A stretch of 64,000 nt of DNA from positions 121,080-185,079 of the forward strand of contig JAUQPH010000003.1 of the NCBI GenBank assembly GCA_030550455.1, given 5' to 3'. This stretch comes from Thermoproteota archaeon (GTDB lineage: Archaea; Thermoproteota; Thermoprotei_A; Sulfolobales; NBVN01). Shown one piece after another: positions 1-64,000 of the stretch. The first letter of the stretch is position 1. Every line of letters begins with the position of its first letter. The notes beneath the pieces are model-generated. The model ran no database searches. It saw only the letters and a program-made list of their open reading frames with translations, and was not told where the DNA came from. A program made the position numbers and the translations under genes.

Positions 1-695
1 AGCGCTAAGCTCTTCTTTGAAGTGAAAACTATGTCGGAAAGCTCCTTCATGTCCCTAAATATGTCTAACTTGATTCCCCCAAACTGGGAGAACATGAAGA
101 GATTAGTACCAAAGGCACCGTCAGTAATGCCCGGAACATATACTCCTGCCCCAGCTCTAAATGCTGCCCCTAAGATGGAGTTAGGGTCGTTTCTGAGGTC
201 TCTACCTACCTCTAGCAGGATTTCTCTCACTCCCCAGAACTGTTTAACTTCAGCTAACCTACTGACTAAGCCCTTTACGTACGACTCTATGATCACTCCA
301 TAGCTCTCCTTGGGTATTAGGACATTACCAAGCCTGTGTATACCTCTCTCAGATAGTTCAACATCGTCTAAGTCGAAATCACCCCTATAGTACACACCAC
401 CCAAACTCCTAGCAATGTCGTGATCTACAGCTCCACAGGTAGTTATAACTATATTAAACAACCCTAAGTCGATAAGTTGTGCTATTATACCCCTCAGACC
501 TGTCGCCACGAGATTGCCGGTGAACGCCAAAAATCTCGCATCTGATTCTTTAAGTCCCTCACCGAGCACTTCAGCAGCTACAGCGAGATATCCGGCTGTG
601 AAACCGTGGATGCTCTTATATGCTTCAAAGAGATCTTTAATGTTCGCTCCCTTCTTAATTCTTACATCTTTCACTGGAATAAGTTCCTTATCCAT
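1..695 (-). CDS. dhs: Deoxyhypusine synthase, N-terminal part (runs off the window edge)
   Basis: Minus-strand reading from ATG at 695: MDKELIPVKDVRIKKGANIKDLFEAYKSIHGFTAGYLAVAAEVL...FTGNLVATGLRGIIAQLIDLGLFNIVITTCGAVDHDIAR; typical DHS. Absent from the ORF track because it is truncated. Confidence 0.9.
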   Translation of the reverse strand, partial: MDKELIPVKDVRIKKGANIKDLFEAYKSIHGFTAGYLAVAAEVLGEGLKESDARFLAFTGNLVATGLRGIIAQLIDLGLFNIVITTCGAVDHDIARSLGGVYYRGDFDLDDVELSERGIHRLGNVLIPKESYGVIIESYVKGLVSRLAEVKQFWGVREILLEVGRDLRNDPNSILGAAFRAGAGVYVPGITDGAFGTNLFMFSQFGGIKLDIFRDMKELSDIVFTSKKSLA

Positions 696-802
696 GTCCT
701 GAAATCACCTTACCGGAAATGTCGTAGGCTTCTCTAGCGAGTTTGGATGCGGGCATATTCTCAAGAGTTTAACCGACTTCTTCTTTATGTAGAAACAGAT
801 GC

Positions 803-2095
803 TCATGGCTTCCACGCAACAGCTAGATCTCTTAAAGAGTCTACACTAAATGTTCTTTGAGTTCCTGATTTCAGCTGCTTTACAGTTACACTCCTACTCG
901 CCACCTCCGATTCACCAACAATTGCTACATAATCGTACCCAGCTTTTACCGCCTGACTTAGCAGGTCCGATAGCCTATGTTTTGATGAATATCTCACATC
1001 GGTCACGAAACCGTTCTCCCGCAACATACTTGATACTTCATCGATGTATACGACATTCGACACTAAGGATACGAGCATGACTCTAGGTCTAAGTCTTGCA
1101 AGGTTTTCTAGGGCTTTTTCAGACTCTAGTGCTAGTATGGTTCTCTCTACACCAAGAGAAAACCCCGTGGCGGGAACTCCAACACCTCCCAGTATCTTAG
1201 AAAGAGTATCATACCTACCTCCACCTCCAATACTGAGATTAAAGTTTGGTACACTGACCTCGAATATTGTCCCAGTATAGTACGCTAACCCCCTAACCAA
1301 CCTAAAGTCTACGTAAGCCTTAATACCAAGGCTTAAAAGAGCTTCAAAGAGCTCTAATAGCCTACTAACTCCCGAATCAACAACATCTTGAGGTAACTCG
1401 ATTTTACTTAACTCAGACTTTAATTCGTCGGGCGTTAAAGCCTTAGTTTCCAGCAGCTTCCTGAGGGTCGAAGCCCCCGAGTTAGTGTAGCCGCTAATTA
1501 ACGAAAGAGCACTATCTATTTCACCCTTGTCTATTAGGTGTAGAACCTCGTCCTGGTAGTCTTCAGGCACTCCCCACTTCATCAGTAGCCCTCTAATTAT
1601 CGATATATCGTTTACCCTGAATACGTAATTAGAGAGTCCTATAGCTCTATAGAAATCTCTTATCAGCTGAAATAGCTCTATGTCGGCGTATACTCGAGGC
1701 TCTCCTATATACTCAACGCCGACTTGGTAGAACTCCCTATATCTACCGAACTGAGGTTCGTCATATCTGAAAACTTGCCCATAATAATACAGCTTAATGG
1801 GCTTCGGCTTGGCAGTCATGTGCTTTAGGTATGCTCTAACTATGCTGGCAGTAAACTCAGGCCTCAAGCACACGGTCCTACCGGCCTTGTCTTGAAATAC
1901 GTACATAGTCTTGCTTATCCCCGGGCCGGACTTGGCTTCGTAGACCTCGAAGTGCTCTATGGTTGGAACTATAACGAACCTATAACCGTACAATTCAGCT
2001 AACTCCGAGAACTTCATTATGAGCTGCTGGTAGTACTCTGAGAAAGGTGGGAGTATGTCCCTAGTTCCTCTAGCCGGCTCAAGAGGAACTTTCAT
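803..2095 (-). CDS. hisS: Histidyl-tRNA synthetase
   Basis: ARGTRDILP N-terminus, class II aaRS motifs, VRGLAYYTGTIFEV histidine motif, GGGGRYD. Confidence 0.95.
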   Translation of the reverse strand: MKVPLEPARGTRDILPPFSEYYQQLIMKFSELAELYGYRFVIVPTIEHFEVYEAKSGPGISKTMYVFQDKAGRTVCLRPEFTASIVRAYLKHMTAKPKPIKLYYYGQVFRYDEPQFGRYREFYQVGVEYIGEPRVYADIELFQLIRDFYRAIGLSNYVFRVNDISIIRGLLMKWGVPEDYQDEVLHLIDKGEIDSALSLISGYTNSGASTLRKLLETKALTPDELKSELSKIELPQDVVDSGVSRLLELFEALLSLGIKAYVDFRLVRGLAYYTGTIFEVSVPNFNLSIGGGGRYDTLSKILGGVGVPATGFSLGVERTILALESEKALENLARLRPRVMLVSLVSNVVYIDEVSSMLRENGFVTDVRYSSKHRLSDLLSQAVKAGYDYVAIVGESEVASRSVTVKQLKSGTQRTFSVDSLRDLAVAWKP

Positions 2096-2651
2096 CTAGA
2101 TACACCCTGCTTAGATCTTGAGCCCGAGACAGGCTAGCAGAGTAGTAGGTTACATCACCGTGCGCATCTACTATGGCTATTACAGGGGTAAACTCACGCA
2201 TTATAGCTGACTTAACCCATTCAACAATTTTTGAGGCCTGTATCAAGGTGTTCTCCTCAAGCACTAAGACTAGAACCTTCTCGCTACCCTTAGTGTAAAA
2301 CAGCTCCCGAGGTGAAAAGCCGGACTTCGCCCTCCTACCCCTCTCCCTCAGGTCCAGTAGTACAGTAAACTTAGACCAAGCGTAGTCCATTTGTGGAAAA
2401 CGAGAGTATAGTGACGCAAGATCGGTTTTTCTGTTCTCGATAAGTACTTCGCAGAAGTCTTTATAAACTAGGTACGTTATTTCGGCGATATCAAGAAAGT
2501 ACTTGTTCTTTTCAGCAACCCATCCAAGACCTAATTCTCGCACTACTCCATCCTTATCCTCAACAAGAACCCTCCAGTCTTCAATCCCGACTACCTGGAC
2601 CGAAGGTTTTACTAAGGTGCGTACGTGCACCACCTCTAGGCGTACATACAC
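2079..2651 (-). CDS. tRNA-splicing endonuclease-like structural (non-catalytic) subunit
   Basis: C-terminal half resembles the EndA fold (F.VLLDLRERGRRAKSGF...AIVDAHGDVTYY) but lacks the expected catalytic His context; overlaps hisS start by 17 bp. Confidence 0.55.
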   Translation of the reverse strand: MYVRLEVVHVRTLVKPSVQVVGIEDWRVLVEDKDGVVRELGLGWVAEKNKYFLDIAEITYLVYKDFCEVLIENRKTDLASLYSRFPQMDYAWSKFTVLLDLRERGRRAKSGFSPRELFYTKGSEKVLVLVLEENTLIQASKIVEWVKSAIMREFTPVIAIVDAHGDVTYYSASLSRAQDLSRVYLDESSS

Positions 2652-2715
2652 TATAGTGAAATTAAACTAATTAGCACTTAAAAGTTTCGCACATTCTTAC
2701 CTAGAAATAGAGAAG

Positions 2716-2745
2716 CACGCTTCAGTGTAAAGCTTTATAAGCGTG
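2716..2745. promoter_or_regulatory. Inverted repeat bracketing the nhaC-like gene TATA box
   Basis: CACGCTT (2716-2722) / AAGCGTG (2739-2745) with TTTATAA between. Confidence 0.4.
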
Positions 2746-2774
2746 TATAATAAGATACGTTGAGGTAGAATTAC

Positions 2775-4547
2775 TTGAAGCCCGGTACTTCTCTAAAAAT
2801 AGTCGCTGTCGTCATAGTTTTAGCAATAGGGTTAATCCTAGCTGCTCCCCCAAACGCTGAGTACATGCCTGAAGATAAGAGGTTTGACTACTATACCTTT
2901 CCTTTACTACCTCCGCTGTTAGCGATCACTTTATGTATGCTTACAGGTCAAGTTCTGCCGTCACTTTTTCTCGGTGTGTGGATTGGTGCCCTAATGGTGT
3001 CAGCTTACAACCCTATAGCAGGTACCACCCAAGCCCTCGGCTGGCTTGTAGAAAACGCTACAGACTCGTGGAATGCGACCATACTTCTATTCGACTTCGT
3101 CATCGGCGCTCTCGTAGGCGTACTCTACGTTTCTGGCTCTCTCCATAGTCTAGCCGAGTCTCTATCCCGAAGGGTTAAAACTGCGCGAGGAGCTAGCTTA
3201 GCTACGACAGTTCTAGGAACTATAGTGTTCTTTGACGACTATACTAACACGATAATCGTAGGTAATACCATGAGACCTCTAACTGATAGACTTAGAGTCA
3301 GTAGAGAGCTTTTAAGTTATATTGTTGACTCTACGGCAGCTCCTGTAGCGGGTATAGCACTTGTTTCAACTTGGATAGGCTACGAAGTTGGACAGATCAA
3401 GGCTGCTCTAGCAACTCTTCAGGAGGAAGTAGCTGCTGGCAGACTAGCTGTAGCACCAGATGTAGGACCTTATGCCATGTGGTTGTCCGCTCTTCCCTAT
3501 CACTTCTACTCTATTCTCGCATTAGTCATGGTGTACTTAGTTATCGTATTCAGAAAGCACTTCGGACCCATGTTTACAGCTGAAGCAAGAGCCGTTAGTG
3601 AAGGAAAAGTGCTTAGAGATGGTGCAATGCCTCTTATGCCGACAGAGACCGTTCTGGGAGAACCTTCCAAAGAAAGAAGGGCTTCACCACTTCTGTTTGT
3701 AGCATCGATAGCCGTCTTAGTGTTGGTAACATTAATTGGGATGTGGTATACAGGAGCGCAAGTAATTATCGAGAGCTACGCAGAAGAGGGAATAATCTAC
3801 GAGCTACCCTGGTGGACTATACCGTTTTCTGAAGCTCTAATGGAGTCTGATGCTGCGACAGCACTCTTCTGGGGTAGCTTCGCTGCCTACCTAGTAGCTT
3901 TAGCCGGAGTCCTCGCATGGAGAGTTCTAAGCTTTAGCAAGGCCATGGAATACACAGTTAAGGGTATGTACACGATGCTATACGCTAACGCAATACTCCT
4001 ACTTGCGTGGAGCATTAAGACAGCCACCGATACTGTTGGTACTGCTGATTACGTAGTAAGTCATGCTGTATCTATAGGGATCCCGGCTCACGCAGCCCCG
4101 CTGCTAATATTTCTAGTCTCTATGTTCATATCGTACACTACTGGCACTAGTTGGGGCACGTTCGGGATCATGATGCCGATCGCTGTGCCCCTAGCCTGGA
4201 AGCTGGCAATAATCCAATTAGGAGACCCGGGACTCGCCTACTCTCTTACTGCTGCCGCAATAGGCGCCGTCTTCGGTGGGGGGATATATGGAGACCACGT
4301 CTCACCCATAAGTGATACCACGATAATGTCGTCTATGTTTAGCGGTTGTGACCACATAGACCACGTAAAGACACAGCTACCTTATGGAACCATGGCAGCT
4401 TTCTCGAGCTTGCTACTCTACTTATTGATACTTGCTGGAGTAACCAACCCCCTGATACTACTTCCACTTGGTATTGCCGTAGTCGTTTTAGTATACCAAG
4501 CCATAACAAGAAAGACTCGACCAATTCCGAACTTTAAGGCATACTAA
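2775..4547 (+). CDS. NhaC-family Na+/H+ antiporter
   Basis: ~12 hydrophobic segments; VFFDDYTNTIIVGNTMRPLTDRL, FGGGIYGDHVSPISDTTIMSSMFSGCDHIDHV. Confidence 0.85.
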   Translation: MKPGTSLKIVAVVIVLAIGLILAAPPNAEYMPEDKRFDYYTFPLLPPLLAITLCMLTGQVLPSLFLGVWIGALMVSAYNPIAGTTQALGWLVENATDSWNATILLFDFVIGALVGVLYVSGSLHSLAESLSRRVKTARGASLATTVLGTIVFFDDYTNTIIVGNTMRPLTDRLRVSRELLSYIVDSTAAPVAGIALVSTWIGYEVGQIKAALATLQEEVAAGRLAVAPDVGPYAMWLSALPYHFYSILALVMVYLVIVFRKHFGPMFTAEARAVSEGKVLRDGAMPLMPTETVLGEPSKERRASPLLFVASIAVLVLVTLIGMWYTGAQVIIESYAEEGIIYELPWWTIPFSEALMESDAATALFWGSFAAYLVALAGVLAWRVLSFSKAMEYTVKGMYTMLYANAILLLAWSIKTATDTVGTADYVVSHAVSIGIPAHAAPLLIFLVSMFISYTTGTSWGTFGIMMPIAVPLAWKLAIIQLGDPGLAYSLTAAAIGAVFGGGIYGDHVSPISDTTIMSSMFSGCDHIDHVKTQLPYGTMAAFSSLLLYLLILAGVTNPLILLPLGIAVVVLVYQAITRKTRPIPNFKAY

Positions 4548-4615
4548 CCTCATCGAGATTAACCGACCTCAAGCATAGCTGCTTTTTAGTACTGAAGCTT
4601 GTCTGGAGGTGTTCC

Positions 4616-5182
4616 TCATTCGGGAAGCTTCACCTGTTTTATGTAATCCACTATCTTAACGACCTTAAATCGGGGACCACATTCTCGGTCACTGGAGGCA
4701 CACATGAAAGCTACTATCGCCTCCTTTTCTCCTCCGAACAGCTTTATTTCTAGAGCTCTTCCTACAGCTCTCTCCACTATGATGGGTCTAAAGCATTCGA
4801 CTATGTAAGGAGCTAAAATCTCCGCAAATCCCCTAGGGACAGACCTTGGAACTATAACGAGTCTCTCGATACCTAAGGGGAACTGAGAACCCGGTATTTC
4901 CCTCAGTAAGCTAACACCACCCAACTTTAGAAGAAAGACCTTTTTGAGTTCCGACCCTGCGGGTTCTGCGAACATAATTGCTGAGGGGTTGCCTTTCTTC
5001 TCGAGAATAATCAAAACACCGTGAGCACCCAAGGAAGAAGCTTTACTAGCTAGTTCAGCGTGCGTAGCCTTGCCTCTAGTAACTCTTATCGAGTTAGGTA
5101 ACACCGTACTTAAGTCTTTGACAAAGCTCCTAGTCCTTCTAGAAGGCTCTCTAGAAGTTGTTATTAGTAACCTACTCTTCAA
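4616..5182 (-). CDS. Brix-domain ribosome biogenesis protein
   Basis: MKSRLLITTSREPSRRTRSFVKDLSTVLPNSIRVTRGK, archaeal Brix/IMP4-like. Confidence 0.8.
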   Translation of the reverse strand: MKSRLLITTSREPSRRTRSFVKDLSTVLPNSIRVTRGKATHAELASKASSLGAHGVLIILEKKGNPSAIMFAEPAGSELKKVFLLKLGGVSLLREIPGSQFPLGIERLVIVPRSVPRGFAEILAPYIVECFRPIIVERAVGRALEIKLFGGEKEAIVAFMCASSDRECGPRFKVVKIVDYIKQVKLPE

Positions 5183-5466
5183 GAGCTAGACCTTTCCCTC
5201 GAACTAAAACCTCCGACTTCGGACACAACGATCACTCTACCTATCTCTGTATAGGGTTGGTATGCTCCTCCAGCAAAGGTCCTTCCACACTTGGGGCATT
5301 TCCACAAGCCTACGGATAACCTCTTAAACAAAGTCTTAGTACCACACAGTGGACAGACGTACTCAGAGTATCTGCGCTCCATGACCTCCCGCCACTTCTT
5401 CCTAAGAGACGCTCCATATCTAGCGCCAAACCTGCCAGCTATGCCGACGACTTTTGTTCTACCCAT
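5179..5466 (-). CDS. rpl37ae: 50S ribosomal protein L37Ae
   Basis: TKVVGIAGRFGARYGASLRKKW plus CPLCG...CPKCGRTFAGGAY zinc ribbon. Confidence 0.95.
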   Translation of the reverse strand: MGRTKVVGIAGRFGARYGASLRKKWREVMERRYSEYVCPLCGTKTLFKRLSVGLWKCPKCGRTFAGGAYQPYTEIGRVIVVSEVGGFSSRERSSS

Positions 5467-5569
5467 AGTCCAGCACCTCGATAGATAAGACGACCTAACT
5501 TAAAAGCTTGAAATGCGTTTGAGAACAAATTTCTGAGGTATAAGTGTAAGCTTATATACTTCCTCTATA

Positions 5570-5591
5570 CGTATGTATAGGGTATCCAAAT
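5570..5591 (+). promoter_or_regulatory. 22-nt B12-regulon candidate motif (btuF promoter)
   Basis: CGTATGTATAGGGTATCCAAAT; perfect reverse complement present at 20046-20067; lies between TATA-like CTTATATA (5551) and the btuF ATG. Confidence 0.7.
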
Positions 5592-6750
5592 GGTGGCTAG
5601 AAACGTAGCTCTCACTCTAGTGGTAGCACTCATGATGCTTGCGGCAGGCTTTGGAGTAGGCACATACCTCGCTGGAGGAACTGCTACGACAGCTATCATA
5701 ACCGAAATAAAGACCACTACCGTAGTTTTCACGGAGCGCTTAACTGAGCTAACAACAGTGGTCATGCCTGAAGCAAGAATCTCCGTTGTGGACGCCTTAG
5801 GGAGGGAGATAACTTTTGACAAACCACCTACTAGGGTAGTCTCACTAGCTCCATCGATAACAGAGATGCTTTTTGCTCTAGGACTCCAAGACAGAGTCGT
5901 AGGTGTTACGAGTCACTGCAATTACCCACCTGAAGTCCAGCAGCTAGTGAGTAAGGGAGAGATAGCGATAATAGGTGGCTTCTGGACACCAGACCTAGAG
6001 AAAATAGTTTCCCTTAAACCAGACCTCGTCATAGGTTCTGCTGGTACTCTACCACATCTCAAGCTCAAGGAGTCTCTCGAGCAGGTGGGTATCAAGGTGT
6101 TCTATACTAGGGCTGCGAGCGATAAGTACGACGTATACAGCGATATAAGAGCGCTTGCCAAAATCTTTAGAGTTGAGAGAGTCGCTGAAGAACTCATCAA
6201 CAGAATTGAGGCCGATATAAAGTCCGTAGAAACGTCCATACCTAAAGATGAGAAACCTAAGGTCCTCGTCCTCCTTGGACCTCCTGCGTGGGGTCTATAC
6301 TCAGCTGGAGGGAACACTTTCATGGGATGGCTAATAAGAACTGCTGGAGGGGTAAATATAGCAGATAAATTCACGGGCTGGCCTGTGCTAGACTACGATT
6401 TCATACTGTTACATGACCCGGACGTAATCATCATTAGTGCCATGGGTTTAAACTATACAACTCTATCGAAAGAGATCGGTGAAACTCCTTTAGCGCTAAC
6501 GAAAGCGTTCAAGAATGGTAAAGTGTACTTGGTAGACCAGGAGGCCAACGATATTCTTGTTCGACCTGGACCGAGGTTAGGTCTGGCCGTCAGGATGCTG
6601 GCCTCTATTCTGTTTCCCGACATATTTGAACCACCTAAAACTCCTGTAGTCTATAGAGTCGGTGAAGGCACTGGTAGCTTCAGTAGTGCTGGTACTACTA
6701 TCCGCTTGAGCACTGTTGAAATACTCCCGCGCATAGTATTTACTACGTGA
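5590..6750 (+). CDS. btuF: Corrinoid (B12) ABC transporter substrate-binding protein
   Basis: Signal/TM N-terminus then RVVSLAPSITEMLFALGLQDRVVGVTSHCNYPPEV, BtuF-type periplasmic binding domain. Confidence 0.85.
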   Translation: MVARNVALTLVVALMMLAAGFGVGTYLAGGTATTAIITEIKTTTVVFTERLTELTTVVMPEARISVVDALGREITFDKPPTRVVSLAPSITEMLFALGLQDRVVGVTSHCNYPPEVQQLVSKGEIAIIGGFWTPDLEKIVSLKPDLVIGSAGTLPHLKLKESLEQVGIKVFYTRAASDKYDVYSDIRALAKIFRVERVAEELINRIEADIKSVETSIPKDEKPKVLVLLGPPAWGLYSAGGNTFMGWLIRTAGGVNIADKFTGWPVLDYDFILLHDPDVIIISAMGLNYTTLSKEIGETPLALTKAFKNGKVYLVDQEANDILVRPGPRLGLAVRMLASILFPDIFEPPKTPVVYRVGEGTGSFSSAGTTIRLSTVEILPRIVFTT

Positions 6751-6760
6751 GGACCTACTT

Positions 6761-7795
6761 ATGGCCTATCAAATCGCTAGAATCAGTAAAACGAAATTCC
6801 TTTTACTAGTGTTAGCTCTCTCATCTTTACTCTTACTTCTTGCTGTGGTCTCTTTATCTGTGGGCTCATCGATGATACCTCCTTTCCAAGCTCTCTACTG
6901 CCTAGCGAGGGCTGAATGTAGCGAGACCACTAGGTTAATCTTAGGCCTGAGGGTTGCGCGTACAACAGCATCAATCCTCGTGGGGTGCATGCTAGCTGTG
7001 GCTGGAGTTTTAATACAGGGTATAACTAGGAACCCTCTAGCGGACCCCTTCATCCTAGGGATCTCGTCAACTGCTTTAGCAATACTCTCAGTAGCCTTAC
7101 TCGTCGATGTCAACATCCTCGCTCAGCGCCAGCTGGCTATATCAATAGCACTAGGGGGCGCTCTCCTAGGGTTCTTTATGACTACGTCAATTGGAGTTCT
7201 ATCAGGTGGAACAGTCCTCTCTTTAGTGCTGTCCGGGATTGCTGTTTCAGCCTTATTCTCCGGAGTTTCACACGTACTTCTCTACATGCTACAGGACAGA
7301 TTGAGGCATCCATATGTAAACCTACTCATGGGCTCTACGAGCGGTACCCTCGGGCGGGACATTCCGTACTTAGCCGTACCAGCGGTGCTCTCGCTTCTTG
7401 CTCTATACGCTCTAGGGATACCTAAGGCACTAAATGCTTACCTCTTCGGTGAACACCACGCAAGCCAGTTGGGGTATAGGGTTAAGCTGACTACGATTAC
7501 TTCAGCGTTCATAGCTAGCTTGCTAACTGGAGCCTCAGTTGCCGTAGTAGGGATAGTAGGTTTTATCGGCCTAGCAGGCCCACACATATCAAGAATGCTT
7601 TACGGGACATCCGACCACAGAGTCACTGTAGTTCTATCGGCGCTATCAGGTTCCGCCTTAGCTGTTTCAGCTGATATCGTAGCAAGACTCATCACCCTGT
7701 TTTCTACTCGAGGTGAACTACCCTTGGGGGTTGTTACAAGTATCATTGGAGCCCCGTTCTTAGCGTACCTTGTTATCAGAGGTGGGAGAAGTTGA
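6761..7795 (+). CDS. btuC: FecCD/BtuC-type ABC permease
   Basis: LGLRVARTTASILVGCMLAVAGVLIQGITRNPLADPFILGISS. Confidence 0.9.
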   Translation: MAYQIARISKTKFLLLVLALSSLLLLLAVVSLSVGSSMIPPFQALYCLARAECSETTRLILGLRVARTTASILVGCMLAVAGVLIQGITRNPLADPFILGISSTALAILSVALLVDVNILAQRQLAISIALGGALLGFFMTTSIGVLSGGTVLSLVLSGIAVSALFSGVSHVLLYMLQDRLRHPYVNLLMGSTSGTLGRDIPYLAVPAVLSLLALYALGIPKALNAYLFGEHHASQLGYRVKLTTITSAFIASLLTGASVAVVGIVGFIGLAGPHISRMLYGTSDHRVTVVLSALSGSALAVSADIVARLITLFSTRGELPLGVVTSIIGAPFLAYLVIRGGRS

Positions 7796-8586
7796 GAATA
7801 GAGTTAAAAAACGTCTCGTTTAGCTATAACTCAGTTAAGGCCGTAGATAAAGTATCTCTTGAAATAGACAGCGGTAAAACACTCTGCTTAGTAGGACCAA
7901 ACGGCTCAGGAAAGACTACGCTACTAAAACTGGTGGCCTCGCTAATAAGGCCTAAAGAGGGAGTTATCTACTTAGACGGTAAAGACTTAAAGACGTTCGA
8001 CATTAACGAGATCGCTAAAATGCTCTCATACTCGGACCCTCACCTACCGAGAACTTTACCGGCACGCGTTATTGATTTCATTCTCACGTCTAGGTATCCA
8101 TTCCATAAAGCGTTTCAGTACTTCGAGAGTAAGGATGACCTAGAGTTAGTCGACTTTCTGTCGAGAGAACTGAAGATATCGCACCTGCTCGACAGAAGGC
8201 TAGATCAACTAAGCAGCGGAGAACTGCAGAGAGTTGTAATAGCTGCAGCACTCGCTAAGAAACCTAAAGTACTTCTGCTAGACGAACCATCTGCTTTTCT
8301 TGACATAAGGTACCGCTTCGAGGTTATGGACATAGTCAAGAAGTATGTAGCTAAATACGGTGCGACATCTATAGTAGCCCTCCACGATATCAACATAGCC
8401 TCGCTGTACTGCGACACTGTAGCCCTCCTTAACAAAGGAAAAATAGTAGCCTGCGGACCACCAAGCGATGTCTTTTCATCAAAGGTCGTAGAGGAGGTCT
8501 ACGGAGTTAAAGTTGAGATTATCCAAGTAGGAAGCTATTACGTAGCATTCCCTCTACCAAACTATAGAGACCGGCAACACACCTAA
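7792..8586 (+). CDS. btuD: ABC transporter ATPase (corrinoid)
   Basis: GPNGSGKTT Walker A, LSSGELQRV signature, LLLDEPSAFLD Walker B; overlaps btuC. Confidence 0.9.
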   Translation: MRIELKNVSFSYNSVKAVDKVSLEIDSGKTLCLVGPNGSGKTTLLKLVASLIRPKEGVIYLDGKDLKTFDINEIAKMLSYSDPHLPRTLPARVIDFILTSRYPFHKAFQYFESKDDLELVDFLSRELKISHLLDRRLDQLSSGELQRVVIAAALAKKPKVLLLDEPSAFLDIRYRFEVMDIVKKYVAKYGATSIVALHDINIASLYCDTVALLNKGKIVACGPPSDVFSSKVVEEVYGVKVEIIQVGSYYVAFPLPNYRDRQHT

Positions 8587-8706
8587 CACGAGCTATGTGA
8601 AACTACTATACGTTTCCGACACCTCTACGCACGCAGCAAGCAACTATGGCTTGCGGAGAGTATGCCTAGCTTTTAATAGGTTCAATACTCAGTATATGGG
8701 TCTCGT

Positions 8707-9459
8707 ATGGGTGTGTATATAAAGCTGAAGAAAAGTGACTTCGAGAATAAGGTACTACTCGTCGGACTCCCCGGCATGGGTAGAGTCGGTTATGTGACTG
8801 CTAACTACTTAGTAGAGAAGTTGGGTGGTACTCTCGTTGGAGAAGTTTATTCCATTTACTTTCCATCCCACCTAGAGGTAGACGACCGTGGACTTTGCAC
8901 TCTTTTCACTGGGAGAATATACGACATCAAGAAGGCGTTAGTGTTTACAGCTGATGCGCAACCACAGAGCCCGGAGGGACAAAACCTTCTGTCTAAGAAA
9001 GTCGTTGAGTCCCTAGTTAAGAGAGGAGTTAAATTAGTAGTAGCGGCCGCAGCCTACGTAGTACCCACGGTAGACCAAACGAGAAGAGTTTATGTAGTTG
9101 GAACCGACCAGAAGACCGTAGAGATGTTTACTTCCATTGGGGCTCTAAAACTGAGGGGCGGTACGATAAGCGGAATGAACGGAGTAATAATAGGTTGGAG
9201 TAAGTACTTTGGGATCCCCGGAGTAGTCCTCCTAGGCGAGACGTGGGCACCCCTAGTGGAAGTAGATGAAGTTGACTTTAGAGCAGCTAAGCACATAATA
9301 GAGTTACTAGCTAAGTTTCTAGGTATCAGCATCGGAGTCGAAGAGCTGGATAAGTATGCGGCACACGTAGAACAGAGGGTTGTCGCAGCGATGGCCAAGA
9401 TGATGGGTCGCAAAGAAGAGACTGAGAAAGTTGGTTATAGAGATCGTGAAGTCATGTAG
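8707..9459 (+). CDS. PAC2-family proteasome assembly chaperone-like protein
   Basis: VLLVGLPGMGRVGYVTANYLVEKLG, ISGMNGVIIGWSKYFGIPGVVLLGET. Confidence 0.85.
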   Translation: MGVYIKLKKSDFENKVLLVGLPGMGRVGYVTANYLVEKLGGTLVGEVYSIYFPSHLEVDDRGLCTLFTGRIYDIKKALVFTADAQPQSPEGQNLLSKKVVESLVKRGVKLVVAAAAYVVPTVDQTRRVYVVGTDQKTVEMFTSIGALKLRGGTISGMNGVIIGWSKYFGIPGVVLLGETWAPLVEVDEVDFRAAKHIIELLAKFLGISIGVEELDKYAAHVEQRVVAAMAKMMGRKEETEKVGYRDREVM

Positions 9460-9468
9460 GGAGCCTTC

Positions 9469-10110
9469 TTGAGCCTTAAGCTCGTAGTATTCGACTTAGA
9501 TGGAACACTGATCGATAGTATTGATGCTCACGCTGAGGGCTGGTCCTTCGCCATAACGCATCTAGGGCTGGCGCATGTAGGTAGGGAAGAACTGGTAGAC
9601 CTCATAGGTCTTCCAGGGAGTGAAATAGTCAAAGAGGTCCTGGGGGAGGCTGGACTAAGGCAATACCCGAGTATAAGGTGGCTAAAAGACCGACACTTTC
9701 TCGACCAAGTGGCTGTAGGTAGAGTTAGGCTGTTTCCAGACGTTATGCCATGTCTTAACTACTTGAGAGAAAGAGGTTATGCCTTAGGCTTAGCTACGTC
9801 TACTCCTAACTACGTACTCGTACCACTCCTGGAGAGGCTTGAGCTCCTCGACTACTTCGATTACACGGTGGGGGGAGATGAGGTACGTAGGGGTAAGCCT
9901 AACCCAGACATATTCATTAGAGTTGTAGAAAAAGCGGGCGTTAGACCTAGTGACACCGCTGTGATCGGCGATACAGTGTACGACACTGTTCCAGCAAGAA
10001 GTGCTGGAATGTTCTCTATTCTCGTCGCTAGGAAGAGGGAGGTTAGAGCTCGCAATTTCGATGCGGATGTGATCATTAAAAACCTACTAGACTTGAGATT
10101 GCTGCTCTAG
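9469..10110 (+). CDS. HAD-superfamily hydrolase (phosphatase-like)
   Basis: VVFDLDGTLIDS, STPNYV, GKPNPDIF, VIGDTVYD. Confidence 0.9.
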   Translation: MSLKLVVFDLDGTLIDSIDAHAEGWSFAITHLGLAHVGREELVDLIGLPGSEIVKEVLGEAGLRQYPSIRWLKDRHFLDQVAVGRVRLFPDVMPCLNYLRERGYALGLATSTPNYVLVPLLERLELLDYFDYTVGGDEVRRGKPNPDIFIRVVEKAGVRPSDTAVIGDTVYDTVPARSAGMFSILVARKREVRARNFDADVIIKNLLDLRLLL

Positions 10111-10124
10111 TCTTGGTGAGCTGA

Positions 10125-11333
10125 ATGTCTAGAGAGATGGCGCTGACTGCTTTAATGGCTTTGGTTATAGCTGAGCTACTTCTTTACTATCTAAGTAGGA
10201 ACTCTCAGAGCTTTAAAGAGAAGCTATCTAAGCTCAAGCTGATCGTGGAACCAGGTGTTTTGATGGTGGACTTAGGTAAGAGAGTTAAGCCTCGGTCGGC
10301 TGGAGAGCACGTAAGGTACTCCCTACTAGTGCTATCCGTCGTTAGCCTAGTGATCTCTCTTTACATGTTCTATAGTACTATAGCGAGCTATATGATGGAG
10401 TTGTTCTCGTCTTTAAGTAGTGGAGGTCCCGCACCGCAGTCTCCAATGGTACCGGTAATTCCCGGTATCACACTAGGACTAGATATCCTCATCCCACTAC
10501 TGATATCAGTAGGTATGGGCTTGGTTGCCCACGAGTTATTCCACATGCTTACGGCAATAATCAATGGAATTCCGGTGGAGAGCTGGGGGGTGGGAATAGC
10601 GCTGATCTTCCCGGTAGCTTACGTAAGGGTAAGCGAGGTAGAATTCTCTCACTCTAAGCTTAATGCTAAAGTATCCGTACTATGTGCGGGCATTATGGCT
10701 AATCTAGCCTTAGGACTTGTATCTCTGGGTTTCTTGGGATTAGTAGCGCAACCTTTGACTACGTACCTAGAGGGTCCACATATGCTGATACTCGGAGTAG
10801 AACCAAACATGCCGGCCGGTCGCGTAGGCATGAAAACTCCAGCTATACTCGAAGATATCAACGGCACTGCGATTGACTCCCTAGATAAGCTTAGGAAAGT
10901 CTTGAACACCACTCCTAGTGAGACAGCTGTATTTAAGTTCAGAATAAGAGCCTTAGTCGAAGTTGGGTTTTGCGGATACTATAGAGCTTCGGAGGAGGTT
11001 AGTGAGTACTTAGTGCTTAGAAGTAGTGAAGATGTAGAAAAATACGGCTACAGGGTCGGGGTTGTAGTTGCTCCAAGCGCCTACGTCTACTCAAGCGAGA
11101 CTCCGACCTACTTGCTGTACTCTAGCTGTCAGCTCCAGTTACTCTACATAGTAAACGTGTCGCTAGCTATCATAAACTCTGCTCCCCTAATAGTAACTGA
11201 CGGAGGTAGACTTATCTCGGAGCTTCTTAAGAAGGTACGCGCAGAAAAGCTGGACAGAGTTATTCAGTGGACTACTATAGTGCTGACAGCGCTCATAGTT
11301 TCTATAGGACTAGTTCAATCTCTATATAGGTAG
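10125..11333 (+). CDS. M50 site-2-protease-type intramembrane metalloprotease with PDZ-like insert
   Basis: HELFH (HExxH) in a TM segment, PDZ-like GVEPNMPAGRVGMKTPAILEDINGTAIDSLDKLRKVL, C-terminal NSAPLIVTDGGR motif. Confidence 0.85.
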   Translation: MSREMALTALMALVIAELLLYYLSRNSQSFKEKLSKLKLIVEPGVLMVDLGKRVKPRSAGEHVRYSLLVLSVVSLVISLYMFYSTIASYMMELFSSLSSGGPAPQSPMVPVIPGITLGLDILIPLLISVGMGLVAHELFHMLTAIINGIPVESWGVGIALIFPVAYVRVSEVEFSHSKLNAKVSVLCAGIMANLALGLVSLGFLGLVAQPLTTYLEGPHMLILGVEPNMPAGRVGMKTPAILEDINGTAIDSLDKLRKVLNTTPSETAVFKFRIRALVEVGFCGYYRASEEVSEYLVLRSSEDVEKYGYRVGVVVAPSAYVYSSETPTYLLYSSCQLQLLYIVNVSLAIINSAPLIVTDGGRLISELLKKVRAEKLDRVIQWTTIVLTALIVSIGLVQSLYR

Positions 11334-11346
11334 TCTCCAAGCAGGC

Positions 11347-12147
11347 TTAGTCGCTCTCTTCTTTCTTCAGCCTGTAGTAGACTCTTCCCTCTTTTTTAAA
11401 CTGCTCTACGTAGCCCATGGACACGAGTCTCCTTATTCTCCTATAAAACGTTGCTTTAGACATATCAGTAATCTTTATTAGTTCTTGAGGCGTCATGGGG
11501 CCTGACTTAAGTGCGGTTATTATCGCTCTATCTCGCTCATCGAGAGCTTCCAGTTTTTCGACTTCTCTCCTCCGCTTTGCGTATAGACGGTATGCTATAA
11601 ACCCTATACCGCCGGTAGCACCTACTCCGAGCGCTATCCACACCCAATCAAGCCATGCTATGCTGCTAGCTCTCACCTCTACGAAGATGTAAACCAATCT
11701 AACCTCACCTTCTGAGAACACTAGCTCGTAGCGCTCATCAGTTTTTCGAAGATGGGTGATATTAGATACTTCTATAATTAACGTATTCGATGGTAAGTAG
11801 AGTGTTAGAACTGTGTAAGGATTATAGAATTCCGCTACGTACTCTCCGTTTACGTTCTTAAACAGCTCGGTGATATACGTTATTGTGATGTTTGCTGGAG
11901 CGATAAGGCTTAGAACTTCGAGGTACCCACTTCGGTAGCTTACGTAAGCGCCCTGGGAAGTATTTACTATAGCTAATAGGTTTCCAAGAACCGGTACCTC
12001 TGTATATTCCGTTGTAACGAACACGTTTACAGTAACCGTTGCCAACACGCCCTGAATGTAGCCGGTAGCATTAAGCGATGAACTAAAACCGGTGACTAGT
12101 GTCGTCGAGAGTAATGCGAGTACTAAGCATAATGGTAAGCTCGGCAA
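11347..12147 (-). CDS. Membrane-anchored winged-helix transcriptional regulator (signal peptide, external domain, TM, cytosolic wHTH)
   Basis: WVWIALGVGATGGIGFIAYRLYAKRRRE TM followed by TPQELIKITDMSKATFYRRIRRLVSMGYVEQFKKEGRVYYRL wHTH. Confidence 0.75.
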   Translation of the reverse strand: MPSLPLCLVLALLSTTLVTGFSSSLNATGYIQGVLATVTVNVFVTTEYTEVPVLGNLLAIVNTSQGAYVSYRSGYLEVLSLIAPANITITYITELFKNVNGEYVAEFYNPYTVLTLYLPSNTLIIEVSNITHLRKTDERYELVFSEGEVRLVYIFVEVRASSIAWLDWVWIALGVGATGGIGFIAYRLYAKRRREVEKLEALDERDRAIITALKSGPMTPQELIKITDMSKATFYRRIRRLVSMGYVEQFKKEGRVYYRLKKEESD

Positions 12148-12215
12148 CTACTTTCCCTAGAGTTCTAAATTACGTGCTTAAAAAGAAGGTGTTCGTTAGA
12201 GCTTGGCGTAAACGC

Positions 12216-12554
12216 TTAACAGATCTTAGCTCCGGGCTTCACTGGCTCCGCAACAGTTACTAGAACGGGTTTAGTAAGTTCCTCGCATGTTGCTAGTATC
12301 ATTCCCTGAGAAATGTAACCCATTATCTTCTTTGGTTTAAGGTTTGCTACTACGACGACGTACTTACCCTCAAGCTCCTCCGGGTTGTACCACTCAGCTA
12401 TTCCAGCTACCACCTGCCTCTCTTCTTTACCGATGTCTACTACTAACTTGAGTAACTTTCTCGAGCCTGGGATTCTTTCAGCTTTCTTGATTTTTCCGAC
12501 TCTGAGATCTACTTTTGAAAATTCTTCGAACTCTATTTCTCTGCTCTCACTCAC
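12216..12554 (-). CDS. metG-like: tRNA-binding domain protein (MetRS beta-subunit-like)
   Basis: [35 protein letters not shown]/Trbp111 OB-fold. Confidence 0.9.
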
Positions 12555-13675
12555 TTGATGACCCTCTTAGATATCGATAACGCCCACTCAGAAGTTATCT
12601 TAGACGAGAATAGGGCTGTGAGTTTAGAGGCGTTCACTAGGTCAGCTAGATGAATTACTTCAACTGGTGAGTGTATGTACCTGGAGGGTATAGAGACCGT
12701 GGCAGCTGGAACTCCTTCTTTGTTTAAAGCGATGATTGACGCATCTGTAGTTCCCCCAGGTGCTACCTCCACTTGGTGAGGTATGTTGTATTGTCTAGCT
12801 ATCTCTATCAACTTATCTCTAACAGCAGGATGAGCTATGAGTCCAGTAGCAGCTCTCCCATCTACGACTTTGATTGCTGGTCCCTTTCCAAGCTGCGTTA
12901 TCCATTCTTGTTCTGGAACACCAGCTACGTCACTAGCTATAGTGACATCAAGCGCTATCGCTACATCTGGAGTAATTGAGTAAGCAGCAACTCTAGCGCC
13001 TTTAAGACCTACCTCCTCTTGAACTGTAGCGACAGCGTAAACGTCGACTTCGTTGCCATCTATAGCCTTGAATCCCTCTATGGTTGCTACTACACCCACT
13101 CTATCGTCTAAAGCCTTTCCAGTTACAACATCGGATGAGCCGCCGACGATTGCGAGGTCTCTATCAAACACAGCTATGGTCCCTACTGTCACACCCATCT
13201 TCTCTGCCTCATCCTTACTCGAGACCCCTATATCGATGTACATATCCTTAATTTCTGGAACCTGCTTGAGTTCCTCCGGTTTCATAATATGCGGAGGTTT
13301 ACTACCGATAACACCACGTATAACTCTCCCATCTCTCGTCTTAATCAATACTCTCTGACCTAGGAGAGTCCTCTCGGATACTCCCCCTATAGGTTGAAAC
13401 CTTATAAACCCTCTCTGGTCTATATGACTCACGATTAGGCCTATCTCGTCCATATGACCAGCTAACATTAGCCTACCGCTTCCCCTAGAGCCTTTCTTAA
13501 CAGCTATTACGTTACCGAGTGAGTCAACCCAGAGGGAATCTGCATGCGGCTTAAGTTCCTCAATAACTACATCTCTAACTGAGTCCTCGAAGCCTGATGG
13601 ACCAACAGTTTCGGAAAGCTTTTTAAGTAGCGAGTAGACCTGGTCTTTAGTTATCTCATACATAGATAGACCCAC
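12551..13675 (-). CDS. M42-family (deblocking) aminopeptidase
   Basis: [41 protein letters not shown]. Confidence 0.9.
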
Positions 13676-13792
13676 TGTATATATATGCGAAAAAGTAAAA
13701 AAGAAAGCTGTTATTAACTCAACTGAAGAACTTCTTATTGTGAGAACATCGAAGTAATCCCGATAGCGTTCGACAGTCTTGGAGTCAGGTCT

Positions 13793-14605
13793 ATGGCTAC
13801 TGTTGTGAAGACTAAGAACGCTAAGATAATCATTGACCCCTCAGCCGCGTTAGCTCCTGTTAGGTTCGGTCTCCCCCCACATCAGCTAGAGCTAGAGTCA
13901 CTAAAGGAATATACCTCAAAGATAGGGGCTGAGCTAGCTGATTCAGATGTAGTGGTTGTAACTCATTACCACTACGATCACCACGACCCGGGCTTCAGGA
14001 TCCCTACCGATCTATACGCATCTAAGCTCGTCTTGGTTAAAGATCCCGCAAAAAACATTAACTTTTCTCAAAGGATTAGGGCCTCGAAGTTTCTAAAGAA
14101 GCTTAAAGCTGTTGAAGCTAAAGTGCAGGTGGTCGACGGACAAGTCGTTCAGCTAGGTGATGTAAAATTGATCTTCTCCGCACCCGTTCCCCACGGTAAT
14201 AGCACTAGGCTAGGGTATGTCCTCATGGTTAGAATAGAAGAAGGAGAGGAAGTAGTTAGTTACTCATCAGATGTCGAAGGACCTTTAGAGGAGTACGTTA
14301 TCGACTTCATGTGTGGTTCTAGAGTAGCTATAGTAGACGGTCCACCAACGTACTTAGTCGGTAGAGCGTATATGAAGGAAGATATAGATAGAGCTAAAAG
14401 AAACTTAGCTACTCTATCCAAGTGTGTTGAAGTACTCATAGTAGATCACCATCTTATGAGAGACCTAAGTTGCTCGGAGTTTCTTAAAGAGATATCGACA
14501 CTATCCAATAGAGTACCTATCTCGGCCGCAGAGTTCTTAGGACTGAAACCTAACCTCCTTGAGGCTAGAAGAAGGGAACTCTATGGTGTTGCCGAAGAAG
14601 AGTAG
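13793..14605 (+). CDS. UPF0282-type metallo-beta-lactamase-fold hydrolase
   Basis: VVVTHYHYDHHDPG metal motif. Confidence 0.85.
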   Translation: MATVVKTKNAKIIIDPSAALAPVRFGLPPHQLELESLKEYTSKIGAELADSDVVVVTHYHYDHHDPGFRIPTDLYASKLVLVKDPAKNINFSQRIRASKFLKKLKAVEAKVQVVDGQVVQLGDVKLIFSAPVPHGNSTRLGYVLMVRIEEGEEVVSYSSDVEGPLEEYVIDFMCGSRVAIVDGPPTYLVGRAYMKEDIDRAKRNLATLSKCVEVLIVDHHLMRDLSCSEFLKEISTLSNRVPISAAEFLGLKPNLLEARRRELYGVAEEE

Positions 14606-15377
14606 AGATCCTGTATCCATAGCTTTGTCGATTGAGGAGAAGGTTGCTTCTAGGTCTCTACATGGTAAACCTCTTAGAAGATACTACGGTTTCTCGCACG
14701 GAAGTTGGTATGGTGGTTCATTCGCTGGTTACACCATCGGGTGCAATCTCAACTGCGCTTTCTGTTGGGCGTGGTTTAAGAACAGATTTGACCTCGGGAT
14801 TTATCTAACCCCAGAGGAAGTAGCTAGAAGACTAGTCTACGGTGCTATAAAAACCAATGCGAAAGTAGTAAGGATCTCCGGTGGTGAACCTACTATATGT
14901 ATCGACCATTTGCTGGACGTCTTGAAAGAGTTCTCTAGGAGATCGACCAAGATCCGGCTAGTTATTGAGACAAACGGAGTCCTGCTAGGACATAGTGGTA
15001 GCCTAGCTAGTGAACTAGGAGAGTTCAGTGAAAAGAATATCTCCGTAAGGGTGTCGCTAAAGGGTGCTGACTCGGACACTTTTAGTAAGCTTACCGGAGC
15101 CCCAAGGGAGTACTTTACCTACCAACTTAACTCTATTGAGAACTTAATTAAGGCTGGGTTCACTCCCGGCAGAACCCTCTTAGTAGCAGTTATGTCCTCA
15201 TTCAATAAGCCGCGCGAAATAGCTGAGCTTATCTACGAACTGTCCAAGATAGACTATGAAATACCTAAGACAGTTGAGCTAGAGATCGTAAAACTGTATA
15301 AAAACGTAAGAAAGAAGCTTGATTCGGTAAACCTGCGACCCTTTACATACATTGAGCCCGATTCTTCTCGTTCATAG
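14559..15377 (+). CDS. Radical SAM protein (true start may be 14583)
   Basis: GYTIGCNLNCAFCWAW (CxxxCxxC), RISGGEPTI, IETNG. Confidence 0.85.
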   Translation: MRLEEGNSMVLPKKSRDPVSIALSIEEKVASRSLHGKPLRRYYGFSHGSWYGGSFAGYTIGCNLNCAFCWAWFKNRFDLGIYLTPEEVARRLVYGAIKTNAKVVRISGGEPTICIDHLLDVLKEFSRRSTKIRLVIETNGVLLGHSGSLASELGEFSEKNISVRVSLKGADSDTFSKLTGAPREYFTYQLNSIENLIKAGFTPGRTLLVAVMSSFNKPREIAELIYELSKIDYEIPKTVELEIVKLYKNVRKKLDSVNLRPFTYIEPDSSRS

Positions 15378-15591
15378 CTTATCAGCTAATTATCGTTTTT
15401 AACTATTAGCTCTTGTGTTAGTGATATTTCAAACGTTACTAGAGGGCGAACTACCTTACTACTCTATTCTTTAGTAACTCCTTGTAACGATAAAAGAATA
15501 ATGCGAACTAAGTAATACATCTCGCAATTATGTATATAACAGTAGCTCCCAAGCTTTTTTTGTTTGTTAGGAATGTGAATGTGGGAGTGGT

Positions 15592-15915
15592 ATGAGTGAA
15601 GTTAGGAGAGTGCTTAAAACTCAAGACAATAAATACGACGCCTTCCTATCCATAGTTTTAGGAGAGAAGAGATTCTACATGGTAGTAACCGGCTTAACTA
15701 GGGCTCCGAAAGTAGTGAAGGTATCAGAGACCGGGGCTACAGTTAGGCTAGAGCTGCTAGACCAGTTCGACCACGGATTCCTCACGTGTGTGCTAGAACG
15801 TGGACACTTTGAGGAGGAGTTTACTAGTGTTAAGTGTACCCCCGGTAACGTTTGGATAATAAGCGAAGACACTATTTTAAGACATAGACAATGCCCTGAG
15901 CCCTCGTCCAATTAG
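15592..15915 (+). CDS. Hypothetical protein
   Basis: Own ORF immediately upstream of the GTPase gene; no family recognised. Confidence 0.5.
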   Translation: MSEVRRVLKTQDNKYDAFLSIVLGEKRFYMVVTGLTRAPKVVKVSETGATVRLELLDQFDHGFLTCVLERGHFEEEFTSVKCTPGNVWIISEDTILRHRQCPEPSSN

Positions 15916-15924
15916 GTAGCTTAG

Positions 15925-16722
15925 ATGAGGTTTGCGAGCTGGAGGTTAGTTAGGGAGCTCTTAGAACTATCCGATGTTGCTCTCGAGCTCACGGACTCTC
16001 GAGATCCGCTCAATACTAGGAGTGTGAAGCTTGAAAAGACGGCATCTTGGCTAGGTAAACCTCTCATTATAGTCATCAACAAGGCCGACCTCGTACCTCG
16101 TAATATATGTGAAGAATGGAAGAACTTCTTTAAGGTAAAACTAGGATACGAAGCTGTCTATATATCAGCACGGGATAGATTGGGGACTATGGTCTTAAGG
16201 CGGACGATAAAGAGGGTTGTCAAGGAGTCAGCTGGAGAGAAAGAGAGGATAGTGGTATCCGTTTTCGGTCTACCTAAAGTCGGTAAGTCGACTCTAGTAA
16301 ACGCCCTTAAAGGAAGGCATTCAACACCTACTTCTCCGTACCCCGGCTACCCTGGCTACACCTTTAAGTCTAGGCTGTTCTACGTAGGTGGAGGTATCTA
16401 CCTCATTGACACTCCAGGTGTCATCCCACCTGAGGTAGGTGACGTAGAAGCAGTTATAAGATCGAAACCCGTAGACGAGCTCCCGAATCCGGAAAAAGTA
16501 GCCGTGAGCTTGATCCAAAAAATCCTAAGGTATAACAAAAAAGCCTTCTTAGATGCGTATGGAATAGAGTCTGAAGACCCAAATGAAATAGTAGTTGAAG
16601 TAGCTAAGTTGAGAGGGTGGATAAAGAAGGGAGAGTTCGATATATACGAGGCCTCTAAGGCGATCATTAGGGACTATTTAGACGGTAGAATAGTGTACTA
16701 CTACAGTCCGACAGCTCAGTAG
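15925..16722 (+). CDS. Circularly permuted YlqF/RbgA-like GTPase
   Basis: G4 (INKADLVP) precedes G1 (GLPKVGKSTLVNAL) and G3 (DTPGV). Confidence 0.9.
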   Translation: MRFASWRLVRELLELSDVALELTDSRDPLNTRSVKLEKTASWLGKPLIIVINKADLVPRNICEEWKNFFKVKLGYEAVYISARDRLGTMVLRRTIKRVVKESAGEKERIVVSVFGLPKVGKSTLVNALKGRHSTPTSPYPGYPGYTFKSRLFYVGGGIYLIDTPGVIPPEVGDVEAVIRSKPVDELPNPEKVAVSLIQKILRYNKKAFLDAYGIESEDPNEIVVEVAKLRGWIKKGEFDIYEASKAIIRDYLDGRIVYYYSPTAQ

Positions 16723-16889
16723 TGAGAACAGGCTGGAATTTAGGACCTCGATACTGAGGTGGAGAAGCGCGTGGTATAAGCATCTAACTAGAGTTTCTAT
16801 CGAGTGGTTCGTTTTCCCTACATGAACATCACTCTTTCGTAATCGCATGTTAAAATATTTCCTGCTTCACCTTATGCATAAGGAATAGC

Positions 16890-18065
16890 ATGGGACATCT
16901 CGATTACGATGCTTTGCTACTTGAGTCTCTGCGTAGAGTGTATGGAGAAAGCGTAAGTGTGTTTTTAGAGAGCATAAAAGCTCCTGGTCAAAGACTCTAT
17001 GTTCGAGTGAATACACTAAGGGTAGAGCCGGGGGAGCTTCTAGATAGATTAAAGGATAGGGGTGTAGAGGCGTACCCAGATGAAGAACTACCTGAGGCGA
17101 TATACTTTAGAATTTACGGACCCTTCAAGGTTAACGTTGTAGAAAAAGTAGTCGTAGTATCTAAGGAAGCTGCCGAAGCTGTAGCTCTAGGTGCCGATCT
17201 CTACGCCCCCGGAGTCTTGAAGTGTTATCACAACGTGAGAAGAGGTAATGAAGTAACTATTGTCACGAGATCCGGAATCCCAGTTGGAGAAGGAGTAGTT
17301 GTTAGCGACTGCCACGAGGCTATTAAGAGAAGAAAAGGCTTGGTAGTGAGGACTACAAACTCGCTTTATAAAGCTATTAGAGTTAGAGAGCTACCAGAGT
17401 TTAATGAGGGACTAATCTACCCTCAAAGCCTACCGGCAATGTACGTGGCTCGACAGCTAGACCTAAAGCCCGGAGAGCTCATCGTCGACCTATGTGCTTC
17501 ACCAGGAGGGAAAACTGGTCACGTAATAGAGCTCTCCGGTGGCAGTGTTACAGTGATAGCTTTCGATAGGTCTAAAGGCAAGGTAGAAAGAATGAAGGAA
17601 GAGCTCTCCAGGCTAGGTCACCTTCCCTTCGTAGAAGCGTGGGTTTCCGACTCTAGGTACGCACCCGAGGATTTCCCGTGGCTAAGACCGGATAAAGTAA
17701 TAGTTGACCCACCTTGTTCTGCCTTAGGGGTTAGACCTAAGATAGAAGATAGTAAGACCTACAGAGATGTTTTAGCCTTAAAGGAATACCAGTTACAGTT
17801 CTTGAGAGCCGCTTACAAATTAGTAAAACCAGGTGGAATCGTAGTGTACTCTACTTGTACTGTGACAATAGAGGAAAACGAGGAGGTAATAACGCAAATA
17901 TTGGAGGAGAGTAAGTGCCTAGACGTTGGCGAAGTTAGAATAGATAGAGCTACTACGGGAGTCTATGGACCTTATAAGAGTAGCTTTGCTCGCTTTCATC
18001 CGCACGTCCACGGTACTCCTGGGTACTTTATAGCTAAGCTGTATAAAAAACGCGATTGCTACTAA
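16890..18065 (+). CDS. NOL1/NOP2/Sun-type RNA cytosine-C5 methyltransferase with PUA domain
   Basis: DLCASPGGKTGHVIEL, VDPPCSALG, YSTCTVTIEENE. Confidence 0.95.
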   Translation: MGHLDYDALLLESLRRVYGESVSVFLESIKAPGQRLYVRVNTLRVEPGELLDRLKDRGVEAYPDEELPEAIYFRIYGPFKVNVVEKVVVVSKEAAEAVALGADLYAPGVLKCYHNVRRGNEVTIVTRSGIPVGEGVVVSDCHEAIKRRKGLVVRTTNSLYKAIRVRELPEFNEGLIYPQSLPAMYVARQLDLKPGELIVDLCASPGGKTGHVIELSGGSVTVIAFDRSKGKVERMKEELSRLGHLPFVEAWVSDSRYAPEDFPWLRPDKVIVDPPCSALGVRPKIEDSKTYRDVLALKEYQLQFLRAAYKLVKPGGIVVYSTCTVTIEENEEVITQILEESKCLDVGEVRIDRATTGVYGPYKSSFARFHPHVHGTPGYFIAKLYKKRDCY

Positions 18066-18457
18066 CTACTCGCAGAATCTAGCGTAAAAGCTATAACGCT
18101 TTACTGCCCTCAATCTTACCTTGTTAGGTTCATCAACACTCAAACTCGACTCTGTAGTAGCTTACACTTCTTTTAACTATAGGACACTCGCAAGCCTACG
18201 TGTTCAACATCCTATAATAAATAGTACATGAAGCGTTTAACTATCGACATTCATATCGAGTGTGAGAAAGATTCAGAACGGCACTCACACCTTACACCAC
18301 AAAACAGTAGGTCGACCTAAAGGATTTGGTGGAGTTAGCTCTTTGTTTTTCATAAACCAGTAGCTAATCATCGCCTCAACCCTTGCGATTAATGAAGCTG
18401 ATTCAACTTCTCGCCATAGGCCTCAGAGGATATATGCCCCACTATAAGCTATTTTAG

Positions 18458-19237
18458 GTGGCGAAGCTGAGGCTAAGAACTCCATGCCACTTTCACGCTT
18501 ATAAAATATTTAGCACTGTCTTAAGTGTTATCTCTGAGAGCAAGTGTGATTGCGTTTCTTTAAGTGGTGGTATCGATACTTCAGTAGTGGCCGTCGCAGC
18601 TAGGACTGCGGGTCTTAGGCCTAGAGCTTACGTCGTGGTATACGAGGGTGGGTTGCCCAAAGACCTGCCCTACGCCGAGCACCTCTCAAGAGAGCTTGGA
18701 TTAACTCTCAAGTACGTTTTCGTTGATAGAGATGAAGCCATGCGATTGGCTAGCAGGGTTGTGGAGTGTATTGGAAAAGAGTACTTGAATTCTCACGGCG
18801 ACGGAGGGTGCATCGAGGTCAGAAACGACGTAGTGTTTTACGCTGTACTTGAGGAAGCTCTTAGAGACAAGTGCTCATGCATCCTGCTCGGTACTGGAGG
18901 TGACGAACTATTTGCTGGGTACAGCTTCATGCTCAAGCTTACTAGCACGGAGCTTGAGGAGGCCGTACACAGGATGATGAAAGGAAGGTTTCCGGAGCTT
19001 CAGGTAGCGAAGTGTGTTGGCGTAAAAGCCGTTGCTCCACTACTAGACGAGAGAGTCGTGGAGGCCGCTATTTCAGTGCCAATAGAATGCCTAAGAAGTA
19101 CAGTCAATCGTGGAAAGGAAGTCCTTAGGTATCTCCTAGAAGAGAAGGGTCTATGGGGGATAGCGGAGAGGCATAAGGTTCCAGCAGAGGAGGGTTCCGG
19201 AACGAAATCCATATGCGTCTCTACATTTGACGTGTAG
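18458..19237 (+). CDS. Asparagine synthase-like amidotransferase/ATP-PPase domain protein
   Basis: VSLSGGIDTSVVA PP-loop, LLGTGGDELFAGY. Confidence 0.8.
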   Translation: MAKLRLRTPCHFHAYKIFSTVLSVISESKCDCVSLSGGIDTSVVAVAARTAGLRPRAYVVVYEGGLPKDLPYAEHLSRELGLTLKYVFVDRDEAMRLASRVVECIGKEYLNSHGDGGCIEVRNDVVFYAVLEEALRDKCSCILLGTGGDELFAGYSFMLKLTSTELEEAVHRMMKGRFPELQVAKCVGVKAVAPLLDERVVEAAISVPIECLRSTVNRGKEVLRYLLEEKGLWGIAERHKVPAEEGSGTKSICVSTFDV

Positions 19238-19264
19238 TTTACAACCGTAGTCGAGTCACGACCT

Positions 19265-19897
19265 ATGGGTCCAGCCATGAGGGTGGCATTCGTCTCTGGT
19301 GGTAAAGACTCTTACTATGCCATGTATAGGTACGGCGGAGTAGACCTCGGAGTGATGTTAGTGTATAACTTCCCGAGGCCAAGTCCACACACTATGAACA
19401 TCGGCAAGAGCCTAGAGTCTCTACTAGCGTGTGGTGTACCGGTGATTGTCGCAAAGTTGAGCAGAGGTCGAGAGTTTGATGAAACTGTAGACCTCCTGAG
19501 GAAGATCTCTCCGAGTGTGATAGTGGCTGGTGACGTGTATATTGAGGACCACTTAAAGTACATGGAGAGACTAGCGAAGGAGGTTGGTTCTAACCTTGTC
19601 GAACCCCTCTGGGGTTATGACCCGGTGGAACTACTCTACAGAGAGATAAATGATGGTGTTAGACCTGTGGTCATAGGAGCAATAGAGAGCCTGAGAGGGT
19701 ACTTAGGAAAAGCTCTGACGATGGAGAATGTGGAGGAATTTGTCTACAACTCGAAAAATGTGGGTGTCGACCCCCTAGGGGAACATGGTGAGTACCACAC
19801 GTTAGTAGTTGATGGTCCACTTCACAAACATGAAGTTTCGTTTAGAGTTGTGGACATAGAGAATTTTGGAGCATACGTTGTCTTAAGGCTCATCTAG
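19265..19897 (+). CDS. dph6: Diphthine-ammonia ligase-like ATP-PPase
   Basis: VAFVSGGKDSYYAMY; EPLWGYDP; GEHGEYHTLVVDGP. Confidence 0.9.
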   Translation: MGPAMRVAFVSGGKDSYYAMYRYGGVDLGVMLVYNFPRPSPHTMNIGKSLESLLACGVPVIVAKLSRGREFDETVDLLRKISPSVIVAGDVYIEDHLKYMERLAKEVGSNLVEPLWGYDPVELLYREINDGVRPVVIGAIESLRGYLGKALTMENVEEFVYNSKNVGVDPLGEHGEYHTLVVDGPLHKHEVSFRVVDIENFGAYVVLRLI

Positions 19898-20045
19898 ATC
19901 AGCACAGTAAGCGTAAAAAGCTCGAACAATCAGAACAGTTAAGACCATGGTGTCAGTACGCCCGTGTAATATAGAGTTTACCGCACTTTGCCTTAGAAGC
20001 TAACTCTAGCTAGGGTCTGCGGTAACTTCGTATTTCAACACTTAT

Positions 20046-20067
20046 ATTTGGATACCCTATACATACG
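20046..20067 (-). promoter_or_regulatory. 22-nt B12-regulon candidate motif (cobT promoter)
   Basis: ATTTGGATACCCTATACATACG on +, exact reverse complement of 5570-5591; abuts TATA-like CTTATATT and precedes ATG 20080. Confidence 0.7.
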
Positions 20068-20079
20068 TTGGTCCTAAAC

Positions 20080-21189
20080 ATGACAGAGTGCAGCATCGTT
20101 AAGGTTCTAGTGGGCAGAGAAACGTGGGAGAGGTTCATTTCACAAGGACTCGACAAGGTTATCTCAGTCTACTTCATTGCCTCGACCAAGGTGTCCACTA
20201 TCCCCGGTATAAGCCTTGCTGGAGCGAACCCTGAGCTAACTCTCTATACTCCAGCCCTCGACGTCGAGTACTTAACCTTAGGTGTACCAAAGTCGTTACC
20301 CGTAGTCCCGACGACACCAGATGGAATACCTACTCCGGCTCTACTAACGAAGGTGGCCCTAGAGCTCTCAGGAGTCCCGCACTTAGTCGTAGACTGTGGA
20401 AGCTATATAGACCCTCAGATACCTCACGTAGATATTCCAAGCAAAGTGGTTGGAGGGAGGATCGACCTCGAAGACTCTCTTACTCCAGAGGTTGCGTCTA
20501 AACTCTTCGAGGGTTCGAGGACTTTGGGAAAGATGCTGGGGGCTAGAAGTTCCCTCCTAGTAGTCGGTGAGTCTATGCCTGGTGGGACAACTACCGCCAT
20601 GGCCACCATGGAGGCGCTAGGCTATAGAGCAGTGGGAAGAGTGAGTAGTGCGAGTCCTTTAAATCCGCATGACCTTAAGAGAAGAGTCTTCGAGAGTGCT
20701 GTGAAAAGAGTAGGTAAGAGGCTCCCGCTAGCTGAAGCACTAGAGGCAGTGTGCCACTTCGGGGACCCCCTCCATATATCTATTACTGGTTTCCTCGCTG
20801 GAGCACTCGAGAGAGACGCTAGAGTTCTACTAGCGGGTGGTACTCAGATGTGTGCTGTACTCGCTTTAGCGAGAACTCTCGGTATACGCTTCGACGGTAG
20901 GGTGGCCATAGGCACAACTCGCTGGTTAGTTGAAGATAGAAGCTCAGACCTTTCTGGACTCGTCAAAGACATTTATCCAGAGGTTCCTGTAGTTTACGCA
21001 GATGTAGACTTCTCAAGCGTAGAGCATTGGGGGCTTAGAGCATACGAGGAAGGATACGTCAAGGAGGGAGTTGGAGCTGGTGGCACTCTAGTAATTAGCG
21101 CTCTTCTTAAAGACATTAGCTCGAGAGAACTGTTGAAGGCCGTGCAGGAAGAGTACGAGAGGATCACCAGCCTTGTCGGAAAGAGTTAG
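20080..21189 (+). CDS. cobT: UPF0284/CobT-like nicotinate-nucleotide phosphoribosyltransferase (track ORF starts 20068; ATG at 20080 preferred)
   Basis: GESMPGGTTTAMATMEALGYRAVGRVSSASPLNPH; first gene of the cobalamin operon. Confidence 0.85.
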   Translation: MTECSIVKVLVGRETWERFISQGLDKVISVYFIASTKVSTIPGISLAGANPELTLYTPALDVEYLTLGVPKSLPVVPTTPDGIPTPALLTKVALELSGVPHLVVDCGSYIDPQIPHVDIPSKVVGGRIDLEDSLTPEVASKLFEGSRTLGKMLGARSSLLVVGESMPGGTTTAMATMEALGYRAVGRVSSASPLNPHDLKRRVFESAVKRVGKRLPLAEALEAVCHFGDPLHISITGFLAGALERDARVLLAGGTQMCAVLALARTLGIRFDGRVAIGTTRWLVEDRSSDLSGLVKDIYPEVPVVYADVDFSSVEHWGLRAYEEGYVKEGVGAGGTLVISALLKDISSRELLKAVQEEYERITSLVGKS

Positions 21190-22279
21190 ACGCCTAGACT
21201 CAGATACGATACTGATAGAATTCGGCAGCCCCATGGTGGTAGTCTCAACACTTCCAGTGGTTACTCCCGACGGGCCTTCTAAAGGTGAAGTGGAGGCCAT
21301 AGTGTTCAAGAGAGTCACCAGCTATGACGTAGAGAACCCCATCAGGTACTACACGCGAGTCGCTAGAGAACTGGGCCTCAAGAAGACCCTAGTGGTCACA
21401 ACCTCAGTGTCTCTAGATGAAAAGTTTAGGTCTGTAAGAGTCGAGGAGGCCAATGCCAGTCTATACATGACCGTGAGCCTTAAGCCCCCGGTCTGCCTGG
21501 ATTCGACAACCTACCCCCCTCTTCTTCTCGGTACGATCAACGTAGTAGCAGTAGTCTACCTACCGCTAAGCTACAACGCTCTAGTAGACCTTGTTAGGAC
21601 TCTCACTGAAGCGAAGGCTTTAGCTTCATCCGACTCCCTACTACGGTGTAGGACTAGGTCGCCAGGTACTGTATCGGACTCTGTATCGGTCCTCAAGCCG
21701 TTGGGAGTAGGTGAGAGAATCGCCTTCGCCGGCATGGCTACAGATGTCGGGATGGCCCTAGCTAGAGCTGTTTATCGCGAAGTGTTAGGTGAGGCTCTCG
21801 GCAGGAGAACAGACGAGATCCTAGAGGAACTTACTGGAGTGAGCATCGGTAGACTGCTAGACTTATTCTTAGAGGTTTACTCCAGGTACCCTATACCAGG
21901 AGTAAGTATCTCTGAAGCGAGGTCCCTTGCACTTAGGTCTCTCGAGAAGGCCCTGCGCGACCCTAATGTCTGGGCCCTAATAATAGCGGCCAGAGAGCTA
22001 GACCTACACGGACTCGCGGGAAGTGTGCCTGGAGTAACTAAGGAGGAGTTCGCTAAAGACAGCAAGAGGATAGTTGCCGACGAGGTCATAGGCATGGCCT
22101 TAGCCACATATCTAGCCGGGCTCAACGGCTTGTTCACGATGTACTGGGTCGAGAGGCTGAAGGAGCGTGAGCTCGTTAACTACGGAGAGCTTGGCGTGTT
22201 CTTAGATGACGTTGTCTCGGCTTTGCTGGCGTACTTAGTAGTAGACTTACTCGCGAGGGTCGGTGGTAGTGGAGAGTAA
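21173..22279 (+). CDS. cbiS: CbiS-like bifunctional adenosylcobinamide amidohydrolase (CbiZ) / alpha-ribazole phosphatase (CobZ) fusion
   Basis: CbiZ-like N-half (VVSTLPVVTPDGPSKGE...GTINVVAVVYLPLSYNALVDLVRTLTEAKA) followed by a PgpA/CobZ-like helical C-half (VADEVIGMALATYLAGLNGLFTMYWVERLK...LDDVVSALLAYLVVDLLAR). Confidence 0.75.
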   Translation: MSERVRRLDSDTILIEFGSPMVVVSTLPVVTPDGPSKGEVEAIVFKRVTSYDVENPIRYYTRVARELGLKKTLVVTTSVSLDEKFRSVRVEEANASLYMTVSLKPPVCLDSTTYPPLLLGTINVVAVVYLPLSYNALVDLVRTLTEAKALASSDSLLRCRTRSPGTVSDSVSVLKPLGVGERIAFAGMATDVGMALARAVYREVLGEALGRRTDEILEELTGVSIGRLLDLFLEVYSRYPIPGVSISEARSLALRSLEKALRDPNVWALIIAARELDLHGLAGSVPGVTKEEFAKDSKRIVADEVIGMALATYLAGLNGLFTMYWVERLKERELVNYGELGVFLDDVVSALLAYLVVDLLARVGGSGE

Positions 22280-22793
22280 AATCGCATGCACCGTGATGGC
22301 CGGAGGTGAAGGAAGGAGGTTCGGTGACCCGGCGAAGTTCATGGCTGAGGTATGTGGAGAACCAATCCTCTCCAGGCTCGTTAGGCAACTGAAGAGGTTC
22401 TGCTCACATGTGGTGTTAGTGCTTACTCACAGGACGTGCGAGGTTTGCTCTACCTTCAGGGATGAGCCGTTTGTCAGCTGTGTCGAGCTTCCGGGGCGAG
22501 ACTACGTTGAAGACTTGAGCATCGTCCTAAGAGCCCTCCCGAAGCCACTGCTAGTAGTAGCAGCTGACCTAGTCGTGAGCGATAAGTCCCTGCTGGACTT
22601 CGTTGAAGTAGCTTTGAGGCTTCAGGCTAGCGTAGTAACTGCTGAGGCCGTTTATGGGAGTGAGTCTCAGCTTATAGGGCTCTCCATGTTCCACAAAGAA
22701 GGTGGAGCGTGGGTAAACGTCCCGATCGGCGGAAGCGCTGTAGATGTAGACGAGCGTGGTGATCTTGAGAGAGCTGAGAGGGTATGTAGGTAA
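22263..22793 (+). CDS. cobY: Adenosylcobinamide-phosphate guanylyltransferase
   Basis: VMAGGEGRRFGDPAKFMAEVCGEPIL nucleotidyltransferase; operon context. Confidence 0.85.
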   Translation: MVVESKIACTVMAGGEGRRFGDPAKFMAEVCGEPILSRLVRQLKRFCSHVVLVLTHRTCEVCSTFRDEPFVSCVELPGRDYVEDLSIVLRALPKPLLVVAADLVVSDKSLLDFVEVALRLQASVVTAEAVYGSESQLIGLSMFHKEGGAWVNVPIGGSAVDVDERGDLERAERVCR

Positions 22794-23883
22794 GTGTAGG
22801 AAGCACGGAGGTAGGGTACCGGAGGGTCGCTTAGACTTCTCTGCACCGCTTAATCCCCTAGGGCCTCCGGAGGTAATTAAGAGACTCATTCTTGAAGAAG
22901 TATCGAAAGGTGCTTACGGTAGGTACCCCGACTACGAGTACAATCGACTTCGAGAGGCGATTTCCGAATTCTACGACATCGAGGCGGACCAGGTAGTGCC
23001 GCTCAATGGGGCTAGCGAGGCCTTGTACCTACTCGTTCTAGCGCTTAGTCCGGACGCTTTAGTCGTTTTTGAGCCGACTTTCGGAGACCATAGATGCTTG
23101 TCTGAAGCCTTGGGACTGAGGACAGCGTCCGTGCTGTATTTCGAGTCTGGACTCAGCTACGAGCTACCGACGAGCGTTCTTAGGGGCGTGAGTGCTTCAA
23201 GCGGAGAGGGAGCTCTCGTACTGTTGTCTAACCCTAATAACCCGACTGGGGCTATACTCTCCGTAAAGAAGCTCGAAGAGGTTCTCGAGCTATTTGAAAA
23301 CTCTGTGGTAGTAGTCGACGAGGCTTATCTAGAGCTTTGTTACTCATGCGATACCGCAGGTGCTCTCAGGCTAGCGAAAAACTACGAGAACCTGGTCGTT
23401 CTTAGAAGCCTCACGAAGACGTACGCTGTTCCCGGTCTGAGGATAGGGTTTCTTTACACTTCGAACACCAAGCTGGCAAGCGTTATAGAAAACCTGAGGC
23501 CCCCGTGGAACGTTAACTCCATAGCTGAGAGAGTGTTTTCGACTGCGCTCAGAGAATACGCTGGAGAGCTAAGGTCTTTTATATCGCTATCTAGAGACGT
23601 GATTAAGTTTGAGGGAGAGTATCTTTCAGACAGGTTACGGTCCCTCGGACTGACGGTGTACACTTCTTCAGTCCCTTACGTCCTCGTAAGGCACGAGAAT
23701 ATCACGACTAGCGAGGTGATGAAGGTATTAACCCAGGTAGGTATCTACATTAGAGATGCTTCCACGTATCCAGGACTGACGCCTTATCACGCCAGGATCT
23801 CGGTAAGACTGAGAGACGAGAATGACGTCCTTATATCAGCATATAGAGAGGTGCTCCAAAGTGCGCATCTGCGGGAGGATTAG
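22756..23883 (+). CDS. cobD: CobD-type PLP-dependent L-threonine-O-3-phosphate decarboxylase / HisC-like
   Basis: LNGASEALYLLVLAL, SNPNNPTGA, VVDEAYLEL, RSLTKTYAVPGLRIG. Confidence 0.85.
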   Translation: MVILRELRGYVGKCRKHGGRVPEGRLDFSAPLNPLGPPEVIKRLILEEVSKGAYGRYPDYEYNRLREAISEFYDIEADQVVPLNGASEALYLLVLALSPDALVVFEPTFGDHRCLSEALGLRTASVLYFESGLSYELPTSVLRGVSASSGEGALVLLSNPNNPTGAILSVKKLEEVLELFENSVVVVDEAYLELCYSCDTAGALRLAKNYENLVVLRSLTKTYAVPGLRIGFLYTSNTKLASVIENLRPPWNVNSIAERVFSTALREYAGELRSFISLSRDVIKFEGEYLSDRLRSLGLTVYTSSVPYVLVRHENITTSEVMKVLTQVGIYIRDASTYPGLTPYHARISVRLRDENDVLISAYREVLQSAHLRED

Positions 23884-24655
23884 GGCGCTTATATCTCTAC
23901 TGACGAGAATACCCCTCGGAGGGCAGTCGATAGAAGAAGCTGCTGAGGTGTTCTTTCTCGTACCCTTAGTTGGAGCTCTAGAGGGACTCGTTGTGAGCTC
24001 AACGCTCACCCTCTTGGTATGGCTAGGCGTGAACCCGGTAATCGTGTCCGTCTTCTACGTCTTTATTCACATAGTGGTTACCGGCGGGATCCATCTAGAC
24101 GGCTTTGCCGATTACTCAGACGTCCTCGGCTCCCTTAAGCGGGGGGAGCAGGCCTTGCGGGTCTTGAAGGACCCGAGAAAGGGGACTTACGCCATAGTGG
24201 CAGTCTCGACGAGGTTGATTGTGGGAGTAGTGAGCCTGTATGTACTGATAGACGTCCTCGAGTTGAAGTTCGTTATCCCACTAATAGCATCTTATATAGC
24301 GTCAGCTGAGGCGATGTTCGTGAGTAGCTTCCTCGGTTTCGAAGAGCCCTATGAGGGTATGGCTAGGAGCTTTACCAGGCATTCGAAAAGCTTAGCACAC
24401 CTTTTCGGGAACACTCTGTGCTACTTGTTGCTATCCTCAGCCCTAGTAGTCTTGGGGAGTCTTGTCGGTATTAGAGTGAGCTCTGCCGCAACCCTCGCAC
24501 TCCCATTACTAGTTGGTTCCGTAGCTTCTTACGACGCAAACAAGAGGCTGGGATTCGTAAACGGAGATGTCCTAGGGTTCTCCTACGAGCTCACTAAGTC
24601 TGCATCCCTGACGTTAGTTGCGGTGCTGGTCTCGGCTAAAAACCCGGTGTGGTGA
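23822..24655 (+). CDS. cobS: Cobalamin-5'-phosphate synthase (GTG at 23861 is an alternative start)
   Basis: LLTRIPLGG..., GGIHLDGFADYSDVL...DPRKGTYAIV. Confidence 0.9.
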   Translation: MTSLYQHIERCSKVRICGRIRALISLLTRIPLGGQSIEEAAEVFFLVPLVGALEGLVVSSTLTLLVWLGVNPVIVSVFYVFIHIVVTGGIHLDGFADYSDVLGSLKRGEQALRVLKDPRKGTYAIVAVSTRLIVGVVSLYVLIDVLELKFVIPLIASYIASAEAMFVSSFLGFEEPYEGMARSFTRHSKSLAHLFGNTLCYLLLSSALVVLGSLVGIRVSSAATLALPLLVGSVASYDANKRLGFVNGDVLGFSYELTKSASLTLVAVLVSAKNPVW

Positions 24656-25592
24656 GATCATTCAGTGCTACTTCCTTGACTACCTACTTGTGCTTCTCCT
24701 CGCTACACTCATGGACTTCGCATACCCTTACCACACGGGACTCCTTCTACGTATACACCCAGTCCATACGTCCTACGTAATGGCCATCAAGCTCTGGAGG
24801 CCCTTCTCCTCGAGAGTTAGGGGAGTAGCTATATGGATTGCTGTAGTCTTGCTACACCTACTTGCCTACTCTCTCTTAGTTTACTCCTCTCTCGTCAACA
24901 GACTCCTCTTCATAGTTATCTCGGCCTACGTCTTAAAGACGTCGTTCTCTCTCAGGCTATTGTTAGACATAGTCGAGAGAGTTGCTGTATGCCTAAAGAG
25001 CGGGGACTTAGAGGGTGCTAGGTTCTGGGTGCGCCATATAGTGAGGAGAGACGTAAAGAACCTGGGGGAGCCACACCTAGCTTCTGCGGCCATAGAGTCG
25101 CTAGCGGAGAGTCTTGTCGACGGCTATGTCTCTCCACTATTCTACTACATCATCTTCGGTCCCCTCGGAGCCTTGTTCCAGAGAATTGTGAACACCCTCG
25201 ATAGTGCTCTGGGATACAAAGAGCCTAGTTTTAGAGATGCCGGCTGGTTTTCGGCGAAGGTAGACACGGTGGTAAATTATATCCCAGCTAGAGTCACAGG
25301 GCTACTCATAGCCATAGCCTCCTTGGCCTCTGGAGGCAGAATTAGGGAGGTAGTTAAGACGATGATAAAAGAGCATGGCAGAACAGAGAGCGTCAACGCA
25401 GGTTATCCTATGTCCGCCATGGCTGGAGCTCTCAATGTTAAGTTGGAGAAAATCGGGTACTACACCATAAACGGCAGTGCCAGGTGGCCTGGGTGGTCCG
25501 ACGTATTGAGAGCTCTTAGAGTGGCCAAACTTGCCGTAGTTCTATGGTTAGCTACATCTGTAGGAATTATACTTATAGCAAGCGGCTTATGA
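24618..25592 (+). CDS. cbiB: Adenosylcobinamide-phosphate synthase (true start probably downstream, about 24688)
   Basis: MDFAYPYHTGLLLRIHPV; RRDVKNLGEPHLASAAIESLAESLVDGYVSPLFYYIIFGPLGAL; GYPMSAMAGALNVKLEKIG. Confidence 0.9.
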   Translation: MRCWSRLKTRCGEIIQCYFLDYLLVLLLATLMDFAYPYHTGLLLRIHPVHTSYVMAIKLWRPFSSRVRGVAIWIAVVLLHLLAYSLLVYSSLVNRLLFIVISAYVLKTSFSLRLLLDIVERVAVCLKSGDLEGARFWVRHIVRRDVKNLGEPHLASAAIESLAESLVDGYVSPLFYYIIFGPLGALFQRIVNTLDSALGYKEPSFRDAGWFSAKVDTVVNYIPARVTGLLIAIASLASGGRIREVVKTMIKEHGRTESVNAGYPMSAMAGALNVKLEKIGYYTINGSARWPGWSDVLRALRVAKLAVVLWLATSVGIILIASGL

Positions 25593-25684
25593 GATCCCTA
25601 CAACACACCAGCCTCTTTAAGTCTCTCCAAGACTTAGCACCGATATCGATGCTCCTCAGCTTTCGAGTGATCCCTTATGGACCA

Positions 25685-26302
25685 CTAGCCCTCGACCACT
25701 CGAGCCGACGGGAGTGTAATTCCTAAGTCGTTACCTCTAGCTCCACAGTGGACTCTGGGAATCATAGTAATGGCTGATTCAAACTTGCGGAGTATCACAT
25801 CGAGAACGAGTGATGGAAGGTTTTCAACTGCTATTCGCACTAAACTAAAGCTGAGTCTTCGTTGCGACCCATAGTTTACTCTAATAGCATCAAGAGTCTC
25901 TGAGAGCGCAGCATAGCTTTCACCAATAGACCTCATGGCTATAAGCATGGACAAAAGAGTCCAGCTGGAGCAAGCCCTGCGTATGAGAATAGGGTAGATA
26001 GAGCTTGACAGGGATATCGAGCTTAGCGCTAACGAGAACAGTCTGAAGGATTGTAGAACGGTCTGATGAATCTCTACGTATCCTAGTACCGCTACCTGAA
26101 TGACCAGAGACGTGGTGAAATATATGAGGTTGAAGACAACCAACGCCCTGATCAGCCCAGCAGTTATCCTCCCGAGGGTAGCTAGAGCTAGGTATCCTAA
26201 GACTATGGAGAGCGGTAATGCGATCATGATGTCCCCGGCTAGAGCGAGAGCAATCGAAGATAAAGCAAGAAGGAGAGGTCTAACGGTGAAAGCTGACCTC
26301 AT
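25685..26302 (-). CDS. ecfT: ECF transporter T component
   Basis: CbiQ/EcfT-like hydrophobic protein with SIGESYAALSETLDAIRV...SLV, in operon with ECF ATPase and BioY. Confidence 0.75.
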   Translation of the reverse strand: MRSAFTVRPLLLALSSIALALAGDIMIALPLSIVLGYLALATLGRITAGLIRALVVFNLIYFTTSLVIQVAVLGYVEIHQTVLQSFRLFSLALSSISLSSSIYPILIRRACSSWTLLSMLIAMRSIGESYAALSETLDAIRVNYGSQRRLSFSLVRIAVENLPSLVLDVILRKFESAITMIPRVHCGARGNDLGITLPSARVVEG

Positions 26303-27519
26303 GAAAGCTTCACCACTATGTCTGGACCTAGGAACCTAGCCACTCTTGCGTCGTGTGTAGAGAACACAACCGACTTACCAGCCCTCCTGGCTTCATTGAA
26401 GGCACCACTAACGCACTCTATGGATGTGTCATCAAGACCTAACGATACTTCATCTACAACGACTAGGTCGCTAGTACCGTAAATGCCTGCGTATACGGAT
26501 AACCTCCTTATCTCCCCTAGGCTTAAGGCAGTACTGCTTGTGTTACTAACACCGACAAGACCTATGACGCTTGGATCGCAACCTAAGGCTTTCAGTGCTG
26601 AGACTACGTCACCGTTCATCCAGTAGCTCGACAGCTGAGGTACATAGAAAGCGCGCCTGTAATGCCTTCTAACAATACCCGAGCTAGGCTTTAATAACCC
26701 CAGGAGGACTCTCAATAGGGTCGTCTTCCCAGAGCCGTTTGAACCGACGACTGCCACTACCATCCCGCTATCTACTCTCAAGTCTAATCCGTCGAACACT
26801 TTAGTATTGGAGTACCTGAACCCGAGGTTGCGAGCCTCCAGGAGGACTCCTCTGGAAGCTTCAGTAGTGAGCCTAGAGTTCGAGCACCTCGTTTTAGAGC
26901 CTAGGTCGATCATTCCGTCTACCTTACTAGCGTAGTAGCCGAGCTTGTGGTCCAACACCACGACAACAGAACCGGACTTGACCGCGTAGTCCCGAAGCAC
27001 TTCGAGAACCTCTCCGAGGGTTTCTGGGTCTAGGTAGCCGGAAGGCTCGTCGACGACGACTAGCTTCTTATTTAACAGTAGTGAGAGCCCTGTCAGCACC
27101 CTAAACCTCTCTCCTGCTGATAGCTTCCTTATCTCCCTAAACATTAGGTCGCCTACGAGCCTCCTGAGTTCTGGCACTCTGTGGTGAAGTCCGTAGATGA
27201 AGAGCTCTTCGGCGGCGCTCGTGGTTAAGGTAGCCAGAGAGATGTCCTGAGGCACATAAGCGACGAGCCCGCGACGTAGAGCGTCTGCGGGTCTGTAGCC
27301 GAACACCTCAACCACCCCACTAACTCTATAGCCTCTGTAGAGCTCGGGAGCTAGGCCTACCACCACTCGGGCGAGCGTAGTCTTTCCCGTCCCACAGTCG
27401 CCACTCACTAGCCACAGTGTTCCGGGCTCCATCTCGAAGTCGAGCTCCTTAACGACCTCTCTACTCCCGATCCACACCGACAGATTCTTAGCGCGTACAC
27501 CCCTCAATGGTGTTAACAC
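26299..27519 (-). CDS. ecfA: ECF transporter ATPase with two fused ABC domains
   Basis: Two Walker A motifs (GDCGTGKTT, GSNGSGKTT), two signature motifs (LSAGERFRV, LSLGEIRRL), two Walker B motifs (VVVDEPSGYLD, VVVDEVSLGLD). Confidence 0.9.
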   Translation of the reverse strand: MLTPLRGVRAKNLSVWIGSREVVKELDFEMEPGTLWLVSGDCGTGKTTLARVVVGLAPELYRGYRVSGVVEVFGYRPADALRRGLVAYVPQDISLATLTTSAAEELFIYGLHHRVPELRRLVGDLMFREIRKLSAGERFRVLTGLSLLLNKKLVVVDEPSGYLDPETLGEVLEVLRDYAVKSGSVVVVLDHKLGYYASKVDGMIDLGSKTRCSNSRLTTEASRGVLLEARNLGFRYSNTKVFDGLDLRVDSGMVVAVVGSNGSGKTTLLRVLLGLLKPSSGIVRRHYRRAFYVPQLSSYWMNGDVVSALKALGCDPSVIGLVGVSNTSSTALSLGEIRRLSVYAGIYGTSDLVVVDEVSLGLDDTSIECVSGAFNEARRAGKSVVFSTHDARVARFLGPDIVVKLS

Positions 27520-28141
27520 CTCTACTCAAGAGAAGGGCGTATACCCTCTTAGATGCGAGGACAGCTAGGAGATGGTCCATCAGTATGTCCTGTGGTAGGA
27601 ATGCGAGCACGGCAGCAAACAACACGACCACCTCCGAGCTCCCATGCAAGCCGAAGAGCGCTGAGACTGCTCTAGCCCAGTCTAGTAAGCCCGTTGAGGA
27701 TAGAGCATAGTACCGAAAGACGAGGTACCCGAGTACATACGTCGGGACCATTCCAACGCTTGAGATAGCAGTAAGGATGGCAACATCTCTAGTACGTAGG
27801 GCTTCTAGACTCCTCCCAACTAACCTTAAGTAGGACCTAGAGAGAGCTGAAACCACGGGTGCTGAAAGCAGAAATCCCCATATGTAGCCGCCGGTGTAGC
27901 CAAACAGCAGGTGCGGTCCTCCCCTGAACCCTGCTCCTACCGGAAGAACAAAAGCGATCATAATGATGTAGAGTAAGACGGAAAGAGCGGCTTCAGCGGG
28001 AGAGAGTACCAGGGAAGTGAGGACGACTCCAAAGTTCTGAAAGGTGTAGGGTACTGGACCCACATTGAACTTCAACCACGCACCCACCGCTATAGTTGAC
28101 GCTCCGAACGCTATCAGCACGTACCGCTGAAGAGATCGCAT
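27488..28141 (-). CDS. bioY: Biotin ECF transporter S component BioY
   Basis: PVPYTFQNFGVVLTSLVLSP; GGYIWGFLLSAPVV. Confidence 0.85.
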   Translation of the reverse strand: MRSLQRYVLIAFGASTIAVGAWLKFNVGPVPYTFQNFGVVLTSLVLSPAEAALSVLLYIIMIAFVLPVGAGFRGGPHLLFGYTGGYIWGFLLSAPVVSALSRSYLRLVGRSLEALRTRDVAILTAISSVGMVPTYVLGYLVFRYYALSSTGLLDWARAVSALFGLHGSSEVVVLFAAVLAFLPQDILMDHLLAVLASKRVYALLLSRGVNTIEGCTR

Positions 28142-28186
28142 ATGAGACCGTTCACTTCAGTTTTGGAAAAATATAAAAAGCTATAG

Positions 28187-28199
28187 GTTAACAGTTAAC
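28187..28199. promoter_or_regulatory. Candidate BirA operator
   Basis: GTTAACAGTTAAC dyad between the shared AT-rich TATA region (28168-28180) and the birA ATG 28203. Confidence 0.5.
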
Positions 28200-28202
28200 T
28201 GT

Positions 28203-29162
28203 ATGTTTGCGAGGACCGCGGAGCTAGTCTTAACGAGACTGAGAGGAGGTAGGTTAGTGAGTGGTGAGTCACTGGCATCAGAGCTTGGAGTATCTAGGAC
28301 GTACGTACACAAGGTGGTCAATTGGCTCAGGAGGTGGGGTATCCCCATAGTAGCTGAGCCAGGTCTCGGGTACTACATACCTCTCGAGAACGACATAGCG
28401 AAGACCGTGGGGCTCCTGAGAGTAGTGGGGGTCGAGGCTTTAGTCACGCATATAGAGAAGTGCGTTAAGTCGTCTCAGGATATCGCTAGAGAGTTAGCCG
28501 CAGCGGGAGCCGGTAGCTGGGTGGTCGTCGTATGTGATGAAATGGTGACTGGTAGGGGTAGGCTCGGGCGTACGTGGTACGCACCACGCGGAGGTCTGTG
28601 GTTTACGGTTATATTAAGACCCGAGTTCACTGGACCCCTACATCTCTTGAGCTTAGCGGCGGGAGTCTCTGTTGCCGAGTCTCTAATAGCTTTACTCGGT
28701 GTGCAAGCTCGCGTTAAGTGGCCTAACGACGTCTTAGTCGACGATAAGAAAGTCTGCGGAATACTAATAGAGGGAGAGGCCGAGGCGGATAGGATAAAGT
28801 TGCTGTATCTAGGAATCGGGATCAACGCAAATAACGAGCTTCCACCAGAGGTTCGTGAAACAGCTACATCCATCCGCAACTTGGTTGGTGCTGAAGTTCC
28901 TCGAGCAACTCTTTTAGCAGTGATACTATCTAGGCTTAAGTCGTACTATAGCTACCTCTCAATTGGAAGAGCAGATAAAGTCATCAATTCTTGGGAAAAG
29001 CTCTCAGCAACTGTAGGTAAAACAGTGCGGGTCGTAACATTAGGTGGTGGGGAGATCGTTGGGCGCGCAGTAGCCGTCGACCGACTTGGAAGACTAGTCG
29101 TGGAGATGTCAGGGGTTAGGTACCACATAGAGTCTGGAGACGTTTACCACCTAAAGCAATAG
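28203..29162 (+). CDS. birA: Biotin-protein ligase with N-terminal HTH (BirA-type regulator)
   Basis: wHTH LASELGVSRTYVHKVVNWLRRWGI; GRGRLGRTWYAPRGGLWFT; KWPNDV; GILIEG. Confidence 0.95.
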   Translation: MFARTAELVLTRLRGGRLVSGESLASELGVSRTYVHKVVNWLRRWGIPIVAEPGLGYYIPLENDIAKTVGLLRVVGVEALVTHIEKCVKSSQDIARELAAAGAGSWVVVVCDEMVTGRGRLGRTWYAPRGGLWFTVILRPEFTGPLHLLSLAAGVSVAESLIALLGVQARVKWPNDVLVDDKKVCGILIEGEAEADRIKLLYLGIGINANNELPPEVRETATSIRNLVGAEVPRATLLAVILSRLKSYYSYLSIGRADKVINSWEKLSATVGKTVRVVTLGGGEIVGRAVAVDRLGRLVVEMSGVRYHIESGDVYHLKQ

Positions 29163-29348
29163 TGTCAACACTGGAAAGCCAAAAGCTCTAAATACACTAA
29201 GAAGTTTTATCGAGAGCAGGATGGTAGTTCTGAGGTGTACGAAAGGATCATGCTATGTTGGGCGGACGCAATCGCTATAGAGGAGGTAACCCATCGTATG
29301 CAGCTACGAATACTAACCTGTTTTCCCACCCTAAGAGGTAAATAGCGC

Positions 29349-29493
29349 GATCTCTACGGGGAGAGGCTTTAAGGCGCTTGGAGCAAGTGGAGATAGAGAT
29401 CATGGGCTAAAGGCAGATACAGAGCTCAAAATGCGGTATTGAGCATCGCTACCCTCAAGCTGTAGTCAAGAGGTGGGGAGTTGATCTGCCTTT
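29349..29493. ncRNA. Candidate structured ncRNA (strand unresolved)
   Basis: Perfect 8-bp stem 29349-29356/29394-29401 next to perfect 10-bp stem 29409-29418/29484-29493, which encloses a 6-bp hairpin 29424-29429/29439-29444; ~450-bp intergenic gap. Confidence 0.35.
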
Positions 29494-29610
29494 GACTGCT
29501 TCGGCGAGCTCTTGTTTCCTACCCTCGCATCCGAGTTGATTAGTCCACAAACTCCGTGGCCTAGAGTTAGGAGTAGGGCTGGCTGGGCGAAGTAGCTTTA
29601 GCGCCTTGCT

Positions 29611-30090
29611 CTACCTAGATGAAGCTGCCCTAGATATCTTCCACTTCTCAACGACTGTGCCATCAGGTAGGAACTGCGGGTGTCCAGAGAGTTCAGCCTT
29701 AAGACCTCGTTTTTTGAGTACTGCGAACATGAGGGAGGTCGATAAGTGTGGAGGCACCGCACCTTCTCTAACTAGCTCCTCGGCTCCTCTCGCTATTGCC
29801 GGTCTACTCATTATGTACTCTATTTCTCCATCGGGACCCTCTTTCACGCATGCCCTATCTACGTATCCTTCTCTCTGCAACCACTCAGCTACCTTAGTGA
29901 GAGCTTCCACTGGGTCTTCAGCGAGCTCAAGCTTAAGTAGCTTCTCCAGCCTCTCGTAGAGGATTTCTCCGGACCTCCAAACTAGGTCCCAAGTCCTTTC
30001 CCCAAGTAGTTCATTGGCTGCTCTATACACTGCGTACATAACTAAGTCTACAAACTCGCGATCGATACACTTGCATGACTCTTGAGGCAT
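29611..30090 (-). CDS. Hypothetical protein, V4R/heme-NO-binding-like architecture
   Basis: VMYAVYRAANELLGERTWDLVWRSGEILYERL...; weak by-eye family call. Confidence 0.5.
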   Translation of the reverse strand: MPQESCKCIDREFVDLVMYAVYRAANELLGERTWDLVWRSGEILYERLEKLLKLELAEDPVEALTKVAEWLQREGYVDRACVKEGPDGEIEYIMSRPAIARGAEELVREGAVPPHLSTSLMFAVLKKRGLKAELSGHPQFLPDGTVVEKWKISRAASSR

Positions 30091-30123
30091 CTAACACACC
30101 AGAAACCATGCGGCTCGAGTGGC

Positions 30124-31383
30124 TTACTCGGTGCTCATCAGTGATTTAATGACGCACTTATAAACAGCAATAGATTTAGCTAGTTCTTCTACTGTAGTAT
30201 ACTCGTCTGGTGTGTGAGAAGCGTTCACTACTCCGGGTCCGTAGCTTACCGCATGCGAGCCTAAGATACTCGTGTAATAGACGGCGTCATTCCTACCAAG
30301 TTCGAGGTAGAGCTTTGGTACTTCTGAGATCTCCGTAGAGACGCATTTCTCAAAGGCTTTGACTAGTGGTGAGTTAGTTGGTGTGAGAGATGGTTCAACT
30401 TTACTTAAGATATCGAACTTAAGTCTAACGTTAAGCTCCTCTGAAACTTTAACAAAAAACTTCTCGAGTTCCTCAGCTACGTAGTCAACGTTCTCCTCTG
30501 GTATGACTCTCCTATCTATGCTAAACCTGAACTCTCCTGGGACTATGTTATCCTTTCTTGAAGTAGACTCCGCGTAACCCCCGATATTTATAGTCGGATG
30601 AGCACCCTCATCATAGATTACCGGAGCAGACGTTCTTCTCGTCTTCAGTAAAGGCTCGTAAATTTCTAAAAACCTAGTTACCACTCTAGCTGCCTTCACG
30701 AAGGCGTTATCCCCGAGCCAGGGAATACTTCCATGAACTTGCTTACCATAGACCGTGACCATGGCCCTTATCATGCCCTTGTGCCCAATACCTATAATCC
30801 CATTCGTAGTCGGCTCTCCTAAAATCACGTAGTCAGGCTCGGAAAACCTTTTTACAGCAAAGTACCTGCTTCCAGCACCACCTGCTTCTTCATCTGGGAC
30901 TAGTGCTATCTCTATCGTGCCTTTAATGCTCTCCTTGCTATCTATTACGGACTTAGTAGCAGCGATGAAGGCAGCAATACCTCCCTTCATGTCCGTAGTT
31001 CCGCGCCCGTATATCCTTCCATTCTCCTCCACCGGCGTAAAGGGGTCGCGAGTCCAGCCGCTCCCCGGTGGAACTACGTCGTAGTGACCATTAAAGTGTA
31101 GCACCGGCTTACCCGAACCGTATTTTGCGTAAACTATAATCCTAGGGCGACCTCGATGCGCCGGGGCATAGGGATAGTATCTGTCGAGAAAGTCTTCCGG
31201 AACCTCTATTAGAGATACGTTAAAACCTATGTTTTCAAGTACTTTCTTAGCTAAATCAGCAAATTCGAGATAGTGCTCTCCCGGCGGATTAACTGTCGGA
31301 ATAGAGACCATATCCTTCAGGAGGGCTACCGCCTCCCTCACGTACTTATCCCCGTAGAACAATCTTCTCACCGCTATTGACAT
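30124..31383 (-). CDS. M20-family ArgE/DapE-type deacylase
   Basis: FNGHYDVVPPG, GRGTTDMKGGIAA, VPDEEAGG, ELGRNDAVYY. Confidence 0.9.
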   Translation of the reverse strand: MSIAVRRLFYGDKYVREAVALLKDMVSIPTVNPPGEHYLEFADLAKKVLENIGFNVSLIEVPEDFLDRYYPYAPAHRGRPRIIVYAKYGSGKPVLHFNGHYDVVPPGSGWTRDPFTPVEENGRIYGRGTTDMKGGIAAFIAATKSVIDSKESIKGTIEIALVPDEEAGGAGSRYFAVKRFSEPDYVILGEPTTNGIIGIGHKGMIRAMVTVYGKQVHGSIPWLGDNAFVKAARVVTRFLEIYEPLLKTRRTSAPVIYDEGAHPTINIGGYAESTSRKDNIVPGEFRFSIDRRVIPEENVDYVAEELEKFFVKVSEELNVRLKFDILSKVEPSLTPTNSPLVKAFEKCVSTEISEVPKLYLELGRNDAVYYTSILGSHAVSYGPGVVNASHTPDEYTTVEELAKSIAVYKCVIKSLMSTE

Positions 31384-31680
31384 AGAGATCTGCTACTGAT
31401 TATAATATAAGTTAGTTATATGCGGATAAGATAAACGAAGCTACTAACGCACTATTTTAATGTAACACGTATCGTGGTCAAACGATGAGGATATCTAGCA
31501 CATCTTCAGACTCCCACGTGTTAGGTAAGCAAGCGCTAGCGAGAGTCCATCACGCAACTGTTTCGGTTTTCATATCTGTTGATCGGTTGGTGTTGATCGA
31601 AACACTTGTGAACACCTTATGCAGATATATGTGGAGGTACCTAGATGAGGAGTCGAGAGTTGCTTGATGCTCTAGATGAC

Positions 31681-31815
31681 GGCTCTCCCCGAGGTACTCA
31701 AGGCGAGGGTGCTAGGGGCCGCCCCCGAGCCCGGTGAGGTCCCGAGTGGAATGCGGGGGAAAGAGATGAGGCGATGAAGTCAACCAATACAAACCTATAT
31801 AAGAGCTGAACCCTT
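31681..31815 (+). repeat. Dispersed intergenic element, copy A
   Basis: GGCTCTCCCCGAGGTACTCAAGG (shared 23 nt with copy B) ... GAATGCGGGGGAAAGAGATGAGGCGATGAAGTCAACCAATACAAACCTATATAAGAGCTGAACCCTT; homologous to 52546-52690(-), 59264-59381(+), 45287-45372(-). Confidence 0.75.
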
Positions 31816-31945
31816 AGACAGTGAGCTAAGGTTTCTAGTGACTAATGCGGTTTCCTTAGCTATCTGCGGGTTTGCTCAAAGTTTATCGAGTACTCAAAGC
31901 TTTTAAGCCGTAAATAGAGTAGTTATCGAAGATCGTGCCTATGAG

Positions 31946-32173
31946 GTGCGTGTGATGCCTATCGAGATAAAGGACCCTGAAGAGTTCATTAAGATATCCG
32001 AGAGAGCTAGTGAGTGCAGAGTTGTTAGAAGACCGAAGGAGAACTTAGCTAAAGTTAAGGCAAGAACGAAGAGGTATCTCTACACGATCAAGGTTCCACT
32101 AGACCAGCTTGAAGAATTTTTAAAGAAGCTTAAGTGTCAAAACATCAAGGATTTATCAAAGGAAAGAAAGTAG
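31946..32173 (+). CDS. rpl38e: 50S ribosomal protein L38e (ATG at 31955 possible)
   Basis: MPIEIKDPEEFIKISERASECRVVRR...KVKARTKRYLYTIKVPLDQLEEFLKKLKC. Confidence 0.9.
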   Translation: MRVMPIEIKDPEEFIKISERASECRVVRRPKENLAKVKARTKRYLYTIKVPLDQLEEFLKKLKCQNIKDLSKERK

Positions 32174-32247
32174 TTATATAAGTTTATATACTACTCTAAC
32201 CCATCACCAACGGCTTTATATAATGTTTTCTAAAGCTAGTTACTAGT

Positions 32248-33276
32248 GTGAAAGAAGCTAGATTCTATGAACCCGCTGGTGGTGGGTTAGTAAGGTGTCT
32301 TACATGCGAGAAGAGATGCTTGATTCTTCCAGGGCGGAGAGGAGGTTGCGGTAACTACCTTAACGATGGAGGAAAGCTCGTTCACTTAGGCTACGGTAGA
32401 TTGAGTGCTCTCGAGAGTAGACCGATAGAGATCAAACCACTCTTCCACTACTGGCCCAATAGTACTTCGCTAACGTACTCTACCTGGGGGTGTAACTTTT
32501 ACTGCCCGTGGTGTCAGAACTACTACCTGAGCTTCACTCACCCAAGTAGCGATGACCCGTTCGTTAGTCCCGAGAGGCTTGTCGACATAGCTCTCCGTAG
32601 GGGTGATGAAGGTTTATCAGCAAGCTTTAACGAGCCTACTGTCAATCTAGACTATGTGATCGATATATCGGAAATAGCGAGAAAGTACGGATTGTATTCT
32701 ATGGTTGTGACTAACATGTACTTTACGGAAGCGGTCATTAGGTCTCTCATAAACTCGGGGGTTGATGGATTCTCTGCTGATATCAAGGGGTGTCCGTCTA
32801 TGAAGAAAGGTCTCGTTGGAGTCGACCACTCCAAGATATATCGAAACGCTAAACTAGCTATAGACTTAGGAGCGCATGTTGAGATGGTCTATCTTGTTGT
32901 AACAAACACCAACGATTTCGACGAGTGCTACGAGTGGATAATAGACAACCACCTAAGATATCTAGGAAGCTCTACCCCCATACACATAAACAGGTACTAC
33001 CCAGCTCATAGGTGGCTTGAGCCCCCCACTCCCATGGAGAAGTTACTGGAGATTAGAGACAAAGCGATTAAGGCCGGTATTGAGTACGTCTACGTAGGGA
33101 ACGTGGGTGTCCCAGAGTTCGAAGCAACTAAGTGCCCGAGGTGCGGCAAAGTCCTCATCGCGAGGGACGGATACAGAGTGAGGCACTTTAACTTAAGTCG
33201 AGACGGTGATAACTATAGGTGCCCGAGGTGCGGGTATTTGATACCTATTAAAGGTAAGTATACCCCGGGAAAGTAA
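32248..33276 (+). CDS. Radical SAM protein (AmmeMemoRadiSam/PFL-activase-like)
   Basis: CLTCEKRCLILPGRRGGCGNY; WGCNFYCPWCQNY; C-terminal zinc ribbons CPRCG x2. Confidence 0.9.
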   Translation: MKEARFYEPAGGGLVRCLTCEKRCLILPGRRGGCGNYLNDGGKLVHLGYGRLSALESRPIEIKPLFHYWPNSTSLTYSTWGCNFYCPWCQNYYLSFTHPSSDDPFVSPERLVDIALRRGDEGLSASFNEPTVNLDYVIDISEIARKYGLYSMVVTNMYFTEAVIRSLINSGVDGFSADIKGCPSMKKGLVGVDHSKIYRNAKLAIDLGAHVEMVYLVVTNTNDFDECYEWIIDNHLRYLGSSTPIHINRYYPAHRWLEPPTPMEKLLEIRDKAIKAGIEYVYVGNVGVPEFEATKCPRCGKVLIARDGYRVRHFNLSRDGDNYRCPRCGYLIPIKGKYTPGK

Positions 33277-33339
33277 GCGTGGAACTTCAAGGTAGGTAAA
33301 TAAGTTGTTTAAATAAGTGTTGCTATAACCGCAAGTAGT

Positions 33340-34119
33340 TTAGCTTGCTGAAGTATATGCTCCACATACAGGGCAGTCGCTTTTCTTTACTATCCTTATC
33401 TTGCTGAACTCCACGTTCTTTAAATCGACGACCAAGAGAATGCCGGCAAGCGCTGGCTTCTCCCCGAGCAAGATCTTTATCACTTCTGAAGCTTCTATAG
33501 ACCCGAGCACGGCTGGTGTGAAACCTATGATCGGTATAGGCTCTCCTCTATCGGACGCCTTGGGGACGATGCATTTAAGGCATGGTGTTTGTCCGGGGAT
33601 TACGGTAGTGGCCTGACCATAGAACTCTTGAACACCTGCGTGGACTAGAGGTTTTAAGTGTTTAACAGCTAACTCGTTTAAAACGAATCTAGCAGTCCAG
33701 TTATCGAGGCAGTCGACAATTACGTCTGCCGACATCACTAACTCTTCGAAGTGTTTGTCTGTAACGTCCATTATGTAACTAACTATCGATATAGAGCTAT
33801 TGAGTCTTCTTAGTCTCTCAGCTGCCGCAATAGCTTTAGCTTTCCCGAGGTCGTCCTCACTATACAATACCTGTCTATTAAGGTCCGGTAGGTCTACATA
33901 GCCTTTATCTACTATTAGTATCCTCCCGACACCAGCTGCTACTAAGTATGGAAGGACTGAGCTACCTAGACCGCCAGCACCCACTACGAGAGCAGTCGAC
34001 TTCAGTAACTTTCTCTGACCATCGATACCGATTAGTGGCAGTTGTCTAGCGTACCTCTCTAGGGTATACTCTCTCACCATCCACATACACCTCAAGAACC
34101 TTAACTCTCCTAATCTCAT
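33340..34119 (-). CDS. ThiF/MoeB/E1-like adenylyltransferase
   Basis: RYARQLPLIGIDGQRKLLKSTALVVGAGGLGSSVLPYLVAAGVG; PCLKC, CPVCG. Confidence 0.9.
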   Translation of the reverse strand: MRLGELRFLRCMWMVREYTLERYARQLPLIGIDGQRKLLKSTALVVGAGGLGSSVLPYLVAAGVGRILIVDKGYVDLPDLNRQVLYSEDDLGKAKAIAAAERLRRLNSSISIVSYIMDVTDKHFEELVMSADVIVDCLDNWTARFVLNELAVKHLKPLVHAGVQEFYGQATTVIPGQTPCLKCIVPKASDRGEPIPIIGFTPAVLGSIEASEVIKILLGEKPALAGILLVVDLKNVEFSKIRIVKKSDCPVCGAYTSAS

Positions 34120-35608
34120 CTACTCCGATCTCCAGAGGGTCTTGAGCCAGTACGGCGAAATCGGCACTATATCCAGGCTCCAGCTTCCCTATGTTGTCCT
34201 CTCTACCGATAGCAACAGCAGAACCGTATGTATAGTAGTGTAGAGCCTCAGCTACCGTCAGCTTTTGGTCGCTTGTGTACTTGGCCAGCTCTACTCCCTC
34301 ACTTTCACCTCGCGTGACTGCGGCGTATATGTTCTCCCACGGATCTATGGGCTCTACAGGACTATCTGTCGATAAAGCGATCTGAATGAACCTGCTGAGG
34401 TCCTTGAACCTGTATACCCACTTAGCTCTCCTCGGACCGACTCTCTTAACTGCCCACCAGTCGCTTAGAACGAAGTGAGGCTGAATTACGCCAACCACAC
34501 CTAGCTCTTTTAATTTAGACAGATGGTCGTCTCTAACTACTGAGAGATGCTCTACTCTTTTTCTGCCCTTAATGTCTCTCACTCCCTTCAAGACCTCGTC
34601 TAGAGCAGCATCACCTATCGCATGAATAGCTACTTGAAAACCTAGTTCACTTGCCTGCGAACCTATCTTAGCTATCTCCTCACTACTCAACAACCTCGTA
34701 CCTCTAACGCTCGGTAAGTCTTCATAAGGCTCTGTTAGATACGCCGTTCTCGCCCCTAGAGATCCGTCAGCAAAGAGCTTGACCCCCACGATCCTGACTT
34801 TTCCTAAGGTCAGGGGAGCTCTTAAGCCTAACTCAGAGACCTTCTTGAAGGCTTCAAGACTTAAGTAAACGTCTACTTTAGCTGGGAGAGCGTCCGATAG
34901 CGAGAGCTCAGCTAAGGCATTAGTAACTCTAGCGGAAGCACCCGCAAATCCGAGTGCCGTTATACCATACTGAACTGCGTGCTCTACCGAGTTTAGCAAG
35001 TACTTTCTTAAAGTTTTATCGTCAACTCTACTCCAGAATCTCTTCATAGCCACTTCAACTCCCTCTTCTACGACAAGACCTGTAAACTCACCTTTCTCGT
35101 TTTTAATAATTCTCTCCGGGGCTAACTCTTCAATCGCTAACTCTCTTAATGCGGCAGTATTAAGTAAAGCCATGTGCCCGCATACTCTAACTAGGATTGT
35201 TGGTCTATCTCCTACGACTTCATCTATGTCCCAGCGCGTCGGAAACCTACCCTCCTTAAACTTCTCCTGATCCCAGCCTCGACCAAATACCCACGCACTT
35301 CCCCCTTCTGACGACGTCTTTACTAAAGTCTTTAGTTCTTCGATAGACGTGACATTCCTAAGGTCCACGGAATTCAGTGCTAGCCCTAATGAGTCTAAGT
35401 GCGTGTGAGCATCCACTAAGCCTGGGATTACTATAGAGTTAGAGAAATCGAGTATCTCTCCACCTAACTCACTCACGATCTTAACTGCTCTATCTCTACT
35501 TCCAGCATAGATAACCTTACTACCAAACACGGAGAGTGCTTGGACGTAGCTTAGGGGTTTAAAGCTAGTGTAAACCTTCTTAGCCAATACGGCGAAAGCC
35601 TTACTCAT
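34046..35608 (-). CDS. YtcJ-like metal-dependent amidohydrolase
   Basis: VIPGLVDAHTHLDSLG, VKLFADGSLGARTA, STDSPVEPIDPW. Confidence 0.9.
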   Translation of the reverse strand: MSKAFAVLAKKVYTSFKPLSYVQALSVFGSKVIYAGSRDRAVKIVSELGGEILDFSNSIVIPGLVDAHTHLDSLGLALNSVDLRNVTSIEELKTLVKTSSEGGSAWVFGRGWDQEKFKEGRFPTRWDIDEVVGDRPTILVRVCGHMALLNTAALRELAIEELAPERIIKNEKGEFTGLVVEEGVEVAMKRFWSRVDDKTLRKYLLNSVEHAVQYGITALGFAGASARVTNALAELSLSDALPAKVDVYLSLEAFKKVSELGLRAPLTLGKVRIVGVKLFADGSLGARTAYLTEPYEDLPSVRGTRLLSSEEIAKIGSQASELGFQVAIHAIGDAALDEVLKGVRDIKGRKRVEHLSVVRDDHLSKLKELGVVGVIQPHFVLSDWWAVKRVGPRRAKWVYRFKDLSRFIQIALSTDSPVEPIDPWENIYAAVTRGESEGVELAKYTSDQKLTVAEALHYYTYGSAVAIGREDNIGKLEPGYSADFAVLAQDPLEIGVDEIRRVKVLEVYVDGERVYPREVR

Positions 35609-35617
35609 GATATCTCA

Positions 35618-36691
35618 TCACGACTTAGGTAGTCTGGCTATTATTTGAGTTACGACCTCTAGAGCCCTGTCGAGACTGGCATCTTGAGGATTAATAAACT
35701 CTATAGTTACTGACGTTGGTGTCGTAGATATACTAACTTTGTCTAGTAGCTCCTTAGGGACGGAGTCAACAACTTTAACTATGCTTACATTATACTTAAC
35801 GCACGCTCTGACTTCGTGTATATTCGGATACTCCTCATAGATCATGAACGCTGGACTGCTTTGCCGACATAAGTGAGCCAGAATATCTGGTGCGAATGGT
35901 CTGAGGTACTCGATGTTTTTAGCTACGAACTCGTCGGAATGCTTAGACGAGATTAGGGCTACCTTATATGGTCCGATCGTTACAAACCTATCTCCTTTAA
36001 TTAACTCATCAACTAACTTTAGAGATTTCTCGTATTCGCCATACAGGAGCAGTAGCTCTTGCGGTAGCTTCAGGTTTTTTGTCAATATAGAGCTATAGGC
36101 ATAGTTGTAGAGCATGAGCCTAACGTTCTTATCGTTACTCTTCAACTTGTAAACCCCGTAGAGTACTCTACCCACCTTGCTAAGTCTGCTTAAACCTCCG
36201 TTATTCATAGCGATTATATCGTCGATTAGTTGCTGAGGTATTTCTATATCGGCGTTGATCGTTGATAGATACTCTTTAACAACTTCCGTAGCCGAGTTAA
36301 CAGTGCTTAGCTTCATTAAGATCTCGCCACGACCACTATCATCGTACTTGAACACGTAACCCATCCTCTTAGTCCTGCTGTAGATCATGGCTATCGAACT
36401 GACTATGCTAACACCACCTTTTGGCTGTATACCCACAGCATACGACTTGAGGATCCTCAAGCTACTAAGCTCTGCTCTCGTTGGAAGGTCTACGTACACT
36501 CTATAGCCCTTCCTACCAAGTGCTGCGGCTAAAGCGGCGGCACCGACCACGTCGTCCCAAGTTAGTCCGGCGTACACGGTCGTTGCTCTAGGCTTTTCCT
36601 GGGAATTCTGCATCAAACCTTTACCACCTAATGGATGCACGCCAGTGTGTTCTATCTCCTGTAAATATATAAGCACTAGCTGACCAGACAC
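35618..36691 (-). CDS. Hypothetical protein, possibly degenerate DHH-phosphoesterase-like
   Basis: Domain length and TWDDVVGAAALAAALGRKG resemble a DHH domain without the metal motif. Confidence 0.45.
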   Translation of the reverse strand: MSGQLVLIYLQEIEHTGVHPLGGKGLMQNSQEKPRATTVYAGLTWDDVVGAAALAAALGRKGYRVYVDLPTRAELSSLRILKSYAVGIQPKGGVSIVSSIAMIYSRTKRMGYVFKYDDSGRGEILMKLSTVNSATEVVKEYLSTINADIEIPQQLIDDIIAMNNGGLSRLSKVGRVLYGVYKLKSNDKNVRLMLYNYAYSSILTKNLKLPQELLLLYGEYEKSLKLVDELIKGDRFVTIGPYKVALISSKHSDEFVAKNIEYLRPFAPDILAHLCRQSSPAFMIYEEYPNIHEVRACVKYNVSIVKVVDSVPKELLDKVSISTTPTSVTIEFINPQDASLDRALEVVTQIIARLPKS

Positions 36692-36746
36692 TCAATCTGA
36701 AGTTTATTCTTATTGCAGCCAAGCTAATAGATCGAGGTGAAGGTAG

Positions 36747-37742
36747 GTGGGTCTGAGACTAAGGCTCCCGGCTAGAGTAACACCTGGAGAAGTCTTTGAT
36801 GTGGTAGTAGTAGGTGGGGGACCCGCAGGTCTTTCAGCTGCTCTCTACGCTGCCAGATTCTCTCTCAAGGTACTACTAGTTGCTGAATCCGTCGGTGGAA
36901 CTTTAAACGAGGCCGGGATCATCGATGACTACATTGGAGTGCCCGATATACCGGGTCCAGAACTCGCTAAGAAGTTTGAGTCGCACGTGATGAAGTACAA
37001 AGTTCCAGTAGTTATAGATAGAGTTGTAGCAATTAAGAGAGTTGGGAAAGATTTCGAGGTCGTTCTACAGAACTCGGGCTCGTATAAGTCTACTTCAGTT
37101 ATTATAGCAGTAGGAAGCTTGCGGAGAAACCTAGGTGTTCCGGGAGAGGATAGACTAAAGGGGAAGGGAGTAACGTATTGTGCTCCTTGTGACGCACCTA
37201 TGTTTAAGGACAAGGAGGTGGCCGTTGTCGGAGGGGGTAATGCGGCACTTCAGGGAGCACTACTCACAGCTTCATATGCCTCTAAAGTATACTTAGTCCA
37301 CAGAAGAGATAGCTTTAGAGCGTTTCCTGTATATGTAGAGCTAGTCAAGAAGAACCCGAAGATAGAGCTAGTACTAAATTCAGTTATTACAGAGATAGGT
37401 GGGATCGATAGAGTCGAGTGGATAAGGGTTAAAAACTTAGTGAGTGGTGAAACAAGGGAAGTAAAGGTATCGGGAGTAATAGTTGAAATAGGTTCAGAGC
37501 CGCCTAAGGACTTCCTAAAGAGCATCGGGCTAGAGCTAGACGAATACGGCTACGTGGTAGTGTGGCCAGGACAGAAGACCAATATCGAAGGGATCTTCGC
37601 AGCAGGTGATTGCACTGGAGGTCCACACAAAAAGAAGTTTGATCAGATCGTGACTGCTGTAGCCGAGGGAGCTGTGGCTGCTTATTCAGCTTACGAGTAC
37701 GTGATTAGTAAACAGGGGCGTGAAGCTCAGCAAACATGGTGA
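36747..37742 (+). CDS. trxB: Thioredoxin reductase-like FAD/NAD(P)H disulfide oxidoreductase
   Basis: VVGGGPAGLSAALYAARF, YCAPCDAP redox CxxC, VVGGGNAALQGAL, FAAGDCTGGPHK. Confidence 0.95.
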   Translation: MGLRLRLPARVTPGEVFDVVVVGGGPAGLSAALYAARFSLKVLLVAESVGGTLNEAGIIDDYIGVPDIPGPELAKKFESHVMKYKVPVVIDRVVAIKRVGKDFEVVLQNSGSYKSTSVIIAVGSLRRNLGVPGEDRLKGKGVTYCAPCDAPMFKDKEVAVVGGGNAALQGALLTASYASKVYLVHRRDSFRAFPVYVELVKKNPKIELVLNSVITEIGGIDRVEWIRVKNLVSGETREVKVSGVIVEIGSEPPKDFLKSIGLELDEYGYVVVWPGQKTNIEGIFAAGDCTGGPHKKKFDQIVTAVAEGAVAAYSAYEYVISKQGREAQQTW

Positions 37743-37802
37743 TACTGTCTAGGTAGCAGTAAAGTTATTAAGGATAGGTTTTAGCAGTATCCTGGTGGTA
37801 GC

Positions 37803-38510
37803 ATGGTAGCACCTAAAGAATTGATATACAAGGCTCTTGAAGATGGAAGAAACAAGCTATTAGAGCACGAGGCCTACGAGTTTCTGAAAGCGTACGACCT
37901 ACCCGTACCAAAGTTTGGTCTGGCTGTTAGTGCGGATGAAGCTGCTGAACTAGCTGAGAGAATAGGGTACCCAGTAGTTCTAAAGATAGTTAGCCCAGAC
38001 ATTGTCCACAAGTCTGATGTAGGTGGTGTTAAAGTAAACATATCTTCGGAGTCTGAAGTTCGTAAGTGGTTCGATACTATAATACAGAATGTCAGGTCTA
38101 AAGCTCCGACTGCGAAAGTCGCTGGTATACTTGTTCAGGAGATGGTACCCCAAGACCTAGAGGTCATCGTAGGTTCCACTAGAGACCCTGTGTTCGGGCC
38201 TGTAGTAATGTTCGGCTTGGGAGGGATATTCGTCGAGGTACTTAAAGACGTTTCTCTTAGGATAACTCCAATTACAGTGTACGACGCTGAAGAGATGATA
38301 AGGGAAATCAGAGCTGCTAGCATACTAGAAGGTTATAGAGGAGCTCCACCGCGAGATAAGAAGGCTATCATAGACTTAATAATTAAAGTCGGGAGGCTTA
38401 TGGACGAGGTACCAGAGGTCACAGACATCGATCTTAACCCAGTAATGGTGTTTCCTGAGGGTAGGGGAGCTAAAATAGCTGATGCCAGAATCCTAATCAA
38501 GAGAGTGTGA
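37803..38510 (+). CDS. acdB: ADP-forming acetyl-CoA synthetase beta subunit (ATP-grasp)
   Basis: GYPVVLKIVSPDIVHKSDVGGVKVN; VFGPVVMFGLGGIFVEVLKDVS; DIDLNPV. Confidence 0.9.
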   Translation: MVAPKELIYKALEDGRNKLLEHEAYEFLKAYDLPVPKFGLAVSADEAAELAERIGYPVVLKIVSPDIVHKSDVGGVKVNISSESEVRKWFDTIIQNVRSKAPTAKVAGILVQEMVPQDLEVIVGSTRDPVFGPVVMFGLGGIFVEVLKDVSLRITPITVYDAEEMIREIRAASILEGYRGAPPRDKKAIIDLIIKVGRLMDEVPEVTDIDLNPVMVFPEGRGAKIADARILIKRV

Positions 38511-38513
38511 TTT

Positions 38514-39410
38514 TTGTCTCAGGATACAGCAGAAGAGGCTCTACTTAAAAAGATTGAGGAAATTAAGAGCAAGATAGCTGAACTAAAGCTAGAGCGAGAT
38601 AGACTAGTCACTAACATTAGAGAACTAAAGAGCAAGATAGCGGCGACTAGACGTAGAATAGGAGACTTAAGAAACGAGTATTTAGCAACGAAGAACAACA
38701 TGAATTCTGTGCTAGAAGAACGCAGGAGGCTTGTCGATGAGAGGCGGAAACTTGTAGAGGAACTCAGAAAGAAGAGGGAGAAACTATATGATATTCTCTC
38801 CAAAGTTGACGTAAAAAACTGGGACAGACTTAGGTCAGATATCGGCACTCTTAAAGCACGAATAGAAAAGCTGGAGTGGAGGATAATCACCGAGTCTCTA
38901 AGTCTTGAGGAGGAAAATAGGTTGGTTAGAGAGATAGCTAGACTAGAGGCTGAACTTGAGAAAGCTTATGAGAATATTAGAAAGTCTAACGAGGTAAGCG
39001 AGCTAAGAGCTGAAATAACGGGAATAAAGATTAGCATAGGAGACATTGGAAAGAAAGTTGAGCAACTGACTCAAGAAGTAACCAAGCTTAGCTCAAAAGC
39101 GGAATCCCTTAGACTAGAGATCGATAAGCATAAGAAAACTCTAGGACAGTTAACTGATGAATTAAGCTCATCGATTAAAAGACTTCTAGAGGTTAAACAG
39201 GAACTGAAGACTCTGGGTGAAGAACTCAGGAAAAACCTCGAGGAACTCAAAGAACTCAGAGCCGGTAGGTCTCGGCAAAGAGCACTCGAGATACTAAGCA
39301 GAAAGAAAAGAGAGGCCGAAGAAAAGGCGAAGAAAAAAGAGAGGCTGAGCTTTCAGGAAGCTCAGATATTATATGGTGCTTACGAAGATATAGTTGAAGA
39401 GGAAGAATGA
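38514..39410 (+). CDS. Coiled-coil protein
   Basis: Near-continuous heptad-like charged repeats. Confidence 0.75.
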   Translation: MSQDTAEEALLKKIEEIKSKIAELKLERDRLVTNIRELKSKIAATRRRIGDLRNEYLATKNNMNSVLEERRRLVDERRKLVEELRKKREKLYDILSKVDVKNWDRLRSDIGTLKARIEKLEWRIITESLSLEEENRLVREIARLEAELEKAYENIRKSNEVSELRAEITGIKISIGDIGKKVEQLTQEVTKLSSKAESLRLEIDKHKKTLGQLTDELSSSIKRLLEVKQELKTLGEELRKNLEELKELRAGRSRQRALEILSRKKREAEEKAKKKERLSFQEAQILYGAYEDIVEEEE

Positions 39411-40489
39411 AAAAGAGTGTTTTAGTGCTAGCAGTTGATTACGATGACGACATATCTAAGGCCGGAGTAGAAACTCCGGTACTAGGTTACGCCCAGCTAG
39501 TTGACGCAGCACTAAAATTCGGGAATGTTTTTCCGGACGATTCCGACCTAAACGTACTCTTTCACGCACTACACCTTTACAACAACCTTAAGACATCTGA
39601 TTACGAACCAGAGGTAGCTCTTATTTCCGGTAGTAGCGAAAGCCATGTAGAAGCAGGTAGGAGACTTAAAGAACAACTGACCTACCTGATAAATTCCACC
39701 GGCATCGATAACGTCATCCTAGTCTTAGACAGTGTAGAAGACGAACTAGTAATCCCTATAGTGCAGAATCAAGCTAACATAGTAGCTGTAGAGAGAGTTG
39801 TTGTAGAGCAACTCAGAGGTATAGAGGAGACCTATGTACTCATAGGCAAGTATCTGAGAAAAGCCATAGAAGACCCAAAGTACTCGAAAGTCTTCTTCGG
39901 TCTTCCCGGGCTTCTCTTCCTCATATACGCAATAATAAGTGCCTCGCCTTACGCTAAGTATGCGTGGGAAGTGACCTTAGGTTTCCTGGGGGTGTTCATG
40001 ATAGTGAGAGGCTTTCAAATACCTGAGTTAATTATGAGGAAGTGGTACTCGTCATCTATATACAGAGTTACAACAGTTCTATCTTTAGCATCCATAGTCA
40101 TCGGTATGGTGTTTTTAGTTAGCGCGCTAGTCGCACGCAATTTTTCCGCAGATGTTAAGTCGTTTAGCGTGTACTTGAAGTCTTTTATCCCGTTTCTAAC
40201 CTTGTCGCTAGTAGTGCTCTACACCGGTAGATTGACAACTAAGCTCCTTAGAAAGAGCTTAAGAGCTTGGCGCGATGTAGTAGCTATCATCTTCATAATA
40301 ATAGTTGCTGTATACGTAAATAACGTTGCTGATGTTACAGCCAGCTACCCAGAGCTAGACATACTTACCATACTCTACGATCTAAGGGTGATTAACGTGT
40401 TCGCAGTAATAACTCTGTCTCTAGTAGCAGTCTACGTGACACTCAGCTTCGTCGAAAGATATGCGCTCGGCTCTGCGAAGAAAACTTAA
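39407..40489 (+). CDS. DUF373 family membrane protein
   Basis: VLVLAVDYDDDISKAGVETPVLG N-terminal domain followed by multiple TM segments. Confidence 0.8.
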   Translation: MKKSVLVLAVDYDDDISKAGVETPVLGYAQLVDAALKFGNVFPDDSDLNVLFHALHLYNNLKTSDYEPEVALISGSSESHVEAGRRLKEQLTYLINSTGIDNVILVLDSVEDELVIPIVQNQANIVAVERVVVEQLRGIEETYVLIGKYLRKAIEDPKYSKVFFGLPGLLFLIYAIISASPYAKYAWEVTLGFLGVFMIVRGFQIPELIMRKWYSSSIYRVTTVLSLASIVIGMVFLVSALVARNFSADVKSFSVYLKSFIPFLTLSLVVLYTGRLTTKLLRKSLRAWRDVVAIIFIIIVAVYVNNVADVTASYPELDILTILYDLRVINVFAVITLSLVAVYVTLSFVERYALGSAKKT

Positions 40490-41420
40490 TATGTGAAGAG
40501 AGCTCTTCCCCTATCTCACTCTCGACTTCCTTCTTCACTAGCTCTAGGGAGGTGTAGTCTGGAACTATCACCTCTAAGTCCGCATTAAACTCTCTAGCAA
40601 GTCGTGAAGCGTTAATTATCTTTGTCTTAACGTACTTAACGGACTGTGTCTTATTGAAGTCTACATAGAACTTGAGGGAGAGTGACTTCTCGGGGGGTAG
40701 CTCCCTCACAACTAAGTCTACAGCAGTCTTTTTCAGGTCGTAGACTAAGGTCTCAGACCCGATTTCTCTATTTATGCCTTGAGGTGGTGAGCTCTTCTTC
40801 TTAAATATCTCTCTGAGAATGTCGTAACCTATAGACAGTATCATATCGGAGCTGTACTCCGATATTAGCTTCTCGGCTTTGTCGATGCTAATCAGACCGA
40901 GACCCTTAAGACAGCTTTCAACGCTCTTTTTACTGAGCCCTAGTGCGTCAGAGATTTCCGATAGCCTAAGCCCACCTCTGGAGACCTCTCTTTCAATGAG
41001 CTTTATGTTTAGAGCTACATAGAGTTCGTTGCGCCTATAGAGAGCTATGAGTTCGCGTTCTTTGACTATGTTCTCTAGAGTTCTCTCGTTGGTCGCAAAG
41101 ATCTTTCCGTAGTCGAAAACTATGTTATCGTATAGTTCGTTATCGATGACTACGGGAACGCCGTCTATCGCGTCAGCGAACTTAGCTAAGTCTTCTTCTA
41201 CCTCATTACTTATTGTAGAACTCCTTCCTGGGCTTACTCTAACGACTACACTACCGGTAGAGTGGGGCTGGTGTGTTTTATCCTTAGTACGCGTTTTAAG
41301 AATGGCTACGTAGTCTATAGATCTTTCTCTGTAGTTTGTGGGGTAATCTAGCTCAACTACACTACGCGTTACCTCCCTCAGTATACCCTTAACTTTTTTG
41401 GAGACTGAGCTCACGCTCAT
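40443..41420 (-). CDS. Archaeal HTH regulator-like protein (COG1395-like)
   Basis: Central LRLSEISDALGLSKKSVESCLKGLGL HTH. Confidence 0.5.
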   Translation of the reverse strand: MSVSSVSKKVKGILREVTRSVVELDYPTNYRERSIDYVAILKTRTKDKTHQPHSTGSVVVRVSPGRSSTISNEVEEDLAKFADAIDGVPVVIDNELYDNIVFDYGKIFATNERTLENIVKERELIALYRRNELYVALNIKLIEREVSRGGLRLSEISDALGLSKKSVESCLKGLGLISIDKAEKLISEYSSDMILSIGYDILREIFKKKSSPPQGINREIGSETLVYDLKKTAVDLVVRELPPEKSLSLKFYVDFNKTQSVKYVKTKIINASRLAREFNADLEVIVPDYTSLELVKKEVESEIGEELSSHIKFSSQSRAHIFRRS

Positions 41421-41513
41421 CTAATTTATTATTCTCTAGAGAAGTTATAAACACTATTAACCGATAGCTTGAGGTTAAGCAATTATTACTTAATATTCTA
41501 TGGTTAAAGATTA

Positions 41514-42230
41514 GTGAGGGAGTGTGTGAGCGAGAGCGTAGAGAACGCTAGAAGGGCTGCTGCTATTAGAGCCCTAGAGTACCTTGATACTGCTAGAGTC
41601 ATAGGCTTGGGAACAGGCTCTACAGTTGAAGTCTTCCTAAAGCTAGCTTACGACAAGCTTGTCGGTAAGACCTTAGTTGCTTCCTCAATAGATACGGCAA
41701 TGATAGCTAAATATATCGGCTTAACACTAGTCGACCCTGTTGTGGTTGATAGAGTAGACCTCTACGTAGACTCTGCCGACGAGGTAGACCCCCTGGGGAG
41801 GATGGTAAAAGGAGGTGGGGGCGCAATGACTATGGAGAAACTACTTGCTTTCGCAGCGGACATGAGAGTATTTATAGTAGACGAGTTAAAAGTAGTCCCC
41901 AAGGTCCCACACAAAAAACCGGTACCAGTTGAAGTCATTCCTCAAGCTATAAGCATAGTTAAGCGGAAACTTGAGAAAGCCGGGTTCGAGTGTCATATTA
42001 GGGTTCCTCAAGGTAAGAGGTCGCCAGTTATAACAGACTTGGGAGGAGCTATACTTGACGTGTTCCCTCCGAGAGATTGGAGTATAGAAAACATAACTCG
42101 CTTCTTAGATAGTCTACCCGGGGTTATAGAACATGGGATCTTTGTAGGACTTGTAGACGTACTGATAGTAGGTAAAAGAGACGGTGAAGTAGAGGTAGTC
42201 ACTTACAAGGGAATGAGTGAGAAGCCCTAA
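41514..42230 (+). CDS. rpiA: Ribose-5-phosphate isomerase A
   Basis: GLGTGSTVEVFL, DLYVDSADEVDPLGRMVKGGGGAMTMEKLLA. Confidence 0.95.
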   Translation: MRECVSESVENARRAAAIRALEYLDTARVIGLGTGSTVEVFLKLAYDKLVGKTLVASSIDTAMIAKYIGLTLVDPVVVDRVDLYVDSADEVDPLGRMVKGGGGAMTMEKLLAFAADMRVFIVDELKVVPKVPHKKPVPVEVIPQAISIVKRKLEKAGFECHIRVPQGKRSPVITDLGGAILDVFPPRDWSIENITRFLDSLPGVIEHGIFVGLVDVLIVGKRDGEVEVVTYKGMSEKP

Positions 42231-42327
42231 TCTCATAATTCTTAATAACCGTACTTTGAGACCTCAAGCCTCTTAATTAGTAGTGGAGCATAGCTTAAAG
42301 TTAATAGCTTAGAAAGCTAATACAGTT

Positions 42328-42377
42328 GGATGAAGAAAAACTGCCGTCTGAGTGCTGATGTAGGCTCGTGTTACTGA
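42328..42377 (+). ncRNA. Candidate C/D-box sRNA
   Basis: C-like GGATGAA (42328-42334), D' CTGA (42348-42351), C' CTGATGT (42355-42361), D CTGA (42374-42377); spacers 13-14 and 12 nt fit archaeal C/D sRNAs. Confidence 0.5.
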
Positions 42378-42446
42378 CTCACGATATGTTGAAAAGCTTC
42401 TGAAAGCTTTAAATTCGCTGATTAAATACCGTAACACGGTGGCAAG

Positions 42447-42917
42447 TTGACAAGTTACTTGGAGAAAGCTCCTCTTATAGCTACGTGTGTCTCTTATATA
42501 GTTCTTACTATAGTTATCACACTCTTACTGAGCTTCCCTGGTTACGGAGTTGTACTCCTACCTCAGCCCTTCTTAAGGGTTTTAGTACTAGGTAAAACTA
42601 TTAGTTACGAGTTTGCCGACGTCTATGCTATCTTCTGGGTACTTTATGTAGTAGTAACTCATTTCACACTATACTACCTCGTGATGAGGTTTGCGAGACT
42701 GTTGAAACCTTACATAGTCGTTTCAATCGTAATCTACTTACTTAACCTTGTGTTAGTCCTTGGGGGACTGTCCGACGAGAACCTAGTACGTTTAGTAAAA
42801 ACCTACACAATAGGGTACGCCGGAGCATTACCTGGGATAGGTATTACGGTAGCTATCGAGTGGTTAGGCTGGAAGCTCGGTCGACGCCTACAAAGAAAAC
42901 CACCCTCTACCACTTAA
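42447..42917 (+). CDS. Hypothetical membrane protein
   Basis: ~4 TM segments. Confidence 0.6.
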   Translation: MTSYLEKAPLIATCVSYIVLTIVITLLLSFPGYGVVLLPQPFLRVLVLGKTISYEFADVYAIFWVLYVVVTHFTLYYLVMRFARLLKPYIVVSIVIYLLNLVLVLGGLSDENLVRLVKTYTIGYAGALPGIGITVAIEWLGWKLGRRLQRKPPSTT

Positions 42918-43080
42918 GTTCACTGACTTACGCCTTCAATGCTCCTTAATTTTAATTATAAAGCACCTTGAACAACGCAGTAATAACTACTGTTTCTTTT
43001 AATTCAGTGTAGGGGTTTAGCGCCTTAGTGGAAACGCCATTGTTTATTATAGACAGCGATCAACTTAGTAATTATTTTTA

Positions 43081-43614
43081 GTGGTACCTAAGGCATTTAA
43101 TTGGTTGAAAAAGTTGACACTCGAGCATGAGCTAGCAGAGAAAGCCGAGGCGTTAGCGGAAGAGCTACATAAGAATTATGGTGGTTGTGCTCAGATGACT
43201 CTAAAGGCTCTTCAGAAGGTCCTGGGACTAGAAGATCAGGGCTCTTTCAAAGCTGCTTCAGCTCTGTCTGGGGGAGTGACCTTAGCTGGTGAAGTATGTG
43301 GAGCACTTTTGGGAGCGATAATGGCTATAGGGCTAGCTATGGGTAGGAGCAAGCTCGAACCGACTTCAAGTTCAGCTGAATACTCTAGAGCGATGGAGGC
43401 GGCGAAGAAGGTTTTCGATCAGTTCAAAGAGGAGTTTGGGAGTGTTAGATGTCGAGACATCCACGTGAAACTCTTTGGAAGATACTACGACCTAAGAAAC
43501 CAGGAAGAATGGAGACAGTTCGTTGAGAGTGGAGCTAGGGCTAAGTGCGGTTATGTATGTAGAGTTGCTGCCAGACTAGCTATAGAAACACTAAACTCTT
43601 TTGGGTATATTTAG
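43081..43614 (+). CDS. C_GCAxxG_C_C-family protein
   Basis: YGGCAQMTLKALQ...GGVTLAGEVCGALLGAIMAIG, later C residues conserved. Confidence 0.75.
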   Translation: MVPKAFNWLKKLTLEHELAEKAEALAEELHKNYGGCAQMTLKALQKVLGLEDQGSFKAASALSGGVTLAGEVCGALLGAIMAIGLAMGRSKLEPTSSSAEYSRAMEAAKKVFDQFKEEFGSVRCRDIHVKLFGRYYDLRNQEEWRQFVESGARAKCGYVCRVAARLAIETLNSFGYI

Positions 43615-43688
43615 AGCGCTTTAGCCTACCCCGATTCTCGTAGCTTCAATGCGTAAGGAGCGGGATAGTGGAGGACGGCCGGGATTTG

Positions 43689-43834
43689 CGTGACACTGTA
43701 CTGAATACTCATTTTGAGGTTAGAAGGCAAAATCCTTCAAAGTCGGAAGGTGGGCTCCGAGAGTAGTCACGTAAGTTACCGTATTGATATCAAAGAATGC
43801 GCACCATGGTGTGACAGTCAGCTGTAAACACCAT
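43689..43834. ncRNA. Candidate structured ncRNA
   Basis: CGTGAC/GTCACG (43689-43694/43766-43771) encloses GAAGG/CCTTC hairpin (43723-43738); adjacent hairpin ATGGTGT-G-ACAG-TCAG-CTGT-AA-ACACCAT (43806-43834). Confidence 0.4.
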
Positions 43835-43975
43835 AGACTTACAAAGGCCGGGTCTTTCACGATGCGGACATAATCTTTTGCTCACATTTTTAGGCTCACT
43901 ACTATTGAATTTACCATAAATTAGCGAATAAACGACTAAGAAACTCTATTACCGTTTATCTAACTGTTTTTAGAG

Positions 43976-45274
43976 GTGATAGTCTTGGACGCCGGAGTAA
44001 CGCTGGGGAGAGGTTTCGTAGGGTTAGGCATAGTCTTGTTCTTGGTTGCTTTTCTCATTTTAAGGAGTAAACTAGCGCATTTACCTATATGGACCGCTAT
44101 GGCGTTTTCCTCCTTTGTCACTATAGCCACTGGTTTAGTCCAGTTTGATGAGATAGGTTTTGTCATAGACATGGATGTTGTCTTGTTCCTAATAGGCATG
44201 TTTAGCTTGGTTAGTCTTGCCGAGAGCTCAGGCCTGCTCTCGGCTCTATCGGCTTGGTACATAAGTAAGTTTAAGAGTAGGTATAGGCTTATATATGCGT
44301 CTTCCTTTTTGTTTGGTTTACTATCAGCGTTTGCCGTAAACGATACCGTGGCTTTGATGGGTCCAGCTATTGCGTACACTATATCTAGAGCGGCGGACTT
44401 GAACCCTAAGTTCATGTTCTTGCTACTAGCTTATTCACTAACCATAGGGTCTGTGATGACCCCTATAGGAAACCCGCAAAACGTGTTAGTAGCTATTCAG
44501 AGCGGTATTCCAGCTCCATTCGTACTCTTCAGTAAGAAGCTTGCGGTGCCTACGCTCGTGAACTTGGCAATACTTTCTTATGTACTCATAAAGATCTTTA
44601 AGATAGAGAACGGATCTATTAACGTCGTATTAGTACCCCAAGAGTTTATTAGAGATAGGCGCGACTCTATACTAGCTGCCGCAGCTCTAACAACGGCAGT
44701 AACTGCTCTAGTAATAAATGACTTGCTAGAATTCCTGAGTTTACCCCACCTCACTCACAGAGGGTTTATTCCTTTCGTAGTCGCCGCAGGTATTTACCTT
44801 CTAGCTAGAAACCCTAGGAGAGTTCTTGCCGGTGTTGACTGGGGGACTATAATCTTCTTCATAACTATGTTTATAACTATGGAAGGGGTTTGGAGGAGTG
44901 GAGTTCTAACTCCACTCCTTAGCCACTTAGTTCCTGCCAAACTAGGTAGTTTCGAGGGGATTGTAGCTGTTGTTTTGAGTTCTCTATTCTTAAGTCAAGT
45001 ACTCAGCAACGTGCCTTTCGTTAAGTTGTTTATAGAGTTCCTAAAGGACTTAGGTTACGGACCCTCAGATACAAACGTCTGGATAGCGTTAGCCGCCTCA
45101 TCGACGATAGCTGGAAACCTAACTATTCTAGGAGCAGCATCGAACATAATCATCCTAGAAACCTTAGAAACTAAGATGAATACAACAATAAGCTTTACGG
45201 AATTCCTTAAAGTAGGGATAGTGATAACCGCAGTCAACACAGCTGTTTACACCTCATTCATACTCTTGATATGA
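43976..45274 (+). CDS. NhaD/ArsB-like (ion transporter superfamily) permease
   Basis: ~12 TM; FAVNDTVALMGPAIAYTIS; GSVMTPIGNPQNVLVA. Confidence 0.85.
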   Translation: MIVLDAGVTLGRGFVGLGIVLFLVAFLILRSKLAHLPIWTAMAFSSFVTIATGLVQFDEIGFVIDMDVVLFLIGMFSLVSLAESSGLLSALSAWYISKFKSRYRLIYASSFLFGLLSAFAVNDTVALMGPAIAYTISRAADLNPKFMFLLLAYSLTIGSVMTPIGNPQNVLVAIQSGIPAPFVLFSKKLAVPTLVNLAILSYVLIKIFKIENGSINVVLVPQEFIRDRRDSILAAAALTTAVTALVINDLLEFLSLPHLTHRGFIPFVVAAGIYLLARNPRRVLAGVDWGTIIFFITMFITMEGVWRSGVLTPLLSHLVPAKLGSFEGIVAVVLSSLFLSQVLSNVPFVKLFIEFLKDLGYGPSDTNVWIALAASSTIAGNLTILGAASNIIILETLETKMNTTISFTEFLKVGIVITAVNTAVYTSFILLI

Positions 45275-45286
45275 CCTTCAGGTATT

Positions 45287-45372
45287 AGGAGTTCAGCTCT
45301 GATACAGGTTCGTATTAGCTGACTTCATCGCTTCATCTCCTTTTCCAGCATTCCATTTGGAGGAGGCCCACA
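45287..45372 (-). repeat. Dispersed intergenic element, copy E
   Basis: Reverse complement reads TGGAATGCTGGAAAAGGAGATGAAGCGATGAAGTCAGCTAATACGAACCTGTATCAGAGCTGAACTCC, aligning with copy A. Confidence 0.75.
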
Positions 45373-45778
45373 CCCTACCTAGGGAACTCAAGCCCCTTCA
45401 TCAGCTAGCTTCAACGCTTTAATCAAGTACCGTAAACCAACACGAAACAAGATACGGTTGCTTAAGGCTGAGCTTAGATAGGTTTTAAACACCATCCCTT
45501 AAACCTTTGAAATAGAAATAAGTGAGTGAGAGCAGCAATATCTTAATCTTATTAATCTTACTAGCACTTACAGCCTCTAAGCTTAGTAATTTATTACAAA
45601 CTTCTTTAACCTCTCACTGCAGACGAAGCAATTTCTAATAGCGCGACTTCGGGCTGGCAGTATATATTAGTCAGCATAAACCATTGCGAGATCCGGAATC
45701 AGTTAAAACTCCTAAACGGAATCTAAGGTGAGAAGTAATTTATATTCGTCTTCTAGTATCTAAGTCTGGAGGAAAATT

Positions 45779-46096
45779 ATGGAAGTATCCGTAATAGAGG
45801 TCGTTTCAGACGTAAGAGTTGCTGTAGCTGTTTTAATCCAATTTTTACTTGGACTAGGGCTAGGTTACGTCTCAGTAAAAGCTCTTAAGTACATCATAGC
45901 CTTTATAGCTCTTCTAGTGCTAGGCTCCTTCTTGTCTGTATGGTCTTTAGGAGGGTCTGTTGATGCGACATTGGGATACTTAGGGACTCTAGCTAGTAAC
46001 GTTAAAAACTTGCTATTCGTACTGGGCCTCATAACTGTTGGCCCCGTGTCAGTAGGCTTTATAGTTGGAGCTCTAATAGCGCTACTCAGAAAGTAA
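45779..46096 (+). CDS. Small hypothetical membrane protein
   Basis: 3 TM segments, 105 aa. Confidence 0.5.
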   Translation: MEVSVIEVVSDVRVAVAVLIQFLLGLGLGYVSVKALKYIIAFIALLVLGSFLSVWSLGGSVDATLGYLGTLASNVKNLLFVLGLITVGPVSVGFIVGALIALLRK

Positions 46097-46156
46097 AAGT
46101 TGTTTTCTAATTTTTAAGAAACGTCTATGTGTTTAAAGAGCTTAACGTCAAAATAA

Positions 46157-46265
46157 GCTCCACGGACTAAGTTTGGAGCACGCCAGTACTCGACTCACGG
46201 AAGAGAGTCTTATGAACCATGAGAGTCGAGGAAGCGAACACCCAAGGTCTAAGCCGAGAAGGTGT
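46157..46265. ncRNA. Candidate structured ncRNA
   Basis: Three consecutive hairpins: GCTCCA/TGGAGC (46157/46174), CTCGACTC/GAGTCGAG (46189/46223), ACACC/GGTGT (46238/46261). Confidence 0.35.
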
Positions 46266-46398
46266 GTGGAGAGTTAAGCAGTTAGGAAATAAGGTCTGTT
46301 CAAGGCATCAGCATTATTAAGCTACTTACCGTCTCAAAATACTTAAAGAAGAAACAAATGGAAATATATCCTGCGTTAGTTAAGTACTATGGTGGACT

Positions 46399-47034
46399 AT
46401 GAAGATAGTGGTAGTCGGCGTTACTGACTACACGGCGGGCCTAGTTCGGGAACTAGTTGAGCGAGGGCATCAAGTGGCCGTATTTGACGATACGAAGGAG
46501 GGAGTCGAGAAACTCGAAGCTGAACTAGACGTTACTGGAGCCGTAGTCGACCTTCTCAACTTCGATGGGCTAGAGGAATTCGGCTTTTCGAAGGCCGACG
46601 TCTTGGTTTTAGCACATCGCGATGACACCGTCAATATAGTACTAAGTATGTATGCTAAGATGGTCAATATACCTAAAACACTCGTTGTTTCTAAAAGTAG
46701 GCGGATTGCGGAAGTTTTGTCTAGGCTCAATTTAGCTTCCAGTGTTGTAACTATTGGTGACGTAATCGAGAAAAAACTTCTCTCTGCTCTTAGTGGAGTA
46801 GAACTGATCGAATTGCCTGGAGACTACGTAGTAGCGTCCCTCGACACTAGAGCCATAGTCCACCTCGTCGGGTTGACTATAGCTGATTTCCGAGATAAGT
46901 GGAGGCTTTCAGTACTTAAGTTAGTAGACAGAGACGGATCTCTTAAAGAACCCGTTGACGACTACGTTATCAAAGAAGGAGACGTTCTCGTCGTACTCGG
47001 TGAGAGGTTTAGAGTCGAGGAGCTACTTCCGTAG
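46399..47034 (+). CDS. TrkA-type K+ channel/transporter regulatory protein (TrkA-N + TrkA-C)
   Basis: VVVGVTDYTAGLVRELVERGHQVAVFDD Rossmann; C-terminal YVIKEGDVLVVLGERFRVEELL. Confidence 0.9.
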   Translation: MKIVVVGVTDYTAGLVRELVERGHQVAVFDDTKEGVEKLEAELDVTGAVVDLLNFDGLEEFGFSKADVLVLAHRDDTVNIVLSMYAKMVNIPKTLVVSKSRRIAEVLSRLNLASSVVTIGDVIEKKLLSALSGVELIELPGDYVVASLDTRAIVHLVGLTIADFRDKWRLSVLKLVDRDGSLKEPVDDYVIKEGDVLVVLGERFRVEELLP

Positions 47035-47075
47035 CTTTTATTACCCGTATACAGTATTGAGGTGCTGGTGGCAGC

Positions 47076-47879
47076 TTGCCTGACGGTGTCGCAGAAATAC
47101 TGGCTAGCTGGTTACCAGTTCTCTACTTAGCTATATCTCTTGCGCTAATATACTTTGCTTACTACATAGCAAAACTATCTCTAGCTAAACTCAGACTTAG
47201 AGGGATAATAAGTAGGAAGTTCGAGGAAACAGCTAAACTTGTAGCACTCGCTGTTACCGCTGTAATAGTTCTTCCAGCAGCTATTTCGGCTCTAGTTCCA
47301 CACCCACTCGTACCTACAGTGTCTTTAACTGTATCGTTAATTGTAGTAGCGGTTGTACTCTTCTCGATTATCGGGTATGTAGCTAATTCTCTATCTTATT
47401 TAATAGTTGCTCTCACATCTACTGTAAGAGATGGTGAATACGTTAGGATCCTAGTTGACGGGAGGGAGTATGAAGGAAGGGTTCTCCTAGTCGAAGGTAA
47501 TTACATGGTGTTAAGAACAGAGCCAGGAGCATCGATAATGATCCCTTACAGCCGGTTACTTAGGTCCGTGATCATAAAGCTATCTCAACTACCTCTAGTC
47601 CTCAGAATTAAGGTAGTTAAACCTGGGGGAAGCATAGATGAAGTAGTCGAGAAAGTAGCTAATGCTATAAGAAAGTCTAGGTTAGTAAATAAGGCCAGCG
47701 TCTCGGTTAAACCTGTTGAAGTTAGTGAAGATGGGGTGGTACTGGTAGCAGAGGCAGAAGCTGTTAATCCAAAGAACATAAACGACTGCTTCGAGGATCT
47801 AGTCAAGATCCTAATGAAGGAGTTACCGTATAAGGTGTCAATCGAGGTAGTTAGTAGTAGAGGTGTTCAGACACACTAA
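47076..47879 (+). CDS. MscS-type mechanosensitive channel
   Basis: TM helices then STVRDGEYVRILVDGREYEGRVLLVEGNYMVLRTEPGASIMIPYSRL beta domain. Confidence 0.8.
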   Translation: MPDGVAEILASWLPVLYLAISLALIYFAYYIAKLSLAKLRLRGIISRKFEETAKLVALAVTAVIVLPAAISALVPHPLVPTVSLTVSLIVVAVVLFSIIGYVANSLSYLIVALTSTVRDGEYVRILVDGREYEGRVLLVEGNYMVLRTEPGASIMIPYSRLLRSVIIKLSQLPLVLRIKVVKPGGSIDEVVEKVANAIRKSRLVNKASVSVKPVEVSEDGVVLVAEAEAVNPKNINDCFEDLVKILMKELPYKVSIEVVSSRGVQTH

Positions 47880-47914
47880 AGGAACTACTCAGTGTGAGGA
47901 GCAGTAACTTGACT

Positions 47915-49852
47915 TCATATTCTTTCGACTACGTCTATCCCTAGAAGCTTGAATGAGTTTTCAACTACTACCTTAGTTCCGTAGACTAGTACGAGCTTGA
48001 GGTTCCTTAGCTCTTCGTCTGGTTCTGCTATTACCGGGTCCGTATCGTACCACGAATTAAATACTTCGGCGAGCCTGTTTAAGTACGATACTAAGTCCTC
48101 CGGAGTTAGTTCTACTACTACCTTTCTAAAGACCTCCGGAAACCTAGCTATCAGTAGAGCCAACTCTTTTCTCTTCCCCACTAAACCTTCCTTACTGACT
48201 TTAGTGTAATCTAATTCCTTACCGTACTTACTCAAGATGCCGTTGGCCCGCGCTAGAGTATACTGAAGATACGTGGCCGTCCCTGACTTAACCTCTACCG
48301 CTTGCTCTGGGTCAAAAACCAGGGTTTTCTTCGGAGATACAGAGAGCATGACGTACTTTAGTGCTGACCTAGCGATCTTAAGTAGTAATTCTTCAGACAG
48401 GCTTACTCCTCGGCTTTCAGCTAGCTCTCGGGTTTTCGCTACAAGCAAGTCTAAAACTTCATCGACTGTTACATACCTAGCTCTTCTCCCACTCATCGAG
48501 AGACCTTTAACGTTCACTATTTCGTACGCATAGTGAACTAAGGACTTAGCCTCGCGTACATACCCTAGAGCATATAGAGCCAGCCTCAGTTGCGCTTGTG
48601 GTAAGGTCTGCTCGATAGCTATTACGTTATATACCATGTCAGCTCCCGATTCTGCGAACTTCTTTATTGCGTACGCTATATCTCTAGTCGTATAGAGAGT
48701 AGTTCCATCGGACCTAGCAAGGATTAGTGGTGGTACTTCGAGGTTTTCGGGTATCGCTAAAGCTCTCCTCACTTCTGGATCTCTCGCAAGCCTACCTAAA
48801 TCTAAAGCTGGAGCGTTTTTGTAATAAATGAAGAAGTCTGAGCTTTGAGCTCTCCTTACTACTTCACTAACTAGTCCTGACCTAACCAGTTCGCTCTCGT
48901 AATCCCACTTATCGAAGGAAATCCCGAGTTTTGTTAGAGTCTCCCGAATTCCAGAGATCACTCTATCAACGACTTCTCTATGAGCGTCCGCTATAGAGGG
49001 TTCTCCTCTTTCTAGAGCTTGCGCTATACTTCTCACCTCTTGCTCCAGGTCTTCAGAAGACTCGGTGAACTCCATAAGCTTATCTACTAGCTCCGGTGCC
49101 TTCCTCCTTATCCTCAGGAGGTCGGACATAAGTGAGTCGATTTCCTTCCTGGCTTCGAGTGCTTCGTTTTCCACAAGACTCGCTGCTTTCTTCTTTAGCT
49201 TAACTATGTCTGAGATGATAGAGGTAGCAGCATATAGAAGCCCTAAGAAGTGGTCGTCCTTCATCTCTGGGGGGTGCTTGGGCCTCCCGATCTTAGTGTA
49301 TCCGTAAACTAAATAAGCTACCTGAAGCCCTAAGTCGTTTACATAGTATCTTCTCTCGACATGATCACCCGAAAGCTCGTGTGCTCTCGCAATAAAATCT
49401 CCTAGCACCGCGTTCCTTCCAGACCCTATATGAAGCGGGTGGACGGGGTTAGCCGACACAAACTCTACGACTACGCGCAAAGGCCTCTCTCTTCTAGTTA
49501 TGCCGTACGTACTACCGAACTTAGATAAAGCCTCAACCAACTTCTTAACTATGTAGCTGCTTTTGACCCAAACATTTAGGTAGCTACTAACACACTGAAC
49601 TCTCTCTACGCACTCGCTCTCAAGACTCTCAATCAAGCGAGCGACTTCACCGCACTTCTCTACCAACTGTCTCGAAAGTCTTGGTAGGGGTAGCGCTATA
49701 TCTCCAAAATCGGGTCTAGGTGGCTCTTGCAGTAAATTCATTATCTTATCGGGATCTGCTTCTAGACCTAGTAGTGAAACAGCTCTTGATGTAGCTATCG
49801 TGACACACTTCTTTAGATCAGTGTAAGGGTGACACACTCCTTGATACCTCAA
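47915..49852 (-). CDS. argS: Arginyl-tRNA synthetase
   Basis: EFVSANPVHPLHIGSGRNAVLGD, VKGLSMSGRRARYVT. Confidence 0.95.
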   Translation of the reverse strand: MRYQGVCHPYTDLKKCVTIATSRAVSLLGLEADPDKIMNLLQEPPRPDFGDIALPLPRLSRQLVEKCGEVARLIESLESECVERVQCVSSYLNVWVKSSYIVKKLVEALSKFGSTYGITRRERPLRVVVEFVSANPVHPLHIGSGRNAVLGDFIARAHELSGDHVERRYYVNDLGLQVAYLVYGYTKIGRPKHPPEMKDDHFLGLLYAATSIISDIVKLKKKAASLVENEALEARKEIDSLMSDLLRIRRKAPELVDKLMEFTESSEDLEQEVRSIAQALERGEPSIADAHREVVDRVISGIRETLTKLGISFDKWDYESELVRSGLVSEVVRRAQSSDFFIYYKNAPALDLGRLARDPEVRRALAIPENLEVPPLILARSDGTTLYTTRDIAYAIKKFAESGADMVYNVIAIEQTLPQAQLRLALYALGYVREAKSLVHYAYEIVNVKGLSMSGRRARYVTVDEVLDLLVAKTRELAESRGVSLSEELLLKIARSALKYVMLSVSPKKTLVFDPEQAVEVKSGTATYLQYTLARANGILSKYGKELDYTKVSKEGLVGKRKELALLIARFPEVFRKVVVELTPEDLVSYLNRLAEVFNSWYDTDPVIAEPDEELRNLKLVLVYGTKVVVENSFKLLGIDVVERI

Positions 49853-50075
49853 GCTCTATCGCTATATGCTAGCATAAAAGTTAGTAAATACGTGAATCAG
49901 CCAGCAAGAGACCTCCGTGTCTAGAGCCAGTCTATTGTAGCACTAACCAAGCACATTAGCGAGCTAACACCGTCAGCATCAACCTGCATCTAAACATTAA
50001 ATAGCATGTCGTGTGGGCGTTCAAGCAGTAGTTCACGGATGAAAGAGTAAACACGTTAAAGAGCAAAGCTCTCTA

Positions 50076-51719
50076 CTAAAGGTATAAGTCTGTTTTAGCT
50101 AGAAACATCGCTAGAGGCTTACAGAGCAGCTTTATGAGGGAGTAGGAAATCCACACCGAAGCAGTTGCCACTATTAGGACAACCCAGTACGTCAAAGCAC
50201 CTAAACTAATGAGCTCAACTATTGTGGCTGTAACCACACTAGTGATAAGACCTGAAGTCATCACTAGTGCTAAAAGTAGCTGTGCTACCGGGTCTAGGGC
50301 AGGCACAATTCCTAGTCTGTAAACGCTTGTTGAAGGCTCGCGGTGTTTGGCTCTTTTAGTGAGTACTAGAGATAAACGAATAGTGATAAAGACAGATAAT
50401 ACTATAGCTGGAGAAGATACGAGAGGTGCTAGCGCAATCAGTGGATTGAGTCTGTATGACGCTAGAAAGCCCGTTATAGACGACAAAATCACAAAGTACA
50501 CAATTACGTATTTAGCTAGCAACGGTTTAACAAAATGGTTTAGATCGAGAAGATAGACTCTAGTAACCCAGAGATACTTAAGTTCGTTTGAAAGTAGCTC
50601 TCCAACGAAGGTTCCCAAGACCCCGGGGATCATTGAATAAGCCAATATAGCTACGTAGTCGAAAATACGAGTTCTCAATAGACTAGGTTCGTAGATAGCA
50701 AGGACGCACCTGAGAGCGTAGCCTGCTATTACGAGAGATATAAACAACGGCATATATCTTCTTAAAACTGCTCGCGGATTGTACACAGTGAACTCGAGGA
50801 CTACCTTCCTTACGGCATCAGATGTAGAAGACCAGTCGACTAAGACATCTCTTTTTAGCGACTTAGCTAGAGCTTGCCTTAGTCTAACCTCGTATGCTTC
50901 TCCTAGGGTAGTGAAGTCACTTACGTCTAGACGCCCGCCCCCTATGTAGATGACCAATACTGCGGCTGATATGGTAAACACTAAGCAGACCAAGATAGCT
51001 ATGTAACCTATTGACTCACATAGTGCTATAGCCAGTAAGTAGGGTCCTTTGACTAGGTAAGTAAGTAGTGGTGAAACTCTCGGCCAACTATCCAAGGCGG
51101 TCGCTATAGCAGAGTGAGCTACACCAATTGCTATATAAGCTACCGCTAAGCTTAGAGCAGTGTTAGAGTGTCCTGATTTTCGAACGATGCTTGAAACTAT
51201 GAAGAGAATTGGGTCAGCGAACATTATGTAGACAAAGAAGTAAAATATGGTGAACCCAAGCCAGGGAGCAGTAAACAGTATTACGATGAACAACCACGGT
51301 AAGAAGGTTACCGTGAAATAAGTGTAGAGACCGATAACCAAGCCTGCGTAAAGCTCCTTTGGCTGAAGCGGCTGATAGAGGAGGAACTCGTGGTCAGGAG
51401 TTATAACTACAAGCTTTCTCTGCTTGAAGTAGTGAGTAAGTAAGTAGCTAGTGAATAATGCCGAGAGAACGTCTCCCGCGAGATTCATTAACTCGTTCTT
51501 AGGTGGTCGAATACCCAACCAATACTCTCTCAGAGAGCTTAGTCTTCCGTGTGCTACTAGTACGAAGTTTATTGCTAACAACAACGCGATAGCGTACTGT
51601 ACTACCAATAGTAAAAGGCTTGGACTCCTGCGGGGTTTCTTAAGGTCATAAGCTCTCCATAAAGATTTTAAGTGGTTAACAAATACTACTCTAGCTACCT
51701 CTAGCGCTTTCTTCAACAT
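50076..51719 (-). CDS. ABC transporter permease
   Basis: ~12 TM protein; overlaps following ABC ATPase gene. Confidence 0.75.
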   Translation of the reverse strand: MLKKALEVARVVFVNHLKSLWRAYDLKKPRRSPSLLLLVVQYAIALLLAINFVLVAHGRLSSLREYWLGIRPPKNELMNLAGDVLSALFTSYLLTHYFKQRKLVVITPDHEFLLYQPLQPKELYAGLVIGLYTYFTVTFLPWLFIVILFTAPWLGFTIFYFFVYIMFADPILFIVSSIVRKSGHSNTALSLAVAYIAIGVAHSAIATALDSWPRVSPLLTYLVKGPYLLAIALCESIGYIAILVCLVFTISAAVLVIYIGGGRLDVSDFTTLGEAYEVRLRQALAKSLKRDVLVDWSSTSDAVRKVVLEFTVYNPRAVLRRYMPLFISLVIAGYALRCVLAIYEPSLLRTRIFDYVAILAYSMIPGVLGTFVGELLSNELKYLWVTRVYLLDLNHFVKPLLAKYVIVYFVILSSITGFLASYRLNPLIALAPLVSSPAIVLSVFITIRLSLVLTKRAKHREPSTSVYRLGIVPALDPVAQLLLALVMTSGLITSVVTATIVELISLGALTYWVVLIVATASVWISYSLIKLLCKPLAMFLAKTDLYL

Positions 51720-52512
51720 CTCTCCCCAATACCTTCATGTAGACGTCTTCAAACCTCGCTCTCTCTCCAATAACCCTAAGTACGGAGTCCATAGAACCTT
51801 CCAAAACTAGCTTGCCCTTGTTAATGATACCCACTCTAGAGCACGCGCCCTCTATGAGGGGTAACATGTGACTAGATATGAGGAATGAAACACCGAATTC
51901 TCTTGCTAAACGCAAGATTTCTCTTTTAAACGTCACTTGAGTATCTATCTCTATGTTAGTTAATGGTTCATCCATAACCACTAGCTTCGGTTTAACTATT
52001 AGGGACGCGGCTATAGCTGTTTTCTGAAGTCCTCCACGAGATAGAGCTCTTATGGGCTTTTTGACGTCATCTGACATATTCAGTATGTCTACGTAGTACC
52101 TTACGTATTCTTCTACATCGAACTTTTTGAATCCTCTAAGAGCGGCTACGTAGTACAAAAACTCTAGTGGCGTAAGGTAGCTAGGTAGGTTTGGATAGTC
52201 CGGTACGTAACCAACTCTCATAAGTGCTTCACGTCTGCTAGTCCACACATCGTAACCGTCTATAACTACTGAACCACGGTCTGGTTTGAGGAGCCCGACC
52301 ACTATTCTCAATGTAGTCGTTTTGCCCGCACCGTTAGGACCGACAAGACAGTACACCTCACCTGAGAAAACATCTATAGAGAGTCCGTCAACAGCAACGA
52401 CCTCGCCAAACCTCTTAACTAGGTCTTTAGCTACCAAAACCCTGTATTTCGCACTAATACTTCTTGTCGAAAACGGCTCTAACTCATTCATCACGTTAAT
52501 AACTACCTCCAT
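51691..52512 (-). CDS. ABC transporter ATPase
   Basis: GPNGAGKTT, LSRGGLQKTAIA, LVVMDEPLTNIE. Confidence 0.9.
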   Translation of the reverse strand: MEVVINVMNELEPFSTRSISAKYRVLVAKDLVKRFGEVVAVDGLSIDVFSGEVYCLVGPNGAGKTTTLRIVVGLLKPDRGSVVIDGYDVWTSRREALMRVGYVPDYPNLPSYLTPLEFLYYVAALRGFKKFDVEEYVRYYVDILNMSDDVKKPIRALSRGGLQKTAIAASLIVKPKLVVMDEPLTNIEIDTQVTFKREILRLAREFGVSFLISSHMLPLIEGACSRVGIINKGKLVLEGSMDSVLRVIGERARFEDVYMKVLGRDVEESARGS

Positions 52513-52545
52513 GGTTTAAATTATCGTATGTTAACCTACACTTAC

Positions 52546-52690
52546 GGGGTTCATCCCCTATATAGGTTCGTGCTGGTCAGTGCCATCGCTCCATTCTCTC
52601 TCCCCAGCATTGGTCTTGGGTTCTCGTCGGGCTCGGGAGCGTTTGGGGCGACCCCTAGCACTCCACACCTTGAGTACCTCGGGGAGAGCC
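52546..52690 (-). repeat. Dispersed intergenic element, copy B
   Basis: Reverse complement: GGCTCTCCCCGAGGTACTCAAGG...GTGCTAGGGGTCGCCCC...CCGAGCCCG...AATGCTGGGGAGAGAGAATGGAGCGATGGCACTGACCAGCACGAACCTATATAGGGGATGAACCCC. Confidence 0.75.
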
Positions 52691-52806
52691 TCGATGAGCT
52701 CTTAACCCCTTATCGAGCTACTTTCACACATACCCCTACGCACGTGGTACTTACAAGCGTCTCTGTCTATACGTTAACAGACTAAGAAATCTAAAACAGC
52801 TATATC

Positions 52807-52872
52807 AGGCTTTAGATGATTGTTGCCCAATAGAACACTCTTGAAAACAGCTACTAAGCATCTGATTAGCCT
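52807..52872 (+). ncRNA. Candidate C/D-box-like sRNA
   Basis: AGGCT...GATGA (52815-52819) ... CTGA (52862-52865)..AGCCT: C/D cores next to a 5-bp terminal stem; internal D'/C' degenerate. Confidence 0.3.
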
Positions 52873-52994
52873 TATCGTCATTTTCGTGAAGACCGTAACC
52901 TATTGAAGAGCGTGCGATAGGATTTAATACTTAGGAAATATGAAAGTTAGTGCGTCTTAGCAGCATTCAAGTCATTTAGAACGATTTTTTAACC

Positions 52995-53657
52995 TTGATC
53001 TTTAGTATGAGTTTGGTGGTATTCACGGCTTCTCAGGCAGAGCTCAGACCTGTTAGTGCTCTTATTAAAATGAGAGATGGACTACTGCTACAGCTCATAG
53101 GCTGGGTCCTCTTAAGTATAAGCATAATGTTCATAGCTATAGGATTTATTGCGGCCATGCCAGCTAGGATCTCGCAACCTATCTCACCGAGTGTTTCAAT
53201 GTGGAGGACAGCATTAGGGTGGGTTATCGCTAGTCTAGCTTTACTCTTTATCGGAGCTATAATAGCGTTGATAGGATTCTACGCTAAGTTTGTGCCAGGC
53301 GTTGGAGAACTAGCTCGGGCTAGACCTGAGTTCAGTACAGCGTCTAGCTTGATCAAGGTGGGTTACATAGGTGGACTAGTGTTACTCGCAATCGGCGCAG
53401 TGCTACTGATAGTGATAGTTGGCGTTATACTCATCTTAGTCGGTTTAGTGTTCCTCGTAGTAGGACATATAGGTGTGGCAATCCTATGCTTTAAGCTGAA
53501 CGATGCCTACAGAAACTCTCTTTACCTAGCTGCCGGGATCATACTACTGGTGTCCATAGTTTTCCCTATTCTAGGAGTCATCTCATGGATCCTACTCTAC
53601 ATAGCCCTCGGAGACACGATTAGTAAGTTGCAGACTCCATCTGCGGTAGTAACATAA
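52995..53657 (+). CDS. DUF973-like membrane protein
   Basis: Multiple TM segments, crenarchaeal-type hydrophobic family. Confidence 0.6.
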   Translation: MIFSMSLVVFTASQAELRPVSALIKMRDGLLLQLIGWVLLSISIMFIAIGFIAAMPARISQPISPSVSMWRTALGWVIASLALLFIGAIIALIGFYAKFVPGVGELARARPEFSTASSLIKVGYIGGLVLLAIGAVLLIVIVGVILILVGLVFLVVGHIGVAILCFKLNDAYRNSLYLAAGIILLVSIVFPILGVISWILLYIALGDTISKLQTPSAVVT

Positions 53658-53802
53658 ACTGAGAAGAGGTCTAGTCCTCACACACCTACATTTACGTATG
53701 TCACAGTAGCTGAAGAGAACGCTTTCGTTAACTCGAGCTAGAACTAGTTTTTATTAACAGTAAAAAACTTAGTCCTCAACTAGTAATGGATAGTTAGAGC
53801 GG

Positions 53803-55266
53803 TTAGCCTAGTATGCCTCTCCAGTACTTCACGTCATCCTCAGTTAGTGGTAGTGGTACTTGGACTCTACCTTCCCTTATTAACCTCTCTAGTTCCGCAA
53901 CTGCCGACCAAATCCATGAAGGTATAGAGTCCCTCATCTCCCTTACTCTTTTCTTGATTTCATCAGGTGGCATTGGAAGGACCGGCTTACCCAATATCTT
54001 CTCTGCTGCTATACCCATCTCTATGAATTCGTCTAGATCTGCTAGAGTACTCATAGATATACCCTCCATCGGCACTCCCTCGACCTCGGTTCCAATGCCT
54101 AGTAGTAGAACCCCTCCGTACTTCCTAGAAACATCCTCGAATTTTCCAGTTAAGACTAAGTAGGTTGCGTAGTACACCCCCTTATCGACTCTCTTCATCA
54201 TAGACGCAACTACGAAGCCAGGGTTTATCCAGTCTTGGTTTGCGTCAACACCTATCCAGAAAGGTGGACCAATGGTTAGTCCCTTCGGTCTCACTATTTC
54301 GTCTACGGCCTGATTTATTCCAAGTCCTAGAGGTCCAGCTATGTTGTATACCGCTATAGCACCTTTAGCATACATCTCTTTAGCTGCTAAATACCCTTTG
54401 GTTATATCGCTAAAGGTTCCCGTATATACCCAGAGGACTCTCGACTTCGGGTCTGTAGCAAGAATGTTTCCAGGAGTTCTCGACCTAGCTTCGTACTCAG
54501 CCGGGAAGTTCTTCTTAAACCACTCTATTGCCCAGTTACAACCCCACTTATACCCTATCTCGAACTTCCAGAGAACTGGTATCTCGATACCTAGAACAGC
54601 ACCTATGTGTGGGTAGTTGTAGTAGATAGCGAGGAGGCAGCCTAGTGCTCCAACTAGAGCACTCCCCTTATGCTCCTCAAACTTTATATCGAGAAGATTT
54701 GGTAGCGGATACTTGTCTGGGTACTTAGATTTTACGATATCTTGAGAGTATGTGTCTATTCCAGCAAAGTATTTATTTGGAAACTCTAGTGCGACCTCGA
54801 CAAGGGCTTCACTGAGCAGAAAGCCTACACCTACAATAAGCTTAACGTTCGGATCCATAGCGGCAGTCCTTAGGTTGGGGATATAGTCTGCCTCGGTCTT
54901 GCTGATGAATTCGAGAACCTCGACTCCGAAGTCTCTAGCGGCTTCATCAGCACCCTTAAATCCCATGTCGTTGAAGCTTAGGTCGCCCCTCCCACCTATA
55001 TCAGAAACTACGGCGATCTTGAACTTAGTAGTTGGTGGTGTTGTAACAGGTGTTGGAGTAGCAGTTACTGTCTGTGTTACAGTCCTAGTAACTGTGGTAG
55101 TTACGCCTGGACCTATAGTGCGCTCTATGGTGATAGTGGTTGGTGGCACTGTCGATGGAAGAACAGCGTACATGATCCCAGCGGTAACAGCAGCTACTAT
55201 AACGACCGTCACAAGAATAGCTATCACTGTGGAAAATCTTGGGTTGGTAGACATATATACCTCCAA
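53803..55266 (-). CDS. BMP-family (basic membrane lipoprotein) ABC substrate-binding protein
   Basis: IAVVSDIGGRGDLSFNDMGFKGADEAARDFG; GVDANQDWINPGFVVASMMKRVD. Confidence 0.9.
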   Translation of the reverse strand: MEVYMSTNPRFSTVIAILVTVVIVAAVTAGIMYAVLPSTVPPTTITIERTIGPGVTTTVTRTVTQTVTATPTPVTTPPTTKFKIAVVSDIGGRGDLSFNDMGFKGADEAARDFGVEVLEFISKTEADYIPNLRTAAMDPNVKLIVGVGFLLSEALVEVALEFPNKYFAGIDTYSQDIVKSKYPDKYPLPNLLDIKFEEHKGSALVGALGCLLAIYYNYPHIGAVLGIEIPVLWKFEIGYKWGCNWAIEWFKKNFPAEYEARSRTPGNILATDPKSRVLWVYTGTFSDITKGYLAAKEMYAKGAIAVYNIAGPLGLGINQAVDEIVRPKGLTIGPPFWIGVDANQDWINPGFVVASMMKRVDKGVYYATYLVLTGKFEDVSRKYGGVLLLGIGTEVEGVPMEGISMSTLADLDEFIEMGIAAEKILGKPVLPMPPDEIKKRVREMRDSIPSWIWSAVAELERLIREGRVQVPLPLTEDDVKYWRGILG

Positions 55267-55293
55267 GAAACTCTGCTAGTGTGATTAAAAAGC

Positions 55294-56286
55294 TTAGTCT
55301 TTGATGTAAGGCTGCCCTAAAGCTCTTGGGAACCTTCTTTTACCTATGAAGATCGAGACTATAGCTAGTGTGACAATATAGGGAATAGAGAGAACTAAGT
55401 GGTATGGTACTACCTCCTTGATTCCAGGTGTCACAGCTATAGCGTAAGCAAGAGCCTCCGAAAAGCCGAAGATGAAAGCGAATCCTAGAGAGAGGATTGG
55501 CTCTAGACCACTTGCCACGACACAAGCGAGTGCTATAAACCCTCTTCCAGCAGAGATCTCTTTAACTACTCCACCAAACCATGCTAGAGACATAAAGCCC
55601 CCTCCTAAACCCGCTAGAGCACCACCTATAGTAGATAGGATCACTCGAAGTCTGTAAACACCGACACCAGCAACATCTACAGCTTCAGGACTTTCACCAC
55701 AAGCTCTAATTCTCAAGCCTAGGGGTGTCCTATAAAGGAGGAAGTGAAGGGATACGGCTAGTGCTATAGCTAAAACCGAAAACTCGCTTACTCTAAAGGA
55801 GATATTGGCGAAAGATATTATCCGCAGTGGTATAAGGACTTCCTTAGGTGGTACCCTAATACCCGGAAACCCCCAGGCTGCCATCAGAAAGTACGGTACG
55901 AACCCGTAGGCAAATATGTTTAAGCCTATACCAGCTACTATCTGGTTTGCTCTAGCATAAGTACTCAACAATCCGTGTATAAAGCCCAGGAGAGCACCAG
56001 TGATGACTCCAACTACGACCCCAGCGTATCCGTTTCCGAATTCCTCAGCACCAAAGACAGCTACTGTTGCTGTAACTAAGAATATTCCGTCTATTCCTAT
56101 ATTACTTACACCACCTTTCTCATTTAGTGACTCGCCAACAGCAGCCAAGGCAAGGGGGGTCATAGCGAGTAAGGACGCTTCTAATAGGCTTCCCGGGCTT
56201 AATCCAGCGAAGGCTAGTAGCAGTAATATGGTCACGAAAGCAGTGATGGCTAAAGAGGCTCTAATTAACCTTCTCAAACTCCCCAC
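55294..56286 (-). CDS. ABC permease (nucleoside/sugar type, BmpC/NupQ-like)
   Basis: LNEKGGVSNIGIDGIFL; GVYRLRVILSTIGGALAGLGG. Confidence 0.85.
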   Translation of the reverse strand: MGSLRRLIRASLAITAFVTILLLLAFAGLSPGSLLEASLLAMTPLALAAVGESLNEKGGVSNIGIDGIFLVTATVAVFGAEEFGNGYAGVVVGVITGALLGFIHGLLSTYARANQIVAGIGLNIFAYGFVPYFLMAAWGFPGIRVPPKEVLIPLRIISFANISFRVSEFSVLAIALAVSLHFLLYRTPLGLRIRACGESPEAVDVAGVGVYRLRVILSTIGGALAGLGGGFMSLAWFGGVVKEISAGRGFIALACVVASGLEPILSLGFAFIFGFSEALAYAIAVTPGIKEVVPYHLVLSIPYIVTLAIVSIFIGKRRFPRALGQPYIKD

Positions 56287-57347
56287 CTCTTGAAAGTTCT
56301 CCTAACGAACCTTAGCGCTTCAGGTATAGAGAGAGCTATTACTATCAGCCCTATAACGGCCCTACTAAGCTCCGAGCAGACACCTGCGTAAGGCTCCATA
56401 AACCTGCTTCCGTTCCACAGTCCCCCTATTAAGATGCTGCTGACAACTACAGCCGCTGGGTTATTCATAGCTATTAGTGAGACTCCTATTCCGTCAAAAC
56501 CGACGTTAGTTATGTTCCCCAGGGTTCCGTATATAGACCACACGGGTGGTCTGCCGGTCACTATCAAGCCTCCACCAAGGCCCGCCAGAGAGCCGGAAAG
56601 CAGGTATGTTAATAAAATAGTCCTAGGTATGTTAACGCCACCATATCTTGCCGCATCAGGGTTAGCACCAGCGATTCTCATTTCGAAGCCGAACTTTGTT
56701 AGTTTGAGGATTAGGTAAGCAGTTATAGAGGCTATCACAGCAACGTATATCGCCCCAGTCAGTATGCTCCCACGGAAAAGCACCGGGAACCTCGCTTGAG
56801 GTTCAACAGGTAGGGACATCTCGGGTCTAGCCGGATTCGTTATCGGACCTCTGACGAGGTACATAACGGTGTAGAAAGCGGTCCAGTTAAACATTATTGA
56901 GGAGATAACTTCGTGAACACCTCTAAGAACTTTCAGTAGTGCTGGTCCCAGAGCCCACAGCATCCCGAGGGTTGCTGACCCTAGCAACGCTAGCGGCATG
57001 CTGGCAAAGCCGAGGGATGGGGCAAGCCTTGGGAGTAAGCCCCCGAATATTACGGCACCAACAGCACCCATGTACGCCTGACCCTCGGTTCCTATGTTGA
57101 AGAGTCCGGCAGAGGCACAAACAGCGAATGCTGCCCCGGTTAGCATAAGTGGTGTAGCGTATGCTAAGCTGTCTAGAAAGACGGTGCGGGTTCCAAAGCC
57201 TCCATAGAAGAGCCAGTATAGAGCTTTTCCTGGGTCATACCCGTAGATGGCCATCAGGAAGGCCGACGCTGCTAGCCCGATTACTAAAGCTAGAGATGCC
57301 TCAGTGATCTTCCTAAGTACGTAAACAAGTGTGATCTTCAAACTCAC
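56274..57347 (-). CDS. ABC permease (nucleoside/sugar type, NupP-like)
   Basis: AGLFNIGTEGQAYMGA; GANPDAARYGGVNIPRTILLTYLLSGSLAGLGG. Confidence 0.85.
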   Translation of the reverse strand: MSLKITLVYVLRKITEASLALVIGLAASAFLMAIYGYDPGKALYWLFYGGFGTRTVFLDSLAYATPLMLTGAAFAVCASAGLFNIGTEGQAYMGAVGAVIFGGLLPRLAPSLGFASMPLALLGSATLGMLWALGPALLKVLRGVHEVISSIMFNWTAFYTVMYLVRGPITNPARPEMSLPVEPQARFPVLFRGSILTGAIYVAVIASITAYLILKLTKFGFEMRIAGANPDAARYGGVNIPRTILLTYLLSGSLAGLGGGLIVTGRPPVWSIYGTLGNITNVGFDGIGVSLIAMNNPAAVVVSSILIGGLWNGSRFMEPYAGVCSELSRAVIGLIVIALSIPEALRFVRRTFKRWGV

Positions 57348-57390
57348 TGAGAGCCCTAGAGAACTCTATGAAAGCACTTTTATACTCTAA

Positions 57391-57414
57391 GCTCAAGTGC
57401 TAATATACTCGAGC
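57391..57414. promoter_or_regulatory. Imperfect dyad in divergent nucleoside-ABC promoter
   Basis: GCTCAAGT-gctaatat-ACTCGAGC (7/8 arm match), overlaps the TATA-like element of the + gene. Confidence 0.4.
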
Positions 57415-57437
57415 AATATAGACTAGTGGAGTAGCCC

Positions 57438-58997
57438 TTGTCGGTTAGGATGGTCAATATACATAAGGTATACTCTGACGGAACAGTCGCTTTAAGAGGC
57501 GTAAGCGTGGAGATTAAGGAAAGAGAGGTTCTCGGGCTTCTTGGAGAAAACGGTGCCGGTAAGACTACTCTAATGAAGATACTATCAGGGTTCCTCAAGC
57601 CAACAGCCGGACACATATACTTAGGTGGTAAACACGTAAAGTTCGGTTCACCGAGGGATGCTTTAAGACAGGGTATAGCGATGGTTCACCAGGTGTTTAC
57701 TCTGGTACCCAACCTCACGGCACTAGAAAATATAGTACTCGGTTACGAAAGCACTAGAGGCTTTTTCTCGCTTCTGCGACCGATAGACTATAGCGCACTC
57801 GCAACTAAAGTTGAAGAGCTATGCTCTAAGCTTGGACTACATGTCCCATTAAATGTGCCAGTAGAAAAGCTCTCGCTAGGGCTAAGGCAGAGAGTAGAGA
57901 TCCTAAAGGCCCTGTATAAGGGGGCTAGAATCCTGATCCTTGATGAACCAACTACCTTTTTGACCCCAATAGAGGTCAGGGAACTACTAAGGTTTATAGA
58001 GGACTTTAGAGAGAGCGGTGGTTCTGTAGTATTCATAACACACAAGATAAAGGAAGCGCTTAAGGTAGCTGACAGAATTGTCGTACTTAGGAGAGGCGTT
58101 GTAACTGGTGAGATTCAGTCTTCAGAGGCTACACCGGAGCTTCTAGCAGAGCTTATGGTCGGTAAAGAGGTAAGTTTTGACGTGATCTTCAGAAGAGCTC
58201 CTGAGATTAAGAGTGTAGAGCCTGTGCTGAGAGTCGAAGATCTCTGGGTGTATGGAGACCTAGGTGTACCTGCGGTTAAGGGGGTCTCGTTCGAGGTTTA
58301 CCCCGGTGAAATATTTGGGATAGCGGGAGTGGAGGGAAACGGGCAAGACGAGCTAGTTGAGGCAGTAACAGGACTTAGGAAAGTTTACTCTGGGAGGATA
58401 ACTATTAATGGCATAAATATCGACAGGAGTAACCCACTGTTAGTATATAGAGCCGGTGCGTCCCATATTCCCGGTGATAGAGAGAGATTTGGTATAGTGC
58501 TAGAGTTCTCTATATCCGAGAACTCCCTAATAGGAAGGCAGTGGGAGCAGCTGTTCTCTGGGTCGTTGGGTATCCGCTGGAGGAGAGTTAGACAATACGC
58601 GGAGGAGATAGTCAGGAAGTTCAACGTAGTAGTACCAAGTATCTCGGCTCCGGCTAGAGCTCTAAGTGGTGGCAATAGACAGAGACTCCTAGTTGGCCGA
58701 GAGTTGACGCGAAACTCTAAGCTCATAGTAGCAGTTCACCCGACTAAGGGCCTAGACATCTCGTCAACTGCTTATGTTAGAGAACTACTAGCTAAAGCTA
58801 GAGAGGAGGGGAGAGCGGTTTTACTTGTTTCAGCAGACTTAGAGGAAATACTCCAGTTGAGTGATAGAATAGCTGTTATGTACGAGGGAAAGTTTTTAGC
58901 TGTGGGAAAAGCTGAGGACATGACGCCAGAAGAAATTGGGATGCTTATGGGAGGCATCATTCCTGAGAGATTAAGGTCCAATCGCGCTATACGCTAG
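57438..58997 (+). CDS. ABC ATPase with two ABC domains (nucleoside/sugar type); ATG at 57450 possible
   Basis: GENGAGKTTLMKILSGFLKP, LSLGLRQRVEILKALY, second domain GVEGNGQDELVEAVTG, LSGGNRQRLLVGREL. Confidence 0.9.
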   Translation: MSVRMVNIHKVYSDGTVALRGVSVEIKEREVLGLLGENGAGKTTLMKILSGFLKPTAGHIYLGGKHVKFGSPRDALRQGIAMVHQVFTLVPNLTALENIVLGYESTRGFFSLLRPIDYSALATKVEELCSKLGLHVPLNVPVEKLSLGLRQRVEILKALYKGARILILDEPTTFLTPIEVRELLRFIEDFRESGGSVVFITHKIKEALKVADRIVVLRRGVVTGEIQSSEATPELLAELMVGKEVSFDVIFRRAPEIKSVEPVLRVEDLWVYGDLGVPAVKGVSFEVYPGEIFGIAGVEGNGQDELVEAVTGLRKVYSGRITINGINIDRSNPLLVYRAGASHIPGDRERFGIVLEFSISENSLIGRQWEQLFSGSLGIRWRRVRQYAEEIVRKFNVVVPSISAPARALSGGNRQRLLVGRELTRNSKLIVAVHPTKGLDISSTAYVRELLAKAREEGRAVLLVSADLEEILQLSDRIAVMYEGKFLAVGKAEDMTPEEIGMLMGGIIPERLRSNRAIR

Positions 58998-59082
58998 TGA
59001 AATGAGAGTAGCGTTTTGGTGCGCTAGGTTTTTAAGGGTTCTGTAGGGTTTGCGTATTTGTAACGGTGTCTAAGGTGAGTGT

Positions 59083-59190
59083 GGGTGGTGATGCTTTGAG
59101 CCACCCAGGGATCGAGCTAGATGCGAGCTCCGTGCCGCTGGGCTCAGGCGGTGCCCACGAATTCCGCGTGGAGTGACTGGTAGCCACACT
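59083..59190. ncRNA. Hairpin-rich region upstream of copy C
   Basis: GGGTGG/CCACCC (59083/59101), GAGCT/AGCTC (59114/59126), CCACG/CGTGG (59155/59167), AGTG/CACT (59172/59187). Confidence 0.45.
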
Positions 59191-59263
59191 GAAATTGAGT
59201 AGGAAGCACGACCAACCCTAGGAAAACCTACAGAAACCTAGGACTGGAAACGGTCTAGCAGGA

Positions 59264-59381
59264 TGTAGGATGCTAAGGGCGCCATGAGCACCCTAGAGCC
59301 CGAGGAGAATTCGGCGTGATGCGGAAAAGAGATTGGACGATAATATCGACTAATACGAACCTATACCAGAGCTAAACTCCT
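59264..59381 (+). repeat. Dispersed intergenic element, copy C
   Basis: GATGCTAAGGGC...GAGCCCGAGGAGA...GATGCGGAAAAGAGATTGGACGATAATATCGACTAATACGAACCTATACCAGAGCTAAACTCCT. Confidence 0.7.
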
Positions 59382-59524
59382 CAATAGTGAAGTGGGAGTT
59401 ATGTGTTGTGTGGATGCGATGACTATAAATACTCGCTCCTGCTGGGAGCAGTCGGTTCTTATGTTCGATGCGAAGCTAGCTATGTTCGAGCTTATTAATG
59501 CTATAGTCCTTCACTAAGTGGAGT

Positions 59525-61021
59525 GTGGGAGAGAGATTGGGGGAAGCTGCCGATGTTAGACTGTTGTGGAGCAATCTTTACAAAGTAAGGACTATCTTTG
59601 CTTCGTATTATGACGTAAGCGAAAATTATAGGTCTTACAGGCTTCTCTCTATTCTTGCTAAGTATGCGTCAGACATATATGAACTCATGCTTGATTCGCA
59701 AGAAAGGAACTCCGGTTTAGCCTTAAGGATCGAATACAACAAGAAGCTAAGTCCTGGAGTCTTAGCGCACGCAAATCTCTTAATGGCGATGAATATAGTG
59801 GCTGAGCTCGTAGACAGTGTTAGCCAGACTGGTGAGTTTGCTGCGGTTCTAGTAGCAACATATAAATCGTTTAACCCAGAGAGCTTAGTATCATGCTCAC
59901 TCACGTTCAGTCGAAATATGCCGATGAATGTAAACGCCAAGCCTATGGCAATAGTGGTAACCGGTGGTTACGTACATAACACCCGAAAAGCTATTGGAAC
60001 TTTAAAAACGTTCGTCAAGGAAGCTCAGAGGTCGCTCGAGGAGTTAGTCAACGCGTATAGAAGGGACTATATCGATGTAGTTAAAAGCCTAGGGTTTCTT
60101 GGATATAAACCCATAGCGCTCATAGCCATCCAAAATAAGGCTGTAAGTGTTGAAGAGATTAGGGCCGTTGTTAGTGATGGTAACGAGTATCGTGAGGTTA
60201 AAATCCCGGTTAGGAGTCCTGAATGGTCTCTAGAGGACTTACCACCAAGGATTATAGATGAGCTAAAGCTAGTTGTAGTCAATCCGTTTAAGAGTGGTCT
60301 TCCGTTTGCTGCTAAGGGAGCGTTCATCACGGGTCCTCCAGGTGTCGGGAAGTCTGTGATGGCAGAAGCCTTAGCTAATGCTCTAGGTCTAAGAGTCGTT
60401 GAGCTTAAGCCGTTTACTTATAGGTCTATGTGGTATGGCGCTACTGAAAAGATGTTGAACGCTATACTAAACCAGGTTTACAAAAGAAGGAAGGAGGTGG
60501 CCATAGTAATAGATGACGCAGAGTTTCTTTCGTCTAGGAAGTACACTATACATGAAGCTCACTTAAGTGAGTTATCAACTATACTCTACCATTTACAGAA
60601 AGTGGATAGACCCTTCACTATACTCACGGGCAACAACCCGGACCTCTTAGACCCTGCTCTACTCAGACCCGGTAGAGTAGATGTGACCATAGTTGTTGGT
60701 TACCCAGATAGAGACATGAGAAGAAAGGCAGCACTAAGGAACATAAGCAAGTACAAGATCAAGCTAGCGAGTGATAAAGTAGTTGACTACTTAGTGAGTA
60801 ATACTAGCTGGTACTCACTAGCAGAACTCGACGCTCTGATAAGGTTAGCAGCAAGTAAAGGGTCAGGTCTCGTAGGACTAGAAGAGGTGGACTGGGCTAG
60901 AAAGAGAATAGTGGTTTCACCTTCAGAGAGGCGGAGCATACAGGACTACTTGAAGTGGTGGTCGACTAAGGTTCAGGGAATTACTATTACGTACATTCCT
61001 TCGGAGTCTGAGATTAGTTAA
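59525..61021 (+). CDS. AAA-family ATPase with uncharacterised N-terminal domain
   Basis: GPPGVGKSVMAEALANALG Walker A, VAIVIDDAEF Walker B-like, TGNNPDLLDPALLRPGRVD sensor/Arg region. Confidence 0.85.
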   Translation: MGERLGEAADVRLLWSNLYKVRTIFASYYDVSENYRSYRLLSILAKYASDIYELMLDSQERNSGLALRIEYNKKLSPGVLAHANLLMAMNIVAELVDSVSQTGEFAAVLVATYKSFNPESLVSCSLTFSRNMPMNVNAKPMAIVVTGGYVHNTRKAIGTLKTFVKEAQRSLEELVNAYRRDYIDVVKSLGFLGYKPIALIAIQNKAVSVEEIRAVVSDGNEYREVKIPVRSPEWSLEDLPPRIIDELKLVVVNPFKSGLPFAAKGAFITGPPGVGKSVMAEALANALGLRVVELKPFTYRSMWYGATEKMLNAILNQVYKRRKEVAIVIDDAEFLSSRKYTIHEAHLSELSTILYHLQKVDRPFTILTGNNPDLLDPALLRPGRVDVTIVVGYPDRDMRRKAALRNISKYKIKLASDKVVDYLVSNTSWYSLAELDALIRLAASKGSGLVGLEEVDWARKRIVVSPSERRSIQDYLKWWSTKVQGITITYIPSESEIS

Positions 61022-61033
61022 GGTGCGGATTCG

Positions 61034-61666
61034 TTGGTTGACCTCGCATTCGACTTTTCAACTAGGTTATCTGAGATTGCGACTATTGCCGTTTCTATAT
61101 TCGCCATCATGGATCCTCCAGCAGCTATTCCTACTCTTATCTCCTACATAGGAGGGAGTCTCAACACGGAGGATTCTAACTTAGAGGATATTGTTGTTAG
61201 AATCGTCAATAAAGCCGCTGTGGCAATTCTACTGCTTTTAGCTCTATTCTCTCTGGTCGGGGAGTATATTCTGAGAATATTTAACATCAGTCTAGAGTCC
61301 CTGAGAATAGCTGGAGGATTGCTACTAACAGTCATAGCTATAGACATGCTTTTAGCAAAAGAGAAAGTTGAGGAAGTGAGGAGAGGGGATTTCGCTGTAG
61401 TACCTATAGCGACACCCTTAATAGTAGGTCCCGGGACTATGAGTACGTTAATAGTTTACTCTAGAGTTTACGGTCCAGTACCCACCCTTCTTGGAGCCGT
61501 CATAGCATTCGCTCTAACCTATCTAGTGTTAAGGTATTCGTATAGAGCGTTTAAATACCTCGGTAAATCAGTACTCCAAGGTTTAGGAAAGTTCATGTCT
61601 ATAATCATAGCCTCGATAGCTATTGAACTAATCCTAAGCGGTTTAAGAGGCTTAGGCTTTATCTAA
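61034..61666 (+). CDS. MarC-family integral membrane protein
   Basis: FAIMDPPAAIPTLISYIGG; ATPLIVGPGTMSTLIVYSR. Confidence 0.9.
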   Translation: MVDLAFDFSTRLSEIATIAVSIFAIMDPPAAIPTLISYIGGSLNTEDSNLEDIVVRIVNKAAVAILLLLALFSLVGEYILRIFNISLESLRIAGGLLLTVIAIDMLLAKEKVEEVRRGDFAVVPIATPLIVGPGTMSTLIVYSRVYGPVPTLLGAVIAFALTYLVLRYSYRAFKYLGKSVLQGLGKFMSIIIASIAIELILSGLRGLGFI

Positions 61667-61966
61667 GTTGCTCTAAGAATGAGGTAGTGAAACGTCACTA
61701 AGATCCCGTACAGAGTTTTATAGCTGCTTTACTATGTAATAAAATTGTAAGATTATTGGAGTCCCGAGGTATCTTTGAGTTAGTTATGAGTGTACCCTCC
61801 CCCACACTGCGCTAACGGTCGACACTAGCGCTACTTGGAGAATTAACGGAGGAGCGCGTGGGGGTGTTCTTTTTGTTCTAGTTGTTTATGTGCTTTGTTT
61901 CGCTCAAGGCTTGTAAGCATTTACGTAGATGGTAATATTGAAGTAGGGATGAGCTCGGTGAACATG

Positions 61967-62047
61967 GCGAGGGAGACACCCCGTGCACCCTGCTTCACCG
62001 CAGGGAGCTGGGTGAACCACGGGCAACCGCTGGAGACACACTCCCGC
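61967..62047. ncRNA. GC-rich structured ncRNA candidate
   Basis: Closing stem GC(GA)GGGAG/CTCCCGC (61967-61975/62041-62047), inner stems CCCGTG/CACGGG (61980/62018) and CCCTGC/GCAGGG (61988/62000). Confidence 0.5.
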
Positions 62048-62376
62048 AGGTGGGGCGGGGGAGGGAGAGCCGTTGAGAGGTAGATGGCTGGGAGGCTGAA
62101 TGCGAAAGAAAATGAGAGCCTGTGAGCAGCTATCCACCGAGAGATCGCTCATAACCCCCGTGCGAGTTATTAGTAGCTGCGGTGTGTCGCTAGCAGTGGC
62201 TTGACCACACAAGAAAATCCGAAGAAACTTCGAGGTGGAAGTGGTTGGGTCTAGACGCCTTGGTCCCTGAGTTAAGAGGAGATCGGTAGACTGATGTGAA
62301 GTTAAGCCTTTTAACAGAAACTGTCGTAAGGTAGGTAGAAATATGGACGTAACTTATTATTATAGTGGTGTATTAG

Positions 62377-63990
62377 GTGGCTTCAGGCTTTATTAGGTAT
62401 AGAATGAAGGTTTGCTATACGAGAGAAATGAAGGAGATTGACCATAGAGCCACAAGCGTTTATGGAATTAGCGACGCGCTTCTCATGGAGGACGCCGGTT
62501 CTTCTCTATACTCCCTAATCGTTAGGGAGTTTGGGTGCTCTGGGTTACGTGTCGGTGTTGTTGCCGGTGTAGGTAATAATGGTGGTGACGCACTAGTAGC
62601 AGCTAGAAGGCTCTACTCTTGTGGTGCCGAGGTTGAAGTGTTTATAGTCGGTGACCCCGGTAAGTACCCCGAACCAGCAAGACGTAATTACGAAACTGTT
62701 CTTAAGATAGGGTTACCCTTATTTTATATTAGAGAGCCGAGTGAGCTCCATGAACTTGAAGTTAGAATACCAAAGTTCGACGTTTTAATCGTAGGTCTCG
62801 TTGGGATTGGTCTGAAAGGCGAGGTTAGAGGAGTCTATAGAGACGTTATAGAGGTCCTTAACAGAAGCGGCAAGAAAATCGTGAGTGTGGACATACCCTC
62901 CGGCATTGATGGCGATAACGGTAAGGTGTGTGGTGTAGCAGTTAGGTCTAGCTATACTGTCACATTTGGGCTACCGAAAATAGGTAACATCTTGTACCCA
63001 GGCTATCATTACTGCGGGAAGCTCTACGTATCGACTCTATCGTATCCTCCCGACCTCTTGTTTTCAGAAGAGATAAAAGTTGAGCTCAACACTCCTATCC
63101 CACTACCGGAGAGAATCAAGTGGGGTCATAAGGGCACCTTCGGTAAGCTCTTAGCAATAGGTGGTGCTAGATACTACTATGGAGCTCCCTACTACGTATC
63201 ATACTCCTTCCTCAAAGCAGGAGGAGGTTACTCTAGGCTTGCCGCACCTAAGTCCGTAATACCCTACATAGCGGCTAGATGTAGTGAAGTCGTTTACATA
63301 CCACTCGAGGAAACGGATGAGGGAAGTATCTCGCTTAAAAACGCGGAGCACGTTCTCAGCCTGATCGAGAAGTTCGATATAGACGTAGTTGCTATCGGCT
63401 CCGGAGCATCCTTGAACCCCGAGACGCAGGAATTCATAAGAGAAGTAGTGAGAAGTGTGAATAAGCCTGTTATTATAGATGGTGATGGAATAACGGCTGT
63501 TTCTAGTAAGTTAGAAGTAGTGAAGTCTAGGAAAGCACCGACTGTTATAACTCCGCACTTGGCAGAGTTTGTACGCTTATCCGGTATGGGTATGACTGAA
63601 GTCAGTGAGGACCCAGTTGGAGCACTAAGAAAGGTTTCAGCAGAGCTGGACTCCTATATCGTGCTTAAAGGTGCTCACAGCCTCATAGGCTACCCGAACG
63701 GGTACGTATTCATAAACATGACCGGAAACCCGGGTATGGCGAAAGCAGGTAGCGGTGACGTTCTAACCGGAACTATAGCAGCTATGTACGGCATAGGCAT
63801 CAGAGACCTTGGAGGTGCTACAAGGATGGGTGTCCTCGTTCACGGACTTGCTGGAGATATAGCTGCTGAGAAGTGGGGAGAGGATGGTGTCACACCAGAC
63901 AGCATTCTAAGCGAGCTCCCGGAGGCAGTACGAATCTTAAGAAAAAACCCAGAACTAATAGTTAAAAAGTACATGCCTGAAGTAATTTAG
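62377..63990 (+). CDS. nnrDE: Bifunctional NAD(P)H-hydrate epimerase/dehydratase
   Basis: MKEIDHRATSVYGISDALLMEDAG; VAGVGNNGGDALVAAR; GHKGTFGKLLAIGGARYYYGAPYY; GNPGMAKAGSGDVLTGTIAAM. Confidence 0.95.
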   Translation: MASGFIRYRMKVCYTREMKEIDHRATSVYGISDALLMEDAGSSLYSLIVREFGCSGLRVGVVAGVGNNGGDALVAARRLYSCGAEVEVFIVGDPGKYPEPARRNYETVLKIGLPLFYIREPSELHELEVRIPKFDVLIVGLVGIGLKGEVRGVYRDVIEVLNRSGKKIVSVDIPSGIDGDNGKVCGVAVRSSYTVTFGLPKIGNILYPGYHYCGKLYVSTLSYPPDLLFSEEIKVELNTPIPLPERIKWGHKGTFGKLLAIGGARYYYGAPYYVSYSFLKAGGGYSRLAAPKSVIPYIAARCSEVVYIPLEETDEGSISLKNAEHVLSLIEKFDIDVVAIGSGASLNPETQEFIREVVRSVNKPVIIDGDGITAVSSKLEVVKSRKAPTVITPHLAEFVRLSGMGMTEVSEDPVGALRKVSAELDSYIVLKGAHSLIGYPNGYVFINMTGNPGMAKAGSGDVLTGTIAAMYGIGIRDLGGATRMGVLVHGLAGDIAAEKWGEDGVTPDSILSELPEAVRILRKNPELIVKKYMPEVI

Positions 63991-64000
63991 TTAAGAGCCT

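Follow-up and report, generated by a model that had tools for sequence, protein, structure and literature searches.

Gene content of the window

The window, meaning the whole 64,000-nt stretch of DNA analyzed here, carries two groups of genes for handling vitamin B12 (Table 1). One encodes a BtuFCD-type importer and the other a salvage operon of CobT, CbiZ, CobY, CobD, CobS, and CbiB type; these identities agree with those given in the first-pass annotation of the same DNA. Archaeal CobZ is a PgpA-like protein, so that the cbiZ gene with its phosphatase domain may represent a CbiZ–CobZ fusion. A short shared element, which we interpret as a putative operator, is found next to a TATA-like box at the start of each gene group.

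Table 1 Features of the B12 loci in the window, with putative operators and predicted promoter elements
Feature	Position	Strand	Remarks
TATA-like box of btuF	5551..5558	+	CTTATATA; 26 bp upstream of operator centre
Putative operator at btuF	5569..5591	+	17-bp core 5573-5589, ATGTATA-GGG-TATCCAA; right half consensus, left half degenerate
btuF	5590..6750	+	substrate-binding protein (Peripla_BP_2)
btuC	6761..7795	+	FecCD-type permease
btuD	7792..8586	+	ABC ATPase
TATA-like box of cobT	20041..20048	+	CTTATATT; 3-nt overlap with operator; 11 bp upstream of operator centre
Putative operator at cobT	20046..20068	-	core 20048-20064, + strand TTGGATA-CCC-TATACAT; same 23 nt as at btuF, opposite orientation
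cobT	20080..21189	+	NaMN-dependent phosphoribosyltransferase (TIGR00303)
cbiZ	21173..22279	+	C-terminal PgpA-type phosphatase domain
cobY-like	22263..22793	+	nucleotidyltransferase (NTP_transf_3)
cobD-like	22756..23883	+	aminotransferase; best NCBIfam match threonine-phosphate decarboxylase CobD, below cut-off
cobS	23822..24655	+	
cbiB	24618..25592	+	

An element shared by two promoters

The exact 22-mer reported earlier at 5570–5591 (+) and 20046–20067 (−) is present, and its identity extends to 23 nt, with 5569–5591 matching the reverse complement of 20046–20068 on the opposite strand. Only one other inverted pair of at least 20 nt occurs in the window. Approximately 1e-4 exact 22-nt inverted pairs are expected in a random 64 kb sequence, in keeping with the original view that a chance pair is very unlikely. 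No third copy with up to three mismatches was detected in the window (0 in 100 shuffles), nor any further copy at this threshold in the 1.65-Mb genome, the assembly of which is ~88% complete. The search for copies at unrelated loci, which had been recommended from the outset, therefore gives no support to a general repeat. The btuF site lies between its TATA-like box and the start codon, as first described, and reaches into the ATG at 5590. For cobT, the site does adjoin a TATA-like box, and overlaps it slightly, but the gap from the end of the 22-mer to the ATG at 20080 is 12 nt rather than the 13 nt originally given.

Palindromic structure

At the btuF and cobT genes of related genomes there are variants with up to three mismatches to the 22-mer (for example CATTTGGATAGGGTATCCAAAT, CGTTTGGATAGGGTATCCAAAT, and CATATGGATAGGGTATCCATAT), and from these forms we conclude that the element is a palindrome, WTTGGAYA-N3-TRTCCAAW, and not a directional motif. 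The site of the window genome combines a consensus half, TATCCAAAT, with a degenerate half, GTATGTATA, and perfect palindromes are located at the same genes in its congeners. Because a palindrome reads alike on both strands, no special explanation is required for the inverted arrangement of the two copies, and the orientation that the first-pass annotation had presented as a feature carries no functional meaning of its own. Nor do the three GTAT units emphasized there form the core of the element; they fall mostly inside the degenerate half, and relatives display the palindrome instead.

Among 91 sites, a set that was assembled by consensus search and is thus biased towards the consensus and includes a few chance matches, the inner positions of both half-sites were nearly invariant and the spacer variable, as expected for two-fold symmetry. 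Independent support for symmetry comes from the btuF and cobT palindromes of congeners, which were found with the window’s own 22-mer. The centres of the half-sites are about one helical turn apart.

Distribution within and beyond Sulfolobales

The pattern WTGGATANSNTATCCAW was searched in 214 genomes of Sulfolobales (the order taken in the GTDB sense), where 68 exact sites, counted from the table of matches, compare with 7 for a reversed control pattern. Outside the order, the phylum sample (195 genomes) gave 13 matches against 10 for the control, a background level, and none of these was located at a recognizable B12 gene. Within the phylum sample, the window genome holds the highest count of the reversed control pattern itself, at five. 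At up to two mismatches the window genome as a whole contains 6 palindrome sites compared with 13 for the control, and thus no excess. In a collection of named genomes, archaeal matches were found at btuF or cobT, and bacterial matches occurred in about the number expected by chance.

Conservation is strongest in the window’s own family, where btuF is present in all 31 genomes. A site with up to two mismatches was detected in 27 of the 29 btuF promoters that had enough upstream sequence, spanning all 11 genera. These sites sit between a TATA-like box and the start codon, and composition shuffles of the same stretches reached their scores in ≤2% of cases each. The two exceptions are G008, with three mismatches, and G003, a member of the same genus as the window genome in which little of the btuF site is left (four mismatches). 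The ortholog comparison that the first-pass annotation had proposed thus finds the btuF site in nearly the whole family and the cobT site within the genus. Among other families, the site is present at btuF in f3, f4, f5, f10, and f11, takes the form TTGGACA-N3-TGTCCAA in f9, and is weak in single f7 and f8 genomes; no recognizable site accompanies the btuF-like genes of families f2 and f6 and of some members of f7 and f8. The regulon is probably ancestral to Sulfolobales.

Genes carrying the site

Of 64 distinct exact sites inspected within the order, about 57 were located at gene starts; 55 had been assigned automatically to a target gene start, and L055 and L057 were added as lying upstream of NiCoT genes. 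Targets were btuF (24), the cobalt/nickel permease gene NiCoT (12), a cbiX-cbiC fusion that heads a cbi operon (7), bluB (4), an APC permease (3), btuC (2), the class III ribonucleotide reductase gene nrdD (2), an MFS transporter (2), and cobT (1). Target families were checked with Pfam and NCBIfam (NicO, CbiX plus CbiC, BluB, NRDD, and MM_CoA_mutase). Sites with one mismatch add further cases of btuF, btuC, bluB, and APC as well as cobD and a cobN-like gene, the last named from sequence inspection. In three f5 genomes the site separates a btuF-like gene from a divergently oriented methylmalonyl-CoA mutase gene. Single genomes share the element among several loci, namely btuF and cobT in the window and btuF, btuC, NiCoT, cbiX-cbiC, and bluB in G205.

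Recurrence of the site at B12 and cobalt genes across Sulfolobales indicates that it marks a gene circuit that is probably B12-responsive. The presence of nrdD, bluB, and the de novo operon suggests that the common theme is B12 and not just transport. Of the four family genomes that possess nrdD, two have the site there, suggesting that the nrdD branch is lineage-specific. Counting against a B12 regulon, the APC and MFS transporter genes that carry the site have no known link to B12. The patchy occurrence at nrdD, the degenerate left half in the window genome, the poor site of G003, and the families with siteless btuF-like genes weigh in the same direction. The APC-family permease of Sulfolobaceae begins with MDSLSK or a similar sequence (L047, L051, L071, L160, L171, L173, and L339), and the operator-like sequence overlaps these first codons, so its conservation may be driven in part by the protein. 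Either this permease is a B12-linked transporter or the overlap is a coding coincidence. A perfect operator sequence is found upstream of the MFS transporter gene of L012 and L013 (family f5), making its product a candidate B12-related transporter.

Position relative to predicted promoters

Distances from the centre of the predicted TATA box to the centre of the site are bimodal, at 23–27 bp (~26) or 11–14 bp (~12), and the window holds one site of each class. The longer spacing, found mainly in the window’s family and represented by btuF in the window (26), puts the predicted transcription start inside the site. The shorter spacing is found mainly in f11 and includes cobT in the window (11); here the distance from TATA box to start codon is commonly ~26 bp, which fits leaderless transcription. 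A minority of sites have no clear TATA box at either distance. Most sites lie inside predicted core promoters, with the starts likewise placed by prediction. The NiCoT promoters of G050, G210, and G212 contain two copies 27–29 bp apart that flank the TATA box. Transcription is not expected to include the upstream copy, which argues that the element acts as DNA. Sequence comparison establishes the palindrome, the set of genes that carry it, where it lies with respect to predicted promoter elements, and how well it is conserved.

Proposed regulon and alternative readings

We consider it likely that the site is the operator of a cobalamin regulon and is bound by a cobalamin-responsive repressor acting as a dimer; what we infer here is the protein and its class, repression as the mode of action, and B12 as the effector. 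A dimeric transcription factor, probably of the winged-helix type, would bind WTTGGAYA-N3-TRTCCAAW. At the ~26-bp sites, such as that of btuF, it would cover the transcription start, and at the ~12-bp sites, such as that of cobT, the stretch between the TATA box and the start. Once bound, the factor could block assembly of the initiation complex or the start site, as has been shown for YtrA_Sa of Sulfolobus acidocaldarius, an experimentally demonstrated repressor whose semi-palindromic motif lies over the transcription start (PMC6746942). We hypothesize that plentiful cobalamin, or a signal derived from it, would jointly switch off the importer, both the salvage and the de novo pathway, and the cobalt permease, and that certain lineages would extend this control to the B12-independent class III ribonucleotide reductase. 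The chances seem about even for the most far-reaching version of this model, in which an undescribed archaeal cobalamin-sensing DNA-binding protein would control B12 uptake, salvage, and synthesis, cobalt import, and some nrdD genes through one palindrome in two geometries throughout Sulfolobales. If true, B12 would be sensed by a repressor with no relation to CarH or riboswitches.

The strongest competing possibility, although an unlikely one, leaves the operator and regulon as they are and has the regulator sense cobalt or another metal instead of cobalamin. The NiCoT permease is among the commonest targets, and the importer and chelatase genes would also fit a cobalt response. However, free cobalt plays no part in the steps associated with cobT, bluB, cobD, and nrdD, all of which carry sites, and nrdD is the classic partner of the B12-dependent ribonucleotide reductase. 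With these genes among the targets, cobalamin is favoured over cobalt as the signal.

It is improbable that the site instead binds an activator that stimulates transcription when B12 is scarce. Some archaeal factors do activate, and the sign of regulation is not readable from sequence alone. Known archaeal activators mostly bind upstream of the TATA box and BRE, which weighs against such a reading. Moreover, most of our sites are located between TATA box and start codon, resembling the arrangement of the repressor YtrA_Sa, whose motif covers the start (PMC6746942).

Very little speaks for an RNA element, i.e., a riboswitch or a leader hairpin at the mRNA 5' end. In its favour, a palindromic sequence is able to fold into a hairpin, and sites of the 26-bp class would be partly transcribed. 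Yet nothing in the window matched Rfam at the gathering threshold, including the cobalamin riboswitch families; the site is just 17–23 bp long with the start codon immediately after it; and the 12-bp class ends before the predicted start, with tandem copies flanking the TATA box at some promoters. The original preference for a DNA operator over a riboswitch is therefore upheld. Finally, the notion that the two copies are a product of chance or a mobile repeat, for which their small number is the sole argument, can be discarded because the genome holds just these two copies and the same promoters keep the site in other genera and families, a conservation that rules it out.

Candidate regulators

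No general regulator was found among the candidates considered, and four types were tested and rejected. The first is a fusion of a B12-binding domain to a DNA-binding domain: the sole B12-binding-domain protein of the window genome and of G050 looks like a methylmalonyl-CoA mutase subunit. In the window genome (assembly ~88% complete) this single PF02310 protein has 144 aa, adjoins mutase genes, and shows no fusion to a DNA-binding domain. Second, the Lrs14-like gene divergent from btuF in G205 has many paralogues in f11, and none were found in f1. Third, genus g10 has a Tfx-like gene and a gene for a 151-aa wHTH protein close to btuF, but neither was found in the other loci examined. For membrane-bound HTH genes, located in the window or close to NiCoT, local synteny was the only indication.

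Regulators of the Lrp/AsnC type are compatible with short palindromes whose half-sites are separated by a few bases. A tandem Lrp-like gene immediately precedes btuF in G040 and G186; in G050 and G191 it lies ~10 kb away from btuF. The encoded protein has 256 aa and two Lrp/AsnC-type HTH domains (L224:9959-10729 in G040 and L073:2289-3059 in G186), with 1–4 paralogues in f11 genomes; its AlphaFold model is poor (mean pLDDT 60). Because the protein is full-length in f11 only, it cannot serve the window’s family and was rejected as the general regulator. It could be a family-specific player.

Relation to known systems

Bacterial cobalamin riboswitch regulons follow the same target logic, comprising importer, cobalt transport, biosynthesis, and B12-independent isozymes. 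Those riboswitches, however, are large RNA aptamers in mRNA leaders, whereas the element described here is a short DNA palindrome at promoters predicted to be leaderless or nearly so. CarH-type bacterial repressors likewise tie control by DNA binding to cobalamin, but CarH joins a B12-binding domain to a MerR-type DNA-binding domain, and no such fusion was found in the window genome or in G050. Rodionov et al. reportedly described in 2003 (J Biol Chem) a CBL-box, the DNA signal of a hypothetical B12 regulator in some archaea. The likeness is that of a motif reportedly found by comparative genomics upstream of archaeal cobalamin genes with no known regulator. No other pairing of the CBL-box with archaea was found in the literature searched, and our motif may have been anticipated in part or whole by it. 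The first-pass annotation spoke of a possible novel cobalamin regulon; the regulon stands, and its novelty is at best partial given that a hypothetical archaeal B12 regulator had reportedly been proposed in 2003. As far as could be checked, the additions made here are the order-wide extent, the target list with nrdD, bluB, and NiCoT, and the two promoter geometries. The YtrA_Sa operator is similar in being a (semi-)palindromic site at the transcription start but differs in its association with membrane-protein genes, its 14-bp core motif, and its GntR-family regulator, and the text searched contained no link to cobalamin (PMC6746942).

As far as the literature was searched, no protein-level account of B12 control in crenarchaea was found. 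The present results define an operator sequence, delimit the genes that belong to it, and list its targets in a species open to genetic manipulation, so that the regulator can be isolated and the response to B12 tested directly. For annotation, the motif could separate B12 importers from look-alike siderophore importers, and it suggests that the NiCoT permeases of Sulfolobales serve cobalt for B12. A 2009 survey found BtuFCD systems hard to tell apart and the functions of most archaeal NiCoT permeases unclear (PMC2667541).

Other features of the window

A GC-rich intergenic element occurs in the window as two diverged copies 21 kb apart, at 31640–31830 (+) and 52530–52720 (−), with a mean column identity of 82% and one exact 23-nt stretch. 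It gave no Rfam match, the first copy not even at a relaxed threshold. The first copy also had no plasmid match, its 23-mer had none in viral contigs, and neither copy folds significantly better than shuffled sequences. Separately, at 27488–29162, a BioY-like gene is divergent from a BirA-like gene with an N-terminal HTH, the two being ~60 bp apart (both named by sequence inspection), and ECF-type transporter genes adjoin the pair. The BirA-like protein and the ~60-bp divergent region are possibly a biotin regulator and its operator.
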